Part shown: one piece after another, positions 1 through 64,000 of the stretch | Numbering within the stretch: position 1 is the stretch's first letter | Layout: each line of letters begins with the position of its first letter | NCBI GenBank assembly: GCA_018969355.1 | Contig: JAGWYO010000003.1 | Span: forward strand, 1 to 64,000 | Direction of reading: 5' to 3' | DNA: 64,000 nt | DNA from: Actinomycetales bacterium | GTDB taxonomy: Bacteria > Actinomycetota > Actinomycetes > Nanopelagicales > Nanopelagicaceae | Translations under genes and position numbers: made by a program | Notes under the pieces: generated by a model | The model's database searches: none | What the model was told of the DNA's origin: nothing | Seen by the model: the letters and a program-made list of their open reading frames with translations, nothing else

Positions 1-1697
1 GCGCTTTGGCTATCTTCACCATCAAGTGGATCAACGCCGCCAACAACTAATGCACCGATTTCACCAGCATTTACTGCTGCATAAATCTCTTGTGTGCTCT
101 TACCTTCTGCACTTGGTAATGAGTCAGTTCCCCACACCGCTGCAATATCAACACGTGCTGATGCATCAGTAACTGGGCGTCCACCTGGCAATACGTTTCC
201 GATCGCACCAGCTTCAAGTGCACCGCGCTCTCCAGCACGACGTGGAATCCAAGCGATCTTGGCACCACTTGATTCAGCCAGAGCTGCAACTGCGCTTAAT
301 ACTCCAGCACTTTCTGCCGCTCTCTCCCCCACCAAAATCACTGATTTTGAAGTAAGTGATTGTGAGGCAATAGCAGCAGCTTCAGCCCCTGGTGAAACCT
401 TTACAAACTCACCCTTGAGTTTTTCAACTCCAATTGAAAGCTTGGTTGCAATTGCTGTGACCTTTAGTGCGCGCTTTCGCACGTGCTTATTAATGCGCAA
501 GAAAACAATCGGTGATTCTTCTTCTGGCTCAAAGCCAACAAGTAGAACGTGATCTGCACGATCAATATCCAGATAGGTTGTAGTTGAACCAACTACGCGT
601 GCTGCAAGGAATTCACGCTCTTCATTCGATGAAAGACGGGAACGGAAATCAATATCGTTTGTGCCAAGTGCAACACGTGCAAATTTGCTATAGCCATAGG
701 CATCTTCATACGTTGCACGGCCACCAACAAGAACAGCAGCCTTAGAAGCTTTCAATCCCTTTGCTGCTGCAGCTAACGCCTCTGGCCACGATGCTGCAAC
801 TAATTCTCCTGATGCATTTCGAACCAAAGGTGTTGTGAGGCGATCAACGGAGGTGACATATTTAAATGCCCAACGTCCCTTATCGCAGTTCCACTCTTCA
901 TTCACTGTTGAATCATCACCAGCAAGGCGACGCAAAGTCTTTCCACGACGAACATCGGTGCGCATATCGCAACCAGATGCACAGTGCTCACAAGCAGATG
1001 GTGTTGACACTAAATCAAAGGGACGTGCACGGAATCGGTATGCAGCACCTGTTAATGCTCCCACCGGACAAATTTGAACTGTGTTACCCGAGAAATAAGA
1101 TTCAAAAGGTTTGTTTTCATAGATACCAACTTGTTGCAAAGCACCACGTTCATTCAAAGTAATGAATGGGTCAGATGCGATCTGCTCAGAGAATCGTGTG
1201 CAGCGAGCACAGAGAACACAGCGTTCGCGATCAAGTAGTACTTGTGAAGAGATATTGATTGGCTTTTGGAATGTGCGCTTCACGCCTTCAAAACGAGTCT
1301 CACCCTGGCCATTGCTCATTGCCTGGTTTTGAAGTGGGCACTCGCCACCCTTGTCACAGACTGGGCAATCAAGTGGGTGGTTAATAAGAAGTAGCTCCAT
1401 CACGCCACGTTGTGCCTTTTCAGCAACAGGTGAAGTCAGTTGAGTTTTAACAATCATGCCTGGCTCAACTGGAATAGTGCAAGAAGCCTGTGGCTTTGGA
1501 AATGCACGGCCATTAATCTCAATATCAACTAAACATTGGCGACATGCACCAACTGGATCCAGAAGTGGGTGATCACAAAAACGTGGAATCTGAATTCCAA
1601 GTTTTTCTGCTGCACGAATCACAAGCGTTCCCTTTGGAACGCTGACTTCAAATCCATCAACAACGACAGTGATCATGTCTACAACTTCAGTAGTCAT
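1..1697 (-). CDS. nuoG: NADH-quinone oxidoreductase subunit G (3' end outside window)
   Basis: Large iron-sulfur subunit of complex I, carrying electrons from NuoF towards the membrane arm. The frame is open from an ATG at 1697 to the left edge, about 565 codons. The N-terminus shows the [2Fe-2S] ferredoxin fold (FCDHPLLD, then a GACRQC motif), then [17 protein letters not shown], then the 4Fe-4S part with [10 protein letters not shown] and an ICPVGAL motif. A molybdopterin-oxidoreductase-like region follows with Cys cluster CEHCASGC. The start directly abuts the nuoF stop (TAA then ATG), as expected for translational coupling. The gene is truncated only by the window; nuoH onward should lie to the left. 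Confidence 0.96.
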
Positions 1698-2978
1698 TTA
1701 TGCACCTGCCCCTGCAAATAGAGTTGATGCAACTGGATCAAATGGGCATCCACCATGAGTGATGTGAGCGATGTATTCATCGCGGAAATACTTAATAGAT
1801 GATGTAATGGGACTTGTTGCACCATCACCAAGAGCACAAAATGATCGGCCCATGATGTTGTCGCAAAGATCAAGTAACTTAGCAAGATCTGCCTCTGTTC
1901 CTTTACCTGCTTCAAGATCGCGTAGAAGTTGTACTAACCACCATGTGCCCTCACGACACGGTGTGCACTTACCACATGACTCATGCTTATAAAACTCAGT
2001 CCAGCGCAATACTGCGCGAACTACACATGTTGTTTCATCAAAGATTTGTAGAGCTTTAGTTCCAAGCATAGAACCTGCTGCTGAAACACCTTCGTAATCC
2101 AATGGAACATCTAGGTGCTCTGCTGTAAAGAGTGGGGTTGAAGATCCACCTGGTGTCCAGAACTTCAAAGTGTGACCGGTACGAATTCCACCTGAGAGTT
2201 CAAGAATCTCGCGCAGAGTAATTCCAAGTGGTGCTTCAAACTGACCAGGGTTATTCACGTGGCCTGAGAGTGAATACAGTGTTGCGCCTTTGCTCTTTTC
2301 AGTTCCCATGCTCTGATACCACTCAGCGCCATTAGCAATAATCGCTGGTACTGAAGCAATGGATTCAACGTTATTGACAACTGTTGGGCGGGCATACAAG
2401 CCTGCAATTGCTGGAAATGGTGGGCGCAAACGTGGCTGTCCACGGAAGCCTTCTAGCGAATCCAGGAGTGCGGTTTCTTCACCGCAGATATATGCACCAG
2501 CACCGATGTGGAGAACAACATCAATGCCATTGCCTAGTAACCCTGCTTTGTAAGCATCTTCGATTGCTTGATTAACTCGACGAACAACATGTGTTACTTC
2601 GCCTCGAATATAGATAAATGCATGCTTTGCACGAATTGCATGGCAGGCAATGATGCAACCTTCGATGAGAACGTGTGGGTTTGCCATCAATAGCGGTGTG
2701 TCTTTGCATGTTCCTGGCTCTGATTCATCAGCGTTAACAACTAAGTAGTGCTCTCTGTTATCACCTTGAGGAATAAAGCCCCACTTCATACCTGTTGGGA
2801 AACCCGCGCCGCCACGACCGCGTAGTCCAGAGTCTTTTATAAGTTGAATAATTGCATCTGGATCCATCGTAAGTGCTTTAGCTGATGCGGTGTAACCACC
2901 GTGACGCTTGTAGCCCTCAATAGTAAATGAATCTTTTTCATCCCAATGGGCAGAGAGAACTGGAGTTAACTGAGTCAT
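1698..2978 (-). CDS. nuoF: NADH-quinone oxidoreductase subunit F (NADH/FMN-binding)
   Basis: Complex I flavoprotein that oxidises NADH and passes electrons through FMN to a 4Fe-4S centre. 426 residues, normal for the family. Visible motifs: the Gly-rich LRGRGGAGFPTG near residue 53 (nucleotide/FMN site), GAYICGEETALLDSLEG around residue 165, and the cluster motif SCGKCTPCREGT around residue 336 with a later Cys (LCDN to FCALGDGA region) completing the N3 cluster. It abuts nuoE upstream and nuoG downstream with no intergenic bases, so it sits in the nuoA-G transcription unit. Confidence 0.97.
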   Translation of the reverse strand: MTQLTPVLSAHWDEKDSFTIEGYKRHGGYTASAKALTMDPDAIIQLIKDSGLRGRGGAGFPTGMKWGFIPQGDNREHYLVVNADESEPGTCKDTPLLMANPHVLIEGCIIACHAIRAKHAFIYIRGEVTHVVRRVNQAIEDAYKAGLLGNGIDVVLHIGAGAYICGEETALLDSLEGFRGQPRLRPPFPAIAGLYARPTVVNNVESIASVPAIIANGAEWYQSMGTEKSKGATLYSLSGHVNNPGQFEAPLGITLREILELSGGIRTGHTLKFWTPGGSSTPLFTAEHLDVPLDYEGVSAAGSMLGTKALQIFDETTCVVRAVLRWTEFYKHESCGKCTPCREGTWWLVQLLRDLEAGKGTEADLAKLLDLCDNIMGRSFCALGDGATSPITSSIKYFRDEYIAHITHGGCPFDPVASTLFAGAGA

Positions 2979-3608
2979 TTACTGAGTCTCTCCCTTTGCA
3001 ATTTTCAAACCAAGAAGTGTTGGTCCACCGGCTTGAACACCTTCATTTGCTCTTCCATCATTTAATCCTGCAAGAACTTCAGATGCTTGCTTCCATGTGA
3101 CCAAAGTATTTGGCCCACGAGTTGGAGGCTTTGGGTTACCTGAGCGCATTGAATCAACTAAATCTTTTGCAGATTCAACGCTCTGGTTGTCATAGAACTC
3201 CCAGTTAGCCATAACCACTGGTGCGTAATCACATGCAGCGTTGCACTCGATATGTTCAAGCGATACCTTGCCATCTGCTGTAACACCATTGTTTTCAATT
3301 CCAAGATGATCTTTGAGCGCGTCCATGATTGCATCCCCACCCATGATGGCGCACAAAGTATTTGTGCACACACCCACGTGGTATTGACCCACTGGGGTTG
3401 GCTTGTATTGGGTATAAAACGTAGACACAGCAGTGACTTCAGCGGCTGCAAGCTCTAGCTGCTGGGCAATGAGTTCAATGCCTTCATTTGTCACATAGCC
3501 CGCACGTGATTGCACAAAGTGGAGCAAGGGCATGATTGCAGAGCGAGGACGTGGATAACGCTTAATAATCGTTTCCATGATTGCTAGATCTTCTTGTGAG
3601 AATGCCAT
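2979..3608 (-). CDS. nuoE: NADH-quinone oxidoreductase subunit E (2Fe-2S, thioredoxin-like)
   Basis: Partner of NuoF in the NADH dehydrogenase module. 209 residues. The thioredoxin-like [2Fe-2S] domain is recognised by CTNTLC and later CNAACDYAP, giving the C-x4-C ... C-x3-C ligand set of the N1a cluster. The N-terminal helical segment (about residues 1-75) matches the family pattern of a helical bundle before the cluster domain. The C-terminal 50 residues, rich in Pro/Gly/Asn, extend past the cluster domain and look like a flexible tail. The ATG shares one base with the nuoD stop (TAATG). Confidence 0.96.
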   Translation of the reverse strand: MAFSQEDLAIMETIIKRYPRPRSAIMPLLHFVQSRAGYVTNEGIELIAQQLELAAAEVTAVSTFYTQYKPTPVGQYHVGVCTNTLCAIMGGDAIMDALKDHLGIENNGVTADGKVSLEHIECNAACDYAPVVMANWEFYDNQSVESAKDLVDSMRSGNPKPPTRGPNTLVTWKQASEVLAGLNDGRANEGVQAGGPTLLGLKIAKGETQ

Positions 3609-4945
3609 TAGCGGTCAACGCCTCCCATAACTGGATCGATGGAGGCGACTGCGCCGATGATGTCGGCAACCATGCCGCCTTCACTCATTGCAGAAGTTGC
3701 TTGCAAGTTATTAAATGATGGTTCACGAAAGTGCATGCGATAAGGCTTAGTTCCACCATCAGAGACAACGTGTGCTCCAAGTTCACCGCGTGGAGATTCA
3801 ATTGCCACATAGACCTGGCCTGCAGGAACATGGAAACCTTCTGTGACTAACTTGAAGTGGTGAATCAATGACTCCATTGATGTCCCCATGATGTCACGGA
3901 TGTGATTGAGAGAGTTACCCATACCATCGCCTCCCATAGCCAACTGTGCTGGCCAAGCAATCTTCTTATCTGCAACCATGACAGGTGCACCTTCTAGTTT
4001 TTCCAACTTATCAAGTGCTTGTTCAATAATGCGAAGTGACTGTTCTAGTTCATTCATACGAATTAAGAAGCGACCATACACATCGCATGTATCTGCAGTA
4101 ATGACATCAAAGTTGTAATCCTCATAACCACAATATGGTTGCATCTTGCGTAGATCCCAAGGCAAACCAGTTGAGCGAAGCACTGGGCCTGTGATTCCAA
4201 GAGTGGTGCAACCAGCTAGATCTAGGTAACCAATACCTTGGGTGCGCTTCATCCAAATTGAATTACCAACAAGCAATGTTGTGTTGTCTTTAAAGTTCTT
4301 GCGCATGAGCGCTACGGCATCACGAATTTTTGCAATTGCACCCATGGGAAGATCTTGCGCAACTCCACCTGGGCGCACATAGGCCATATTCATGCGAAGT
4401 CCTGAAATCATTTCAAAGATATCGAGCACTGTTTCGCGCTCACGGAAGGCAAAGAACATAGGTGAAATCGCACCTAATTCAAGGGCTCCTGTGCCAAGGG
4501 CCACCATGTGAGAGGAGATTCGGTTGAGCTCCATCATCATCACGCGAATAACGCTGGCGCGCTCTGGAACATCCTGTGTAATTCCCAAAAGCTTTTCAAC
4601 AGCTAAGCAATAGGCGGTCTCATTAAACAGTGGTGCCAAATAATCCATACGAGTGACGAAAGTTGTGCCCTGAGTCCAGCTGCGGTATTCCATGTTCTTT
4701 TCAATACCTGTGTGTAGGTAGCCAATTCCAGCGCGAGCTTCAGTAACTGTTTCACCCTCTAGCTCTAGAACCAAACGCAGCACGCCATGCGTTGATGGGT
4801 GCTGTGGACCCATGTTCACAACAACGCGCTCTTCTTTTGTTGAGCCAATTTCTTGAACGAGTGAATCCCAATCCCCGCCGGTTACTGAATAAACAGTTCC
4901 TTCAGTTGTATCTCGAGACGGTGCATATGGATCAAAAGTTCTCAC
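3608..4945 (-). CDS. nuoD: NADH-quinone oxidoreductase subunit D
   Basis: 49-kDa-type subunit of complex I that helps form the quinone site at the junction with the membrane arm. 445 residues. [20 protein letters not shown] near residue 46 is the family signature; further on, [16 protein letters not shown] and [16 protein letters not shown] are recognisable, and the C-terminus ends DPVMGGVDR, the usual nuoD ending. It overlaps nuoC by 4 bases (ATGA). The quinone here is almost certainly menaquinone, because the men genes occupy the next 8 kb. Confidence 0.97.
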
Positions 4946-5571
4946 TTGTAACTCCTTCTCTCATTAGGAGGAGGAGTTGTTGCACCCTTGTACTCAACTG
5001 GAATTCCACCGAGTGCATAATCTTTACGTTGTGGGTGTCCTTGCCAATCATCTGGCATCAAAATGCGAGTTAACCCTGGGTGGCCATCAAAGATGATTCC
5101 GAACATGTCAAAGGTCTCGCGCTCATGCCAGTTATTTCCCGCCCACACTTCAACTACTGATGGAATATGAGGATCTACATCAGGCACTGATACTTCAAGA
5201 CGAATGCGTCGGTTATGAGTCAATGACAGCAATGGATAAAGCGCATGTAGTTCGCGGCCTGCATCTGTTGGATAGTGAACTCCAGATACACCCATACACA
5301 TTTCAAACTTTAATGAATCACGCAAAATCTTTGAAACTTCTACTAACTTTTCACGCTTGACATGCAAAGTTAATTCACCGCGATCAACAACTACGCGTTC
5401 AATTGCCTCTGAAAACAATGGGTATGCGCGCTCTAAATCATCGGCAACTTCATCAAAATAACTGCCAAAGGGGCGCTCGGATGAGCCTGTGGCAGCCGCG
5501 GTGCGGACTAGCCCGCCATATCCTGATGTGTCGCCGGTGCCACGCGCACCAAACATTCCTTGCTCACTCAT
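4942..5571 (-). CDS. nuoC: NADH-quinone oxidoreductase subunit C
   Basis: 30-kDa-type subunit of the complex I connecting arm. 209 residues. The conserved core [18 protein letters not shown] followed by RILMPDDW and HPQRKDY lies at about residues 150-185. The first 35 residues are Gly/Ser/Thr-rich and look disordered. NuoC and NuoD are separate proteins here, not fused as in enterobacteria. It abuts nuoB upstream and overlaps nuoD by 4 bases. Confidence 0.96.
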
Positions 5572-6129
5572 TTATGCCAGCAGACCCTTCATTTCAATAG
5601 TTGGCTTTGCATTCATTGCAGCAAGTTCAACTTCTTTGATGATTTCTGCACGGTTTGAGCCCAGTTTTTCATCATAAATCTTTGAATGTAGTTTCAAAAT
5701 TGCATCAAGTAACATCTCAGGACGAGGTGGGCAACCTGGAAGATAGATATCAACTGGAACTACGTGATCAACACCTTGCACAATTGCATAGTTATTAAAC
5801 ATTCCACCTGACGATGCACAAGCACCCATCGCAATGACCCATTTTGGAGCTGCCATTTGATCATAAATCTGGCGAAGCACTGGTGCCATCTTGTTTGAAA
5901 CACGACCAGCGACAATCATGAGATCTGCTTGACGAGGCGATGCACGGAAAACTTCCATACCAAAACGTGAAATATCGTATTTAGCGGCTGAACCCACTGC
6001 CATCATTTCAATAGCACAGCAAGCAAGACCAAAAGTTGCTGGCCACAATGAGTTTTTGCGCATGTAGCCGGCTAGCTTTTCAACAGTGGTCAGAACAAAA
6101 CCACTTGGGATTTTCTCTTCAAGACCCAT
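5572..6129 (-). CDS. nuoB: NADH-quinone oxidoreductase subunit B (N2 cluster)
   Basis: Carries the terminal 4Fe-4S cluster N2 that reduces menaquinone. 185 residues. Ligands are visible as the adjacent cysteines in [10 protein letters not shown] (about residue 36), the Cys in [10 protein letters not shown] (about residue 103) and the Cys in [12 protein letters not shown] (about residue 133). The first residues ([11 protein letters not shown]) fit the short N-terminus seen in actinobacteria. It abuts nuoC and lies 3 bases after nuoA. Confidence 0.97.
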
Positions 6130-6132
6130 GTT

Positions 6133-6504
6133 TTAATCCCATTCCAATCCACCGCGTCGCCACACATATGCATATGCGACAAAGACTGTGCCAATAAAGA
6201 TAGCCATTTCAACTAAACCAAAAAGTCCAAGTGCATCGAATGAGACTGCCCATGGATAGAGGAAAACAATTTCGATATCAAAAATAATGAAAAGCATCGC
6301 CGTAAGGAAATACTTGACTGGAAAGCGTCCGCCTTCAGCAGCTTGCGGTGAAGGTTCAATTCCACATTCATAGGCATCTAACTTGGCTCGGTTATATCGT
6401 TTAGGACCTGTCAGGGCCCCTGCAATAATTGAAAAGGCCGCAAACCCAAAGCCGATAGCCCCTAGAACCACAATTGGCACGTATGGATTTGATGTAGCTG
6501 GCAC
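6133..6504 (-). CDS. nuoA: NADH-quinone oxidoreductase subunit A
   Basis: Small membrane subunit of complex I with three predicted transmembrane helices (about residues 8-30, 63-85 and 92-113). 123 residues. YECGIEPSPQA and RFPVKYFLTAMLFIIFDIEI are the family signatures, including the Cys and Glu/Asp residues of the quinone-channel loop. The start codon is GTG at 6504 (MPATSNPYV). It is the first nuo gene, 40 bases downstream of menG, so the unit may be menG-nuoA-G. Confidence 0.95.
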   Translation of the reverse strand: MPATSNPYVPIVVLGAIGFGFAAFSIIAGALTGPKRYNRAKLDAYECGIEPSPQAAEGGRFPVKYFLTAMLFIIFDIEIVFLYPWAVSFDALGLFGLVEMAIFIGTVFVAYAYVWRRGGLEWD

Positions 6505-6544
6505 GGATGAAATCTTAGAGTTCCTTGGCTTATGCCAATGACCG

Positions 6545-7237
6545 CTAGCCCTTTATCCCACTGTGAACTGCAACAACCCCGCCAGTCAGGTTTTTCCAGC
6601 TCACCTGGCTCCACCCCGCTTTTTCCATGGCAGCAGCCAAAGCCTTTTGATCTGGCCATGCCCTTATGGATTCAGCTAAATAGATATAGGCATCTGGGTT
6701 GGAAGAGGTCTTGCGGGCAATAGCTGGCAGGGCCTTCATCAGATACTCGGTATAGATGGTGCGAAATGGGCGCCAGGTGGGATGGCTGAACTCGACCACG
6801 ACCATGCGACCGCCAGGTTTGGTGACTCGAAGGGCTTCTGCGAGCGCCTTGGGGTAATCAACAGTGTTTCGAAGGCCATAGGAGATTGTCACAACATCAA
6901 ATCGGTTGGCCTCAAAGGGTAGATTGAGGGCATCGGCCTTTGAGAAGTTTAGATACGGGCGGCTTTTACGACCCACAGCCAGCATTCCCTCAGAGAAATC
7001 TGTGGCAAAGACCGTTGCCCCTGCTTTGTGAAGGGGTTCAGAGGATGAACCCGGGCCGGCGGCTACATCGAGGATCTGCATCCCGGGGGCTGGGGCGATT
7101 ATCTTGGTTGCCGCTTTGCGCCAAGCCTTGGTGCGCCCCAAACTGAGTACATCATTGACCAGGTCATAGCGCTTGGCCACCCCATCAAACATCGCTGCTA
7201 CTTCATCAGGATCTTTGCTCAAATTAGCGCGCGACAT
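6545..7237 (-). CDS. menG: Demethylmenaquinone methyltransferase
   Basis: SAM-dependent C-methylation of demethylmenaquinone to menaquinone, the last step of the pathway. About 230 residues from the chosen start. Class I methyltransferase motif I is [15 protein letters not shown]; the UbiE/MenG pattern continues with [12 protein letters not shown] and [12 protein letters not shown]. The frame is open to 7345, but the start at 7237 ([18 protein letters not shown]) matches the N-terminus typical of actinobacterial MenG, and AAGGGAG sits 9 bases upstream; the ATG at 7243 is the alternative. It is divergent from bioY (59 bases between) and upstream of nuoA, so quinone maturation is probably co-expressed with complex I. 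Confidence 0.93.
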
Positions 7238-7296
7238 AGCCATATTCTCCCTTGAAGTAGGCTCATCCACAACCCAGCCACAATGAAAGGTCGTAT

Positions 7297-7881
7297 ATGT
7301 CATTTCCAACCACATCACTGCGAACTTTCCTTCTGCCACGGACAAGCGCCCTGAGCAATAGTGTCCTTATTGTGGGAGGCGTAATTTTCATCTCTGCGCT
7401 CGCCCAAATTGCAATACCAGTTCCAGGCTCTCCTGTTCCTGTTACTGGGCAAACCCTTGGTGTCCTACTCGTTGCAACCACATATGGTGCATCCCTTGGC
7501 TGCGCAACTTTTGCCCTATACCTCTTAGCAGGTATTGCTGGTGCTCCAGTATTTGCTGGACAAAGCTATGGAATTGAAAAAATCGTTGGGGCTACAGGTG
7601 GTTATTTAGTAGGAATGTTCATTGCAACTTATTTTTTAGGTGTACTTGCACACAAGCGTTTAGATCAAAGATTTATCACTGCTCTGCCTTCAATGCTTGT
7701 AGGAACACTGACAACATTTACATTCGGCTTGCTCTGGTTGCATCAGTTCACTGGCCAAAGTTGGGCTTGGACAATTAACGCAGGATTAACCCCTTTTATT
7801 GTTGGTGAAGTAATAAAGATTGCAATTGCTGGAACTTCACTGCCAATTATTTGGCAGATAGTAAATCGAAAGCACAATTAA
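7297..7881 (+). CDS. bioY: Biotin transporter BioY (ECF S component)
   Basis: Substrate-binding membrane subunit of an energy-coupling-factor biotin transporter. 194 residues with about six hydrophobic helices. The BioY signature [18 protein letters not shown] lies near residue 41, and GAPVFAG followed by [10 protein letters not shown] is typical of the third and fourth helices. No bioM/bioN (ATPase and T component) occurs in the window, so it must use ECF subunits encoded elsewhere or act alone. The start is preceded by GAAAGG. A 14-base gap to menF suggests co-transcription. Confidence 0.94.
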
Positions 7882-7895
7882 GTAGAACTTCACCT

Positions 7896-9116
7896 ATGAC
7901 TCCCCTCATTCCTGTTACAACCACCCGCCTTGGCAATCATCTGCCTTTATTGGATCTGCTCCCTGATTCACAGCCTCTTGCATGGGTGCGATCTGGTGAA
8001 GGTTTAGTCGGATGGGGCGTTCATGCGACAACGACAGTGAGCGGGCCACATAGATTTGCCGACGCCAGACATTGGTGGCAGAAACAGCTAGAGACATTTG
8101 CAGTTACTAATACTGTGCACGGAAACGGCACTGGGCCTGTGCTTTTCTCATCTTTTTCTTTCTCACCCGATGACGTCTCTGTCCTTGTTATTCCTAGAGT
8201 AATCGTGGGCAAAAAGGGCGATAAATCCTGGATCACATGGATTGGCTCTGACCCACAGCCAGTTCTGAATTCAGAAAAAGCAGATGTGCCTAAGGTTTCT
8301 GTGACCTGGGAAGTGAGTGAAAGTAACGATCAAGTCTGGAAGACGGGTGTGCAAACAGCAGTTGATCGCATTCACACTAATGAACTAGATAAAGTTGTAT
8401 TAGCTCGCGATGTTGTTGGAACTTCACACAGTGCAATTGATGCACGCTCTATTTTAAAAACCTTGGCTGCTGAATACCCTTCCACTTGGAATTTCTCTGT
8501 GGCTGGATTAGTAGGAGCAACACCTGAACTACTTGTGCGCTTAACCAAGAGCATGGTTACATCCCGAGTCTTGGCCGGAACTATTAGCAAGACTGGAGAT
8601 GATGAGCGAGATTTAGCACTTGCGGCATCACTTGCCCGTTCATCTAAAGATTTAGAAGAACATGAATATGCAGTTCGCTCAGTTGCCGATGCTATTGAGC
8701 CCTTCTGCACCTCCATCAACGTTCCTGAATCTCCATTTGTTTTGCACTTAGCAAATGTCATGCACCTTGCAACCGATGTGACTGGGGCTCTTGCTGAAAC
8801 TTTGGCCCATGTTGATGCATTCACGATCTTGGAACAACTTCACCCATCGGCAGCGGTCTGTGGAACGCCTAGAGATAAAGCTGCCGCCCTTATTAATGAA
8901 ATTGAAGCAATCTCTCGTGGTCGTTATGCAGGACCTGTGGGTTGGGTAGATGCAGCAGGAGATGGTGAGTTAGGAATTGCACTGCGTTGTGGTCAGATTA
9001 AAGGTGATTCCATTCGAATCTTTGCTGGATGTGGGATTGTTGCTGGCTCAGATCCGGCAAAAGAGTTAGCTGAAAGTCAAGCAAAGCTCATTCCAATGCG
9101 AAGTGCACTACTTTAA
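7896..9116 (+). CDS. menF: Isochorismate synthase
   Basis: Converts chorismate to isochorismate, committing carbon to menaquinone. 406 residues from the ATG at 7896; a longer frame to 7851 would run into bioY and adds nothing recognisable. The chorismate-binding-enzyme core is seen as VLARD (about residue 170), LVGATPELLVR, RVLAGTISKTGDD, EHEYAVRSV, and the C-terminal LHPSAAVCGTPRDKA with GPVGWVDAAGDGE and FAGCGIVAGSDP. No SD-like sequence stands out. Its 3' end overlaps convergent menD by 4 bases. Confidence 0.93.
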   Translation: MTPLIPVTTTRLGNHLPLLDLLPDSQPLAWVRSGEGLVGWGVHATTTVSGPHRFADARHWWQKQLETFAVTNTVHGNGTGPVLFSSFSFSPDDVSVLVIPRVIVGKKGDKSWITWIGSDPQPVLNSEKADVPKVSVTWEVSESNDQVWKTGVQTAVDRIHTNELDKVVLARDVVGTSHSAIDARSILKTLAAEYPSTWNFSVAGLVGATPELLVRLTKSMVTSRVLAGTISKTGDDERDLALAASLARSSKDLEEHEYAVRSVADAIEPFCTSINVPESPFVLHLANVMHLATDVTGALAETLAHVDAFTILEQLHPSAAVCGTPRDKAAALINEIEAISRGRYAGPVGWVDAAGDGELGIALRCGQIKGDSIRIFAGCGIVAGSDPAKELAESQAKLIPMRSALL

Positions 9117-10687
9117 ATAGAGTTCATCGATTCATATATAGCTTTAAGAGAATCTGCATTCTCATCACGTGATGGAACATGTGCCACAACAATTGATATT
9201 CCTTGGACTGGCGATTTCAATACTTTCGTCAGCTCATCAATAGATGAAATCGTTGAGGCGCTAATCCCCATGGCGCTGGCAATTGCAGCTGGGTCTAGGC
9301 CATGTGGTGTGCCAAAGACGCGCTCAAAGCCCTCCACACCGCGCTGCGGCAGAGTTGAAAATATTCCACCACCATCGTTGTTAATCACGATGAAGCAGCA
9401 ATTAATATCTTCACGGTGAATCAATCCAGTTAAGTCATGCAAGAACGATAAGTCGCCAAGTATTGCAAATGTTTGCTTGCCTGCTGAGGCGATGCCTAGT
9501 GCAGTTGAGATATTGCCATCAATGCCAGCAAGCCCACGGTTTGCATGGGTTGTCACACCACTGCGTGGAGCTGCAAATCCCTCTAAATCTCGAATGGGTC
9601 TAGAAGATGAAACAAAGAGAGTGGAACCCTCAGGCAAGTTGGTAGATATCTCTCTAGCGATAACAGCTTCACTAAATCCAGTTAATGCATCGATACTCTT
9701 GGCAGCGCGATCTGCATATTTTTCCCACTGCGCACTCCACTCAGGAGATGCTTGATGGGTTTTGAGCTCTGGAATCTGTGTGAAGCGCTTATCTGCATGT
9801 CTATCGCTATCTACTGTTGCCATACGCGGGTCGATAACAATTTGCGTAGGTGCCAATTTTAGAAAGGTATTTATGGAGCGAGATAAAGTTGTGCGCCCTA
9901 TAACAATGACTGTTTGTGGAATCAACGCTGCACGAATTTGGGCAGAAGTTAAGAAGATAGAGGCATGGGCAACTGCATCAGGAAATGAGAGAGGATCTTC
10001 AGCAATAGTTGGCCATCCCAATTCTTTGGCAAAGTCTCTAACGCTCTCAACGCTTAAGCCACCGCGATCATGGCCAATAACAAGTACACCTCTATGAGCA
10101 TCGTTTTTTAGGGTCGCTGGCTTAGTTCTAGTTTCAAAAGCTTTAGCTGAAATTGAAATTTCATCTAACCACTGATCAGAATCATCGGGAAGCATCGGTT
10201 CATCGAATTGCACATTTAAATGCACTGGACCACTTCGCAAACTATCAAATGGCAGCTCCATGGGAAAAACAGGTCCATCGATATCTGCAAAGTAGCGAAC
10301 TGCTTTTCCATAAATTCTTGCCTGTTCAGTAGTTTGGTTAGCCCCAGTTTTGCGCAAGATTGCTGGACGATCAGCGGTTAAAACCAAAAGTGGTGCGTTG
10401 GTATGGCTGGCTTCCAAAACTGCTGGGTGGTAATTAGCAACTGCCGTTCCACTCGTACACACAATGGGAACTGGGCGACCTGTTGCTTTAATGATTCCTA
10501 GGGCAAAGAAAGCAGCTGTGCGCTCATCTATTCGCACATGTAACTTAATTAATCCACGCCGTGATGCAGCAAAAAATGCAAGTGAAAGTGGTGCATTTCT
10601 AGAACCTGGAGATATAACAACATCTGTGATTCCTGCTTCAATGATCTGGCGAACCATCACGCGGGCAAGGCTGGTTGAGTTGTTCAT
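9113..10687 (-). CDS. menD: SEPHCHC synthase (2-oxoglutarate decarboxylase type)
   Basis: ThDP-dependent enzyme joining 2-oxoglutarate-derived succinic semialdehyde to isochorismate. 524 residues from the start at 10687, which overlaps the menC stop by ATGA; the open frame continues to 10729 but that extension lies inside menC. N-terminal PYR domain: VISPGSRNAPLSLAF and RIDERTAAFFALG with the catalytic Glu. C-terminal ThDP domain: ILGDLSFLHDLTGL and INNDGGGIFSTLPQ. Transcribed from the menB-menC-menD unit. Confidence 0.95.
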   Translation of the reverse strand: MNNSTSLARVMVRQIIEAGITDVVISPGSRNAPLSLAFFAASRRGLIKLHVRIDERTAAFFALGIIKATGRPVPIVCTSGTAVANYHPAVLEASHTNAPLLVLTADRPAILRKTGANQTTEQARIYGKAVRYFADIDGPVFPMELPFDSLRSGPVHLNVQFDEPMLPDDSDQWLDEISISAKAFETRTKPATLKNDAHRGVLVIGHDRGGLSVESVRDFAKELGWPTIAEDPLSFPDAVAHASIFLTSAQIRAALIPQTVIVIGRTTLSRSINTFLKLAPTQIVIDPRMATVDSDRHADKRFTQIPELKTHQASPEWSAQWEKYADRAAKSIDALTGFSEAVIAREISTNLPEGSTLFVSSSRPIRDLEGFAAPRSGVTTHANRGLAGIDGNISTALGIASAGKQTFAILGDLSFLHDLTGLIHREDINCCFIVINNDGGGIFSTLPQRGVEGFERVFGTPHGLDPAAIASAMGISASTISSIDELTKVLKSPVQGISIVVAHVPSRDENADSLKAIYESMNSI

Positions 10688-11613
10688 CCCAGTAGCGCTG
10701 CTGTTCTCATGATGCGATTCTTCCACCAATCAAAGCGATCAGCGCTCACTTCTAAGCCAACAAACCTGGGCTCAATGCGCTTAATCTGCATCTTTCCTTC
10801 AATGATTGGAATATTTGCAATGTTATCTGCCAGCAGTGAGCCTGTGGCAAGGCCGCAGTCAAAGTCCATCTCTTCAAAGGAAGCCGCCAAGATTAATCCA
10901 TAGTTAATACCCACTGCACTTTCAAGGGCGCTTGAAACAACGACTGGTAATTTGTGGTGAGCAGCTAATGCATGTGCATTTCTTATCCCACCCAGTGGTT
11001 GAACTTTTAGCATCACAATATCTATCGCACCATCTAAATCCAATTCGAATGGGTTTTTACTCTTGCGAAGTATTTCATCACCAACAATCTTCACATCTAT
11101 TCGTGATTTTAATTCACGCAGTTCGGCCACTGTGGCACATGGCTGTTCTACGTATTCAATCTCCCCACAACTCTCTATGAACTTAGCTGCCTGATCCACG
11201 CTCCATAAGCCATTTACGTCAATACGTATCTTGGATTGTGGGCTTAACTTTCTGACAGTTGCGATTCTTTCTAGATCTTCTTTCTCATGTGTTCCAACTT
11301 TGATTTTTACTGTTGTGCACCCCGGAAACCCTGCAAGAATCCGATTAATTTCACTTTCGCCATTTAACGCAGGCATAGTTGCATTGACACCTACTGAGCT
11401 TCGATAAAGCCTTGGTGGTGCTTGCATTGCAGCCTCTATTGCACACGCTAACCAGCGTGAAGATTCTTCATCAGAGTATTCAAGGAAAGGTGAGAACTCC
11501 GCCCAGCCTTGTGGTCCTTCAAATAGTGCAACCTCGCGGTGATTGATTCCACGAAAATTGCTCTTTGTTGGAAGGCTGATGACTCTTAAAGAGTCGAGAA
11601 TCACATCAAGCAT
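10684..11613 (-). CDS. menC: o-Succinylbenzoate synthase
   Basis: Enolase-superfamily dehydration of SHCHC to o-succinylbenzoate. 309 residues. The catalytic K-x-K is in TVKIKVG (about residue 119); metal ligands are the Asp in KIRIDVNGLW, the Glu in IEYVEQPC and the Asp in KIVGDEIL; the second catalytic Lys is in IVMLKVQPLGG. It begins 3 bases after the menB stop and overlaps menD by 4 bases, so the three are one operon. Confidence 0.94.
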   Translation of the reverse strand: MLDVILDSLRVISLPTKSNFRGINHREVALFEGPQGWAEFSPFLEYSDEESSRWLACAIEAAMQAPPRLYRSSVGVNATMPALNGESEINRILAGFPGCTTVKIKVGTHEKEDLERIATVRKLSPQSKIRIDVNGLWSVDQAAKFIESCGEIEYVEQPCATVAELRELKSRIDVKIVGDEILRKSKNPFELDLDGAIDIVMLKVQPLGGIRNAHALAAHHKLPVVVSSALESAVGINYGLILAASFEEMDFDCGLATGSLLADNIANIPIIEGKMQIKRIEPRFVGLEVSADRFDWWKNRIMRTAALLG

Positions 11614-11616
11614 CGT

Positions 11617-12495
11617 TTAAGGGCGCTTTGGAAATTTCCCGAAGTCAGGATCTCTTTTTTCCATATACGCATCGCGTCCTTCTTGACCTTCTTGCGTCAT
11701 ATAAAACAACAAGGTTGCATCCCCTGCTAACTGTTGAACACCTGCTAAACCATCATCTGCTGCATTCAAACTCGCTTTAAGCAAGCGAAGTGCAAGTGGG
11801 GAGTTACGCAGCATCTCTCGGCACCAAGAAACAGTTTCTGCTTCTAGCTCTGCGAGTGGAACAACAGTGTTAACTAGTCCCATATTGAGAGCTTCTTGGG
11901 CATTGTATTGACGAGTCATAAACCAAATTTCACGAGCTTTCTTTTGACCAACATGTGCTGCAAGTAAGCCTGAACCATAACCACCATCAAATGAACCAAC
12001 CATAGGACCGGTTTGACCAAACTTTGCATTATCTGCAGCAATAGTTAAATCACAGACAACATGTAATACATGTCCCCCGCCAACTGCCCAGCCTGCAACC
12101 ATTGCAACAACTGGTTTAGGGGTTCGACGGATTTGTACTTGTAAATCTAAAACATTAAGACGGCCAATACCTTTTTTAGCTAATTTGTCATCACCAAGAT
12201 AGCCATCGTCACCGCGAACATTGATATCCCCACCTGAACAAAAGGCTTCAGTGCCTTCACCAGTAAAGATAATGACGCCAACTTCTTCGTTATCTCGTGC
12301 TAAATCAAAAGCTTCAATTAATTCAATAATGGTTTGTGGGCGAAATGCATTACGAAGTTGAGGTCGATTAATGGTGATTTTGGCAATGCCATCACCCATC
12401 TGATATTTAATATCGACGAACTCTTCACCGCCGGGCGCAGTTATCCAATGAGGTATCTCACGGCTACCAAAATCACGCTTAAAGGGTTTGCTCAC
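11617..12495 (-). CDS. menB: 1,4-Dihydroxy-2-naphthoyl-CoA synthase
   Basis: Crotonase-fold ring closure of o-succinylbenzoyl-CoA. 292 residues. Oxyanion-hole region [14 protein letters not shown], then [34 protein letters not shown] and the GSFDGGYGS loop (described in parts: [30 protein letters not shown]) are the MenB pattern; the C-terminus ends [12 protein letters not shown] as expected. The start is GTG at 12495 with a strong GGAGG four bases before it; an ATG overlapping it (ATGTGA) is out of frame. Divergent from menE with 41 bases between. Confidence 0.96.
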
Positions 12496-12536
12496 ATTTC
12501 CTCCATTACCTTTACTAGCGATAGCCTACGCGTGCA

Positions 12537-13613
12537 ATGGAGATGAAGTCACAACGAGATATTCACCGGGTCAGCCCTGCGTGCGCAATCCCAGATTTAG
12601 CGGGAGAAATCACAGCAGCCCTGGCTGGTACTGGCCCAGCCTTAGGTTTTGGCGAGGTTCGATCAACTAGCGCTCCTTCACGTATTGCATTAGTTATTGG
12701 CACCAGTGGCACCACAGGAATGAGTAAAGAGGTTGCTTTTACAGCTTCAGCATTACTTGCATCTGCGCGGGCATCAAATAATTTCTTGGAGGCAAAGCCT
12801 GGCCAGCAGTGGTCGCTATTTTTACCGCTTACGCATATAGCTGCCGTCAATGTGATTATCCGGTCAATGGAACTTGGAACACTTCCTATTGATTTGCGTG
12901 AGCATGTAGGTGATTATCCAAAAGTTGATTTCACGTCAATTGTTCCAACACAGTTATTTAGAGCTCTCAAGACTGATTCTCGATTACTGAGCCATTTACA
13001 AAACGCCCAAGCGGTATTGGTGGGAGGCGCAGCACTATCGCCAGCACTACGACAACAGGCAATGAGTGCTGGGATTAATGTTGTTGAAACTTATGGAATG
13101 ACTGAAACTTCTGGCGGCTGCATCTATAACGGCCAAGCAATTGAAGGTGTTGAATATTGCCTCAATGAAAAATCCTTAGTTCAAATCCGTGGCGCAGTCA
13201 TGTCAGAAACTTATTTGAATGCCCCAGATCTCTATATTCTTAGCGATGGATGGTTTGTCACAAATGATCTTGGTGAAGTTATTGATGGAAAACTTCAGAT
13301 CTTAGGGCGAGCCGATGATGTCATCATCTCAGGTGGTGAAAATCTCTCACTGACTGCTATTGAAGCAACGCTTTCCATTCGTTATCCAGAGATTGAATTT
13401 GCCGCCTTTGCAGTCAATGACATTCAGTGGGGACATGCGCTGCACCTAGCTGTCGTTGGTGAGATCGGAGAGAGTGAAATTGCGCATTATTTAGAGGCAG
13501 CGTTAGGGGCTGCATCAAAGCCAAAAGGAATTCATCACCTTGAGCAGTTACCCTTGCTCGGTATCGGCAAAGTCGATCGCACAGCTCTTGCGAAAATGGT
13601 GAACGATGAATAA
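12537..13613 (+). CDS. menE: o-Succinylbenzoate-CoA ligase (short form)
   Basis: ATP-dependent activation of o-succinylbenzoate to its CoA thioester. 358 residues, shorter than the 450-500 of many MenE proteins; the region before the P-loop is only about 55 residues, so much of the usual N-terminal subdomain is missing. AMP-forming motifs: VIGTSGTTGMSKEV (about residue 52), VETYGMTETSGGC, SDGWFVTNDLGEV, GRADDVIISGGENLSLTAIE and the catalytic Lys in GIGKVDR. An alternative start is the ATG at 12543. Overlaps menA by 8 bases. Confidence 0.9.
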   Translation: MEMKSQRDIHRVSPACAIPDLAGEITAALAGTGPALGFGEVRSTSAPSRIALVIGTSGTTGMSKEVAFTASALLASARASNNFLEAKPGQQWSLFLPLTHIAAVNVIIRSMELGTLPIDLREHVGDYPKVDFTSIVPTQLFRALKTDSRLLSHLQNAQAVLVGGAALSPALRQQAMSAGINVVETYGMTETSGGCIYNGQAIEGVEYCLNEKSLVQIRGAVMSETYLNAPDLYILSDGWFVTNDLGEVIDGKLQILGRADDVIISGGENLSLTAIEATLSIRYPEIEFAAFAVNDIQWGHALHLAVVGEIGESEIAHYLEAALGAASKPKGIHHLEQLPLLGIGKVDRTALAKMVNDE

Positions 13614-14454
13614 GTGGATTCTCGGTGCCCGTCCACGCACATTGCCCGCGGCAATTGCCCCGGTAGTTGTTGCAACTGCCTTAGCGGGTAGTGATTGGAA
13701 CTGGTTTCGAGCAGCCCTTGCGCTCAAGGTGGGGGTTTGGCTTCAGATCGGCGTTAACTATGCCAACGATTATTCCGATGGCGTTAAGGGAAGTGATGCT
13801 CAACGCATTGGGCCAACACGTTTAGTGGCAAGTGGTTTAGCAACTGCAGCGCAGGTAAAGCTGGCAGCCTTTATCTCTTTTGGTATCGCATCTATTGCCG
13901 GAATCTGGCTCTCGCTATTGAGTTCGCCATGGTTGATGGTTGTGGGTATTGCAGCCATTGCTGCAGCATGGGGTTACACCGGTGGGAAAAATCCATATGG
14001 CTATAGCGGTTTAGGTGAGTTTTCAGTCTTTATTTTCTTTGGTTTAACTGCAACGGTTGGTACCTACTTTGCACAAACTGGTCAGATCACTGCCTTAAGT
14101 GTTTTATGCGCCGTGCCCATGGGTTCTCTGTCTTGTGCAATCTTGGCAGTTAACAACATTCGCGATCGTGCACAAGATGAATTAGTTGGTAAACGAACTC
14201 TGGCTGTCAGAGTTGGTGATTTGAGAGCACGCACAGGCTTGGTTGCCTGGCTAGTGATTGCGCACGTAAGCGCTCTGGCAACTTTGATTCCATGGTCACT
14301 TCTGACGTTAGCAGTACTCCCATTAACTTTCTCGATTTCGCGCTCTGTGATCTCTGGTGCAACTGGGGCAAGCCTTATTCCACTTTTAGGAAAGACCGGA
14401 AAATTACAAATGTTTTTTGGGGTTCTCTTTGCACTAGCTCTCGCGCTAGACTAA
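13606..14454 (+). CDS. menA: 1,4-Dihydroxy-2-naphthoate polyprenyltransferase
   Basis: Membrane enzyme that attaches the prenyl tail to DHNA. 282 residues with about eight or nine transmembrane helices. The UbiA-family Asp motif is seen as NYANDYSDGVKGSDAQRIGP (about residues 51-70), and the second Asp-rich motif as NNIRDRAQDELVGKRTLAVR (about residues 181-200). The N-terminus WILGARPRTLPAAIAPV is typical of MenA. It overlaps menE by 8 bases, and its last codons overlap the -10 element of the next gene. Confidence 0.95.
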   Translation: MNKWILGARPRTLPAAIAPVVVATALAGSDWNWFRAALALKVGVWLQIGVNYANDYSDGVKGSDAQRIGPTRLVASGLATAAQVKLAAFISFGIASIAGIWLSLLSSPWLMVVGIAAIAAAWGYTGGKNPYGYSGLGEFSVFIFFGLTATVGTYFAQTGQITALSVLCAVPMGSLSCAILAVNNIRDRAQDELVGKRTLAVRVGDLRARTGLVAWLVIAHVSALATLIPWSLLTLAVLPLTFSISRSVISGATGASLIPLLGKTGKLQMFFGVLFALALALD

Positions 14455-14458
14455 AACC
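14447..14458 (+). promoter_or_regulatory. Leaderless-type promoter of the PLDc_N gene
   Basis: TAGACT at 14447-14452 followed by 6 bases (AAAACC) and the ATG. It lies over the last codons and stop of menA, so the downstream gene can be transcribed on its own. Confidence 0.6.
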
Positions 14459-14713
14459 ATGTCTCGCATCCTGCCCATTCTCCTGTTAACTGGTTTCACC
14501 ATTTACACATTAATTGATTGTGCACGAACTGATGAAAGCCAAATCAGAAACTTGCCAAAGTGGGCATGGATCTTAATTATTATTTTAATTGGAACACTTG
14601 GTCCAATTGCCTACTGGATTGCTGGACGTCCCAAGCGCAAAGGTTTAGGTGGTGGACCTAAGCGTCGCATCTTGCCACCGGATGATGATCCGGATTTCTT
14701 AGGCAAGCTCTAA
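14459..14713 (+). CDS. Small membrane protein, PLDc_N (cardiolipin synthase N-terminal-like) domain
   Basis: 84 residues with two hydrophobic segments (about 4-19 and 38-56). The stretch TLIDCARTDESQIRNLPKW followed by a hydrophobic helix ending in GTLGPIAYWIAGRP is the pattern of the phospholipase D nuclease N-terminal (PLDc_N) family found as a stand-alone protein next to menaquinone genes in many actinobacteria. The C-terminal 25 residues are basic then acidic (KRRILPPDDDPDF). Function is unknown; there is no catalytic domain. It has its own leaderless-type promoter overlapping menA. Confidence 0.85.
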   Translation: MSRILPILLLTGFTIYTLIDCARTDESQIRNLPKWAWILIIILIGTLGPIAYWIAGRPKRKGLGGGPKRRILPPDDDPDFLGKL

Positions 14714-14714
14714 C

Positions 14715-15926
14715 TCACTTCTTCTTATAACCTGCAGGACAAGTTGGTTTTATTGCAGTTACCTTCTTAGTTAACTTGCCTTTAATGCATGTAATCGTGA
14801 CTTTCTTATCTGCAGCAACTGCCACAACAGGCGCTGGGGTAGCGATTGGAGTAGTGACTGCAGGGGTGGGAGTTGGGGTTGGAATTTTCGTTTGTATCGG
14901 TGTTGGAGTTGGTGTCGGTGCAACTACAACTACTTGCTTAGTTAATTTCAAACCTCCAATGTATCCACCGACAGCAGTATCAAATCCACCTGCCCATAAA
15001 ATCATGGAGCCATCTTTATCTAGGAAAACATCTGGGTCATTTCCGAATCCATGCCCTAAAGATGGAGGAAATACCATCTGGTGTTCATTTGCAAAAGTTA
15101 ATCCCCCATCCGTACTTGTTGCATACCAAAGACCTTGAGCGCCATTTTCTAAAATTGGCATTCCCATTGCGTCTTTTCCGCCTCGGGCTGCATTGTCATA
15201 AAAGAACAAAGTAATCGAGCCATCCGCATGCATTGCGGCCGCTGGATGTTCGGCACTTCTAGTGATATTTGTTGCACCGGTTCCAATGCGAACTCCGGAA
15301 TCTGCAGTCCAAATTAATCCATCAGTCGATGTCGCAGAATATACCTGGTGAGGATCTGGACCAGTTCCTGCAATAACCATGTCAGAGAAAAATGCTCTAT
15401 ACTTTCCATCAGAGAGCTTCACAATTCCGGGACCAGTTAATCCACTCTTTGCTGCAGCAAAACTAGATTTTGAGATGCACGTTGTTTTTTCGGATGTGAA
15501 ATTTAATCCATCACTTGAAATAGAACAGCCAATTCCTTCACTTGTGGAGTTGTACATTCGATATCTTCCATCGGTGAGTTTCACAACACGTGGCATTCCT
15601 TGACCGCGGTCTCCACCAAAAGCATTCCCAACTCTTGTGAAAACTTTTCCATCAGTGGAATCAGCAATTTCAATTCCTTTATTCTGTGCAAAAACAAAAG
15701 CTCGAATTGTTCCGTTCGGTAAAAGCACGCCAGTAACATCTGCTACAGGTAAACCTTTATTAACACCAAATAGAGATGGGTAAAGTATTGATGCTGAAAT
15801 TAGATTCGCATCGTATGGGCCACTTGGAAACACATCTGCAGGATCTGCCGATGCATGGAAGTTATTTACGCTCAGAGAGACTAAACAAGTTATTGCTACT
15901 GCTAGAAACTTTCGTTGAGCACCCAT
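14715..15926 (-). CDS. Secreted BNR/sialidase-like propeller protein with Pro/Thr linker and Cys-pair tail
   Basis: About 403 residues from the ATG at 15926; AGAGG is placed 6 bases upstream, and a signal peptide follows (FLAVAITCLVSLSV ... ASADPADV). The body contains Asp-box-like repeats such as STDGLIWT and STDGGLTF and reads like a beta-propeller of the glycosidase type. After about residue 335 comes a TPTPTP linker of roughly 45 residues, then a 30-residue tail with two Cys and many Lys (ITCIKGKLTKK ... CPAGYKKK). No transmembrane anchor or LPXTG is seen. The enzymatic role is unproven; a surface glycan-binding or hydrolysing protein is a guess. Its stop is 1 base from the convergent PLDc_N gene. 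Confidence 0.8.
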   Translation of the reverse strand: MGAQRKFLAVAITCLVSLSVNNFHASADPADVFPSGPYDANLISASILYPSLFGVNKGLPVADVTGVLLPNGTIRAFVFAQNKGIEIADSTDGKVFTRVGNAFGGDRGQGMPRVVKLTDGRYRMYNSTSEGIGCSISSDGLNFTSEKTTCISKSSFAAAKSGLTGPGIVKLSDGKYRAFFSDMVIAGTGPDPHQVYSATSTDGLIWTADSGVRIGTGATNITRSAEHPAAAMHADGSITLFFYDNAARGGKDAMGMPILENGAQGLWYATSTDGGLTFANEHQMVFPPSLGHGFGNDPDVFLDKDGSMILWAGGFDTAVGGYIGGLKLTKQVVVVAPTPTPTPIQTKIPTPTPTPAVTTPIATPAPVVAVAADKKVTITCIKGKLTKKVTAIKPTCPAGYKKK

Positions 15927-15952
15927 TTGAAACCTCTTAGTAGTTGAGGCTA
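15927..15952 (-). promoter_or_regulatory. Promoter and SD of the BNR-like secreted gene
   Basis: TAGCCT (minus strand) at 15947-15952 with a short leader of roughly 14 bases containing AGAGG at about 15933-15937. Unlike most promoters in the window this one is leadered with a clear SD. Confidence 0.5.
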
Positions 15953-15969
15953 TAAAGTCTGGCACATTA

Positions 15970-16863
15970 TTAAAGCCCTGAGTAGGTGTGCTTTCCTGTG
16001 CCCCAGATATTTACGTATACGTAGTTAAATAGAAATGTTGAACCTGCAAACAAGCACAACCATGCAGCTTTGCGTCCACGCCAGCCAACAGTTACGCGTG
16101 CATGCAAATACGCTGCATAGGCCACCCACGTAATAAATGCCCACGTCTCTTTTGGATCCCAGCCCCAATAGCGACCCCATGCACTTTCGGCCCAAATAGC
16201 CCCTGCAATAACTGCAAAGGTCCAAAGTGGGAAGACAAATGCAACTAAACGATAAGAAAGTTGATCTAAGTCTTCAAGTGATGGCAAGCGCTTTGCCCAA
16301 GCAGTTCTTTCCCCGCGAGACTCCATTGCATCTAAATAAAGATAGGCGGCAGCAATCGCATTTGCTAATAAGAAAACACCGCCAGAGATAATCGCAGCAG
16401 AGACGTGAATAACTAACCACGTTGACTTAAGTGCTGGGACGAGAGGTGCACTTGGGCGATAAAGAACTGCCACGGCAGTTCCTAGGGTGAGTAATACTGC
16501 GATTGAAACCAATAATCCCAACCAACGCAAATCATATTTACGAAGTGCGGCAAGGTATGCACCAGAAAATGCCATAGCGCCTGTAATGGAAAACTCATAC
16601 ATATTGCCCCATGGCACTCGACTAGCAGAGACACCACGAGCAACAACACCAGCACATAGCAAAATAAATCCTAAAATCATCATCGCAGTTGCGACACGGG
16701 CAACTTTTTCTGTGCGCTTGTAATCTAGATTCTTCTTTGAATCTTCAGTCGTTACTCGAACAGCCCACGCTGTTTCAATTGCATGGGCGATAAAGGACAG
16801 GGTGTAGACGGCCATTGATGAATACACAAGGTAGTTCGAGAGATAAGCCCAGGTGCGTGACAT
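15970..16863 (-). CDS. ccsB: System II cytochrome c biogenesis protein CcsB/CcsA (heme handling)
   Basis: Integral membrane partner of ResB in heme delivery and ligation to apocytochrome c outside the membrane. 297 residues with about eight transmembrane helices. The WWD-type tryptophan-rich motif is clear: WAESAWGRYWGWDPKETWAF around residue 225, followed by a conserved His in YLHARV. Further candidate heme-ligand His residues lie in the helices (SFIAHAIE, LVIHVSA). The ATG at 16863 abuts the resB stop. Confidence 0.95.
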   Translation of the reverse strand: MSRTWAYLSNYLVYSSMAVYTLSFIAHAIETAWAVRVTTEDSKKNLDYKRTEKVARVATAMMILGFILLCAGVVARGVSASRVPWGNMYEFSITGAMAFSGAYLAALRKYDLRWLGLLVSIAVLLTLGTAVAVLYRPSAPLVPALKSTWLVIHVSAAIISGGVFLLANAIAAAYLYLDAMESRGERTAWAKRLPSLEDLDQLSYRLVAFVFPLWTFAVIAGAIWAESAWGRYWGWDPKETWAFITWVAYAAYLHARVTVGWRGRKAAWLCLFAGSTFLFNYVYVNIWGTGKHTYSGL

Positions 16864-18333
16864 CTATTTCTCTCCCCTCAATATCGCTACAAACTCGGCT
16901 ATTTCAACATCTAAGCCAGGTGCTGCATTTTTAGCTAAACCTGCAACTTCTACCGAGTTACCAACACGAATCCATATTCGGCGGCGTCTTGTAAACAGTG
17001 ATGCAAGCAAGCCAAGGATGGCAACAATAGCGCCGAGCAAGGCAAAGTTCTTCCCAGGATCATTAACTATCTCCAGGTTGACCCACTGCAGATAACCCTC
17101 AAAGGTTATAGAACCTTGGGGGTATGTAAATGTCTGGCCTGGCTTTAATGATTTAAGACCCACCTGATTCATCTTTGAAGTGTCGATGCGATATACCGAT
17201 TGTGGGACTCCACTATCGAGACCTAAATCACCCACCCAAGCAGATAATAAAAGTCGCGGATCTAAAGCTTCTGGAAAAACGCTCACTGCACCATCTGCAC
17301 CACTGCGGGCATAAGTTGGCACGAAAGAGCCCACAAATCCGATTTGCGGATCCGCATCTGGAACTTTAATAGCACCGGTAGAGCGTAAGTTTGCATCTTG
17401 CGGCAAGAACGGTACAGGACCTTGCAGAGCCACATTGCCCTTTGAATCTCTCACTGTCACAACAGGTGAATAACCATTAGCCTGTAGATAGATACTGGTA
17501 TTTCCCAATTTTAATGGCGAATTAACTTTTATTGTGCGCTTCTCTGCTTTAGTTAAATCACCCTTAGCAAAAGAAACATCGAGCGTATAATCCTCAGGCG
17601 CGCTAGTAACAACATTGTATTTGGCAGTAAACTTATCGACCGTTAGAGCAAAATCAGAAAGATTCATTTCACTAAACAACTTGCCATAGTTCAAAGAATC
17701 GTAACTAGTTGTGGTATTTACGAAGCGCTCACCCACATTTACAATTGCCATTCCACGCATACCAAACAAAGAGCTAAAAGAGATTCCAAGCAAAACTAGT
17801 ATGAGCGCTAAATGAAAGAAGAGATTTCCGCTCTCTCGCATAAATCCTTTTTCAGCAGAGATAGAGCCATCTTTTTCTAGAACTCTAAATCGCTTGGATT
17901 TAAACCAAGCACGAGCTTTGTCTAACTCATCGCCTTTGGCAGACCAAGAGGTGTGATGCTCCATGCGATCAAGGTTTTTCGGTGTTGCAGGTGGCAGGGC
18001 TCGCGCAGCATGAAAATGTTCGATTGTTCTAGGCAGAACACAGCCAATAAGTGAGATGAAGAGCAGGATATAGATGGCACTAAACCATGGAGATCCATAA
18101 ACATCAAAGAGTGAGAATCGATCCATCCACTGAGATAGCTCTGGTGAATTCTTGAAGTACTCACCGACTTTAATGGGGTTCTGTGTTCGCTGAGGAACGA
18201 GTGAACCTGGGATTGCTGCGATTCCAAGTAATAACAAGAGTATTAGCGCTGTGCGCATACTTGTTAATTGACGCCAGCCGTAGCGCAATAAACCAACGCT
18301 ACCTAGCTCTGGGACTTCTATCTCTTGGCTCAT
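16864..18333 (-). CDS. resB: System II cytochrome c biogenesis protein ResB
   Basis: Membrane protein with a large extracytoplasmic domain that, with CcsB, ligates heme to cytochrome c. 489 residues: three hydrophobic helices in the first 200 residues (about 29-48, 85-105, 175-195), a long soluble domain (about 200-430) and a C-terminal helix (about 437-455). IPGSLVPQRTQNP near residue 41 is the ResB signature, and SLFDVYGSPWFSAIYILL is typical. It abuts ccdA upstream and ccsB downstream. Confidence 0.95.
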   Translation of the reverse strand: MSQEIEVPELGSVGLLRYGWRQLTSMRTALILLLLLGIAAIPGSLVPQRTQNPIKVGEYFKNSPELSQWMDRFSLFDVYGSPWFSAIYILLFISLIGCVLPRTIEHFHAARALPPATPKNLDRMEHHTSWSAKGDELDKARAWFKSKRFRVLEKDGSISAEKGFMRESGNLFFHLALILVLLGISFSSLFGMRGMAIVNVGERFVNTTTSYDSLNYGKLFSEMNLSDFALTVDKFTAKYNVVTSAPEDYTLDVSFAKGDLTKAEKRTIKVNSPLKLGNTSIYLQANGYSPVVTVRDSKGNVALQGPVPFLPQDANLRSTGAIKVPDADPQIGFVGSFVPTYARSGADGAVSVFPEALDPRLLLSAWVGDLGLDSGVPQSVYRIDTSKMNQVGLKSLKPGQTFTYPQGSITFEGYLQWVNLEIVNDPGKNFALLGAIVAILGLLASLFTRRRRIWIRVGNSVEVAGLAKNAAPGLDVEIAEFVAILRGEK

Positions 18334-19059
18334 TTAAACCACCGGAATAAAATCTGAAATGAGAGAGCGCATCGAATTCATCAGTTGGCCCCATAAGCCA
18401 GTGACTTCCAATAAACCAATCACGATGAGAAAGATGCCACCAACTTTAGAGATTACATCTCCGCGCTTAACTAAATACTTGCGCAATTTTTCTGAGCGAT
18501 CTAAGAAAATGCCTGAAGCAATGAAGGGCAAACCCAATCCAAAACAGTAACCCAAAGAAAGTAATGCGCCACGCACTGCACTAGATTCTTGAAAAGCTAA
18601 AGTCTGAACAGCTGCCAATGCAGGGCCAATACACGGAGTCCAACCGACACCAAAAAGGAAGCCTAAAATAGGAGCCCCGATTAATCCACCTGTTGTTTTC
18701 ATTCTGGGGCGAAATGATGGAGCAAATGGAAATTGCCCAAGAAAAACAAAGCCGAGAAGTATTGTGATTACACCTAGAACCCTAGAAATTAACTCTTCAT
18801 GCGTGACTAAGTGATTTCCAATTCCACCAAAAACTGCTCCATATGAAACAAAAACAGTGCTAAAGCCAAAGACAAAGAGAATTGAACCAAGAAATACCTT
18901 GCCACGATTGAGCGAAAAGCCTGCGGCAAAGGACAAGTAACCCGGCACAAGAGGCAATACACAAGGAGAAAGAAAGGAAATTACGCCGGCCACAAAAGCC
19001 ACTGGTAGCGCAGTCACAAGAAAGCCACTCATAATTTGTTCTACGAAGAAATCTTTCAT
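18334..19059 (-). CDS. ccdA: Thiol-disulfide transmembrane carrier CcdA
   Basis: Passes reducing power across the membrane to the TlpA-like thioredoxin so that apocytochrome cysteines stay reduced. 241 residues, six hydrophobic helices. The redox cysteines are in FLSPCVLPLVPGYLSF (about residue 32) and GVGWTPCIGPALAAVQ (about residue 141). The start at 19059 overlaps the upstream stop by ATGA; an internal ATG at 19029 would also give a plausible N-terminus. Confidence 0.95.
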   Translation of the reverse strand: MKDFFVEQIMSGFLVTALPVAFVAGVISFLSPCVLPLVPGYLSFAAGFSLNRGKVFLGSILFVFGFSTVFVSYGAVFGGIGNHLVTHEELISRVLGVITILLGFVFLGQFPFAPSFRPRMKTTGGLIGAPILGFLFGVGWTPCIGPALAAVQTLAFQESSAVRGALLSLGYCFGLGLPFIASGIFLDRSEKLRKYLVKRGDVISKVGGIFLIVIGLLEVTGLWGQLMNSMRSLISDFIPVV

Positions 19060-19601
19060 TCTTTACTCACCCGCTCAATGAGATCTGAAAGTGAGGCAAC
19101 AGTAACTGCGCCAGATATGCGAGCAGCAACTCTGCCAGCCTTATCAATGAGAACTGTTGATGGGATGGCATTTGCTGGAAGTGATCCTTTGAAGCCTATT
19201 AATAGTAAATCATCAATAAGGGTTGGATATGGAAGTGAAAAACCTCTTTGGAAAGCTTCTGCAGTTGCAGGGTTATCACGCGTCAAAATTCCGATAAATG
19301 CAACATCACTATATTTATTGGCAAGCGCCACAAGAGTGGGAGCCTCTGCCCTACATGGAGAACACCATGATGCCCACACATTTACCACAGCGACCTTACC
19401 AACTGAATACGAGTAGTTAGTTCCAGACAAAGTCATTCCAGACAAAGCCGGTGCTTCAATTCTTTTCTCTGGCTTAATAAAAGTTACAGAACCATTACCA
19501 GAAACAAAAGATTCTTGGGAAGTAGAAGTTCCACCACCTCCGCATGAAGTCAGTGAAAGCGCAATCACCATAAGGACTACAGCCTTAATTCCTGATTTCA
19601 T
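19056..19601 (-). CDS. TlpA/ResA-like thioredoxin lipoprotein
   Basis: Extracytoplasmic thiol reductase that should accept electrons from CcdA and reduce the CXXCH cysteines of apocytochrome c. 181 residues. The lipobox LTSC is at about residue 20, followed by a Gly/Ser spacer, so the protein is probably membrane-anchored. The thioredoxin active site is WASWCSPCRAEAP (about residue 77), and NAIPSTVLIDKAG carries the cis-Pro loop. Overlaps ccdA by 4 bases and the phosphatase stop by 1 base. Confidence 0.93.
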   Translation of the reverse strand: MKSGIKAVVLMVIALSLTSCGGGGTSTSQESFVSGNGSVTFIKPEKRIEAPALSGMTLSGTNYSYSVGKVAVVNVWASWCSPCRAEAPTLVALANKYSDVAFIGILTRDNPATAEAFQRGFSLPYPTLIDDLLLIGFKGSLPANAIPSTVLIDKAGRVAARISGAVTVASLSDLIERVSKE

Positions 19602-20224
19602 TAATTCTTCTTTGGTAACAAATGGCGTGCTGGTTCAGAGTAAGTAAGACCTGAGATAAAACCTTCATCGTCAAAATGAATGCTAGTAACTGATGCCAAT
19701 GAACATTCACGACGGCGTGGATCGTGAAGCAATCTGCGATTCTCAATCGCACTTCTAAGAATCCAAATGGGTAATTGGTGAGAAATAGCTATTGCATCTT
19801 TACCATGAGCTGCATCTCGGGCAGCAAATACTGCAGCCAACATCCGGTTGATTTGATGATCGTAAGGCTCACCCCATGATGGTTTCCATGGATTCCACAA
19901 GTGACGCCATGAAGATGGATGCTTCAAAACGCCGTCTCCCACCCCAAAAGGTTTTCCTTCAAAGACATTTGCAGCTTCGATCAAGCGCTCATCTGTTGTA
20001 ATTGCAATGTTGTGCGCTGCAGCAATAGGTGCAGCAGTTTCTTGTGCTCGTTGCAGTGGAGAGACATGGAGTGCACCTAGATCTATGGTTCGAGACCAAT
20101 CACCCAATGTTTGTGCCATTTCTTGCCCGCGTGCAGAAAGAGCCCAGCCGGGTTGGCGGCCATAGAGAATCTTGTTGGGATTTTCTACTTCACCGTGGCG
20201 GACGACATGGACTGTTGAACTCAT
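19601..20224 (-). CDS. Histidine phosphatase family protein (phosphoglycerate mutase-like)
   Basis: About 207 residues from the ATG at 20224. VHVVRHGEVENP holds the phospho-accepting His near the N-terminus; SPLQRAQETA and AIAISHQLPIWILR supply the other active-site Arg and His. It heads the cytochrome c maturation operon, as in other actinobacteria, but its substrate is unknown. A longer frame to 20281 exists, but the 20224 start sits 6 bases after a TATGCT -10 hexamer and leaves space for the divergent HAD gene. Confidence 0.85.
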   Translation of the reverse strand: MSSTVHVVRHGEVENPNKILYGRQPGWALSARGQEMAQTLGDWSRTIDLGALHVSPLQRAQETAAPIAAAHNIAITTDERLIEAANVFEGKPFGVGDGVLKHPSSWRHLWNPWKPSWGEPYDHQINRMLAAVFAARDAAHGKDAIAISHQLPIWILRSAIENRRLLHDPRRRECSLASVTSIHFDDEGFISGLTYSEPARHLLPKKN

Positions 20225-20236
20225 TGGTAAAGCATA
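20225..20236 (-). promoter_or_regulatory. Leaderless-type promoter of the histidine phosphatase/ccs operon
   Basis: TATGCT (minus strand) at 20231-20236, 6 bases, then ATG at 20224. No SD is present. Confidence 0.6.
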
Positions 20237-20262
20237 AAGCGTCCCAATTGGCGCAAGTTCGT

Positions 20263-20274
20263 TAAGGTAGTGAC
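20263..20274 (+). promoter_or_regulatory. Leaderless-type promoter of the HAD phosphatase gene
   Basis: TAAGGT at 20263-20268, 6 bases (AGTGAC), then ATG at 20275. It is divergent from the ccs operon promoter 26 bases away. Confidence 0.6.
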
Positions 20275-21042
20275 ATGGCACTCACGGCGAAGCGAGCAGC
20301 CTTTTTTGATGTAGATAACACCCTCATTCGTGGCTCAACCCTCTACTTCCTGGGTAAGGGTATGTATCAGCGTGGTTATTTCACAAAAAAGGATATTTCG
20401 CGCTTCGTTTTGGCCAACCTTAGATTTCGTCTAACAGGTAAAGAAAATAGAGAAGAGATTCAACGCTTTCAAGATGCTGCCACGGATTTTATCGGCGGTC
20501 ATAGCGTTGAAGACATATTAAAGATTGCGCAAGAGATCTATGATCAATATGTATCACCTGCTCTATGGCAAGGAACAATTGATATCGCGCAAAAACATTT
20601 AGCTGCAGGTGAAGAAGTGTGGTTAGTGACTGCAGCACCTGAAGATATGGCAGTACTGATGGCAAAGAGGTTAGGTTTTACAGGAGCACTTGGCAGCAAA
20701 GCTGAAACTAAAGATGGTAAATACACAGGCAAAATGCTAGGTCTCTTATTACATGGAAAAGAAAAAGCAGTTGCTGTCCGTCAACTTGCCGAGCAAAAGG
20801 GTTTGATCCTAGAGAGTTGTTACTCCTATTCAGATAGTCATAATGATTTTCCATTATTGCAATGCGTGGGGTACCCATCAGCGATTAATCCAGATGCAAT
20901 CTTGTCGTTGCGTGCAATGGCAGAAGGGTGGCCAATCCATGATTTCCGCCGTGCCCGCCATTTAGCCAAGATTATCTCCCCTGTTGTTGTCAGAGTTGCT
21001 GCCCTGGGAACATGGTTGACCCCGCGCAAAAAACGAGGTTGA
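20275..21042 (+). CDS. HAD-IB family phosphatase
   Basis: 255 residues. HAD motif I is AAFFDVDNTLIRGS (nucleophile Asp and acid Asp, residues about 11-17), motif II is VWLVTAAPED, and motif IV is SYSDSHNDFPLL. A helical cap lies between motifs I and II (about residues 25-110). This is the SerB-related IB subfamily common in actinobacteria and often annotated beside morphology or lipid genes; phosphoserine or a phospholipid head group are possible substrates. The C-terminus is basic with a hydrophobic stretch (SPVVVRVAALGTWL). Confidence 0.85.
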   Translation: MALTAKRAAFFDVDNTLIRGSTLYFLGKGMYQRGYFTKKDISRFVLANLRFRLTGKENREEIQRFQDAATDFIGGHSVEDILKIAQEIYDQYVSPALWQGTIDIAQKHLAAGEEVWLVTAAPEDMAVLMAKRLGFTGALGSKAETKDGKYTGKMLGLLLHGKEKAVAVRQLAEQKGLILESCYSYSDSHNDFPLLQCVGYPSAINPDAILSLRAMAEGWPIHDFRRARHLAKIISPVVVRVAALGTWLTPRKKRG

Positions 21043-21082
21043 TTAACCATTAAACGCTAAATGCCAGTAATGTAGGCAAGTT

Positions 21083-23278
21083 ATGGAAATGCGCTCATTC
21101 GCCGACTACTTACGTAGTGTCGATGATGCCACCTTTCTAGAATTGTTTTCTGCGCGTCCAGATTTAGTAACTCCTGTCCCGCCAGATATTGCATCCCTTG
21201 CCGTGCGTGCATGCTCACCGCCTAGTCTGGCTCGTGCGATTGATTCACTCAATAAGTGGCAGTTCCAAGTATTGGAAGCTGCAGCAGCTATTAATGAGCC
21301 TTTTTCTTTAAAAAGTATTGTTGCGATAACAGACAAGGCTGCATCCTCAGCGTTAGATCACTTGATCTCAATTGCTCTGATTTACCCCTCCGATGATGGA
21401 ATGCGCCTTCCTTCACAACTGCGCGATGTGATTGGTAATGAACCTGCAGGTCTTGGTCCTTCATCAGTTGCAAAAATCAAAGTTGCTGAAGTTGAAAAAG
21501 CACCACCTGAAGCTAAGAAAGTCTTAGAGAGATTAATTTGGGGACCTCCACGCGGAAGCGTTGGAGATATAAAGAATCCTGGACCGGGAGTTGCTTGGTT
21601 ACTGGAGCAAAAGTTTCTTGTGCCTCTTGATCAGCGAACAGTTCTCTTGCCTCGTGAAGTTGCCATACATCTTCGCGGCGGCAAAGTTCATAAAGAAAAC
21701 TTTATTGTTCAGCCGCAATTAAAGGGCTCAAAGCGTGATGAAAAACAGATCAATCGTGCAGCCATTGCCAATATCTCTACAGTCTTGCGTTGGGTAGAAG
21801 AGCTACTCAACTTCTGGGCTGATGAACCATCCGATGCACTACGTGCAGGTGGTTTGGGAGTGCGTGATTTAAAAATTCTTTCTACTCACTTAGGTGTGGA
21901 TGAATCCTGCACAGCTTTTATTACCGAGCTTGCATACCTAGCTTCACTTATTAGTTTTGACCCGCAAGATCGAATAATGCCTAGTAATAAATTTGATATC
22001 TGGTTGATGCAAACTCCTGCTGATCGTTGGCAAGCTCTTGCTTCGCAATGGCTGATTACTTCTCGAGTCAGCGGATTAGTTGGCCGCGCAGAATCTAAAA
22101 ACGTTGCAGCCCTGGGGCCTGAGTTAGACCGAGTAAATGCATCAAAAGTACGCGCTTTAACTCTGGCCATTCTCAATGAGAATCAGGGAATTGCCCCGGA
22201 GCTTGCATCCTTTAATGAAGTGATTGCTTGGCGTGCTCCTGTGCGTCGTAACTCATCCCTGCAAGAAGAGTTAGCTAGTTGGACTCTGCGGGAGGCTGAA
22301 TGGCTTGGAATTACTGGGCAAGGTGCAATCTCTAAATACGGTCTTGAGTTTTTAGGCGGTGAAGATATAGCGATCATTAATGAAGACCTACCTAAAACCG
22401 TTGACCATATTTTGATTCAGAGCGATAACACCGCAATTGCACCGGGTCCACTAGAACATGAGATTTCACAGCAACTTGCCATGATGGCCGATATTGAAAG
22501 TCGTGGAGGTGCAACTGTTTATCGCTTTAGCGAAGCAACGATTCGTCGTGCACTTGATCATGGCAAAACTGGGGATGAAATTAAGGTCTTCTTAACTAAG
22601 ACTTCTAAGACTCCCATGCCACAACCCTTGGAGTATCTCATTGCCGATGTTTCTAAAAAGCATGGCAAATTGCGTGTTGGAAATACATCGGCATTCATTC
22701 GCTGCGAAGACACTGCTCTCATTTCTCAGATTATTAATGATAAGAGATTAGAGATTCTTGAACTGCGCCGCATCGCACCTGAAGTTGTCATCTGTGATCA
22801 TGATGCGACAGACACTATGCGTATTTTGCGTGAAGCTGGTTATCTGCCTGCAGGTGAATCAGCAACTGGAATTATGCTCACAGGCCCACGATCTAACCGT
22901 ACAGTGACTAAACCTCGACCTCCTCGTGTAATTGGTGAAATTGAAATAACAAGCGAAGAGAATTTACAGGCTGCAATCCGAGCAATTCGCACTGGTGAAA
23001 AATCAACTCACAAGCAAACTCATTTGCGACAAGCTGCCAATGAAGCTTTGGGTGCCCTGCCTCGCACCACAGCAAATGAAACAATGGATTTGGTGAATAG
23101 ATACATCCTGGAGGAGAAATCACTTTCTATTGGATATGCCGATAACAACGGCGCGGTCACTCATCGCATCATCGATCCAATACGAGTAAGCGCGGGTGCT
23201 GTGATTGCTCGCGATCACGCAACCGGTGAAGTCCAGTCCTTCAGAATCCCCCGCATCACCGGCGTGGCGCCACTATAG
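21083..23278 (+). CDS. Helicase-associated protein (XPB/Ssl2 N-terminal-like domain)
   Basis: 731 residues, no Walker motifs. The arrangement and the region around residues 430-530 (VDHILIQSDNTAIAPGPLE, then FSEATIRRALDHG) match the helicase_C_3 / XPB-N-like domain of an actinobacterial family encoded beside xpb, such as the Rv0862c/Rv0861c pair in mycobacteria. The N-terminal 100 residues (DYLRSVDDATFLELFSARPDL) are also typical of that family. The C-terminal about 85 residues resemble a WYL-like end (YADNNGAVTHRIIDPIRV ... ATGEVQSFRI). Likely a partner of the XPB helicase two genes downstream; the mechanism is not known. Confidence 0.82.
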   Translation: MEMRSFADYLRSVDDATFLELFSARPDLVTPVPPDIASLAVRACSPPSLARAIDSLNKWQFQVLEAAAAINEPFSLKSIVAITDKAASSALDHLISIALIYPSDDGMRLPSQLRDVIGNEPAGLGPSSVAKIKVAEVEKAPPEAKKVLERLIWGPPRGSVGDIKNPGPGVAWLLEQKFLVPLDQRTVLLPREVAIHLRGGKVHKENFIVQPQLKGSKRDEKQINRAAIANISTVLRWVEELLNFWADEPSDALRAGGLGVRDLKILSTHLGVDESCTAFITELAYLASLISFDPQDRIMPSNKFDIWLMQTPADRWQALASQWLITSRVSGLVGRAESKNVAALGPELDRVNASKVRALTLAILNENQGIAPELASFNEVIAWRAPVRRNSSLQEELASWTLREAEWLGITGQGAISKYGLEFLGGEDIAIINEDLPKTVDHILIQSDNTAIAPGPLEHEISQQLAMMADIESRGGATVYRFSEATIRRALDHGKTGDEIKVFLTKTSKTPMPQPLEYLIADVSKKHGKLRVGNTSAFIRCEDTALISQIINDKRLEILELRRIAPEVVICDHDATDTMRILREAGYLPAGESATGIMLTGPRSNRTVTKPRPPRVIGEIEITSEENLQAAIRAIRTGEKSTHKQTHLRQAANEALGALPRTTANETMDLVNRYILEEKSLSIGYADNNGAVTHRIIDPIRVSAGAVIARDHATGEVQSFRIPRITGVAPL

Positions 23279-23287
23279 GATTAACCC
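23276..23287 (+). promoter_or_regulatory. Leaderless-type promoter overlapping the upstream stop codon
   Basis: TAGGAT at 23276-23281 uses the TAG stop of the helicase-associated gene as its first three bases, then 6 bases (TAACCC) and the M20 peptidase ATG at 23288. Confidence 0.5.
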
Positions 23288-24349
23288 ATGTTGGCCGCCC
23301 TTGAAGCTCTGGTTAAGTTGGAATCACCAACTGAAGATCTAGCGGCATGTCAAGAGGTAGTGAGATTAGCAAGTGATCTTGCAACAACAATTCTTGGAAC
23401 ACCCGCACAAATCCGTGAAGTAAATGGACGGCCTGTTTTTTGGTGGGGCGCAGAAAATCCTGAGGTAGTTGTGTTGGCGCACTTAGACACAGTTTGGCCT
23501 AAAGGCTCTTTTACTCCACTTTGGAAGGTGGAAGGTAACAAAGCAACTGGCCCTGGAATTTTTGATATGAAAGCCGGATTTATTCAGGCCCTCTATGCAA
23601 TGAAGGGCATCAATGGTTCTGCTGCATTAGTTGCAACTACAGATGAAGAAACTGGAAGTGCAACAAGTAAAGAGTTTATCAAGCAAATTTCTGCCCAAGC
23701 TAAAGCCGTTTTAGTTTTAGAGGCCTCCCTCAACGGAATGGTTAAGACCGGCCGCAAGGGCACAGCTATGTATCAAATAAAGATTCACGGCAAAGCATCA
23801 CATGCGGGCCTTGAACCAGAAAAAGGAATCAACGCAACCATTGAGATTGCTCATGCCATTCTTGCAGTTGCTGCCCTTGAAAATAAGGAGCATGGGACAA
23901 CTGTTGTTCCAACCATGGTGCGCTCTGGTAACACAACAAACACTGTTCCAGATTTAGCTGTGCTTGATATAGATATTCGCTCATATTCAATGGATGATCT
24001 CAAGCGGGTAGACGCAGCGATTAGAAATCTCAAGGCTGTTAATGCCGATGCACGTTATGAAATCAGTGGTGGCTTTAACCGACCACCACTTGAAACCTCT
24101 TCAACTATGGCTCTCTATGAGCGTGCTGAGAAAGTTGCTAAAAAATTAGGAATGTCGCCTCTGGGCCATGTATCCGTTGGTGGAGCAAGTGATGGCAACT
24201 TCGCAGCAGCAGCTGGCGCGCAAGTTCTAGATGGATTAGGTGCAATAGGTGATGGCGCTCATGCTGCCCATGAATGGGTTGATATCAGCGTTCTTGAGAT
24301 TAGAAGCACGTTACTGAACGCCTTGATTAAGGATTTATTAGATGAGTGA
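23288..24349 (+). CDS. M20 family metallopeptidase (carboxypeptidase G2-like)
   Basis: 353 residues. Di-zinc M20 pattern: VVLAHLDTVWPKG (His and Asp near residue 61), GPGIFDMKAGF (bridging Asp), TTDEETGS (catalytic and metal Glu), VLVLEAS and a late His in DGAHAAHEWV. The dimerisation lid begins at KIHGKASHAGLEPEKGINA. It could act on glutamate conjugates such as folate or peptides, as in carboxypeptidase G2, or be an acetylornithine/peptide deacylase. It lies between two helicase-related genes and overlaps xpb by 8 bases. Confidence 0.88.
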   Translation: MLAALEALVKLESPTEDLAACQEVVRLASDLATTILGTPAQIREVNGRPVFWWGAENPEVVVLAHLDTVWPKGSFTPLWKVEGNKATGPGIFDMKAGFIQALYAMKGINGSAALVATTDEETGSATSKEFIKQISAQAKAVLVLEASLNGMVKTGRKGTAMYQIKIHGKASHAGLEPEKGINATIEIAHAILAVAALENKEHGTTVVPTMVRSGNTTNTVPDLAVLDIDIRSYSMDDLKRVDAAIRNLKAVNADARYEISGGFNRPPLETSSTMALYERAEKVAKKLGMSPLGHVSVGGASDGNFAAAAGAQVLDGLGAIGDGAHAAHEWVDISVLEIRSTLLNALIKDLLDE

Positions 24350-25991
24350 TGGACCGTTAATCGTCCAAAGCGATAAAACGCTGCTGTTAGATATCGATCA
24401 TCCGCTCTCTACAGAGTGCCGGCGTGCCATTGCACCATTTGCTGAATTAGAGCGCTCCCCAGAACATATTCACACATATCGTTTAACTCCTTTGGGTTTA
24501 TGGAATGCACGTGCAGCAGGACATGATGCTGAGCAAGTAATCGATACTTTAATTAAGTATTCACGCTACGCCGTGCCGCATTCAATATTAATTGACGTTG
24601 CAGAAACGATGTCTCGCTACGGACGTCTTCGCCTTGAAGCAGATCCAGTCCACGGGCTAATTCTTGTTACAACTGATTCTGCAGTTCTAGAAGAAGTCAT
24701 TCGCGCCAAAAAGATTCAACCATTACTGGGTGCTCGCATTGATAAAGAGACAATTGCTGTTTTGCCAAGTCAGCGCGGACAGATTAAACAATCATTACTT
24801 CGCCTTGGTTGGCCAGCAGAAGATTTTGCTGGATACGTTGATGGTCAAGCACATGAAATTGCACTCAAGCAAGAGGATTGGAAGATTCGTCCCTACCAAG
24901 AGTTGGCCGCTGAAGGTTTTTGGCATGGTGGTTCGGGTGTGGTGGTTTTGCCGTGCGGTGCTGGAAAGACAATTGTTGGCGCAGCAGCCATGGCACATGC
25001 AAAAGCCACCACTTTGATTTTGGTAACAAACACTGTGGCTGCAAGACAGTGGCGCGAAGAGTTATTAAAGCGAACATCACTCAATGAAGATGAGATTGGT
25101 GAATATTCAGGTGCCAAGAAAGAGATTCGCCCTGTAACTATTGCTACATATCAAGTGATGACAAAGAAAAAGAGCGGTGTGTATGCCCACCTTGATCTCT
25201 TTGATTCATATGACTGGGGCTTAATTATCTACGATGAAGTTCACCTATTGCCTGCACCTATCTTTCGCTTCACCGCAGATATCCAATCACGCCGTCGATT
25301 GGGTTTAACTGCCACTTTGGTACGCGAAGATGGAATGGAAGGTGAGGTCTTCTCCCTCATTGGCCCTAAGCGCTTTGATGTGCCTTGGAAAGAAATTGAA
25401 TCGCAAGGATACATCGCACCGGCGGAGTGTATTGAGGTGCGAGTAAACCTGACTGAGACCGAGCGTTTATCTTATGCAACTGCTGAAGTTGAAAACCGCT
25501 ACCGCCACTGTGCAACAACTCGCACAAAGCGTGACGTCGTTGAAGCACTCGTTAAGAAACATCAAGGCGAACAGATTTTAGTTATTGGCCAATATATTGA
25601 TCAATTAGATGAACTATCTGAAGTTTTGGGTGTGCCCTTGATTAAAGGTGAAACTCCCGTCAAAGAACGAGAAATACTCTTTAATAAATTTAGATCAGGT
25701 GAAATAACAACTCTTGTAGTTTCAAAAGTAGCTAACTTTTCTATTGATTTACCTGATGCAACTATCGCTATTCAGGTCAGTGGAGCGTTCGGCAGTCGCC
25801 AAGAAGAAGCACAACGTTTAGGAAGAATACTGCGTCCTAAGTCTGATGGGCGCACGGCAAAGTTTTATTCCGTAGTTTCCAGAGACACAATTGATCAGGA
25901 CTTTGCTCAAAACCGCCAGCGCTTTTTAGCTGAACAGGGTTACTCTTATAAAATTATTGACGCTGACGATGTTTTTCAAGGCAAGATTTAA
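24342..25991 (+). CDS. xpb: DNA repair helicase XPB
   Basis: Superfamily 2 3'-5' DNA helicase, the bacterial/archaeal homologue of human XPB. 549 residues. An N-terminal damage-recognition-like domain (about 1-180) precedes Walker A LPCGAGKTIVG (about residue 204), the DEVH box (IYDEVHLLP, about residue 300), GLTATLVREDG with the RED motif, and the second RecA domain with EEAQRLGRILRP. Overlaps the M20 gene by 8 bases. Its 3' end overlaps the convergent glutaredoxin gene by 38 bases. Confidence 0.95.
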   Translation: MSDGPLIVQSDKTLLLDIDHPLSTECRRAIAPFAELERSPEHIHTYRLTPLGLWNARAAGHDAEQVIDTLIKYSRYAVPHSILIDVAETMSRYGRLRLEADPVHGLILVTTDSAVLEEVIRAKKIQPLLGARIDKETIAVLPSQRGQIKQSLLRLGWPAEDFAGYVDGQAHEIALKQEDWKIRPYQELAAEGFWHGGSGVVVLPCGAGKTIVGAAAMAHAKATTLILVTNTVAARQWREELLKRTSLNEDEIGEYSGAKKEIRPVTIATYQVMTKKKSGVYAHLDLFDSYDWGLIIYDEVHLLPAPIFRFTADIQSRRRLGLTATLVREDGMEGEVFSLIGPKRFDVPWKEIESQGYIAPAECIEVRVNLTETERLSYATAEVENRYRHCATTRTKRDVVEALVKKHQGEQILVIGQYIDQLDELSEVLGVPLIKGETPVKEREILFNKFRSGEITTLVVSKVANFSIDLPDATIAIQVSGAFGSRQEEAQRLGRILRPKSDGRTAKFYSVVSRDTIDQDFAQNRQRFLAEQGYSYKIIDADDVFQGKI

Positions 25992-26205
25992 ACCGTTTAG
26001 GATCAACTCTAAAGAAATCATGGTGAATTCCATCGATATGAATTACAGGGACTTGTTCACCGTATAGCTTTTCTAACTCTGTATTTGCCTCAATATAAAT
26101 CTTTTCTATTTCAAAATTGAGTTCAGTTTGCATTCCTTCAAGAACTTCTACTGCCACATCACACAAATGACAACCATGTCTACCGAATACGGTTATCACT
26201 GTCAT
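25954..26205 (-). CDS. Glutaredoxin-like thiol protein
   Basis: 83 residues from the ATG at 26205 (MTVITVFGRHGCHLC). The CHLC active site lies at about residues 12-15, and EQVPVIHIDG gives the cis-Pro loop, so this is a short thioredoxin-fold protein of the DUF836/glutaredoxin type. The open frame extends to 26271 but the extra residues have no family character. Shares 38 bases of its 3' end with xpb on the other strand. Confidence 0.85.
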   Translation of the reverse strand: MTVITVFGRHGCHLCDVAVEVLEGMQTELNFEIEKIYIEANTELEKLYGEQVPVIHIDGIHHDFFRVDPKRFKSCLEKHRQRQ

Positions 26206-26285
26206 TGTGCCGGCTCTTTCTGTCAGTTTGCTTAGAGAGTTGCTTAATCCAACCCTTGGGTTAGGAGGCAATCATCTCACCTTGG

Positions 26286-26297
26286 TAGTGTGCGCCT
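26286..26297 (+). promoter_or_regulatory. Leaderless-type promoter of the secreted HExxH protein
   Basis: TAGTGT at 26286-26291, 6 bases (GCGCCT), then ATG at 26298. No SD. Confidence 0.6.
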
Positions 26298-28676
26298 ATG
26301 CAGAAAATCCTCTCGAAGAAGGCGCGGGCCAGCGTTATTGCCCTTGCCCTTGTTGCTTCGATTTTTTCTGCGCCAACTGCAGAAGCTCTTTATAAATCTA
26401 TCCCTGCAACTCAATGGGCTCATATTTATGCAGGCACTGCAACTGATATAAAACCTGAAAAACGTGGGTCGGCAAAGAATCTGCAAGCACAATCTAAGTT
26501 TGAAGTTAAATACAACAACTTCCCTGACTGGGCTAAAAAAGAGGTTCAGGCTGCTGTGGATGTGTGGGCTGCAAATTTCGCCTCCACCGTGACTATCCAT
26601 GTTGACGCATCGTGGGGTCGCTCAAGTTCTTGGGGAGTTTTAGGCAGTGCGCGCCCAACTAATTTCTACTCAGGTTTTTCAGGTGCACCTGATCCATCTC
26701 TTTGGTACACCTCAGCATTAGCAAATGCTCTAGCAGGAAAAGATTTAGATAAAGCTAACCCTGAAATGATTATCCAGGTTAATTCTTCTGCTGCGTGGAA
26801 CACTCGTGGGGATGGTATGCCAAGCAATAATGAATATGACTTGGAATCTGTTTTCTTGCATGAAATTGCACATGGATTAGGTTTCCTATCAAATGATGCA
26901 TACGACTCTTTCTATGGCATCGCAAGCCTTGATCAACCAACTCCATACGATGCATATGCACAAACATCAGATGGCAGACGACTTGCTGATTTACCATCAC
27001 CATCACTTGAACTTGGGCAAGCACTTACTTCTTCACTTGTCTGGTCAGGTCCTCTTGGAATTAAAGCTAATAACGGTGTGAAGCCAAAGCTCTACACACC
27101 ATCTCGCTATGAATCAGGATCTTCAACTAGCCATTTAGATGAGGCAACATTTTCAAAGACTGGTTTGGATTCAGTGATGACTCCTAATTTAGATCCAGGT
27201 GAGATTTTCAAAGAGCCTGGACCTTTGTTATTGGCGATGATGGAAGATATGCGCAACAAGCCACCTGCTGGAATTGCTACTGGTTTGCCTGAATCAGCGC
27301 GCAATGTTCAAGCATTTATAGGTGATTCCTCTGTGCTTATTACATTTGATCCACCAGTAAATATCCGTACCGCCCAAGTGAGTGAGTATGTGGTGAAGAA
27401 TCTAAAAACTGGGGTTGAAAAGAAGGCACTATCAAGTCCAGTTGTAGTTGCAGGCTTAAAAAACGGGGTCTCCTACTCATTTTCTGTCGTTGCAAAAAAC
27501 TCATTAGGCGTGTCGGCTGCAGCAACAAGCAAAGCTGTTACTCCACAAGCAGGCTGGAGAAGCTCAGTTCTTGATGCAACGGCAGATGGAAAATCTGTTG
27601 CAAGCACAGTTTTTAATGGCCAACCAACTATTGCCTATACCGATACAAAATCCGGTTATTTGAAACTCGCTGTTTACGATGGCAAGGCGTGGAAGAAAGT
27701 AACTGTCGATGGTGCAGGTGGAACAAGCGGGCGGACCACACACCCAATTGCTGGTCAGATATCTATGTGTGTCAATGGCAGCGGTACAAAGCAGACCCTT
27801 CACCTTTTCTATAGCGATTCAACTGATAAGGATCTGCGCTATGCCTCTTATAACGGCAAGAACTTTGTATTTGATGTAGTTGATGGAGATGGCCTATCAG
27901 TTAATGATTATTCAGATCCTGTCCGTGTGCGCACATCAAGTGATGTCAGTGTTTCAAATGCATGTGTTGCAACAGCTTCTGCTATTCAGGTTTTTTATCG
28001 TGATGAAAGCCAAGGAGTCTTATTAGGAGCAGTAAAGACTAAGGCTCCTGGTTGGACCTATGAAATGGTTGATGGGGATCGTAAAACTGATGGTCGAACA
28101 ACTGGTGACGTTGGTTTTCATCTCCAAGCAATCTTTGATGGAGTTAAAACTTATGTTGCTTATGATTCAGTTGTAACTATGAATCAAAAGAAAGAGATAA
28201 CTTCTGGGGCAATCCGTGTGGCAACGCGCATAGGTAGTGATGCAAACACGTGGAGCTATCAAACCCTTGATATCGCAACAGATGATGCAACTGTCTTTGG
28301 TTATGATGTTGCAATGTCTAAGGTAAACGGGGATGTTTTTGTCGCGTGGTTAGCTACTTCAGCTGCCACCTTCCCAAAGCCAAACCAACTGCGCTGGGCG
28401 ATGCTGAGCAAGCCACTTGAGATTTCAAAAATCACTACTGAAAACTTTGGAACACCAGGTGAGTACTTATCTACAGATGGGAAAACTATTCTCTTTAATT
28501 GCCAGGAGCGTTTATGTGCAGTGGATACAACAAAGAAAGATCTGGGCCAATCTGCCATCACTTTAATTAGAAGCACCCAAGGCTCTGAACCAACTCAGAG
28601 CACCTGGGTGATAGTTAACAAAGTTAAGTATGTGCTTGCCACTGTTAATGCCAAGCTGGGCTTACTAAAACCGTAA
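26298..28676 (+). CDS. Large secreted HExxH (zincin-like) protein with FN3-like domain and C-terminal repeats
   Basis: 792 residues. A signal peptide covers about residues 1-30 (ASVIALALVASIFSAPTAEA). The first 330 residues contain HEIAHGLGFLSND with His188, Glu189 and His192, preceded by VFLHE as in secreted zincins; the position where metzincins place a third His or Asp is Ser198, with Asp200 two residues on. Residues about 335-415 read as a fibronectin type III domain (RNVQAFIGDSSVLITFDPP ... YSFSVVAKNSLGVSAAA). Residues 420-790 contain spaced repeats of the kind SGYLKLAVYDG, DKDLRYASYNG, GVLLGAVKT that suggest a beta-propeller. Likely an extracellular peptidase; substrate unknown. Confidence 0.8.
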   Translation: MQKILSKKARASVIALALVASIFSAPTAEALYKSIPATQWAHIYAGTATDIKPEKRGSAKNLQAQSKFEVKYNNFPDWAKKEVQAAVDVWAANFASTVTIHVDASWGRSSSWGVLGSARPTNFYSGFSGAPDPSLWYTSALANALAGKDLDKANPEMIIQVNSSAAWNTRGDGMPSNNEYDLESVFLHEIAHGLGFLSNDAYDSFYGIASLDQPTPYDAYAQTSDGRRLADLPSPSLELGQALTSSLVWSGPLGIKANNGVKPKLYTPSRYESGSSTSHLDEATFSKTGLDSVMTPNLDPGEIFKEPGPLLLAMMEDMRNKPPAGIATGLPESARNVQAFIGDSSVLITFDPPVNIRTAQVSEYVVKNLKTGVEKKALSSPVVVAGLKNGVSYSFSVVAKNSLGVSAAATSKAVTPQAGWRSSVLDATADGKSVASTVFNGQPTIAYTDTKSGYLKLAVYDGKAWKKVTVDGAGGTSGRTTHPIAGQISMCVNGSGTKQTLHLFYSDSTDKDLRYASYNGKNFVFDVVDGDGLSVNDYSDPVRVRTSSDVSVSNACVATASAIQVFYRDESQGVLLGAVKTKAPGWTYEMVDGDRKTDGRTTGDVGFHLQAIFDGVKTYVAYDSVVTMNQKKEITSGAIRVATRIGSDANTWSYQTLDIATDDATVFGYDVAMSKVNGDVFVAWLATSAATFPKPNQLRWAMLSKPLEISKITTENFGTPGEYLSTDGKTILFNCQERLCAVDTTKKDLGQSAITLIRSTQGSEPTQSTWVIVNKVKYVLATVNAKLGLLKP

Positions 28677-28679
28677 TTA

Positions 28680-28778
28680 CTATTTAGCGTTACGGCGCTG
28701 AATGCGAGTCTTCTTGAGAAGTTTCTTATGCTTCTTCTTCGCCATGCGCTTGCGTCGCTTTTTAATTACGGAACCCAT
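28680..28778 (-). CDS. 30S ribosomal protein bS22
   Basis: 32-residue, extremely basic protein translated from an ATG at 28778: begins [19 protein letters not shown] and ends RIQRRNAK before a TAG. This matches the short actinobacterial ribosomal protein bS22 (AURKAIP1/COX24 domain) almost residue for residue from memory of the mycobacterial protein. It is easily missed because of its size. A TAACCT hexamer at 28822-28827 (minus strand) could be its -10, giving a leader of about 37 bases with GAGAG as a weak SD. Its stop lies 3 bases from the convergent secreted protein gene. Confidence 0.9.
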
Positions 28779-28830
28779 ATGTCACGCTCTCATTTCTTTA
28801 ATCGTTAATCGTGAGGGAGTTAGGTTACCG

Positions 28831-29997
28831 CTAGTTGAGGGTATAAATCGAAACGGTTTCTGCGCTTGAAGTGATACATAAAGGACCTAAATCCTTGGAA
28901 ACAAAGAACCCTAGTACTTCTCTTTGCTGGGCTGGGGCGCTGTAGCCGGCGGTAATGACACCTTGGGCATCAAAGCTAAGGAGTAAGGCTTGTGGGTTCT
29001 TAGGTGCCCAGTTGGCTAACTGTGTGATTCCACCCTTTGATTGAAAAAATGCAAAGGAAGATCCTGCTGTAAAGGTTTTGCCCGTGGAAGCAAATCTATA
29101 AGTCCATGACGGGACATATGTACGTGAAAATTTAGTTACCGCACTCTCCACCTTAGGACCAGTAATTACCTCTCCACCAAGTAAAAAAGAATTAGTTGCA
29201 CTGAGCCATTTTCTTGAAGCTTTAGGTTCGCTGCTTCGCACAACTGAAACTAATCTGCCCACTTTAGAGATTTTAATAATTACTCCATCAACTTTTCCTA
29301 CCAGTTTTTTACCGCCTAAAGTTTCACTACTTGATCCAACTACAGTGAGTGACCCATCAGTGTTTTTCACGACTGACTCAAAAACAGTTGATTCTGTGCC
29401 AATGACTATTGGTTTAGAGATACCGCCTGCAACATCAGCGTTAATAATTGTGCCAGAGCTTCCAACTGCAGTTATTCCATTTTTAGCTACTGCTATTGAA
29501 TTAATTAAGATTGGTGCACTTAACTGCAATGTGTATTGAGCAAGTGCTTGTGTTGTGGGATTTAGAGACCATAATGAAAAAGCATCTAAGTCAGCATTAA
29601 ATATTTCAGCAATAGGGATTGTTTTATCCGGATTGAGCACAGAAGCAGATGGAGAAGGCGTAGGCGTTGCACGCGCTAATGAAGTTGAACCTGCAAGCCA
29701 AATATTTCCGCTGCTATCTACTGTTGCCGCTGTTGCTACTGAAGGCGAAGCCTTATCGAGCTCAAGAGTCCAGAGCTCTTTGCCAGTTAGATCCAGGGCT
29801 TTAGCAAATGATTTATCACCTTTATTGCCATAAACAACGATGGTTTTGCCGGAAACTACTAAGCCTGCAAACTCATCAGCCGAACCAACTGTTGCGAGTA
29901 ATGTGAGGGGTTTAACGACAGGCTTTTTAGGTACAGCATTGGCTTGTGGCGTAAATAAAAGTGAAGAAATAACAAAGAGTGAAAGTAGGCGTTTCAC
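28831..29997 (-). CDS. Secreted propeller-like protein of unknown function
   Basis: 388 residues with an N-terminal signal peptide (LLSLFVISSLLFTPQANA, cleavage about residue 21). The rest repeats a pattern of short strands such as GKTIVVYGNKGDKSFAKAL, DSSGNIWLAGSTS, KNGITAVGSSGTI, NTDGSLTVVGSSSET, each about 45-60 residues apart, as in WD/PQQ/SBBP-like propellers. No catalytic motif is recognised. It starts with GTG overlapping the proC stop (GTGA), so it is co-transcribed with proC, an unexpected pairing of a cytoplasmic proline enzyme and a surface protein. Confidence 0.75.
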   Translation of the reverse strand: MKRLLSLFVISSLLFTPQANAVPKKPVVKPLTLLATVGSADEFAGLVVSGKTIVVYGNKGDKSFAKALDLTGKELWTLELDKASPSVATAATVDSSGNIWLAGSTSLARATPTPSPSASVLNPDKTIPIAEIFNADLDAFSLWSLNPTTQALAQYTLQLSAPILINSIAVAKNGITAVGSSGTIINADVAGGISKPIVIGTESTVFESVVKNTDGSLTVVGSSSETLGGKKLVGKVDGVIIKISKVGRLVSVVRSSEPKASRKWLSATNSFLLGGEVITGPKVESAVTKFSRTYVPSWTYRFASTGKTFTAGSSFAFFQSKGGITQLANWAPKNPQALLLSFDAQGVITAGYSAPAQQREVLGFFVSKDLGPLCITSSAETVSIYTLN

Positions 29998-30788
29998 GCT
30001 AATTCCTGCGAGCGATCGCGCGCAGCTTTCATAGCATGGGCAACTACATCACCTAATTGATGTGATTCAAAGGAAGCTAGCGCTGCGGCAGTTGTGCCAT
30101 TGGGGCTTGTAACATTTTCCCGCAAAGTTGTAGCGTTTTTGCCTGATTCATCAAGCATTTTTGCTGCACCAACAATAGTTTGAATTGTAAGAGTAGTTGC
30201 ATCGGTATCAGATAATCCAAGGGCTTTAGCCCCATCCACCATCGCTTCAACGAATCTGAAGAAGTAGGCAGGACCTGAACCGCTGGTTGCAGTTACTGCA
30301 TCTTGAAGATCTTCACCAACTTCAATGACCTTGCCAGTAGCAGCTAGAAAACCTGAGATAAAGGCGGATTGCTTGGCACTTACTCCTGCCCCCAGTGAGA
30401 TTGCTGCCATTCCCGCACCCACCAAAGTCGGGGTGTTTGGCATGACACGAACAACAGGATTACCCGTTCCAAGTCCCTGTTCAATAAATGAGATCTTCTT
30501 ACCTGCTGCAAATGTGATAACAACGGCTGATTTATTAATTGATCCCTTGATTTCATCTAAGACTGAGGCCATATCTTGTGGCTTAACAACTAAAAGTAGG
30601 GCGTCGGCTTTTGAAACATTAGTTGCTACATCTTCAACCTTAATTCCATAACGCGTGCGTAGCTCATCAGCGCGCTCTTTGCGCTTTTCTGAGATGGTGA
30701 TGGAGGCTGGCGAAGTGCCATAGGAAATTAGGGCGCAGATAAGGGCTTCGCCCATTACACCTGCCCCAATTACTGCGACTTGTTTCAT
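29994..30788 (-). CDS. proC: Pyrroline-5-carboxylate reductase
   Basis: Last step of proline synthesis, NAD(P)H-dependent. 264 residues. N-terminal Rossmann motif VIGAGVMGEALI, followed by LLVVKPQDMASVL; the C-terminal dimer domain contains VRVMPNTPTLVGAGM and TATSGSGPAYFF, then NVTSPNGTTAAAL, all ProC signatures. It has its own leaderless promoter and is divergent from the Cys-rich gene with 38 bases between start codons. Confidence 0.96.
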   Translation of the reverse strand: MKQVAVIGAGVMGEALICALISYGTSPASITISEKRKERADELRTRYGIKVEDVATNVSKADALLLVVKPQDMASVLDEIKGSINKSAVVITFAAGKKISFIEQGLGTGNPVVRVMPNTPTLVGAGMAAISLGAGVSAKQSAFISGFLAATGKVIEVGEDLQDAVTATSGSGPAYFFRFVEAMVDGAKALGLSDTDATTLTIQTIVGAAKMLDESGKNATTLRENVTSPNGTTAAALASFESHQLGDVVAHAMKAARDRSQELA

Positions 30789-30826
30789 GTAATAAGCCTA
30801 CCTTTATGCCTGTAGGCTCTGCGACT
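30789..30826. promoter_or_regulatory. Divergent promoters of proC and the Cys-rich gene
   Basis: Two copies of TAGGCT face outward: minus strand at 30795-30800, 6 bases before the proC ATG, and plus strand at 30813-30818, 8 bases before the ATG at 30827. Neither start has an SD. Confidence 0.6.
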
Positions 30827-31639
30827 ATGTCTGAAATAAAACCAGGGTTTGCGCGTGATTGGGTTGAATTTAGCGACCCCAATGACGAAGAAGAAATCTT
30901 CAAATGTGACCTCACATGGTTGACCTCTTATTGGACCTGTATTTATGGCGATGGATGCCAAGGAGTATTTAAAAGTCAGCCATTTGGTGGTTGCTGCACT
31001 GAAGGTGCGATGTATAGCGATGACGAGGATGAGAAGCGCACAGACAAAGCTGCTGCTTACCTAACTCCAGAGATGTGGCAGTTCTATTCACAGGCTCGCC
31101 CTAAGAAGCCTGGTGGGCCGCTTCGTATTTCTGAAAAAGATGAAGATGGCGAACGCAAAACACGACGTATTGAAGATGGATGTATCTTCTTAAACCGTAA
31201 AGGATATGAAGCTGAAGGTTTCACTGGTTCCTTTGGTTGCGTATTGCACCACTTAGCAATTAAAGAAGGTAAGCACTTTGTAGATACAAAGCCAGATGTC
31301 TGTTGGCAGTTGCCTTTGCGTCGTAGTTTTGAAACTCGCGAAGTTGGCGAGCGCCAATATTCAATTACCGTTATCGGTGAATACGAGCGCCTTGCATGGG
31401 GTGATGGCGGAGAAGATTTTGATTGGTACTGCACAAGTAATCCTGATGCACACATAGGAACGCAGCCGGTGTATATCTCCAATAAGTATGAACTCCAAAA
31501 ACTTATGGGTGAGCAGGCCTACGCCGAGCTGGCACGCCTGTGTGATATCCGCATTGCAGGTATTAAGGATGCTGCGTCCCGTTCACTTCCCCTCTTTGTC
31601 ATCCACCATCCAGCAACACTTGCTGCCCAGAAGAAATAG
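30827..31639 (+). CDS. Cysteine-rich conserved protein, possible metal or Fe-S binder
   Basis: 270 residues from the ATG at 30827 (MSEIKPGFARDWVEF). Nine or more Cys occur in recognisable spacing: FKCDLTW, TCIYGDGCQGV, GGCCTEGA, EDGCIFLN, FGCVLHHLA, DVCWQLPL, DWYCTS and LCDIR. The GGCC ... GC-F-L ... C-LH ... C--PL order resembles the YkgJ/DUF3109-type putative zinc- or iron-binding families; I assign it only loosely. No membrane segment or signal peptide, so cytoplasmic. It stands 26 bases before radA. Confidence 0.7.
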   Translation: MSEIKPGFARDWVEFSDPNDEEEIFKCDLTWLTSYWTCIYGDGCQGVFKSQPFGGCCTEGAMYSDDEDEKRTDKAAAYLTPEMWQFYSQARPKKPGGPLRISEKDEDGERKTRRIEDGCIFLNRKGYEAEGFTGSFGCVLHHLAIKEGKHFVDTKPDVCWQLPLRRSFETREVGERQYSITVIGEYERLAWGDGGEDFDWYCTSNPDAHIGTQPVYISNKYELQKLMGEQAYAELARLCDIRIAGIKDAASRSLPLFVIHHPATLAAQKK

Positions 31640-31653
31640 TCAGTCCTTCGTTC

Positions 31654-31665
31654 TAGGCTCTACCC
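31654..31665 (+). promoter_or_regulatory. Leaderless-type promoter of radA
   Basis: TAGGCT at 31654-31659, 6 bases (CTACCC), then ATG at 31666; no SD. Confidence 0.6.
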
Positions 31666-33033
31666 ATGGCCAAAGTTGAGAAAGATCCATTCCGCTGCAG
31701 TGAGTGCGGTTGGAGCTCGCAAAAATGGGTTGGCCGCTGCGGAGAATGCCAAGCATGGGGCTCTGTTGAAGAGTTAGCGGCACCTAAAAAACTCTCACTC
31801 GTTCCTGGCAATGTCACAAGTAAAGCAACTCCTATTGGCGATGTTGATCTTTCTGCAGCACATGCACGCCCAACAGGGGTATCAGAACTCGATCGCGTAC
31901 TTGGTGGTGGATTAGTTCCAGGTGCTGCAATCTTATTAGCCGGTGAACCTGGAGTTGGTAAATCAACGCTACTGCTCTCTGTCGCCGCACAAACTGCAGC
32001 TAAGGCAATTCCTGCCCTCTATGTCAGCGGTGAAGAATCAGCATCACAAGTTCGCTTACGTGCAGAGCGCATTAAGGCAATTGATCCCCAGTTATTTTTA
32101 GCATCTGAAACAGATCTCGGCGCAGTCATTGCTCATATTGACGCAGTTAAGCCACAGTTACTCATTATTGACTCAGTACAAACTATTGGTAGCGCCGCAG
32201 CAGATGGTTCACCTGGTGGTGTGACACAAGTGCGCGAAGTTGCTGGTGCACTTATTCGTATCTGTAAAGATCGTGACATTACTTTGCTTCTAGTTGGCCA
32301 TGTGACTAAAGATGGCTCTATTGCAGGTCCCAGACTTCTGGAACATATTGTTGATGTTGTTTTGCAGTTTGAGGGAGAGCGTCATTCACGCCTTCGCCTT
32401 ATACGTGCAATCAAAAACCGCTTCGGTGCATCTGATGAAGTCGGTTGTTTTGATTTAAGTGATACAGGAATTGAATCTGTTCTTGACCCAACCGGTCTTT
32501 TCACTTCACGACATGCAGAACCAGTGCCTGGAACGTGTGTGACTGTAACTCTTGAAGGTCGCCGTCCATTACTTGCAGAGATTCAAGCGTTAGTAAGCCA
32601 AGGGCGTGAGAATGATTTTGGTAATGCACGTCGTGTTGTCTCAGGCCTTGATTCTGCCCGCACATCAATGACTTTGGCAGTTCTTGAACTTCGTGCAGGT
32701 GTTCGAGTGGGTGGCCGCGATGTTTATGCAGCAACAGTCGGTGGGATGAAAATGTCAGAGCCGGCTGCTGATTTAGCGTTGGCATTGGCTGTTGCATCTG
32801 CTGCTAAAGGCTTAGCCCTTCCTTCTGATTTAGTTGCTATCGGTGAAGTGGGTCTAGCTGGTGAAATTCGTAAGGTGAGTGGCGTTGATCGCCGTCTGCA
32901 AGAGGCGTTTCGTTTAGGTTTCAAACGCGCACTCGTTCCTGCGGGATCAGAGACCAAGATTGCCGGTATGGAGATTGTTGAAGTTTCACGTCTTGATCAA
33001 GCACTCAAACGGGTAAAAATCACTGGCGAATGA
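31666..33033 (+). CDS. radA: DNA repair protein RadA
   Basis: RecA-like ATPase that helps branch migration in recombinational repair. 455 residues. Zinc finger CSEC ... CGEC at residues about 10-30, Walker A GEPGVGKST (about residue 94), LLIIDSVQTI as Walker B, the RadA KNRFG motif (about residue 250) and a C-terminal Lon-protease-like domain (AVLELRAGVRVGGRDVYAAT ... EVGLAGEIRKV). Overlaps mutY by 4 bases. Confidence 0.97.
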   Translation: MAKVEKDPFRCSECGWSSQKWVGRCGECQAWGSVEELAAPKKLSLVPGNVTSKATPIGDVDLSAAHARPTGVSELDRVLGGGLVPGAAILLAGEPGVGKSTLLLSVAAQTAAKAIPALYVSGEESASQVRLRAERIKAIDPQLFLASETDLGAVIAHIDAVKPQLLIIDSVQTIGSAAADGSPGGVTQVREVAGALIRICKDRDITLLLVGHVTKDGSIAGPRLLEHIVDVVLQFEGERHSRLRLIRAIKNRFGASDEVGCFDLSDTGIESVLDPTGLFTSRHAEPVPGTCVTVTLEGRRPLLAEIQALVSQGRENDFGNARRVVSGLDSARTSMTLAVLELRAGVRVGGRDVYAATVGGMKMSEPAADLALALAVASAAKGLALPSDLVAIGEVGLAGEIRKVSGVDRRLQEAFRLGFKRALVPAGSETKIAGMEIVEVSRLDQALKRVKITGE

Positions 33034-33881
33034 ACCAGTTAGAAAAGCCGATAGTTTCCTGGTTTAAGAAAAACAAACGCGATCTGCCTTGGCGAAACAC
33101 AACACCATGGGGAGTCATGGTTAGCGAATACATGTTGCAGCAAACTCCAGTCAATCGCGTTCTACCTAAATGGGATGAATGGATGAAGTGTTGGCCAACT
33201 CCTAAAGATTTAGCCAAAGCAACACCAGCCCAAGTTATTACAGCGTGGGGACGTCTTGGCTATCCACGTCGCGCTCTTCGACTACATGCTGCAGCACAAA
33301 TCATTGCGGAAGATTTTAATAACCACGTCCCAGAAGATCCTGCCACCCTACAAACTCTTCCCGGCATCGGTGAATACACCGCGGCTGCAATTGGCGCTTT
33401 TGCTTTTGAAAAGCAAACTCTAGTGATGGATGTGAACATCAGACGGTTGTTAACCCGCATCATCGATGGCAATGAACATCCAAAGCCAGCACCATCGACT
33501 AGAGAGAAAGCTTCGCGCCTTGCTCTGCAACCGCCAAAGAATGCTCACATATGGGCTGCAGCAACGATGGAGCTTGGCGCACTAGTGTGCACATCTAAAA
33601 ACCCCATTTGTGAGCTGTGCCCAGTCATTGGCCAATGTAAGTGGCGAAAGAATGGTTATCCAAAAACCGATTTAGTTCGTAAATCTCAAGACTGGCACGG
33701 TACCGATAGAAAGTGCCGTGGCACCATCGTGCAAGCCCTGCGTGAGAATGAATCATTAACTGAGAACGCACTCAAAAAACTCTGGTCAGATGAGTCACAA
33801 GTTGAAAGAGCTCTTAAAACTCTGCAAGCAGATTTACTTATCGAAGCCATCCCCCGCAAGCGCTATAGACTGCCCGCATGA
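33030..33881 (+). CDS. mutY: A/G-specific adenine glycosylase
   Basis: Removes A opposite 8-oxoG. 283 residues, shorter than MutY proteins with a full NUDIX-like C-terminal domain. WRNTTPWGVMVSEYMLQQT carries the catalytic Glu (near residue 38); the helix-hairpin-helix and catalytic Asp region is LPGIGEYTAAAIGAFAF to VMDVNIRR; the 4Fe-4S ligands are C-x6-C-x2-C-x5-C in VCTSKNPICELCPVIGQCKW. After the cluster only about 75 residues remain, which do not look like a complete NUDIX domain. Overlaps radA and the GNAT gene by 4 bases each. Confidence 0.93.
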   Translation: MNQLEKPIVSWFKKNKRDLPWRNTTPWGVMVSEYMLQQTPVNRVLPKWDEWMKCWPTPKDLAKATPAQVITAWGRLGYPRRALRLHAAAQIIAEDFNNHVPEDPATLQTLPGIGEYTAAAIGAFAFEKQTLVMDVNIRRLLTRIIDGNEHPKPAPSTREKASRLALQPPKNAHIWAAATMELGALVCTSKNPICELCPVIGQCKWRKNGYPKTDLVRKSQDWHGTDRKCRGTIVQALRENESLTENALKKLWSDESQVERALKTLQADLLIEAIPRKRYRLPA

Positions 33882-34345
33882 TTCGCGTTGCTATAAAGCA
33901 AGATGCCCCGCGCATCCTTCAACTGATTAAAGATTTAGCTGAGTATGAAAAAGCTCCACTAGAGGCAAAGGCAACGTTGCAACAAATTGAAGAAACAATC
34001 TTTGGTGATAAGCCAAGCGCTTTCTGCCATGTTGCCGAAGTGGATGGGCAAGTAGTTGGTATTGCAATTTGGTTCTTGAACTATTCAACATGGCTAGGAA
34101 AGCCAGGTCTGTATTTAGAAGATCTCTATGTTAATCCTGCCCATCGTGGAAAAGGTTTTGGAATGGGATTTCTAAAGACACTTGCAAAGATTTGCGTTGA
34201 ACGCGGCTATGAAAGATTCCAATGGTGGGTTCTCGATTGGAACGAACCATCAATTGAGCTCTATAAATCCATAGGCGCAGTTCCCATGGATGAGTGGACA
34301 GTTTTTAGGGTTAGCGGAGATGCACTGAAGAAACTTGGTAGTTAA
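33878..34345 (+). CDS. GNAT N-acetyltransferase (diamine acetyltransferase-like)
   Basis: 155 residues covering one GNAT domain. YLEDLYVNPAHRGKGFGMGFLK holds the acetyl-CoA pyrophosphate loop (R-x2-G-x-G). IRLIKDLAEYEKAP-like N-terminus (seen as ILQLIKDLAEYEKAP) and the QWWVLDWNEPSIELYKSIGA segment resemble the spermidine/diamine acetyltransferase subfamily. Overlaps mutY by 4 bases; its stop codon directly touches the clpC stop on the other strand. Confidence 0.85.
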   Translation: MIRVAIKQDAPRILQLIKDLAEYEKAPLEAKATLQQIEETIFGDKPSAFCHVAEVDGQVVGIAIWFLNYSTWLGKPGLYLEDLYVNPAHRGKGFGMGFLKTLAKICVERGYERFQWWVLDWNEPSIELYKSIGAVPMDEWTVFRVSGDALKKLGS

Positions 34346-36847
34346 TTAAGCAGTTGGTGCTTCAGCAAGATCTTCAGGTGAATCAGGCATTTGCGCCTTA
34401 GCAGCACCCTTGAATGTGAAGACCGCTTCTGCATCTACACCCTCAACATCAACAACGATGATTTCACCGGCCTTGAGTTCACCGAACAAGATGCGCTCTG
34501 AAAGAGCATCTTCGATTTCGCGTTGAATTGTGCGACGAAGTGGACGTGCACCAAGAAGTGGGTCATAACCACGGGCAGCAAGTAGATCCTTAGCTGCAGG
34601 AGTTAATTCAATTCCCATATCTTTTGCTTGCAGGCGATCATCAAGGTTCTTGATCATCAAATCAACGATTTGAATAATCTGATCCTTGGTTAACTGATGG
34701 AAGACGATGACATCATCAATACGGTTGAGGAACTCAGGGCGGAAGTGAGACTTCAGTTCATCACTGACCTTGCCCTTCATACGCTCATAGTTTGTTTGAT
34801 CATCATCGCTATTAGCAAAGCCAAGGCCTAAGCTCTTTGAAATATCACGAGTTCCAAGGTTTGTAGTCATGATGATGACAGTGTTTTTGAAGTCAACGGT
34901 GCGACCTTGCGCATCTGTTAGGCGACCATCTTCAAGAACCTGCAATAACGAGTTGAAGATATCTGGGTGTGCTTTTTCGATTTCATCGAAGAGAACAACA
35001 GAGAATGGGCGACGGCGAACCTTTTCGGTTAACTGCCCACCCTCGTCATATCCAACAAATCCTGGAGGTGCGCCGAACAAACGAGATGCGGTGTGACGCT
35101 CTGAATATTCAGACATGTCAAGTTGAATGAGGGCATCTTGATCACCAAATAAAAATGATGCAAGGGTGCGAGAGAGTTCAGTCTTACCAACACCTGAAGG
35201 ACCAGCGAAGATAAATGATCCACCTGGACGGCGTGGATCTTTTAGACCTGCGCGTGTGCGGCGAATTGCTTGTGAGAGCGCCTTAATTGCTTGGTCTTGT
35301 CCAATAACTCGGTTGTGTAGCTCATCTTCCATACGAAGAAGTCGTGCAGTTTCTTCTTCTGTAAGTTTAAAGACTGGAATACCCGTTGAGATTGAAAGTA
35401 CTTGAGCGATGAGTTCTTCATCAACTTCAGTGACCTTATCTAGATCAGTTGCTTTCCAATTCTTTTCAGCTTCATGCTTTTCAGTGATGAGGTTCTTTTC
35501 TTTATCGCGAAGTGAAGCTGCTCTTTCAAAATCTTGACCATCAATGGCAGATTCTTTTTCCTTGCGGGCATCTGCGATTTTGTCATCATATTCTCGAAGC
35601 TCTGCCGGCGCTGTCATGCGCTTAATACGAAGGCGTGAGCCTGCCTCATCGATTAAATCAATTGCCTTATCTGGCAAGAAGCGATCTGAGACATAGCGAT
35701 CAGCAAGGTTTGCTGCCGCAGCTAGCGCACCATCTGTAATAGAAACGCGGTGGTGAGTTTCATAGCGATCGCGAAGACCCTTCAAGATTTCAATAGTGTG
35801 AGCAACTGATGGCTCTTTAACTTGAATGGGTTGGAAGCGGCGCTCAAGGGCTGCATCCTTTTCAACGTGCTTGCGATACTCATCCAGTGTTGTTGCACCG
35901 ATTGTCTGTAGTTCGCCGCGAGCAAGCATTGGCTTCAAGATGCTGGCAGCATCAATAGCACCTTCTGCAGCTCCTGCGCCAACGAGAGTGTGAATTTCAT
36001 CGATGAAAAGAATAATGTCACCACGGGTTTTAATCTCTTTTAATACTTTCTTCAAGCGCTCTTCGAAATCACCGCGGTAGCGGCTTCCGGCAACAAGTGC
36101 GCCAAGGTCGAGAGAGTAGAGCTGCTTATCTTTCAAAGTCTCTGGAACATCGTTCTTATGAATTGCTTGTGCAAGACCTTCGACAACTGCAGTCTTACCA
36201 ACACCTGGTTCACCGATGAGAACTGGATTGTTTTTTGTGCGACGTGAAAGTACTTGCATTACACGTTCGATTTCATTTTCGCGACCAATAACTGGATCAA
36301 GCTTTCCTTCACGGGCTGCTTGTGTGAGGTTGCGACCGAATTGATCTAGAACTAATGATGTTGATGGTGTGCCCTCTGCTGGTCCACCTTGTGTAACTGC
36401 TTCCTTACCTTGGTAACCAGAAAGTAATTGAATGACTTGTTGGCGAACTCGGTTAAGGTCTGCGCCAAGCTTTACGAGAACCTGTGCAGCAACGCCTTCG
36501 CCCTCGCGAATAAGTCCCAGCAAAATGTGTTCTGTGCCGATGTAGTTGTGACCCAATTGCAGGGCTTCGCGAAGTGAAAGCTCTAGAACTTTCTTTGCCC
36601 GTGGCGTGAAAGGAATATGACCACTTGGTGCTTGCTGACCTTGACCAATAATCTCTTCTACTTGTGCGCGAACGCCTTCAAGTGAAATACCCAGTGACTC
36701 AAGACCCTTTGCAGCAACGCCTTCGCCTTCATGGATCAGTCCAAGCAAGATGTGTTCTGTGCCGATGTAATTGTGATTGAGCATGCGCGCCTCTTCTTGA
36801 GCCAGCACAACGACTCGGCGGGCTCGATCTGTAAAGCGCTCAAACAT
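34346..36847 (-). CDS. clpC: ATP-dependent Clp protease ATPase subunit ClpC
   Basis: AAA+ unfoldase that feeds ClpP. 833 residues. Two N-terminal Clp repeats (residues about 3-75 and 80-150, both with [12 protein letters not shown]), first AAA domain with Walker A GEPGVGKT (about residue 211), a UVR-type region ([14 protein letters not shown]), and second AAA domain with [12 protein letters not shown] (about residue 545) and DEIEKAHPD. The C-terminus lies at the boundary with the convergent GNAT gene with no spacing. The start is preceded by AGGAAGAGAG as SD. Confidence 0.97.
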
Positions 36848-36917
36848 GGGTAGGACTCTCTTCCTTTTTCTCTTCTCATTAGCCTAATACCTACAGGCTT
36901 ACGCTCGCACGGTGAAC
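36848..36917 (-). promoter_or_regulatory. clpC promoter, leader and possible ClgR-like site
   Basis: On the minus strand TAGGCT lies at 36881-36886 with a leader of about 27 bases including the SD. Upstream, at 36900-36917, is GTTCACCGTGCGAGCGTA, which partly resembles the actinobacterial ClgR operator (GCG half-site kept, the other half degenerate). The promoter is well supported, the operator only weakly. Confidence 0.45.
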
Positions 36918-36974
36918 AGCTACTGCCTTTTACAACCCAATAGCTAGGTCATTTATGCCCGGTGAAGGCTATAT

Positions 36975-37472
36975 CTAGGCCAGTTTCTTGAGCATTCGGG
37001 TGTTGCCCAGGGTATTGGGCTTGACCGATTCAAGATCTAAGAACTCTGCCACACCGGCATCATAGGAGCGCAAGAGCTCGGCATAGACCTCTGAATCTAC
37101 TGGGGTGCCCTCAATTACTTCAAAGCCATGGGCTCCAAAGAACTGCGTTTGGAAAGTAAGACAGAAAATCTTTTCGACTCCCACTTCACCTGCCCGCGCA
37201 ATGATTGCTTCCAGAATTTTATGACCGATGCCTTGGCGGTTGAACTCTTTCTTAACTGCCATGGTGCGAACTTCAGCTAAATCTTCCCAAAGAATATGTA
37301 GTGCTCCGCATCCAACTACTACGCCATCTACTTCAGCGACAATGAACTCTTGAACGCTTTCATACAATGTGACAGTTTCTTTTGCCAGCATTTGACCAGG
37401 GGCAGCATAGGAATCAACGAGTGAACGAATTGCTTTCACATCCATAGTTTTTGCAGGGCGAACAAGAACCAT
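36975..37472 (-). CDS. GNAT N-acetyltransferase, ArgA-like (amino-acid N-acetyltransferase)
   Basis: 165 residues, one GNAT domain with no amino-acid kinase domain. VRPAKTMDVKAIRSLVDSYA, the EVRTMAVKKEFNRQGIGHKI acetyl-CoA site and KIFCLTFQTQFFGAHGF are close to the short stand-alone ArgA of actinobacteria (mycobacterial Rv2747 type), which makes N-acetylglutamate for arginine synthesis. 2 bases separate it from lysS. Substrate is inferred from family resemblance. Confidence 0.8.
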   Translation of the reverse strand: MVLVRPAKTMDVKAIRSLVDSYAAPGQMLAKETVTLYESVQEFIVAEVDGVVVGCGALHILWEDLAEVRTMAVKKEFNRQGIGHKILEAIIARAGEVGVEKIFCLTFQTQFFGAHGFEVIEGTPVDSEVYAELLRSYDAGVAEFLDLESVKPNTLGNTRMLKKLA

Positions 37473-37474
37473 TC

Positions 37475-38980
37475 TTATTCAACCTCAGGTTTTACTAACG
37501 GGAACAAAATAGTTTCGCGAATTCCAAGACCAGTCAGTGCCATCAATAAACGATCCACACCCATTCCCATTCCACCCATAGGTGGCATTGCAAACTCCAT
37601 GGCACGTAAGAAATCTTCATCGACTTGCATTGCTTCAAGATCACCTTTAGCACCAAGGGTTGCCTGCTCGACTAAACGATCTCTCTGAATAACTGGATCA
37701 ATTAACTCTGAATAGCCAGTTGCTAATTCAAAACCATCAACATAGAGATCCCACTTTTCTGCAACACCAGGGATATCACGGTGCGCACGCACAAGTGGAG
37801 ATGTATCAACCGGAAAACCCATTACAAAAGTAGGTGTAATTAACTGGTCTTTAGCAACATGCTCAAAGATCTCTTCAGCTAACTTGCCTGTAATCCACTT
37901 AGGGTCGATTTTTATACCAAGTTTTGTGGCAATAGTCTTTAATTCGGCAATAGGAGTTAAGGCGCTAACGCTCTGACCAACTCCCTCAGAGATAGCCTCA
38001 TATAAGGATAATTCGCGCCACTTTCCACCCAAATCTGCTTGGCGACCATCATGGTGGGTAACAACGTGTGAACCCGCAACTGCCATTGCAGCGTTTTGAA
38101 CAAGCTCACGAGTTAAGTCAGCAATGCTGCGCCAATCCCCATATGCCTGATAGCTCTCGATCATTGCAAACTCGGGTGAGTGAGAAGAGTCAGCACCTTC
38201 GTTGCGGAAATTTCGGTTAATCTCAAAGACCCGCTCTATTCCACCAACAACGCAGCGCTTAAGGAAGAGCTCTGGAGCAATACGCAAGTAAAGATCCATG
38301 TCATAAGCGTTAGAGAAAGACTTAAATGGACGCGCAGTAGCTCCACCATGCATAACCTGCAACATTGGCGTTTCTACCTCAATAAAGTTGTGGTTGTGGA
38401 AAGTTTCACGAAGTGAGCGCATTACTTGCGGACGCAAACGTGCATTACTGCGAGCCTCTGGGCGAACAATCAAATCCACATAACGCATGCGAACACGAGT
38501 CTCTTCAGACATTGGCTTGTGATCATTAGGAAGTGGGCGAAGTGACTTAGAAGCTATTTTCCATGAGTTGGCAAGGATAGAAAGTTCACCGCGCTTAGAT
38601 GTAATGATTTCACCGGTCACAGAAACAATGTCACCTAAATCAATATCTGATTTCCAAGAGTCAATTGAAACTTGACCGATTTTATCTAGTGAAAACATCG
38701 CTTGCAGTTCAGTTCCATCACCCTCGCGAAGAGTTGCAAAGCAAAGCTTTCCGGTGTCGCGCTTGAAGATAATGCGACCTGTTAAGGATTCGATATCTCC
38801 TGTTGCAACATCTATTTCAAGGGCTGAATACTTTTCGCGTACTTCTTTTAAAGTTTTAGTTCTTGGCACAGAAACTGGATATGGCTCAATTCCACCATCT
38901 AGTAACGCTGCTCGCTTTTCACGGCGAATGCGAAGCTGCTCCGGCAGATCCTCTTCGATGGGCGCGTTCTCTATGCTCAT
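37475..38980 (-). CDS. lysS: Lysyl-tRNA synthetase (class II)
   Basis: 501 residues. N-terminal OB-fold anticodon domain (about 55-170: GRIIFKRDTGKLCFATLREG), class II motif 1 (FIEVETPMLQ), motif 2 (NRNFRNEGADSSHSPEF) and motif 3 (PPMGGMGMGVDRLLMALTG). GFELATGYSELIDP is the usual Lys-site sequence. A minus-strand TAGACT at 38991-38996 lies 10 bases before the ATG with no SD, so the mRNA leader is at most a few bases. Confidence 0.97.
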   Translation of the reverse strand: MSIENAPIEEDLPEQLRIRREKRAALLDGGIEPYPVSVPRTKTLKEVREKYSALEIDVATGDIESLTGRIIFKRDTGKLCFATLREGDGTELQAMFSLDKIGQVSIDSWKSDIDLGDIVSVTGEIITSKRGELSILANSWKIASKSLRPLPNDHKPMSEETRVRMRYVDLIVRPEARSNARLRPQVMRSLRETFHNHNFIEVETPMLQVMHGGATARPFKSFSNAYDMDLYLRIAPELFLKRCVVGGIERVFEINRNFRNEGADSSHSPEFAMIESYQAYGDWRSIADLTRELVQNAAMAVAGSHVVTHHDGRQADLGGKWRELSLYEAISEGVGQSVSALTPIAELKTIATKLGIKIDPKWITGKLAEEIFEHVAKDQLITPTFVMGFPVDTSPLVRAHRDIPGVAEKWDLYVDGFELATGYSELIDPVIQRDRLVEQATLGAKGDLEAMQVDEDFLRAMEFAMPPMGGMGMGVDRLLMALTGLGIRETILFPLVKPEVE

Positions 38981-39001
38981 AATGAAGGGAAGTCTAGCGA
39001 G

Positions 39002-39766
39002 TTAGGCATTTCGTTCGTGAATTAAACGAAGGCCTATAAGCGTTAAATCTGGCTCGTGATGCTCGATAGTTTCAGAAACGCCAATCATCAGCGGGGCTAA
39101 GCCACCTGTGGCGATGACTGTTGGCGCTTGTGAATAGCTTTCAAGAAGTTCGGTTGTGATGCGATCGACTAAACCATCTACTTGTCCGGCAAATCCAAAA
39201 ATTGTTCCAGATTGAAGAGCTTCGACTGTATTTTTGCCAATAACGTTTTTAGGACGCACTAACTCAACTTTGCGAAGTTGGGCAGCTCGTGCAGCGAGAG
39301 CATCAACAGAGATCTCAATGCCTGGTGCCAGTGCGCCGCCCAAGAATTCACCTTTAGGTGAAACTACATCTAAATTAGTTGACGTACCAAAATCAACCAC
39401 AATTGCTGGACCACCGAAAAGAGTATGCGCAGCCAAGGTATTAACGATTCTGTCAGCACCAATTTCCTTAGGATTATCTACTAACAGTGGCACACCAGTT
39501 TTAATTCCAGGTTCAACAATGCTCACTCTTAAATCTGAAAAGTAATCATCAATCATGGAGCGAAGCTCGCGTAAAGTCGCTGGCACTGTTGAACATACTG
39601 ATAAACCAGTAACTTCATACCCATCTACAAGTGAGCGGTATTGCAACCAGAGCTCATCTGCTGTGCTACGAGGATCTGTCTTAACACGCCATGAGCGCAC
39701 TAATTCATTAGCCTTAAAAACTCCTAGTACGGTATTGGTATTACCTACGTCAACAGTTAGTAACAC
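39002..39766 (-). CDS. coaX: Type III pantothenate kinase
   Basis: First step of CoA synthesis from pantothenate. 254 residues of the ASKHA fold. LLTVDVGNTNTVLGVF (phosphate loop), SVCSTVPA, the catalytic Asp in GADRIVNTLAA and VVDFGTSTNLDV are the CoaX signatures. Its ATG abuts the panC stop, so pantothenate synthesis and phosphorylation are coupled. Confidence 0.95.
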   Translation of the reverse strand: MLLTVDVGNTNTVLGVFKANELVRSWRVKTDPRSTADELWLQYRSLVDGYEVTGLSVCSTVPATLRELRSMIDDYFSDLRVSIVEPGIKTGVPLLVDNPKEIGADRIVNTLAAHTLFGGPAIVVDFGTSTNLDVVSPKGEFLGGALAPGIEISVDALAARAAQLRKVELVRPKNVIGKNTVEALQSGTIFGFAGQVDGLVDRITTELLESYSQAPTVIATGGLAPLMIGVSETIEHHEPDLTLIGLRLIHERNA

Positions 39767-40522
39767 TTAGCGCCCCTCTCCCATTTTCATATTGTCAATC
39801 AAGCGAACTCCATCTATCCAGCCTGCAATAATTGCTCGTTTGTTACGTGTTTGATCAGTTGCTATTTCAAAAGAATCCTCATCGATAATTGCTGCATAAT
39901 CCTTTTTAAATCCAGCATCGGTTGCAAGAGTAGAATCAATAATCTCTTGTGCAATAACCACACTGGGGGCCAAATGCGCTGCAGCTAAAGCTCTGTGTAT
40001 GACATTAGCACTTACTCGTCCTTGTTCACTCAAGCGAACATTGCGAGAAGAAAGAGCAAGACCATCAAACTCGCGCACAGTTGGCACGCCAATAATCTCC
40101 ACTTTGCTTTTCATTGCCTTAATAATCGCTAATTGCTGGAAATCTTTTTCTCCAAAGACTGCAGAATTTGGCTTGACTATCTCAAATAAGCGATTGACAA
40201 CAGTTACTACTCCATCAAAGTGATCTGGACGAGATCTGCCTTCATAGAGCTTGCCTAATGAGCCCGCACTCAACTTCTTAATCTCATTAGGATAAATCTC
40301 GTCATACTCCGGCATCCACACTTCTGTGGCACCTGCCAATGTTGCTAATCCAATATCTCTCTCAGGACTACGTGGGTAGTTTTCAAGATCATCTGTATTT
40401 TCAAATTGAAGTGGATTAACAAAAATGCTCACGACAACTTCTTTGCTCATACTGCGAGCACGCTTAATCAATGCTTGGTGGCCTTTATGCAAGGCACCCA
40501 TAGTTGGCACTAATACAGTCAT
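39767..40522 (-). CDS. panC: Pantothenate synthetase with short N-terminus
   Basis: Ligates pantoate and beta-alanine. 251 residues against about 280-310 usually. The protein begins at MTVLVPTMGALHKGHQALI, directly at the ATP-site motif, so the roughly 20 residues that normally precede it are absent; an in-frame TGA lies 7 codons upstream of the ATG, so this is not a start-choice artefact. Other motifs are present: SIFVNPLQF, DHFDGVVTVV, FGEKDFQQL and GLALSSRN. The pathway continues with coaX. Confidence 0.92.
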   Translation of the reverse strand: MTVLVPTMGALHKGHQALIKRARSMSKEVVVSIFVNPLQFENTDDLENYPRSPERDIGLATLAGATEVWMPEYDEIYPNEIKKLSAGSLGKLYEGRSRPDHFDGVVTVVNRLFEIVKPNSAVFGEKDFQQLAIIKAMKSKVEIIGVPTVREFDGLALSSRNVRLSEQGRVSANVIHRALAAAHLAPSVVIAQEIIDSTLATDAGFKKDYAAIIDEDSFEIATDQTRNKRAIIAGWIDGVRLIDNMKMGEGR

Positions 40523-40573
40523 CGTGTGGCTCCAGTCCTTTCAGGTACCGGGCAAGATAAGACAAGTTTAGGC

Positions 40574-41023
40574 TTACTTTGGCAATTGCTCCAAAAGCTG
40601 ACTTATTTTCCCATGTGTAAGCAGGATGGCATCGGGCTCTATCTCAAACCAGGGCTCTAAAACAAAGCGGCGCTCATGGGCTCTGGGATGTGGCAGTTCT
40701 AGCTCTTCACTCTTACTTAGAAGTGAACCATATTGAATAAGATCTAAATCAATAGTTCTTGGTCCCCAACGATTAATTCGCTCTCGTCCCATAGATTTTT
40801 CAATACCGTGCAAGAGTGAAAGTAAATCGATTGCTGGTAATTCACTGTCAACAATGCAGACAGCATTCAAATAATCAGGTTGCTCTGGCCCACCCACGGG
40901 TGAAGTAGAGTGATACGAAGAGATACTCTTAAAATCAGTAGCTTCTTTCAATAGAGCCACAGCGATATCTAGATTTTCTTTTGGATTTCCAATATTTGCA
41001 CCCAGTGCAATAACTGCCCTCAT
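40574..41023 (-). CDS. folK: HPPK (2-amino-4-hydroxy-6-hydroxymethyldihydropteridine diphosphokinase)
   Basis: 149 residues. ALGANIGNPKENLD at the N-terminus, YLNAVCIVDS, and the signature RWGPRTIDLDLIQYG with the metal-binding Asp pair (about residues 92-104), then LPHPRAHERRFVLEP. Overlaps folB by 4 bases, as in the compact folate operons of actinobacteria. Confidence 0.95.
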   Translation of the reverse strand: MRAVIALGANIGNPKENLDIAVALLKEATDFKSISSYHSTSPVGGPEQPDYLNAVCIVDSELPAIDLLSLLHGIEKSMGRERINRWGPRTIDLDLIQYGSLLSKSEELELPHPRAHERRFVLEPWFEIEPDAILLTHGKISQLLEQLPK

Positions 41024-41382
41024 CGCTTACGTGTGACCTGCACGGCAATATCTTTTAAAACTGCATCCACTGGGGCGTGTGGCTTATGAACAGTAACTGT
41101 GACCATTGAGACTTTAACGTGGTCTTTAAGAATATTCTCAGCAATTCGACCAGCTAACTTTTCAATCAAGTTAACTGGTTCAGTGGTTATGTGAGTTACT
41201 ACTAGATTTGTAATCTCTGCATAATTGACGGTGTCACTAATTTCATCGCTTTTGGAGGCGACCGTTAAATCCACGGTTAATGCAACATCAACAAAGAAAT
41301 CCTGACCATTGTGGCGTTCGTGATCTATAAGGCCGTGATATCCAAAACCTGCAATACCGGTGAGAAATATTTGATCGCTCAT
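41020..41382 (-). CDS. folB: Dihydroneopterin aldolase
   Basis: 120 residues. GIAGFGYHGLIDHERHNGQDF is the characteristic N-terminal sequence with the pterin-site Tyr and Glu region, NYAEITNLV and LIEKLAGRIAENIL follow, and VTVHKPHAPV holds the catalytic Lys. Overlaps folP and folK by 4 bases each. Confidence 0.94.
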   Translation of the reverse strand: MSDQIFLTGIAGFGYHGLIDHERHNGQDFFVDVALTVDLTVASKSDEISDTVNYAEITNLVVTHITTEPVNLIEKLAGRIAENILKDHVKVSMVTVTVHKPHAPVDAVLKDIAVQVTRKR

Positions 41383-42134
41383 GAGTGAAGAGCTTCCTTG
41401 TGGGGTTTCACAGAGTGAACTCTAACTCCCCAAATGCCAGATGTGGATAGGCGTTTAGTTAGCTCGATAGTTGCCGCTTCGCGCTCATTGGGATTGTCTC
41501 CACCAAGAAAACGTTTGCGCGATGCACCAATGAGAACTGGATATCCAAGGGCTACGAATTTATCAATAGAATCAATTATTTCCCAGTTGTGATGGGCATC
41601 TTTGGCAAAGCCTATACCTGGATCAATAATCAAATTCTCTCTAGTAATTCCAGCCTCTAAAGCTGCACTTACTCTTTCTTGTAGTTCTGAAATAACATCT
41701 TTTACTACATTGCCATACACCGCCCGTGAATTCATATCCTTTGAATGCCCTCGCCAGTGCATTGCAATGTATGGCACACCTAGTCGTGCTGCTGTTGGCA
41801 ACATATCTGGGTCAGCTAATCCACCGCTGACATCATTTATAATGTGAGCCCCGGCTTCAATAGCAGCAGCTGCTGTGCTCGCTCGCATCGTATCGATACT
41901 CATTCGCGCTCTAGCTTTTGATAGCTCTCTAATCACTGGCAGCACTCGAGCTAGCTCTACCTCTTCTGAAACTCGATCAACACCTGGCTTTGTTGATTCA
42001 CCGCCAATATCGATGATGTCAACACCTTCAACCAGCATTTCATGTCCACGACTTACTGCTGCTCCGAAATCATTATGAAGTCCGCCGTCAGCAAAAGAAT
42101 CAGGTGTGACATTTAAAATGCCCATGACAATCAT
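41379..42134 (-). CDS. folP: Dihydropteroate synthase
   Basis: Joins p-aminobenzoate to the pterin. 251 residues, TIM barrel. GILNVTPDSFADGG (pterin site, residues about 5-18), DIIDIGGESTKPG loop 2, IINDVSGG, LIIDPGIGFAKD and the final VRVHSVKPH are all present. Two possible starts, MIV at 42134 and an internal Met three codons on. 5 bases after folE. Confidence 0.96.
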   Translation of the reverse strand: MIVMGILNVTPDSFADGGLHNDFGAAVSRGHEMLVEGVDIIDIGGESTKPGVDRVSEEVELARVLPVIRELSKARARMSIDTMRASTAAAAIEAGAHIINDVSGGLADPDMLPTAARLGVPYIAMHWRGHSKDMNSRAVYGNVVKDVISELQERVSAALEAGITRENLIIDPGIGFAKDAHHNWEIIDSIDKFVALGYPVLIGASRKRFLGGDNPNEREAATIELTKRLSTSGIWGVRVHSVKPHKEALHS

Positions 42135-42139
42135 GGTGA

Positions 42140-42742
42140 TTACCGAGTTGTAATTAAGCTAATCGCTTCAGCACGAGTTGCAGTGTTTTGTAATACACCC
42201 CGCACAGCACTTGTTGTGGTGCGTGCATTGGATTTTTTAACACCACGCATCGACATACACAGATGTTCGCAGTCAATAATTACAATTACTCCTAATGGGT
42301 TCAAAATATTAACCATTGCATCAGCGATCTGAGTTGTGAGGCGCTCTTGTACTTGTGGTCTGCGCGAATACATGTCTACTAAGCGAGCAATCTTAGAAAG
42401 TCCGGTAATTTTCCCGCTAGGAATATAGCCAACATGTGCAACGCCATGGAAAGGCGTTAAGTGGTGTTCGCAGTGGGAGAAGACCTCAATATCGCGCACA
42501 ATAACAAGTTCTTCATGGCCAATATCAAAAGTAGTAGTGAGCACATCTTCTGGTGATTGCCACAGACCTTCAAAGTTATCTTTCATTGCTCGTGCTACTC
42601 GAGCAGGTGTTTCTTTTAAACCTTCACGATCTGGATCTTCACCGAGAGCTAGAAGTAATTCTCGCACAGCTTTTTCTGCGCGCACTTGGTCATAAGGAGC
42701 TGATGCGTGACCATCAGTGACCGTAATTTTACTTATCGTCAC
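42140..42742 (-). CDS. folE: GTP cyclohydrolase I
   Basis: First step of folate synthesis. About 200 residues from the GTG at 42742 ([19 protein letters not shown]). The frame is open to 42811, but that start would place 80 bases inside ftsH; the GTG overlaps ftsH by 14 bases and gives a normal length. Zinc and GTP motifs: [21 protein letters not shown] (described as CEHH and [10 protein letters not shown]), [13 protein letters not shown], and [11 protein letters not shown]. The operon order is ftsH-folE-folP-folB-folK. Confidence 0.92.
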
Positions 42743-44783
42743 TGGCGGGTTTCTTTCTACGCGTTGGCTTCTTTGTTTCAACTGCCACTTCAACAACTCT
42801 TTCAGGAACATCTACCGGAGGTTGTGCTGAAGGAATTCGGGTAGGTGAACCTGTCCAGGCTGGGCGTGGTGACACCGCGCGGACTTTTTTAAAGATTTTG
42901 GCAATATCTTCCTTATTGAGTGTTTCCTTTTCCAGAAGTTCTAAGACCATCTCATCAAGGATTTTGCGATTTGCCACCAAAATATCAAATGCTTCTTGAT
43001 GGGCGTTTTCAATAAGGGTGCGAACTTCGCGGTCAACAACGGCTGCAATATTCTCTGAATAGTCACGTTGGTGTCCATAGTCACGACCTAAGAATGGTTC
43101 AGTGCTTGCACCCCCCAGTTTGATAGCACCTATCGCTTGCGTCATTCCATATTGTGTAACCATGGCGCGTGCGAGTGTTGTTGCCTTTTCAATATCATTT
43201 GATGCACCAGTTGATGGGTCATGGAAAATTAACTCCTCTGCAGCACGGCCCCCAAGTGAATATGCCAATTGATCTAATAGTTGATTCCGCGTGGTTGAGT
43301 ATTTATCTTCATCCGGCAGCACCATGGTGTAACCAAGAGCGCGACCGCGAGGCATGATCGTAATTTTGTGGACTGGATCTGTATGTGGCAGAGCATGTGC
43401 CACAAGTGCATGCCCAGCTTCATGATACGCAGTCACGCGGCGTTCTGAATCACTCATAATCCTTGATTTACGCTGTGGTCCAGCCATGACGCGGTCAATC
43501 GATTCATCAAGTTCCTTATTAGTGATGAATTTCTTTTCTTCGCGAGCAGTAAGTAAAGCTGCCTCGTTGAGAACATTAGCCAGATCTGCTCCAGTAAAAC
43601 CTGGTGTGCGCCGGGCATAATCTAAAAGTTTAACGTCATCACTGAGTGGTTTGCCTTTTGCATGCACAGCAAGAATTGCTTCACGTCCTTTAAGATCTGG
43701 ACGATCCACTGCAATTTGGCGATCAAAGCGTCCTGGACGCAATAGCGCTGGATCTAAAACATCTGGACGGTTAGTTGCTGCAATTAAAATGACTTTTGTA
43801 TTTTCCTCAAAGCCATCCATCTCGACAAGTAATTGATTGAGAGTTTGTTCGCGCTCATCATGGCCGCCACCCATACCAGCACCACGTTGGCGCCCAACAG
43901 CATCGATTTCATCCACAAAAACAATTGCTGGTGCATTTTCTTTAGCTTGATTAAAAAGATCTCGAACACGCGCCGCGCCAACGCCAACAAACATTTCGAC
44001 AAAATCAGAGCCAGAGATTGAATAGAAGGGAACATTTGCCTCTCCGGCCACAGCACGTGCAAGAAGAGTCTTACCCGTTCCTGGAGGGCCAAAGAGCAAA
44101 ACACCTTTTGGAATCTTGGCCCCTAACACGCCGTATTTATCAGGGTTGGCCAGAAAATCTTTAATTTCATCAAGTTCTGCAATAGCTTCATCGGCGCCTG
44201 CAACATCTTTAAATGTTGTCTTTGGAACATCGTTGCTTTGGAGCTTTGCACGTGAACGGCCGAATTGAAATACCTTATTTCCACCTTGGGCTTGACCCAT
44301 CATCCAGAAGAAAAGGAATCCTATGAGCAAGAAGGGGACAATTGACATCAAGAAAGAAAGTAATAATGACTGCGATGGAACTCTTACATTCCAGCCTTTT
44401 GAAGGTGGATTACCTGTTAAAGCATCAATCAGTGTGGGTTCTTGACGAGCAACGTATGAAGCTTCCACCTTTGTAGCGCCCTTTATTGAAGAGCCGGGCT
44501 TGAGTATTAATCGGATCTTTTGATCCTTATCAACAATCTCGGCGGATTCAACTGAAGATCTGGCTATTGCATCAAGTGCTTGTGAGGTTTCGATTTGAGT
44601 ATATCGATTTCCAGCAGAACTAATTTGACCAAAGATTGAAACCCCAAAAATGGCAACAAGAATCCAAAACAATGGTCCTCGTAGTATGCGACCAGAACGC
44701 GTAGTGGGTTTCTTTGAAGGAGCTTTGCCAGAAAAACTCTTCTTTATCGGGCTCTTCTTCTTTGATTTCTTTGCGTCAGTCAT
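42729..44783 (-). CDS. ftsH: Membrane AAA+ zinc protease FtsH
   Basis: 684 residues. Two N-terminal transmembrane helices (about residues 34-52 and 131-155) flank an extracytoplasmic domain. AAA motifs: [17 protein letters not shown] (about residue 213), [12 protein letters not shown], and the second region of homology [21 protein letters not shown]; the zinc-protease site is HEAGH (about residue 437). The C-terminal about 80 residues are Pro- and Lys-rich. The ftsH-folE-folP-folB-folK arrangement is standard in actinobacteria. Confidence 0.97.
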
Positions 44784-44817
44784 AAGTTAATAGTCTCGTT
44801 TCCTGGGGAATGAATTC

Positions 44818-45369
44818 TTATGAATACATGTGCTTGGCAAGCACAGCAATAAATGGAAGGTTGCGATATTTCTCGTCGAAATCAAGGCCATATCCAACAA
44901 CAAAGTCAGGTGGAATTTCAAATCCCACATACTTGACATCCACATGCACCTTGGCAGCTTCTGGTTTTCGCAAGATTGAAAGAATCTCAACGCTTCCAAC
45001 TCCACGTGATTCAAGATTTGATTTAAGCCAAGAAAGCGTTAAGCCTGAATCAACAATATCCTCAACGATTAATACATTGCGCCCAGTAATGTCACGATCT
45101 AGATCTTTAAGAATACGAACGACACCACTTGATTTAGTTCCAGAACCATAGGAAGAGACCGCCATCCAATCCATTTCTACATGGCGCTGTAGTGCACGTG
45201 ATAGGTCAGCAACTGCCATAACTGCGCCTTTTAACACGCCAATGAGTAGAAGGTCTTTACCTTCATAATCTTTATCAATCTGCGCAGCAAGTTCTTTAAT
45301 GCGTGCTTGCAAAGCTTCTTCGGTGACGATGACACGTTCGATATCGCCTGAGATTGCTGCTAAATCCAC
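44818..45369 (-). CDS. hpt: Hypoxanthine phosphoribosyltransferase
   Basis: Purine salvage. 183 residues. The PRPP-binding motif is NVLIVEDIVDSGLTL (about residues 100-114); LLLIGVLKGAVMAVADL is the N-terminal PPi loop, and FVVGYGLDFDEKYRNLPFI closes the active site. The start is GTG at 45369, preceded by AGGGAG. 8 bases after tilS, 34 bases before ftsH. Confidence 0.95.
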   Translation of the reverse strand: MDLAAISGDIERVIVTEEALQARIKELAAQIDKDYEGKDLLLIGVLKGAVMAVADLSRALQRHVEMDWMAVSSYGSGTKSSGVVRILKDLDRDITGRNVLIVEDIVDSGLTLSWLKSNLESRGVGSVEILSILRKPEAAKVHVDVKYVGFEIPPDFVVGYGLDFDEKYRNLPFIAVLAKHMYS

Positions 45370-45377
45370 GGTGCTCC

Positions 45378-46328
45378 CTATGGTTGGTGGCGTGAGAGCG
45401 AAAGTCTGCCCGAAAAACGCTCAACCTTCACACCACCAGGTAAATGAGCGGGGCCTTGGCCATTCCACGCACAAATCAGAGCCTCAACTGCCCCCACATG
45501 CTCAGCGCTCAGAGAACCTAGAGGGGCGCCGGCGGCATATACGGCTCGGCGAATAATTCGAGATCGAATGGCCCTGGGTAGTCCTTGTAGGAAGGTGCAA
45601 TCTAGATGCTGGAGATCTAACCCAACAATTACTTCTTCTGCCCATTGATCGAGAGCATCTGCATCATCTCTCAGTAGTTTGGCACTACGCACTAATGCAT
45701 CTGAAATTCCTGGACCGATAGTTTCTTCTAAAATTGGGAGAGTCTGCGTGCGCACTCGCACTCTGGCAAATTGTGAATCTTGATTATGTGGATCATTCCA
45801 CGGTGTTAAACCAATTTCATTACAAGCGTGTTCTGTTTGTTCGCGAGTAATGCTAAGAAAAGGTCGAATGTATTTACCATTTACTTCTGCCATACCGGAA
45901 AGTGATCTTGTACCTGAACCACGAGCTAATCCAAGCAAAACGTTTTCAGCTTGGTCATTATGAGTATGACCTAAAAAGATTACATCGGCTGCCACATTAT
46001 CTAAAGCACTGTAGCGCGCTTTTCGGGCAGATGCTTCTAAACCCTCTGTATTTTCAACATTTACTTTTACAATAATGCATTCAAGATTAAGTTGTTTCAT
46101 TTGTTCAACTACAAGATTGGCTTGCTCGCCAGAGTTACTTTGAATTTGATGATCAATTGTCACAGCGCAAAGTTGTAGTGCAAGTTTTTTTGATTCCATA
46201 ACCAATGCATATGCCAATGCTAAAGAATCTGCACCACCTGAAACTGCAACGACAATGCGATCGCCAGCCACCATTTTTTCTAGAAAAGGGCGGACTGCAC
46301 TGCGAATGGCTGGCAAATCAGAGTTCAT
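45378..46328 (-). CDS. tilS: tRNA(Ile)-lysidine synthetase
   Basis: Modifies the CAU anticodon of tRNA-Ile. 316 residues. The PP-loop is VAVSGGADSLALAY (about residues 28-41); LGHTHNDQAENVLLGLARGSG and RPFLSITREQ follow. The C-terminal part (GLPRAIRSRIIRRAVYAAGA) is short, as in actinobacterial TilS. A leaderless-type -10 precedes it, built partly from the stop codon of the NlpC gene. Confidence 0.94.
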   Translation of the reverse strand: MNSDLPAIRSAVRPFLEKMVAGDRIVVAVSGGADSLALAYALVMESKKLALQLCAVTIDHQIQSNSGEQANLVVEQMKQLNLECIIVKVNVENTEGLEASARKARYSALDNVAADVIFLGHTHNDQAENVLLGLARGSGTRSLSGMAEVNGKYIRPFLSITREQTEHACNEIGLTPWNDPHNQDSQFARVRVRTQTLPILEETIGPGISDALVRSAKLLRDDADALDQWAEEVIVGLDLQHLDCTFLQGLPRAIRSRIIRRAVYAAGAPLGSLSAEHVGAVEALICAWNGQGPAHLPGGVKVERFSGRLSLSRHQP

Positions 46329-46340
46329 GCCTTAAGACTA
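46329..46340 (-). promoter_or_regulatory. Leaderless-type promoter of tilS overlapping the upstream stop codon
   Basis: TAGTCT (minus strand) at 46335-46340 begins with the TAG stop (46338-46340) of the NlpC/P60 gene, followed by 6 bases (TAAGGC) and the tilS ATG at 46328. Confidence 0.55.
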
Positions 46341-47540
46341 GACCCGACCGCCAAATGGCATTAAGCCCTTAATGCTGTAGATATTGGAGAACAACAGGCC
46401 TTTGCCCTTGGAATTGGCCTCCCACATCATGCCGTTTCCAGCGTAAATGGTGATGTGGTGAATCGTTGAAATTGTTCCCTTATAGGAATAGAACAAGAGA
46501 TCTCCGGGAACTAAATCATTGAGTGAAACATGCTTGGTATAGCCTGAATAGAGCGCTGAGTTAAGTCGATCCCAATTTGGCCACGACAAACCAGCAGATT
46601 TATATGCGGCATACACCAAACCGGAACAATCGAAAGTGCTTGGGCCTTGAGTTCCCCACACATATGGCTTTCGTGCAAGAACTTGCACCTTGGCAAATGC
46701 CACGGCTTTATCTCTTTGCTCCTGGGTAGTTCGAATTGTTGAACGCCCCCTAAAGCCAATATCTGGCCACACACTCTTTTGTCCAGGTGTTTGATCGGCT
46801 TGATTTGCTTGGGCTTCTTCAAGCAACGCTAACTGTCTCTGTTGTTCTAGAGTTGTTCTAACTTTTCTTGCACTCATCAACTCTTTCATGAGTGCATCCT
46901 GAACCTTTTGCAATTTTGCAACTTCTTTTGCTTGTTCAGCTTTTGCATCATCTGCAACTTTCTTCGCTGCTGCAACCTTATCTGTGGCTTTTTGCTGTGC
47001 AATCTTGGCATCATCGGCAGCTTTTTTTGCTGCTCGGGCAATCACCTCTGCAGCTTTAAAGCGCTCGAGTGCAATTGAGTTCTTGGTCCCCAAACTACTC
47101 AAGGTGCTGAGTTGATCCATTAAATCTTGTGGCCCATTAGAACTAAGTAATGGCTCAATATCACTCATGCTGCCACCCATGATGTATGCATTTGCTGCAA
47201 GGCGTCCAATAACTCGATGTGCTTCTGAAACTGCAGCGGCAGTTTCTGCTGCATATTGTGCGGCTACACGTGCTGCAGCCACTGCAACTTCTAACTCTTT
47301 TTGGGCTTTGACATAAAGTGCTGTAGCAGCGTTGGCTTTTGCAGTTAAAGATCTCAGAGTTTGATTTGCTGCTGCTAACTTTGCAGCCTGTGCTTCTGCG
47401 GCTTTTTTCTTTGCAGCCTCGACTTTTTTTGCTGCTTCAATTTCAGCCAACGTTGGTTTTGGGGTCTTTGCCAGAGCCGGCGCTGTTGTGAGCGTCAGAC
47501 CAAGGGCAAGAGCGAGTGAAATCGCTCGATATTTTTTCAA
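46338..47540 (-). CDS. Secreted coiled-coil NlpC/P60 peptidoglycan hydrolase
   Basis: 400 residues. Signal peptide in the first 24 residues (AISLALALGLTLTTAPALA). Residues about 30-230 are Ala/Lys/Glu-rich with heptad-like repeats, forming a long coiled coil as in RipA/CwlO-type autolysins. The C-terminal NlpC/P60 domain has the catalytic Cys in TFDCSGLVYAAYK (about residue 303) and His in TIHHITIYAG, followed by NSKGKG. The start is TTG at 47540 with a strong GGAGG 7 bases upstream. Likely endopeptidase acting during cell separation; the coiled coil may bind an activator such as FtsEX. Confidence 0.92.
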   Translation of the reverse strand: MKKYRAISLALALGLTLTTAPALAKTPKPTLAEIEAAKKVEAAKKKAAEAQAAKLAAANQTLRSLTAKANAATALYVKAQKELEVAVAAARVAAQYAAETAAAVSEAHRVIGRLAANAYIMGGSMSDIEPLLSSNGPQDLMDQLSTLSSLGTKNSIALERFKAAEVIARAAKKAADDAKIAQQKATDKVAAAKKVADDAKAEQAKEVAKLQKVQDALMKELMSARKVRTTLEQQRQLALLEEAQANQADQTPGQKSVWPDIGFRGRSTIRTTQEQRDKAVAFAKVQVLARKPYVWGTQGPSTFDCSGLVYAAYKSAGLSWPNWDRLNSALYSGYTKHVSLNDLVPGDLLFYSYKGTISTIHHITIYAGNGMMWEANSKGKGLLFSNIYSIKGLMPFGGRV

Positions 47541-47555
47541 GTTAAGACCTCCGGG

Positions 47556-47583
47556 GGAAGGCCATAAGAATAAATGGCATTCC
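47556..47583 (-). repeat. Inverted repeat (hairpin) upstream of the NlpC/P60 gene
   Basis: Arms at 47556-47565 and 47574-47583 pair over 10 positions with one mismatch, with an 8-base loop; the arm ends next to the GGAGG SD. It lies in the 75-base gap between the ABC permease stop and the TTG start. No poly-T follows, so it does not look like an intrinsic terminator; it may instead be an mRNA structure near the SD. Confidence 0.5.
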
Positions 47584-47615
47584 TTAGAAACCCGTGTGTT
47601 TAAGCGCTGGTGTCT

Positions 47616-48425
47616 CTAATTAGCTACATCACGGCGAACAAATAGGAAAGAAGCAATCGTTGCCCCGATTGCAACATAGATTCCACCAACAAGTAGCGCA
47701 TGTGAATATTCAATTCCATCAGCGACAGGTCCTACAGCTTTGCCACCAGCTGCTATGGCATTTAATTGACTACCAGGTAGCCAGTTTTGCCATGAGTTCT
47801 TAACTGCAACTAATAGATTTTCAACAATTAATAACCAAAGGACACCTATTGAAATAGAACTAATAGGAGAGCGAAGCAATAAGCCAAGCACCATCCCAAT
47901 AGTTCCAAAGCCAATGACTGAAATAATGACGTTGATAAATGTAGTGAAGATGGCCTGACGCCCATCTGATCCAAACCATAGATCAGTAGAGACATTGGCC
48001 CTTGGAGCCAAAATAACTGAAGCGCCAATACTCACAATTGCTGATAAAACAATCATGATGAATGCAAATAATTTCATAGCAATGAATTTGCCCAGCAATA
48101 TGCGTAGCCGGCCTGGTTGGCGAACTAACAAATTGCGAAGTGTTCCGTATGTGTATTCCTGGGCGGTTTGTGCAGCAAAAACACAGAGCGCAATAATTCC
48201 TAAAAACCCACCCACGCTCGTAAAGCCTTGGACTCCACCAGTTGCAAGTCCTAGTACTTCACGACTTACAACTCGACCTCTATCTGAGTTTCCTTGAGGT
48301 GAATCGATAAGGAGAAATAAGAGTGAAGAAAAAAGCGCGCTGAAGAAAACAACTGCGCCCATGGTGCCAAAAAACAGGGTAGGACGGCGGAGTTTGCGTA
48401 GTTCAGCAAAAGCTACATTCCACAT
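47616..48425 (-). CDS. ABC-2 type transporter permease
   Basis: 269 residues with six hydrophobic segments. It opens with VAFAELRKLRRPTLFFGT, typical of ABC-2 permeases coupled to a DrrA/CcmA-type ATPase, and contains AQEYTYGTLRNLLVRQPGRLRIL (split here), another hallmark of this group. Its start shares one base with the ATPase stop. Substrate unknown. Confidence 0.85.
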   Translation of the reverse strand: MWNVAFAELRKLRRPTLFFGTMGAVVFFSALFSSLLFLLIDSPQGNSDRGRVVSREVLGLATGGVQGFTSVGGFLGIIALCVFAAQTAQEYTYGTLRNLLVRQPGRLRILLGKFIAMKLFAFIMIVLSAIVSIGASVILAPRANVSTDLWFGSDGRQAIFTTFINVIISVIGFGTIGMVLGLLLRSPISSISIGVLWLLIVENLLVAVKNSWQNWLPGSQLNAIAAGGKAVGPVADGIEYSHALLVGGIYVAIGATIASFLFVRRDVAN

Positions 48426-49330
48426 TATTTCTCACCTGTAATTTCAAAGAAAGTTTCTTCTAAGTTCGGTAACTGCGGAGTGATTTGCGACAAGGTAATT
48501 CCTGCACTAAAGGCTGCGCGATTAAACTCGACAGCCCATTCGGCAGGTCCCTGCACATGTACTGCTCCATCACGGATTGTTGCATGGTGGCCAGCTTTTT
48601 CAGCAATTGCCAATAACAAAACTAACTCATTCTCCTTTGCGCTTTTAGCGATTATGACTGGCTGTTGGCTCAGCATCAAATCACTCATTTTTCCTGTGAA
48701 TACAACCTCACCTTTGCGAAGCATGATTAAGTAATCACTAATTAACTCCAGCTCTGAGAGCAAGTGCGAGGAGACAAATACAGATGTTCCATTATTGGCC
48801 AGAGAGCGCAGTAATGCGCGGACTTCTTGAATTCCCTCGGGATCCAAGCCGTTGGTAGGTTCATCGAGCATGAGTAATTGTGGGTTTGGCAATAATGCAG
48901 CAGCAATACCTAATCGCTGTTTCATACCTAAGGAATAAGTCTTGAACTTAGATTTTCCGCGATCTGCCAAACCAACTTGTTCTAGTAATCTTTGAACGCG
49001 ATCAGTTGAAAATCCGCCCAAAGTTGCTAAAACATTCAAATTCTCTTTTCCACTTAACGCTGGATAAAATGCTGGTCCTTCAATCATGGCACCAACTCGA
49101 GGCAGATACTTCTCTGGATGCTTAATTGATTCGCCCAAGATTTCACCGGTGCCACCGCTTGGAGTAATGAGACCTAAAAGCATTCGCATCGTCGTTGTTT
49201 TGCCCGATCCGTTTGGCCCGACAAAGCCACAGATTGTGCCCAATGGAACTTCGAATGTGGCATGAGAAACCGCTACTTGCTCGCCATATTTCTTACTCAG
49301 ATCAGTAACTGAGATTGCGGTATTGGACAT
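48425..49330 (-). CDS. ABC transporter ATP-binding protein
   Basis: 301 residues. Walker A GPNGSGKTTTMRMLLG (about residue 37), signature YSLGMKQRLGIA (about residue 135), Walker B LLMLDEPTNGLDP and the switch His in VFVSSHLLSE. The C-terminal 80 residues form an extra domain typical of DrrA-type export ATPases. Makes an exporter with the following permease. An AGGA lies before the ATG. Confidence 0.93.
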   Translation of the reverse strand: MSNTAISVTDLSKKYGEQVAVSHATFEVPLGTICGFVGPNGSGKTTTMRMLLGLITPSGGTGEILGESIKHPEKYLPRVGAMIEGPAFYPALSGKENLNVLATLGGFSTDRVQRLLEQVGLADRGKSKFKTYSLGMKQRLGIAAALLPNPQLLMLDEPTNGLDPEGIQEVRALLRSLANNGTSVFVSSHLLSELELISDYLIMLRKGEVVFTGKMSDLMLSQQPVIIAKSAKENELVLLLAIAEKAGHHATIRDGAVHVQGPAEWAVEFNRAAFSAGITLSQITPQLPNLEETFFEITGEK

Positions 49331-49438
49331 AGGTGTAATCCTGCCACAAATTAATAAGTTATGGTGAATGTGTTAAAGATTAAGAGGTATGAGCGGTAAA
49401 TACAACAATCATTACTTCTTTAAGCAATCTCTAAGTAT

Positions 49439-50308
49439 CTAAGCGCTCAGTTGAGCAGCAACAAGCACAACTGATAATAAACTCAAATAAGTGATAGACC
49501 ACTGAAAAATCTTTGCGGCAGTCTTACCATAGTTTTCAGATCCTTCTTTAAGTGCAAAAAGTTCCCGTGCAAAAACAAGTCCTAGTATCACTGTTACAAC
49601 CATTGACCACACAGGCAGTTGGGCAGAGACAATCAGCCAGATTGAACAGGCGATCATCAGTATGGTGTGAAACCACATTTGCCTGTGGACTCGGACTTTA
49701 GGTGCAACAACGGGAAGCATTGGAATACCTGCCGCTGAATAATCCTCCTTGTATTTAATAGCAAGCGCCCAGAAATGGGGTGGGGTCCAGAAGAAAATCA
49801 CCATAAAAAATGCAAGTGCAGTCATTGAGAGGGAATTAGTGACAGCAGCCCAACCAATAAAGACTGGCATACATCCTGCCGCTCCACCCCAAACAATATT
49901 TTGGGAGGTTCTGCGCTTAAGCGCTATTGTGTAAACAAAAACATAAAAAGCTATTGCAAGCAGAGATAGTAGAGTTGCAAGTGGAGTTGTGAAAACCCAA
50001 AACACCATTAATGAAATAGCTCCAATTAATGTTGCAAAGATAGCCGCATGAGTTTTGCTAATCACTCCAGTAACTATTGGACGCTTTGATGTTCGTGCCA
50101 TCAACTTGTCAATGTCACTTTCAATCACCATATTAAAAGCATTTGCACTTCCAGCAGATAACGTACCTGCCACTACTGTTGCAATAGTTAGCGAAAATGA
50201 TGGAAGACCCTTGGCAGCTAAAACCATGGCCGGCAATGTAGAGACTAGGAGAAGTTCAACTACCCGAAGCTTCATCAGATCCACGTATCCGCGCATAGTT
50301 GTGCTCAC
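49439..50308 (-). CDS. ctaB: Protoheme IX farnesyltransferase (heme O synthase)
   Basis: Makes heme O for the aa3-type oxidase encoded 10 kb away. 289 residues, about eight or nine helices. NAFNMVIESDIDKLMARTSKRP (in parts NMVIESDID and RTSKRP) is the UbiA-family Asp motif with the CtaB-specific pattern, and PPHFWALAIKYKEDYSAAGIPMLPVV is also specific. The start is GTG at 50308, 6 bases after TAATCT; the internal ATG five codons on is an alternative. Confidence 0.96.
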   Translation of the reverse strand: MSTTMRGYVDLMKLRVVELLLVSTLPAMVLAAKGLPSFSLTIATVVAGTLSAGSANAFNMVIESDIDKLMARTSKRPIVTGVISKTHAAIFATLIGAISLMVFWVFTTPLATLLSLLAIAFYVFVYTIALKRRTSQNIVWGGAAGCMPVFIGWAAVTNSLSMTALAFFMVIFFWTPPHFWALAIKYKEDYSAAGIPMLPVVAPKVRVHRQMWFHTILMIACSIWLIVSAQLPVWSMVVTVILGLVFARELFALKEGSENYGKTAAKIFQWSITYLSLLSVVLVAAQLSA

Positions 50309-50320
50309 TGCCTTAGATTA
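50309..50320 (-). promoter_or_regulatory. Leaderless-type promoter of ctaB
   Basis: TAATCT (minus strand) at 50315-50320, 6 bases (AAGGCA), then GTG at 50308. Confidence 0.6.
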
Positions 50321-50368
50321 CTCAGCATCCTCGTGCATTGTTCCCAGTTTCTTCTCAGGCAAAAGGGC

Positions 50369-50397
50369 TACTTTGTGGCTAACGAAAGGATTACACC
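50369..50397 (+). promoter_or_regulatory. Promoter and SD of the acidic-tail membrane protein
   Basis: TACTTT at 50369-50374 is a plausible -10. GAAAGGA at 50384-50390 stands 7 bases before the ATG at 50398, one of the clearer SD sequences in the window. Confidence 0.45.
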
Positions 50398-50835
50398 ATG
50401 ACGCCTAATCAAAAGCCTGAATGGTTCCAGATAGCCGATGCAGATAACGCTGCATCCACACGCAAGATATCTAAAGGACTTCCGATTATGGCTCTGGTTG
50501 TGGCGGCAGCGATTATCGGAGTTGGCGCAATATTTGCCCAACCACAAGAACAGGCACCGGCCAATGCAACTGAGACTGTTGCACCAGCAGTTGCTGATAC
50601 AAATCAAACTTCTGCAGAATCTGAATCTGTAGCTCCAGCACTAAGCGATGCACCTGCTGTGACTTCTGCAAAAAAGGAACCAACAACTCCAGTTACTTCA
50701 GAACCAGTTGCGCCAAAACCACTAGATCCTGCTGGTGTTGCCAATCCGCTCGCAAAGAAACCTAAAGGTGGCGAACATGAGGGCCGCGAGCATGGTGAAC
50801 ATGAAGGCGGCGAAAATCAAGGCGATGACGACTAA
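50398..50835 (+). CDS. Single-pass membrane protein with Pro/Ala linker and His/Glu-rich tail
   Basis: 145 residues. A short cytoplasmic N-terminus (about 1-30, WFQIADADNAASTRKI), one transmembrane helix (about 30-50, LPIMALVVAAAIIGVGAIF), a long Ala/Pro/Thr/Glu linker with no predicted fold, then the tail KGGEHEGREHGEHEGGEN ending in DDD. The tail has three His spaced among Glu, a possible low-affinity metal site. No family is recognised. Transcribed divergently from ctaB and lying before a secreted propeller gene; whether it concerns copper or other metals is speculation. Confidence 0.7.
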   Translation: MTPNQKPEWFQIADADNAASTRKISKGLPIMALVVAAAIIGVGAIFAQPQEQAPANATETVAPAVADTNQTSAESESVAPALSDAPAVTSAKKEPTTPVTSEPVAPKPLDPAGVANPLAKKPKGGEHEGREHGEHEGGENQGDDD

Positions 50836-50846
50836 GTAATTTCCAT

Positions 50847-50858
50847 TACAGTTGGGGC
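50847..50858 (+). promoter_or_regulatory. Leaderless-type promoter of the YVTN propeller gene
   Basis: TACAGT at 50847-50852, 6 bases (TGGGGC), then ATG at 50859; no SD. Confidence 0.55.
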
Positions 50859-51938
50859 ATGCGCCGTAACTGTCTAGCATTCTTGTTACTAGTTTCACTC
50901 TTTGTCGTAGCGCCAGAGGCACAAAGTGAAGTCATTTCTGCAAATACAAAGTTGACGCTTATAAAGACAATTACTGGTGCCATCTCACCTAAGTCAGTCA
51001 GATCCTCTGGCAATGGTTTAGTTAGTGCTCACAACATGATGTACAACCACAGTGTCACCATTTACGATGCGAATACCTTTGTACTTCTTAAGACAATTCC
51101 CGACAGTGTTGAGCTCTCTAAATTTGGTTATTCAAAATACTCCACCATGTATAAAGGAGCACCTGTTGAAGGTGCATATTCACCAGATAAAAAGTATCTA
51201 TATGTAACTAACTACGCAATGTATGGAAAGGGTTATAGCCGAGAAGGTCATGACACCTGCTCACCTGCATCTGGTTACGATACAAGCTTTCTCTATCGCA
51301 TCAACCTCTCCAATTACGAAATAGATAATATTTATCCCGTAGGTTCTGTACCAAAAGTTGTTGAGGTAACCCCTGATAACAAATATGTTCTTGTTTCTAA
51401 CTGGTGCTCATATGACCTTAAAGTCATATCTATAGCCTCTCAAAAAGTAGTCAAGACACTCAGGATTGGGCGCTATCCACGTGGCATTGCAGTGAGTAAT
51501 GATTCCAAACACGCTTATGTTGCAGAAATGGGTGGCAACCGAATCCATGTAATCAATTTGGATGATTTCTCTGTTTCTTATATTCCTATAGGAAGCAATC
51601 CCCGTGCAATTGTTTTATCTGCCGACAATTCAATGTTGTATGCGACCATGAATGCTTCGGGCAGAGTTGCTTCGTGGGATCTTCTCACTAATAAGGCTGG
51701 TAAATCAGTCAAAACTGGAGAAGCTGCACGAAGCCTTGCAATTTCCAGTGACGGCACCGCTCTCTTTGTGGTTAATTTTGTTAGTGACACTGTGTCAAAG
51801 GTGCGCACCAGCGACATGACGGTATTACAAACTGTGAAAGTGTGTAACGAACCGATTGGTATCACTTATGACTCCCCAACTTCACGGACGTGGGTTGCCT
51901 GTTATGGGGGCGCTATAAAAATATTTGATAATAGATAA
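50859..51938 (+). CDS. Secreted YVTN-type beta-propeller protein
   Basis: 359 residues. Signal peptide about residues 1-24 (LAFLLLVSLFVVAPEAQS). At least six propeller blades are readable through repeats such as YSPDKKYLYVTNYA, VTPDNKYVLVSNWC, VSNDSKHAYVAEMG, LSADNSMLYATMNA and ISSDGTALFVVNFV, spaced 40-45 residues apart, the YVTN family pattern. One pair of cysteines (DTCSP, NWCSYD) and another (VKVCNEP, VACYG) could form disulfides. Function unknown; such proteins are often surface ligand-binding or electron-transfer accessories. The stop codon touches the dacB stop. Confidence 0.85.
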   Translation: MRRNCLAFLLLVSLFVVAPEAQSEVISANTKLTLIKTITGAISPKSVRSSGNGLVSAHNMMYNHSVTIYDANTFVLLKTIPDSVELSKFGYSKYSTMYKGAPVEGAYSPDKKYLYVTNYAMYGKGYSREGHDTCSPASGYDTSFLYRINLSNYEIDNIYPVGSVPKVVEVTPDNKYVLVSNWCSYDLKVISIASQKVVKTLRIGRYPRGIAVSNDSKHAYVAEMGGNRIHVINLDDFSVSYIPIGSNPRAIVLSADNSMLYATMNASGRVASWDLLTNKAGKSVKTGEAARSLAISSDGTALFVVNFVSDTVSKVRTSDMTVLQTVKVCNEPIGITYDSPTSRTWVACYGGAIKIFDNR

Positions 51939-53114
51939 CTAAGGTGCCGCTGGAGCTGCTGAGATTTCTGTGGGAATGTTTGGCGCAGCGATTCTCCCAA
52001 GTAATCTGTCAATTGCAGCGCGTGCCTTGGCATTTGATTTAGTTCCTCTAGAAATTTCATCGGCTAAGGTGACGAAAATGTACTCACGATCTGTTGATTG
52101 CACATAGCCCGCTAAGGTCACTGTTCCATTTAATGTTCCAGTTTTGGCACGCACTAATCCGACTGCACTCGGTGCTGTAGTTAAAAATCGCGAACGTAAA
52201 GTTCCAGATACTCCTCCAATGGGAAGGCAATCATATAGAAGTGCATACTTTGGATCTTTACGGAGTTGATAGAGCAGTTGACCCATCATGCTGGCAGTTA
52301 TGCGATTTTCTTTTGACAGTCCACTTGCATCTTTAGTAACTAATTTGCTGGGATCAATGCCATGTTCCAGCAGTAGAGCAGCAAATATTTCAGACACACC
52401 TTTATCACTAAAAGAATTCCCAGCTGCTCGCGCTGACAATCGAGCCAATCGTTCGGCTAGATTATTTTCACTCCATAGCAGCGTGTAATTTAAGATTTCA
52501 GAGAGCAAGGGAGATTGATCTCCGACTATAAATTCATTTGCATTTAGTAATGCCTCATCACTTTTTACCTCTTTCATAATTGGCTTAAAACCACGCTTTG
52601 CCCAAAAAACTTTTAAGTTGGTGACGTCTTGAGAATACAAACCAGAGTATAAAACTGTGATTCCTTTTAGTGACCCTTGATTACTTTTTTTAACTGCGGT
52701 CAAAGAGTTAAAGGCCATATATGGTAAGGAAGCCCGACCCATCTTTCTGGCAACGGTGTGGTTCAAACTAATCCAAGGATCGTAACTACCCTGTATGACT
52801 ATAGTTCTTGGCTCTATGCCCGAAGATATATTCGTGGTAAAACGTGAATGCATATCTAAATATTTGATTGTGACTGCCCCAGAAAAAATCTTCATAATTG
52901 ACGCTGGTTTGCGCTGTGAATTTGAGTTCTTCTCATAAATTACTTCACCCGTAGTGCCATCAATCAAAATCATCGCAGGGTTTGAAAGAGATGGCTGATT
53001 TAAAAGTTCTTCAAAAGCGGCAGGAATAGAAGCTGCTGAGAGCACCGCACTCGCAGGTGCTGCAGTTAAAACTGTAGCGAGTGCAAGTAGAAATATGAAT
53101 CGGCGAGAGCGCAT
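51939..53114 (-). CDS. dacB: D-alanyl-D-alanine carboxypeptidase / endopeptidase (PBP4, S13)
   Basis: Trims and cleaves peptidoglycan peptides outside the membrane. 391 residues with a signal peptide (FIFLLALATVLTAAPASA). Active-site triad of the S13 family: SxxK in RKPASIMKIFSG (about residue 70), SxN as SENNLAERLA (about residue 235), KTG in VRAKTGTLNGTVTLAGYV. GTTGEVIYEKNSNSQRKP precedes the serine, as usual. 7 bases after the small membrane protein gene. Confidence 0.94.
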   Translation of the reverse strand: MRSRRFIFLLALATVLTAAPASAVLSAASIPAAFEELLNQPSLSNPAMILIDGTTGEVIYEKNSNSQRKPASIMKIFSGAVTIKYLDMHSRFTTNISSGIEPRTIVIQGSYDPWISLNHTVARKMGRASLPYMAFNSLTAVKKSNQGSLKGITVLYSGLYSQDVTNLKVFWAKRGFKPIMKEVKSDEALLNANEFIVGDQSPLLSEILNYTLLWSENNLAERLARLSARAAGNSFSDKGVSEIFAALLLEHGIDPSKLVTKDASGLSKENRITASMMGQLLYQLRKDPKYALLYDCLPIGGVSGTLRSRFLTTAPSAVGLVRAKTGTLNGTVTLAGYVQSTDREYIFVTLADEISRGTKSNAKARAAIDRLLGRIAAPNIPTEISAAPAAP

Positions 53115-53121
53115 CTACCTG

Positions 53122-53472
53122 TCAGTGCCAGAGTGAAGCTATGAGTATGTTCGTAGTTGTCAAACCAATGAGAAGTAACCACGTGTTTTGAGCCAATACC
53201 GGCTTCTTCATATTCTTATAACCGAGAACAAGGATAGTGATGAGAATCAAAAGCTTGATTCCTACTTTTGTGTGATTAAGAACTTCATCTGGGTGCACAG
53301 TGCCCCACATGCCCACCATTGCAAGGCCTGCAATAAGTGCTGTTAGGCCCGCGTGGACGATCCCTGGGTTAAATTTACGAGGGTTTCTATTCCATTGGTG
53401 TAGCAACAAAGAAAGCATTGCAATCACGCAAAGAATATGGACTATATAGAGGACTGTATTGATAGCTGACAT
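53122..53472 (-). CDS. Small four-helix membrane protein of unknown function
   Basis: 116 residues, four hydrophobic helices (about 6-24, 37-57, 70-87, 94-113). His residues lie at the helix edges (positions 12, 25, 40, 60, 67 and 116), which would allow heme or metal binding, but no family is recognised. It is co-directional with dacB 7 bases away and has a leaderless promoter overlapping that of the RNA methylase gene on the other strand. Confidence 0.7.
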   Translation of the reverse strand: MSAINTVLYIVHILCVIAMLSLLLHQWNRNPRKFNPGIVHAGLTALIAGLAMVGMWGTVHPDEVLNHTKVGIKLLILITILVLGYKNMKKPVLAQNTWLLLIGLTTTNILIASLWH

Positions 53473-53494
53473 GTATTCAGTTTAGAGTGCCTAC
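53473..53494. promoter_or_regulatory. Back-to-back overlapping leaderless promoters in a 22-base gap
   Basis: Plus strand TAGAGT at 53483-53488 is 6 bases before the ATG at 53495; minus strand TAAACT at 53479-53484 is 6 bases before the ATG at 53472. The two hexamers share 53483-53484. Neither gene has an SD. Confidence 0.65.
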
Positions 53495-54142
53495 ATGTCT
53501 AATCCAACTACCCCAGCCTCAATTGGCCCGGGTGAATTTTTCCCAGTAGTCGGTGTTGGGCCTCATGAAAAACCATGGCCAGATGGGCCTCACTATGATC
53601 CAGAGCTATTACTCAACGGGGATCGTAGAAATGTTTTAGATGGCTATAGATATTGGACCGTAGAAGCAATCGTCGCCGATCTTGATTCAAAGCGGCACAA
53701 ACTACAGATTGCTATTGAAAATTGGCAACATGATTTAAATATTGGCTCAATTGTTCGAACAGCTAATGCCTTCAACGTCTCCGGAGTTCACATCATTGGC
53801 AAACGTGATTGGAATAAGCGCGGTGCGATGGTGACAGATAGGTACTTAACCGTCCATCATCATCCAACGATTGAAGATTTTGCACACTGGTGCAAAGAAA
53901 ATGACCTACCAATTATTGGAATAGATAACGTTCCTGGATCTAAGCAGTTGGAATCTGCGCAATTACCTGAGAAATGTGTGCTCCTTTTTGGCCAAGAAGG
54001 TGCAGGAATGTCAGATGAAGGAATTGCAGTGTGTGAAACGCTCTATGAAATCAATCAATATGGTTCAACTAGATCTATGAATGCATCTGCTGCAGGGGCA
54101 ATTGCTATGTATCACTGGGCATTGCAGCACTTACGGCAATGA
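53495..54142 (+). CDS. SpoU/TrmH family RNA methyltransferase
   Basis: SAM-dependent 2'-O-methyltransferase of tRNA or rRNA with a SPOUT knot. 215 residues. NWQHDLNIGSIVRTANAF (motif 1, with Asn/Arg), VLLFGQEGAGMSDEGI (motif 2), and IPQYGSTRSMNASAAGAIAMY-like motif 3 (seen as INQYGSTRSMNASAAGAI) are all present. The N-terminal about 65 residues precede the fold. The substrate RNA is not predictable. It overlaps the MFS gene by 4 bases. Confidence 0.92.
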   Translation: MSNPTTPASIGPGEFFPVVGVGPHEKPWPDGPHYDPELLLNGDRRNVLDGYRYWTVEAIVADLDSKRHKLQIAIENWQHDLNIGSIVRTANAFNVSGVHIIGKRDWNKRGAMVTDRYLTVHHHPTIEDFAHWCKENDLPIIGIDNVPGSKQLESAQLPEKCVLLFGQEGAGMSDEGIAVCETLYEINQYGSTRSMNASAAGAIAMYHWALQHLRQ

Positions 54143-55305
54143 AGAGAATCTGGCTAACGCGCAATTTAATATTGCTGACCATGGTTTCACTTGCTCAAGA
54201 TGCAGCCAGTGAACTTCTTTATCCACTCCTTCCAATTTTGCTCACTGGTGTGATTGGGGCAGCTCCTTTAGCATTGGGCCTAATCGAGGGGTGCGCCGAA
54301 GCTGCAGCAGGATTTACCAAGTTGATAAGCGGCAAATCCAGCGATCACTTAGGGCGAAAGCCTTTTGTTATTTCTGGATACACATTGGCTGGTGTTGGCA
54401 AGGCGTTGGTAGTAATCGCTACAACTTGGCCACTTGTCTTTCTTGGTCGAGTTACAGATCGCATTGGTAAAGGTATGCGCGGTGCACCACGTGATGCCTT
54501 AATCGCTGATTCAGTAGACAAAGCCCACCTCGGTAAGGCTTTTGGCTTTCATCGCACTGGTGACAATATTGGTGCGGTAATAGGCCCAGGTATTGCACTT
54601 TTTGGCTTAGCAATGCTCGATGGTGATGTACGTGCAGTTGCAATGTGGGCATTGATTCCAGCAATAATTTCTGGCTTACTCACCTTGTTTATAAAAGAAA
54701 ACTTTATAAAACCAATAAAAGTCGAAGTTAAAGTACATATAAAACATCCTCCTTTGCCAGCGGCGCTGAAGAAGTCGATTACACTTTTAGTTTTAATCCA
54801 GTTAACTAATATTCCTGATGTGTTGTTACTTCTGCGCCTACACGACATTGGATTCTCTACTCAAGCTGTTGTTCTCTCATATATGCTCTTTAGTGCAGTA
54901 ACGGTGTTAGCGGCTTATCCAGGTGGTGCTATCGCTGACACATTCTCACCAAGAATTGTCTATTCTGTTGGCTTAGTGGCATTTGCTGCGGCCTATGCAA
55001 CCTTAGGGTTAACGCATAATCACAGCGTTGCACTCATTGCTTTAGCACTGTATGGATTATTTCCAGCACTTACTGATGGGGTGGGCAAAGCGTGGATCGC
55101 TGGATTGAGTGAAGCATCTCATCGAGGTCGTGCTCAAGGTGTTTATCAAGCATCGATGAACTTTGCCATCTTGGGGGCTGGCATTTGGGGTGGTGCGATG
55201 TGGAGTAAAGGAGAAATTCAGTGGCCACTCATTATCGCTGCCTTTGGCGCACTTATGGGTGCGATAGTTCTTGCAACAGGCCATCTACGGCGCGCTCGAT
55301 CATAA
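54139..55305 (+). CDS. MFS transporter
   Basis: 388 residues, about 12 hydrophobic helices. The first-half MFS loop is seen as GKSSDHLGRKPFVISGY, and DRIGKGMRGAPRDALIADSV after helix 4 is typical of a family of multidrug/unknown MFS carriers in actinobacteria. Its 3' end overlaps the phosphatase gene on the other strand by 53 bases. Substrate unknown. Confidence 0.88.
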   Translation: MKRIWLTRNLILLTMVSLAQDAASELLYPLLPILLTGVIGAAPLALGLIEGCAEAAAGFTKLISGKSSDHLGRKPFVISGYTLAGVGKALVVIATTWPLVFLGRVTDRIGKGMRGAPRDALIADSVDKAHLGKAFGFHRTGDNIGAVIGPGIALFGLAMLDGDVRAVAMWALIPAIISGLLTLFIKENFIKPIKVEVKVHIKHPPLPAALKKSITLLVLIQLTNIPDVLLLLRLHDIGFSTQAVVLSYMLFSAVTVLAAYPGGAIADTFSPRIVYSVGLVAFAAAYATLGLTHNHSVALIALALYGLFPALTDGVGKAWIAGLSEASHRGRAQGVYQASMNFAILGAGIWGGAMWSKGEIQWPLIIAAFGALMGAIVLATGHLRRARS

Positions 55306-55774
55306 CGAGGGTCTCTTCATAGACTTCACTGGATTGGTTATATGGATCTGGGACCTCTAATGCAAAGAATTGTGCTGAAGCAGGATCAATGTGCGATAAG
55401 GCTGGATCAAAGGAGCGTAAATAGCAAACTTTGCCCCGAGAATCATTATCTGGCGCAAGTTCTATTACCTTTCTAAAATTCTGTGAATCCATGACTAGAA
55501 TTAAATCTGCTTCAAAGAAATCATTGGACTTAAAATCGCGCGCGGAGTGAGAGTACTTGTATCCAGCTTTTTCCCAGGTTTTCTGGGAAGTTGGGTGTGC
55601 ACCTTGACCAATATGCCACGCACTTGTTCCAGAGCTATCAACAATAATCTTGGGTTTAATCCAATTAGCGGCGCGATTAGATAAAACAGCTGCGGCCATT
55701 GGTGAGCGACAGATATTTCCCAAACAAACCATCGTTATACGGATCTGGGGCAGGGACTTTAGATGCTCAATCAA
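55253..55774 (-). CDS. Low-molecular-weight protein-tyrosine phosphatase
   Basis: 173 residues. The CX5R(S) phosphate loop is VCLGNICRSP (about residue 17); the general-acid Asp is in VPDPYNQS (about residue 135). The start is TTG at 55774 overlapping the TPR stop (TTGA); the internal Met 15 would leave only one residue before the phosphate loop. May regulate capsule or signalling tyrosine kinases, though none is in the window. Confidence 0.9.
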   Translation of the reverse strand: MIEHLKSLPQIRITMVCLGNICRSPMAAAVLSNRAANWIKPKIIVDSSGTSAWHIGQGAHPTSQKTWEKAGYKYSHSARDFKSNDFFEADLILVMDSQNFRKVIELAPDNDSRGKVCYLRSFDPALSHIDPASAQFFALEVPDPYNQSSEVYEETLVMIERAVDGLLQELSHP

Positions 55775-56709
55775 ACCTGCGGCTCTTCATCTAGCGTCTC
55801 CTGCACTGATTTCAGGCGACGTTCAATCTCATCGGCCTCATCAGTACGGCCCTGCATGCGAATAATCTTTGCAATTCTTGTCTCAACATCGACGATAAAT
55901 TCGAAGTCTTTAGGTTCGTCTTCGCTCACCACTGAGAGCACTTGCTCCAAAGTGGCTAATGCTTCATCGAATTTCTCGAGCAGAATCTGAGCCTTGCCGA
56001 ATTCAAATTGAGCGAAAGTTTCACGACGATGATCATGGCCTGTCTCAAAGACATCAACTGCTTTGCGGGCAGTTTCAAGGGCTAATTCGCCCTCACCTAA
56101 TTCAATTAAGCAAGATGCGATTTTTTGATCACAGCGAGCAACATGAATGACTTCCTTGTTTCGCTTAAATAGTGCGCGGGCCTCTTTAAATGCGTCAATA
56201 GATTTTTCATAGTTTTTGAGTTCACGTTCTGCGCAGCCTATGAGATGTAGATCATTTGCAGCACCAATTTCATTTCCATCTACTAAATGTTCTTGAGCGC
56301 ACTCATTCATTGTTGCAACAACTTTGTCATACTGCTTTGAGGTGTACCACCACTCACCTAAGGTGCAAGCAAGTTCTAGTGCAATCGGTGATTTGTTCTC
56401 GCGTAAAATTTCGACTGCTTTGCTCATTGCAGATGCAGCTTCATCCATACGCTTTAACTGATTTAAGTTATAACCGATTGCAGAGTACGCCTGAGCTAAT
56501 CCTTCACTTGGTGCGCTGTCTCCAAGTGTTGAGTAAATATCGCGTGCAGTTTCAGCAAGCGCCAATGCTTCGTCGTATTGCCCACGTGCATAAATTCGCG
56601 CACTTAATTCATAGTATGTACTAGCACGTTCTTCGCCATCTACGTCAGGGATCCGATCCCACAACATTTCCTCGGTGATGAGCTCTTCCATGTCGTCATC
56701 TTCACTCAC
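55771..56709 (-). CDS. TPR-repeat protein
   Basis: 312 residues. Helical repeats such as ARIYARGQYDEALALAETA, AIGYNLNQLKRMDEAASAM, EWWYTSKQYDKVVATM, GCAERELKNYEKSIDAFKEA and GKAQILLEKFDEALATLEQ are spaced by about 35-40 residues, so about seven TPR units. Cytoplasmic, very acidic N-terminus. GTG start at 56709. Scaffold role presumed; partners unknown. It shares an operon with the phosphatase. Confidence 0.85.
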   Translation of the reverse strand: MSEDDDMEELITEEMLWDRIPDVDGEERASTYYELSARIYARGQYDEALALAETARDIYSTLGDSAPSEGLAQAYSAIGYNLNQLKRMDEAASAMSKAVEILRENKSPIALELACTLGEWWYTSKQYDKVVATMNECAQEHLVDGNEIGAANDLHLIGCAERELKNYEKSIDAFKEARALFKRNKEVIHVARCDQKIASCLIELGEGELALETARKAVDVFETGHDHRRETFAQFEFGKAQILLEKFDEALATLEQVLSVVSEDEPKDFEFIVDVETRIAKIIRMQGRTDEADEIERRLKSVQETLDEEPQV

Positions 56710-56722
56710 AAGCGTGACTCTA
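56710..56722 (-). promoter_or_regulatory. Near-leaderless promoter of the TPR gene
   Basis: TAGAGT (minus strand) at 56717-56722, 7 bases, then GTG at 56709. Confidence 0.5.
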
Positions 56723-56733
56723 TACGCTAACTC

Positions 56734-58065
56734 TTAGGGACGAGTGGGAATATCGATATATGGCACCCGCCATTTCCCAATCTTTTCTCGCCCAGATTGC
56801 TCAATAATTGCTATGGTTACTTTTCGAATGTGTTGCATGCTCACTGCATCAAAGAGATGTCCCCATGGGCAACGATTAGCCATTGCGCACACCCAGGCAT
56901 TGGTGCCCAGGTTTAACACTCCTGCCCCGCTAGGTGCTGCGTAGTAGGTGCTCATCGCAACAAAACCCTTCTCGGTTGGGCTAATTGTTGCCCGTGCCAA
57001 CACCTCAACGCCAGGACCTTTCGTTCCCATCGCCGTGTCTGCTTCATAGCCATAAATCCCCTTAATTGTGCCGACTTTAGCAACAACTTTAAAAGGCCAC
57101 CTATCTGTGGCTTGAACCTCTAAATCTTTTTTGATTCCTACTGCAAAAAACGCAGATCCTAAGAAACTTGATTCTGGTTGATTAATATCGCGATAAGGAA
57201 TCCTGTTACTCATTGTTCGGTCAATTAGATCTGTTTTTGCATATGCGGTATTGCCACCAAAGACTAATAAGTTCGTGCCCTGGTTGATTTCTTTCTCAAT
57301 TACATCGCGCATTGATTGTGTCCAGAATTCACTGTGTCCACCCAACACGATTGATGCAGAATTAATCTCGGGTGCTTTATCTAAATCAACATCTGTTATG
57401 TAGTTTATATCCAAGCTGAGTTGTTCCATTAACTGAACAAGAGGCTGTTCCATATATCTAAACTGCCCAGCACCATCACCATCATATGGACGATTAAATG
57501 AAACAGATGTCGCTCGAGTTTCTCTGTGCCCATCAGCACCTTTATACAGTGATGCTCCACCCCACTGGTTATATGCCTGCCAAGTTAAGACTGAAGAAAT
57601 AAAAGTTACATCGCTGGGTACTTGCCCTGTAATCAGAAGTGGGACAAATGATGATCGGTAGCCTGGCGACTTTAATTTGACTAAGTACTGACCTGGTGGC
57701 GTTGATTGCGTTGCCGTAATTTGCTTTGCATTTTTAATCGTTGTGATTAAGCGAGCGCCAGCTCCTTTGTAGTATCCAATTCGATAGAGCGAGATATCTG
57801 CAGTTTTTGCACCAACAATGTGCAATGTTGCACTATGGCCGCAGCCAATACTTGTCTGATCAAAATAGCCTTCAACCCGTTTAACTTCTTTGCGTCGTGA
57901 GAAATCTGCACTAAAGCGCATGGGGACATCTATATCCCAGCCTTTATTTCCAGCCTTTGCATTTTCAGTTCTCACCCAGCCAGCTGAGAAGGTGCACTCC
58001 TGGGCTGGGGCCGCTACCGGTGGCATCAGCCCTAGAACTAGGGCGCAAACTAGCCATAACCTCAT
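56734..58065 (-). CDS. Secreted N,N-dimethylformamidase-beta-like protein
   Basis: 443 residues with a signal peptide (LWLVCALVLGLMPPVAAPA). The segment ADISLYRIGYYKGAGARLI, then VTFISSVLTWQAYNQWGGASLY, NRPYDGDGAGQF and LVLGGHSEFWTQSMRDVIE-like (seen as SIVLGGHSEFWTQSMRD) match the C-terminal domain family named after dimethylformamidase large subunit. The first about 90 residues are Cys-containing and not recognised. Real substrate unknown; many homologues are annotated only by this domain, and it may be a polysaccharide or surface-active enzyme. Starts 24 bases from the TPR gene (3' to it in the opposite direction of reading), but both are on the minus strand. Confidence 0.78.
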   Translation of the reverse strand: MRLWLVCALVLGLMPPVAAPAQECTFSAGWVRTENAKAGNKGWDIDVPMRFSADFSRRKEVKRVEGYFDQTSIGCGHSATLHIVGAKTADISLYRIGYYKGAGARLITTIKNAKQITATQSTPPGQYLVKLKSPGYRSSFVPLLITGQVPSDVTFISSVLTWQAYNQWGGASLYKGADGHRETRATSVSFNRPYDGDGAGQFRYMEQPLVQLMEQLSLDINYITDVDLDKAPEINSASIVLGGHSEFWTQSMRDVIEKEINQGTNLLVFGGNTAYAKTDLIDRTMSNRIPYRDINQPESSFLGSAFFAVGIKKDLEVQATDRWPFKVVAKVGTIKGIYGYEADTAMGTKGPGVEVLARATISPTEKGFVAMSTYYAAPSGAGVLNLGTNAWVCAMANRCPWGHLFDAVSMQHIRKVTIAIIEQSGREKIGKWRVPYIDIPTRP

Positions 58066-58081
58066 CTGCCAACCTTAAACT
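58066..58081. promoter_or_regulatory. Divergent promoter pair, dimethylformamidase-like gene and nickel carrier
   Basis: Minus strand TAAGGT at 58072-58077 is 6 bases before the ATG at 58065 (leaderless type). Plus strand TAAACT at 58076-58081 overlaps it and could start a leadered transcript near 58088 toward the nickel carrier. Confidence 0.5.
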
Positions 58082-58095
58082 TGTTTCAAATAGAC

Positions 58096-58154
58096 AGCCC
58101 CCTGAGCCTGACTTACGCTTTCTACCTGCAAATCATTCGCAACTAGGGGGGGCT
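58096..58154 (+). promoter_or_regulatory. Possible SD-sequestering stem upstream of the nickel/cobalt carrier
   Basis: AGCCCCC at 58096-58102 is complementary to GGGGGCT at 58148-58154, inside the run of G that forms the SD of the nickel carrier (start GTG 58158). The loop is about 45 bases and contains short inner complements. If formed in the mRNA, the stem would hide the SD. I cannot match it to a known metal riboswitch. Confidence 0.35.
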
Positions 58155-58157
58155 AAC

Positions 58158-59345
58158 GTGAACGTCGTAGTCAAGCCGCTTGAGCGCACCCCGCTGACAC
58201 AGATGCTTACCCGTGATGAGTGGCGCCGCATGGCCGCCATGTTTGGCTTCATTCTCTTTCTGCACTTAGCTGGAGCTGTATTAATGTGGAAAGCAACAAC
58301 CGGCAATTATGAATTAAGTGATGGGACTCTTTTCGGTTGGGGCACTGCAGCCCTTGCCTACACATTAGGTATGCGACATGCATTCGATGCAGATCATATT
58401 AGCGCCATCGATAACACGACTCGTAAGTTAATGTCTGAAGGAAAGCGTCCATTAGCTGTTGGATTCTTTTTTTCACTAGGCCATTCATCAGTTGTTGCAG
58501 CTCTTGCAATTCTACTTAATTTTGGAATTAAAGCGCTAGGTTCACAACTTAAAGACGAAGACTCTCAACTCCATCACTACACCGGACTTATCGGTACGAC
58601 CGTAAGTGGAACTTTCCTGATGCTGATTGCAATTCTTAATTTGATAATCTTGGTTTCGATTATTGGCGTTTTTATCCAAATGCGTAAAGGTGCATATAAC
58701 GAAGCAGAATTAGAAAAGCACTTAAATTCTCGTGGTTTGCTCATGCGCTTCTTTGGACCAATTGCCCGACGCATAGATGCATCGTGGAAGATGTATCCCC
58801 TTGGAATTCTCTTTGGTCTAGGTTTTGACACCGCAACTGAAATTGGTTTGCTAGTTCTGGCGGGAACTTCAGTTATTGCCGGCCTACCATGGTGGGCGAT
58901 TCTTTCCTTGCCCTTGTTCTTTGCTGGAGGAATGAGCCTGCTTGACACTATCGATGGTTCATTTATGAACTTTGCATATGGTTGGGCTTTTTCAAAGCCG
59001 GTGCGCAAAGTTTATTACAACATCATTATTACTGGACTCTCCGTGGCTGTTGCTTTGTTTGTAGGAGGACTAGAACTCTGCCAAGTCTTTGCACGACAGT
59101 TAAACCTGACCGGTGGCTTCTGGGACTACGCATTAGCTTTTAACTTAAACAGTGCTGGGTACTTCATTGTGGCTGCTTTTGTTGTGGTCTGGACGGTGGC
59201 ATTGCTACTGTGGAAATACGGCAATATTGAAGAGCGCTGGCATAACAAAGCCCATGCTGCCCAATTAGCTCGTGGGGAGCAAAGTGACCACACTGCTGCT
59301 GGAATTGATTTAGGTCCGATTAAAGATGGATTTACGATCGATTAA
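58158..59345 (+). CDS. NiCoT family nickel/cobalt permease (HoxN/NixA type)
   Basis: About 395 residues with eight or nine helices, from a GTG at 58158 (MNVVVKPLERTPLTQ) preceded by AGGGGGGG; the frame is open to 57957 but those codons lie over the opposite gene. The defining motif is RHAFDADHISAIDNTTRKL in helix 2 (H-x4-DH), then FFFSLGHSSVVAAL and LGFDTATEIGLLVL. Imports Ni or Co; no Ni enzyme or cobalamin gene is present in the window, so the client is unknown. Confidence 0.92.
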   Translation: MNVVVKPLERTPLTQMLTRDEWRRMAAMFGFILFLHLAGAVLMWKATTGNYELSDGTLFGWGTAALAYTLGMRHAFDADHISAIDNTTRKLMSEGKRPLAVGFFFSLGHSSVVAALAILLNFGIKALGSQLKDEDSQLHHYTGLIGTTVSGTFLMLIAILNLIILVSIIGVFIQMRKGAYNEAELEKHLNSRGLLMRFFGPIARRIDASWKMYPLGILFGLGFDTATEIGLLVLAGTSVIAGLPWWAILSLPLFFAGGMSLLDTIDGSFMNFAYGWAFSKPVRKVYYNIIITGLSVAVALFVGGLELCQVFARQLNLTGGFWDYALAFNLNSAGYFIVAAFVVVWTVALLLWKYGNIEERWHNKAHAAQLARGEQSDHTAAGIDLGPIKDGFTID

Positions 59346-60246
59346 AAATCTTAATGCGCTGTTGGCCAATAGCTGCGCCTAATAAAACTATTAGTGCGCC
59401 TACTGGCTCATTCCAAACAATAGATTCACCTAGAAAGATAATTCCAACAATGACAGCGACAAATGGTGTCACATACGTAACAGTGCTCGCAATGGCACTG
59501 CCTGCCGCCTCAATAATTTTAAAGTTCCAGATATAAGCAAATCCGCTACCAAATACACCAAGGGCAATCATTGCAAGGACTGGTCCTGGTCGATATTCAT
59601 CTTTTGCAATTCCATCAATGAGATAGAAAGGTAAAAGTGTTAGAGCGCCAGTTGAGACTTGTGCTGCTGCAATTGCTTCTGGCCTTAATTTATGCGGCAA
59701 AACATATTTGCGCGAATAAGGAAAAGAAACTCCGTAACAAGTAACTGCTAATAACAGAGCGAGTACTGCACCGATTGGATTGGCACCTAAACCTTGCCAC
59801 GCGCCTAAAACAGTCAGAACACCAACAAAACCGAGTAGTAGACCTACAACTTGGTAGTTTTTAGGCTTCTCTTCACGGAATGCGATCATGATTGCTAGCA
59901 AAGTCATTAATGGTGTGACGGCATTAATGATTCCAGCCAATATGGAAGTGACTTTTGTTTCAGCAAATGCAAAAAGAAATCCTGGAATTACATTTAATAG
60001 CAAAGCCACAACCCATAAATGCAGCCACAGTTTCTTATCTTTAGGGAGCTCAATTCCCTTATAGCGAGCCCAAAAAACCAAGGTGAGTGCACCTAGGCAA
60101 ACACGGCCAAAAGCCACGCCGATAGGGGTGAGGAACTCCAGACCCATTTTGATGAAGATAAAGGAACAGCCCCAGACAACGCCTAAGGCGATGTAGAGGC
60201 TGATCCAGTTAGAGCTGTTTTTATGGGTAGCTGAGTGAGAATGCAC
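59332..60246 (-). CDS. EamA/RhaT-type drug/metabolite transporter
   Basis: 304 residues, ten hydrophobic helices in two EamA halves (about 15-140 and 155-300). GVVWGCSFIFIKMGLEFLTPIGVAFGR is a typical first helix (given in parts), VTPLMTLLAIMI and ALGVFGSGFAYIWNFKIIEAAG in the second half. GTG start at 60246 overlaps ctaE by 26 bases; a later internal start is possible. Its 3' end overlaps the nickel carrier by 14 bases. Substrate unknown. Confidence 0.88.
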   Translation of the reverse strand: MHSHSATHKNSSNWISLYIALGVVWGCSFIFIKMGLEFLTPIGVAFGRVCLGALTLVFWARYKGIELPKDKKLWLHLWVVALLLNVIPGFLFAFAETKVTSILAGIINAVTPLMTLLAIMIAFREEKPKNYQVVGLLLGFVGVLTVLGAWQGLGANPIGAVLALLLAVTCYGVSFPYSRKYVLPHKLRPEAIAAAQVSTGALTLLPFYLIDGIAKDEYRPGPVLAMIALGVFGSGFAYIWNFKIIEAAGSAIASTVTYVTPFVAVIVGIIFLGESIVWNEPVGALIVLLGAAIGQQRIKIFNRS

Positions 60247-60823
60247 CTAACAATGATGACACAACCATCCAGATCCACCATATTCTCACGATATCAACAT
60301 GCCAGAAATTAGCAACATAGAGACCCAGACGTGCACGATTCCAGTTTCCAAGGGAGATGAAGACGGTCAAAAGAATGTGCACCATGTTCAAGATTGTAAA
60401 CATATAGAAACATGAAACGTATGCACCGTCTGAGAATGTAAAAGGGGCTGTTGAAATTGTGTTGTACTGGTAGACCATTGCGACGACTGACACAACGAGT
60501 GCTACAAGTGAACCTAATTTCAATTGAGTTTGATTTTGCGATTGCGCGCCTTTTAACCCATAAACGTGTGCGAGTAAACCAAATGCAACAATCGCGGTAA
60601 CTGTCCACCCTGGGCTAGCAGATAATGGTTCGATAGCTGGACGTTCGGCAGTTGCGGCAGGAAGCCACATATCATTGACGTTTTGTCCACGTAAGTAGAA
60701 ATAAACAAAAACCATACTGAGTGCAAATGCAACATCTGCAACTAGCAATAAAATCACGCCAAGACGATTACGACTCCCAACTACATCGGGATGTTCATGG
60801 TGTGCATGTGTTTCTACGCTCAT
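60221..60823 (-). CDS. ctaE: Cytochrome c oxidase subunit III
   Basis: 200 residues, five hydrophobic helices. RNRLGVILLLVADVAFALSM is the first helix; MVHILLTVFISLGNWNRARLGL and FWHVDIVRIWWIWMVV near the C-terminus are typical of heme-copper oxidase subunit III. It lacks the two N-terminal helices of larger versions, as in other actinobacterial CtaE. Overlaps ctaD by 4 bases. Confidence 0.93.
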   Translation of the reverse strand: MSVETHAHHEHPDVVGSRNRLGVILLLVADVAFALSMVFVYFYLRGQNVNDMWLPAATAERPAIEPLSASPGWTVTAIVAFGLLAHVYGLKGAQSQNQTQLKLGSLVALVVSVVAMVYQYNTISTAPFTFSDGAYVSCFYMFTILNMVHILLTVFISLGNWNRARLGLYVANFWHVDIVRIWWIWMVVSSLLGAFSLSYP

Positions 60824-62685
60824 GACTTTGCCTTTCCGTAACCGTATGCATCCGTGGTGACTGTTGGAAGAACATCAAAGTTCTCAAGAGGAATTGGATA
60901 GTCAACCGTCCATTCCAATGTCTTTGCTTGCCAAGGATTCTTTGGAGCTTTCACTCCATTAAGTGCAGATGAAACCACACCATGAAGCAGAACCAACATT
61001 CCAATCATGACTATGTAGGCACCAATAGTTGTTACTAAGTTGGCTGTATTAAATGTTGGTGCATATGACTCAACACGCCGTGGCTGACCAGCAAGACCGA
61101 CCAAAAACATGCCGATAAAGGCGACATTGAATCCGATCTGAACTAGCCAAAAGGCAATCCAACTAAGAGTCTTATCGAACATGCGACCTGTCATCTTAGG
61201 GAACCAGTAAACAAGTGATGCTATAGCACCTGTTAAACCAGCGCCCATTAATGTGAAGTGAAAGTGTGCGGTCACATACATAGAACCATGCAAGAAGGCA
61301 TCAGCTGGAACATCTGAAAGATAAATTCCAGTTACTCCGCCAATCATGAAGTTCCATAACAATGCCATGATTGACATGAGCGGCATGGTCATCCATATCC
61401 GACCACGCCAAAGTGTTCCAACTAATACCAAGAACAACATGCCCGTTGGAATCGAAATTAACTCTGTCGTTAACATAAATGGTGCATTTAGTAATGGAGC
61501 CCATCCTGAGATATACATATGGTGAGCCCATACCAAAACTGATAACCCTGAAATTCCAGCAATACCTAGAACTGCGACATTGAAACTAAAGAGTGGGCGT
61601 CTTGTAAACACTGGCGCCATTTCCATTAATGCCGCAATTGCAGGAATTAAAATTACATAAACTTCTGGGTGACCCATGATCCAAAATAAATTCTCATATA
61701 ACCAGCCACTACCACCGCCAGCGGTATTGTAGAAAGATGTATCTAAAGCGCGGTCAAATGCAGACAAAACTTGTGACAGGAAAAACACTGGGAAAGCTGG
61801 TAACGCAAGTGCTACTGAAGCCACAACGCCATAGATAAAGATTGGCGTGCGGTTCCAAGTCATTCCCTTAGCGCGCATTTTGACAACTGTCGTGGTGATA
61901 TTTGCTCCAGCAACCATAGTTGAAATTGCGAAAATACAGATGTACATAATGTAACCATCCATGCCCAAAGGTGCTTGACCAGCTAATGGGTTATAAGCAG
62001 ACCAACCAGTTGTAATCCCACCAATAAATTGACCCCAGATAAGTGGCACCGCAGCTGCAACAATGAGCCAGAAACTCAATGCATTGAGGCGAGGAAAAGC
62101 CATATCTCTAGCGCCAATCATGATTGGCATGATGAAGTTACCGAATGGACCTGTAACCATGATAATTGTTCCTACGATCATTAAAATTCCATGTGTTCCT
62201 ACGACTGAGTTATACGCCTGAGCATGTAACCAGCCACCTTCAGGTGTTCCAAGATTTGTACGAATTAGCATCGCTAATCCGCCACCTAAGAAGAAAATCA
62301 AGATTGTGATGAAGAGATACTGAATACCAACAACTTTATGATCAGTTGTGTAGCGGAAATATCGCTTTGGACCCATGTTTTCTCCGGCCAAAAACATATT
62401 CTCGGAATGAGATAAATCTTTACCCATCAACCAGCGGAATGGTCCAACAAGTGCACCAATGCCAGTCATGAAACCAACAAACCAAGCACACATCGAAAGA
62501 AGTGTGATCTTGTCTTCACGAGAAAACAATCGTGCACTTTCAGAATCCTGAGGCAACAAAGCTAATGAAATTCTCCAAACAACAATTGCACTAATGACTC
62601 CTAATGCAAGTGCTGTAAAGACATTGAGTTTCTCAATAATTGACTTTTTAGGTGCCACTTCTTTCTGTTGAGTCAGTGTTGTCAT
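60820..62685 (-). CDS. ctaD: Cytochrome c oxidase subunit I with N-terminal membrane extension
   Basis: About 621 residues from the ATG at 62685 (MTTLTQQKEV), which overlaps the ctaC stop as TAATG. The catalytic core begins near residue 111 (RYTTDHKVVG) and is complete: His165 (THG, low-spin heme), HPEVY at 339-343 (CuB His and cross-linked Tyr), the His pair 388-389 and AHFHFTLMG. The roughly 95-110 residues before the core contain two extra hydrophobic helices (about 20-42 and 58-84) that ordinary CtaD lacks. The terminal oxidase of the respiratory chain. Confidence 0.94.
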   Translation of the reverse strand: MTTLTQQKEVAPKKSIIEKLNVFTALALGVISAIVVWRISLALLPQDSESARLFSREDKITLLSMCAWFVGFMTGIGALVGPFRWLMGKDLSHSENMFLAGENMGPKRYFRYTTDHKVVGIQYLFITILIFFLGGGLAMLIRTNLGTPEGGWLHAQAYNSVVGTHGILMIVGTIIMVTGPFGNFIMPIMIGARDMAFPRLNALSFWLIVAAAVPLIWGQFIGGITTGWSAYNPLAGQAPLGMDGYIMYICIFAISTMVAGANITTTVVKMRAKGMTWNRTPIFIYGVVASVALALPAFPVFFLSQVLSAFDRALDTSFYNTAGGGSGWLYENLFWIMGHPEVYVILIPAIAALMEMAPVFTRRPLFSFNVAVLGIAGISGLSVLVWAHHMYISGWAPLLNAPFMLTTELISIPTGMLFLVLVGTLWRGRIWMTMPLMSIMALLWNFMIGGVTGIYLSDVPADAFLHGSMYVTAHFHFTLMGAGLTGAIASLVYWFPKMTGRMFDKTLSWIAFWLVQIGFNVAFIGMFLVGLAGQPRRVESYAPTFNTANLVTTIGAYIVMIGMLVLLHGVVSSALNGVKAPKNPWQAKTLEWTVDYPIPLENFDVLPTVTTDAYGYGKAKS

Positions 62686-63455
62686 TATGCGCCTGCTTCC
62701 GTTGCTCCGTGTGCACTTAACCATGCGTCGTAATCAGCCTGACTTAGTACGTGAACTTTTGTTTGCATGTATGCATGTAGTAATCCACACAGCTCAGCAC
62801 ATCGAACATCAAATACACCAATCTTGTTCGGAGTTACAGCGGTCTCAGTTGTGTAGCCTGGATTTGCGTCCATCTTGATTCCCATTTGAACTACCCAGAA
62901 TGAATGCTTAACATCCACGCTAGTAATATGGAAAACAACTGGCTTATCAACTGGAAGATAAAGATCTTCGCTTCGAGCTCCGTTCTCATAATCAAAGTTC
63001 CATAGCCATTGTTGGCCAGTAACATTGACTTGAATAGCCTTGGAATCAAGGATGGCTTCATTGTCCTGTTGAAGAACTATTAATCCAGCAACAAGTGCAA
63101 ATAAACACAATAGACCAGAAATAACTATCCAAACGGCTGCAGCTTTTGGAGAATTACGAATCTCGTGATCAGCTTCTGCTGGCGGATTATCACCATAATG
63201 ACGCTTAGACGTTAAAACCGTAATAGAAATAGCTGACACAAGTCCTGCAACCGGAGCGGCTGCCCAAGTAAATACACGCATTAAAGTAATAATGCTTGAC
63301 ATAGTCTCTGAAGCTGGATTAACCAAATTGCGAACATGAAATTCAACACCAACATAACCAATTACTGCCGTACAGAGTATCCAGAGGATAAAAGTTTTCT
63401 TGACATCATCCTTTTTCCACCATTGTGGAGATTTAGGTGACATTAAATTACTCAT
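62685..63455 (-). CDS. ctaC: Cytochrome c oxidase subunit II
   Basis: 256 residues. Three hydrophobic helices (about 20-38, 54-81 and 105-128), then the cupredoxin domain with a complete CuA site: His184 (VKHSFWVVQM), Cys219, Glu221, Cys223, His227 and Met230 (CAELCGLLHAYM). GQQWLWNFDYENG is the aromatic electron-entry region. No C-terminal cytochrome c domain. It starts 6 bases after the cupredoxin-like gene. Confidence 0.95.
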   Translation of the reverse strand: MSNLMSPKSPQWWKKDDVKKTFILWILCTAVIGYVGVEFHVRNLVNPASETMSSIITLMRVFTWAAAPVAGLVSAISITVLTSKRHYGDNPPAEADHEIRNSPKAAAVWIVISGLLCLFALVAGLIVLQQDNEAILDSKAIQVNVTGQQWLWNFDYENGARSEDLYLPVDKPVVFHITSVDVKHSFWVVQMGIKMDANPGYTTETAVTPNKIGVFDVRCAELCGLLHAYMQTKVHVLSQADYDAWLSAHGATEAGA

Positions 63456-63461
63456 GGCACC

Positions 63462-64000
63462 TTATCCCTTCACCGTAAAGTGGCCGGACATATATCCCAT
63501 TGTTGACATCGCTGCACCGAACTTGGCGATAGTTCCGTCACCACATGGATACTCGCAGTTCCAAATGTATTCACCAGGTCCACCAGTGATAAATGTAAAT
63601 ACTGTGACATTTGGCTTTGATGTGTACCCCTCTTCTGGCATATCTTCTTCTGCAACTGCCTTCATTGGGACACTTACAAAAAACTCATCTTGGCCAACAG
63701 CTAATCCATGGACGGTGAAGGTATGACCAACTGCATCGGGAGAGATCTGTGTCATACGTTGCCCGTTAAGTGTTGCTGAGCCATCGATAGTTCCACGAAC
63801 TCTGGCGAAGTAATCATTATTTAAACTTTCGCCACCGTCATAATTTGTAACAGTCATTGTGATGACTGAATGTGCTGGAACTTCAAAATTAGTTACCGGC
63901 CCGTATGTGACATAACCAGGGTGAGCACCGCCGTTATCACCATGACTACCGGCCATGCTGTCTGGATAAACCGAGATAGCTAAAGTTGCATGTGGCAACG
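63462..64000 (-). CDS. Cupredoxin-like protein (5' end outside window)
   Basis: At least 178 residues, open to the right edge; the TTG at 63998 is unlikely to be the start, so the N-terminus is beyond the window. The sequence reads as strands of a cupredoxin fold (VITMTVTNYDGGES ... TFTVHGLAV) ending in EYIWNCEYPCGDG followed by STMGYMSGHFTV. The C-x3-C spacing resembles a CuA site and the Met positions a type-1 or CuA copper site, but no His follows the second Cys at the expected spacing. Next to ctaC-D-E and likely expressed with them; it may be an oxidase subunit or electron carrier. Confidence 0.75.
   Translation of the reverse strand, partial: LPHATLAISVYPDSMAGSHGDNGGAHPGYVTYGPVTNFEVPAHSVITMTVTNYDGGESLNNDYFARVRGTIDGSATLNGQRMTQISPDAVGHTFTVHGLAVGQDEFFVSVPMKAVAEEDMPEEGYTSKPNVTVFTFITGGPGEYIWNCEYPCGDGTIAKFGAAMSTMGYMSGHFTVKG

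Follow-up and report, generated by a model that had tools for sequence, protein, structure and literature searches.

How can two divergent genes both be transcribed when only 22 bases separate their start codons? The question is raised by a gene pair of a freshwater actinobacterium, in which a SpoU methylase gene and a small membrane protein gene diverge from positions 53473-53494 of the window (the whole 64,000-nucleotide stretch of DNA analysed here). The gap, read directly, is GTATTCAGTTTAGAGTGCCTAC. The original prediction placed two overlapping -10 hexamers within it, sharing two bases, and direct reading of the sequence bears this out: TAAACT on the minus strand and TAGAGT on the plus strand have the TA at 53483-53484 in common (Table 1). 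The gap is very probably a single bidirectional sigma-70-type promoter, from which both transcripts are predicted to be leaderless. One -10 element per strand would lie within ANNNTANNNT, with the central TA common to both. RNA polymerase would engage this core in either orientation and start at the A of the flanking ATG, giving a rightward leaderless mRNA for the SpoU methylase and a leftward one for the small membrane protein, probably together with the carboxypeptidase. Only one polymerase would occupy the core at a time, which is probably of little consequence at ordinary activity. Since both transcripts are predicted to be leaderless, the gap would consist only of the promoter core and two 6-base spacers. 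We infer the start sites, the activity in both directions and the steric exclusion alike.

Table 1. Genes and predicted promoter features around the intergenic gap
Feature	Position	Strand	Remarks
SpoU/TrmH-type RNA 2'-O-methyltransferase gene	53495..54142	+	215 aa; Pfam PF00588, 1.9e-29
Small membrane protein gene	53122..53472	-	116 aa; orthologs at the corresponding place in relatives
D-Ala-D-Ala carboxypeptidase (S13) gene	51939..53114	-	7 bp downstream of the small gene; adjacent in relatives
-10 element TAGAGT, SpoU methylase promoter	53483..53488	+	Predicted; followed by GCCTAC (6 bases) and ATG 53495
-10 element TAAACT, small-membrane-protein promoter	53479..53484	-	Predicted; followed by GAATAC (6 bases) and ATG 53472
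10-bp bidirectional core AGTTTAGAGT (generic form ANNNTANNNT)	53479..53488	both	Predicted
Transcription start, A of ATG (leaderless)	53495	+	Predicted from spacing
Transcription start, A of ATG (leaderless)	53472	-	Predicted from spacing
-35-like TTGATA	53459..53464	+	18-bp spacer to TAGAGT; within the minus ORF; good candidate
-35-like TTGGAT	53502..53507	-	17-bp spacer to TAAACT; within the SpoU ORF; weak candidate, 3/6 to consensus

Symmetry-driven bidirectional promoters were reportedly first described in a paper of 2021. In the bacterial examples described, start sites flank a shared -10 element, commonly at distances of 10, 18 or 23 bp (PMC12825309, PMC10268837). In our gap the opposite-strand -10 elements share the TA of AGTTTAGAGT, and 23 bp separate the plus and minus start sites if these coincide with the ATGs; the best reading of the gap is therefore a bidirectional promoter belonging to the 23-bp class. 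The likeness to the promoters of Warman and Grainger (PMC12825309, PMC10268837) lies in opposite-strand starts, here predicted ones, that flank a shared -10 element between divergent genes. Unlike in those promoters, both transcripts are predicted to be leaderless. The locus thus appears to be a clean example of a promoter kind already known from other bacteria. No leaderless bidirectional promoter in this group was found in the literature searched, which included few subscription papers, and we do not claim that such promoters are undescribed.

Of the two flanking proteins, the SpoU protein has TrmH and RlmB as its best NCBIfam matches, both below threshold, and a Pfam search with the 116-aa minus-strand protein gave no family match.

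Leaderless promoters of Actinobacteria (for example, in Mycobacterium tuberculosis) carry TANNNT 6-7 bases before an ATG or GTG and have a weak -35 requirement or none. They are usually described in one direction, whereas at this locus two predicted ones overlap, each with its hexamer 6 bases before a start codon. We took a census of such spacings in 800 kb, sampled in stretches, of the close complete relative G103 (SpoU 96% identical), in which a simple dicodon model, using no promoter information, called 773 genes. TANNNT stood upstream of the start at a spacer of 6 in 92 genes and at a spacer of 7 in 52, over a background of about 7 genes (mostly 4-12) at each other nearby offset. The signal of predicted leaderless transcription is thus strong across the genome of this relative, with TANNNT enriched 6-7 bases before the start codon. 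Both hexamers of the locus lie at 6, the modal leaderless spacing genome-wide, which supports the leaderless reading of the original prediction. In the composite of these 144 predicted leaderless promoters from G103, no base stands out strongly ahead of the hexamer, and the -35 position has only a weak T preference.

There is no space for a -35 element in the gap and, as had been foreseen, both -35 positions fall within the opposite coding sequences, where candidates indeed sit (Table 1). In an alignment of 26 nonredundant relatives, whose loci had been picked by presence of the motif, the TTGAT columns of the plus candidate are 85-100% conserved versus mostly 40-75% for neighbouring columns; the same bases also encode Ile-Asn codons of the minus ORF. 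Conservation of the minus candidate, TTGGAT, is confounded with SpoU coding. A block like TAGCGTTT/TAGCCTTTC is conserved about 15-25 bases upstream of the core, at the plus -35 position, in the clades in which the small gene has a leader (L015, L024-L026, L030, L036, L039-L042 and L102-L110); in its alignment, T is found at -19 in 100% and at -13 in 96%.

The two-way geometry recurs well beyond this gene pair. The 800 kb of G103 contain 95 divergent pairs, and in 17 of them each start has a TANNNT at a distance of 6-8 bases. The hexamers of four of these pairs are offset by -1 (gap 18) and those of another four by +4 (gaps 22, 22, 23 and 24), the remainder being scattered. This clustering at 8 of 17 has a binomial probability of 1e-7, assuming uniform offsets over 50, and that at 8 of the 11 close-range pairs one of 1e-5. 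TANNNT and its reverse complement share fixed bases at -1 and +4, so that the two directions together need four fixed bases rather than six. In 101 genomes of the genus, CAT-N6-ANNNTANNNT-N6-ATG occurs 244 times versus 24 for the reversed-pattern control, a total that overstates independence because many sites are orthologs of one another, as do the genus counts that follow. The off-register version gave 45 and 36 (one per orientation) versus controls of 22 and 24, and the 18-base class gave 88 and 86 versus 45 and 58. By reading, at least ten distinct cores are present among the matches listed for the 22-base geometry, and two-way cores elsewhere in the genus can be of quite different sequence (for example, ATTGTATGGT, AGTCTAGTCT and AGGATACCCT). 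Three 22-base and four 18-base sites occur in the genome to which the window belongs. The arrangement is not a one-off, with several predicted loci per genome here. Phylum-wide, outside the genus, the excess of the 22-base class is weak (9 sites versus 3 for the control in 16 genomes, as counted from tabulated results). Sites with two-way leaderless geometry in the window's genome include G000:C12:19246-19273, G000:C11:14751-14778, G000:C12:23621, C13:52714, C13:63427 and C82:34663 (22- and 18-base classes). At 19601-20275 of the window, another divergent pair has TANNNT at leaderless spacing before each start, but its gap is 50 bases long and the two promoters in it are separate.

At the locus itself, AGTTTAGAGT is unchanged in 30 of 30 orthologous gaps with CAT-22-ATG geometry, the other gap columns varying apart from the flanking C and G. 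These orthologs were picked by geometry alone and not by the motif; an artefact of motif-based locus choice was thereby rejected, as the re-selection still gave 30/30. Among the 69 orthologs with a protein identity of 82% or above, 62 have the core upstream of SpoU; among the 37 below 82%, one does. A comparable one-way leaderless promoter in the window, followed across the genus, keeps its T, A and T while the NNN and upstream bases change freely (TAGGCT, TAGGGT, TAACCT, TAGAGT and TACTCT). A second one-way control keeps a stretch longer than the hexamer, GCGTATAGAGTC, and long conserved cores are thus not unique to two-way sites. The idea that all leaderless promoters are equally conserved was discarded, one control promoter being not conserved and the other partly so. 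Because the second one-way promoter also keeps a longer core, conservation alone is not decisive; it fits double use of the putative core without proving it. Moreover, the invariant NNN positions exceed the strict needs of two TANNNT elements, which counts against our preferred explanation.

This surplus is what an alternative would account for, in which the SpoU promoter alone is real, the AGTT upstream of TAGAGT is conserved as its extended -10 or as the site of an unknown regulator, and the minus-strand TAAACT is incidental. Consistent with it, conservation of AGTTTAGAGTGC goes past what two TANNNT elements minimally need and takes in the GC on the plus side; an extended core is likewise conserved at another one-way promoter; and the exact 12-mer is found once in the genome. 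Yet the distance of TAAACT from the minus ATG is exactly 6 bases, which is the leaderless optimum genome-wide; the loci of quite different sequence elsewhere in the genus obey the same two-way geometry; and in the leaderless-promoter composite AGTT is not preferred ahead of the hexamer. We regard this alternative as unlikely. A reading of the core as a dispersed regulator site was rejected, the genome containing no second exact copy of the 12-mer; one-mismatch copies number two, versus nine for the reversed control.

The predicted bidirectional promoter can also be followed through relatives in which the small gene has moved or vanished. In a second group of relatives the distance between the start of the small gene and SpoU is about 40-85 bp, with TAAACT still in place; these moved genes carry leaders of about 20-60 nt, several with AAGGAG-type ribosome sites. 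Retention of this putative element there is a stronger point than the invariance of the core. Other relatives have lost the small gene with the core intact (L084, L010, L012, L086 and L090), and the carboxypeptidase gene then lies close behind the core (for example, in L084, L010 and L012). It appears that translation at this locus has changed naturally between the leaderless and the leadered mode while the predicted promoter stayed where it was. On the minus strand of L084 (G067), the small gene has shrunk to a 16-codon frame from the corresponding leaderless ATG, and the carboxypeptidase ATG comes immediately after the TAG stop of this frame, as if the frame had been retained as a leader for the carboxypeptidase.

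The original prediction went further and proposed a built-in mutual exclusion between the two directions. As a physical effect this is reasonable, because simultaneous binding of opposing polymerases is impossible at bidirectional promoters of this sort (PMC12825309), and it would be expected of overlapping -10 elements. A regulatory role for it is hypothetical and not the default expectation, because basal activity was too low for polymerase competition at all five E. coli bidirectional promoters tested, where competition emerged once one direction was strongly activated (PMC12825309). An alternative in which the shared core is a switch, with mutual exclusion as its function and the expression of the two genes anticorrelated, would build on the fact that, of two -10 elements that overlap, only one can be occupied at a time, a principle also found in that study. 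Against it stand the low basal activity, the persistence of the core in relatives that have lost the small gene, and the lack of any evident functional opposition between the SpoU methylase and small membrane protein genes; we consider such a switch improbable. That two unrelated TANNNT matches met by chance in a short AT-containing gap is next to impossible: single matches are common with three fixed bases (about 7 in 773 per offset), but chance is contradicted by the geometry excess (244 versus 24), the 30/30 invariance and the sharp leaderless peak.

For the bidirectional promoter, these comparisons raise a broader reading, to which we give about even weight: that in this streamlined genus divergent pairs repeatedly collapse to fixed promoter-only gaps (about 18 or 22-24 bases), forming a conserved class in which the full core is selected. 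The gap lengths would be fixed because there are only two offsets at which TANNNT and its reverse complement have fixed bases in common. If this holds, doubly leaderless two-way promoters could be recognized from sequence alone, and the full core, including its 'free' positions, would be under selection in both directions. The locus illustrates how compact a divergent promoter may be, with two genes, no predicted leaders and nothing but the predicted promoter in the 22 bases between them. As start codons would mark the start sites, bidirectional promoters could be studied by genome comparison in organisms without transcript maps. A further shift from leaderless to leadered translation is possible at the gene at 55771-56709 (minus strand) of the window: the GCGTATAGAGTC stretch upstream of it is kept even in cases of a longer leader that contains a sequence resembling a ribosome site (relatives L182-L211).
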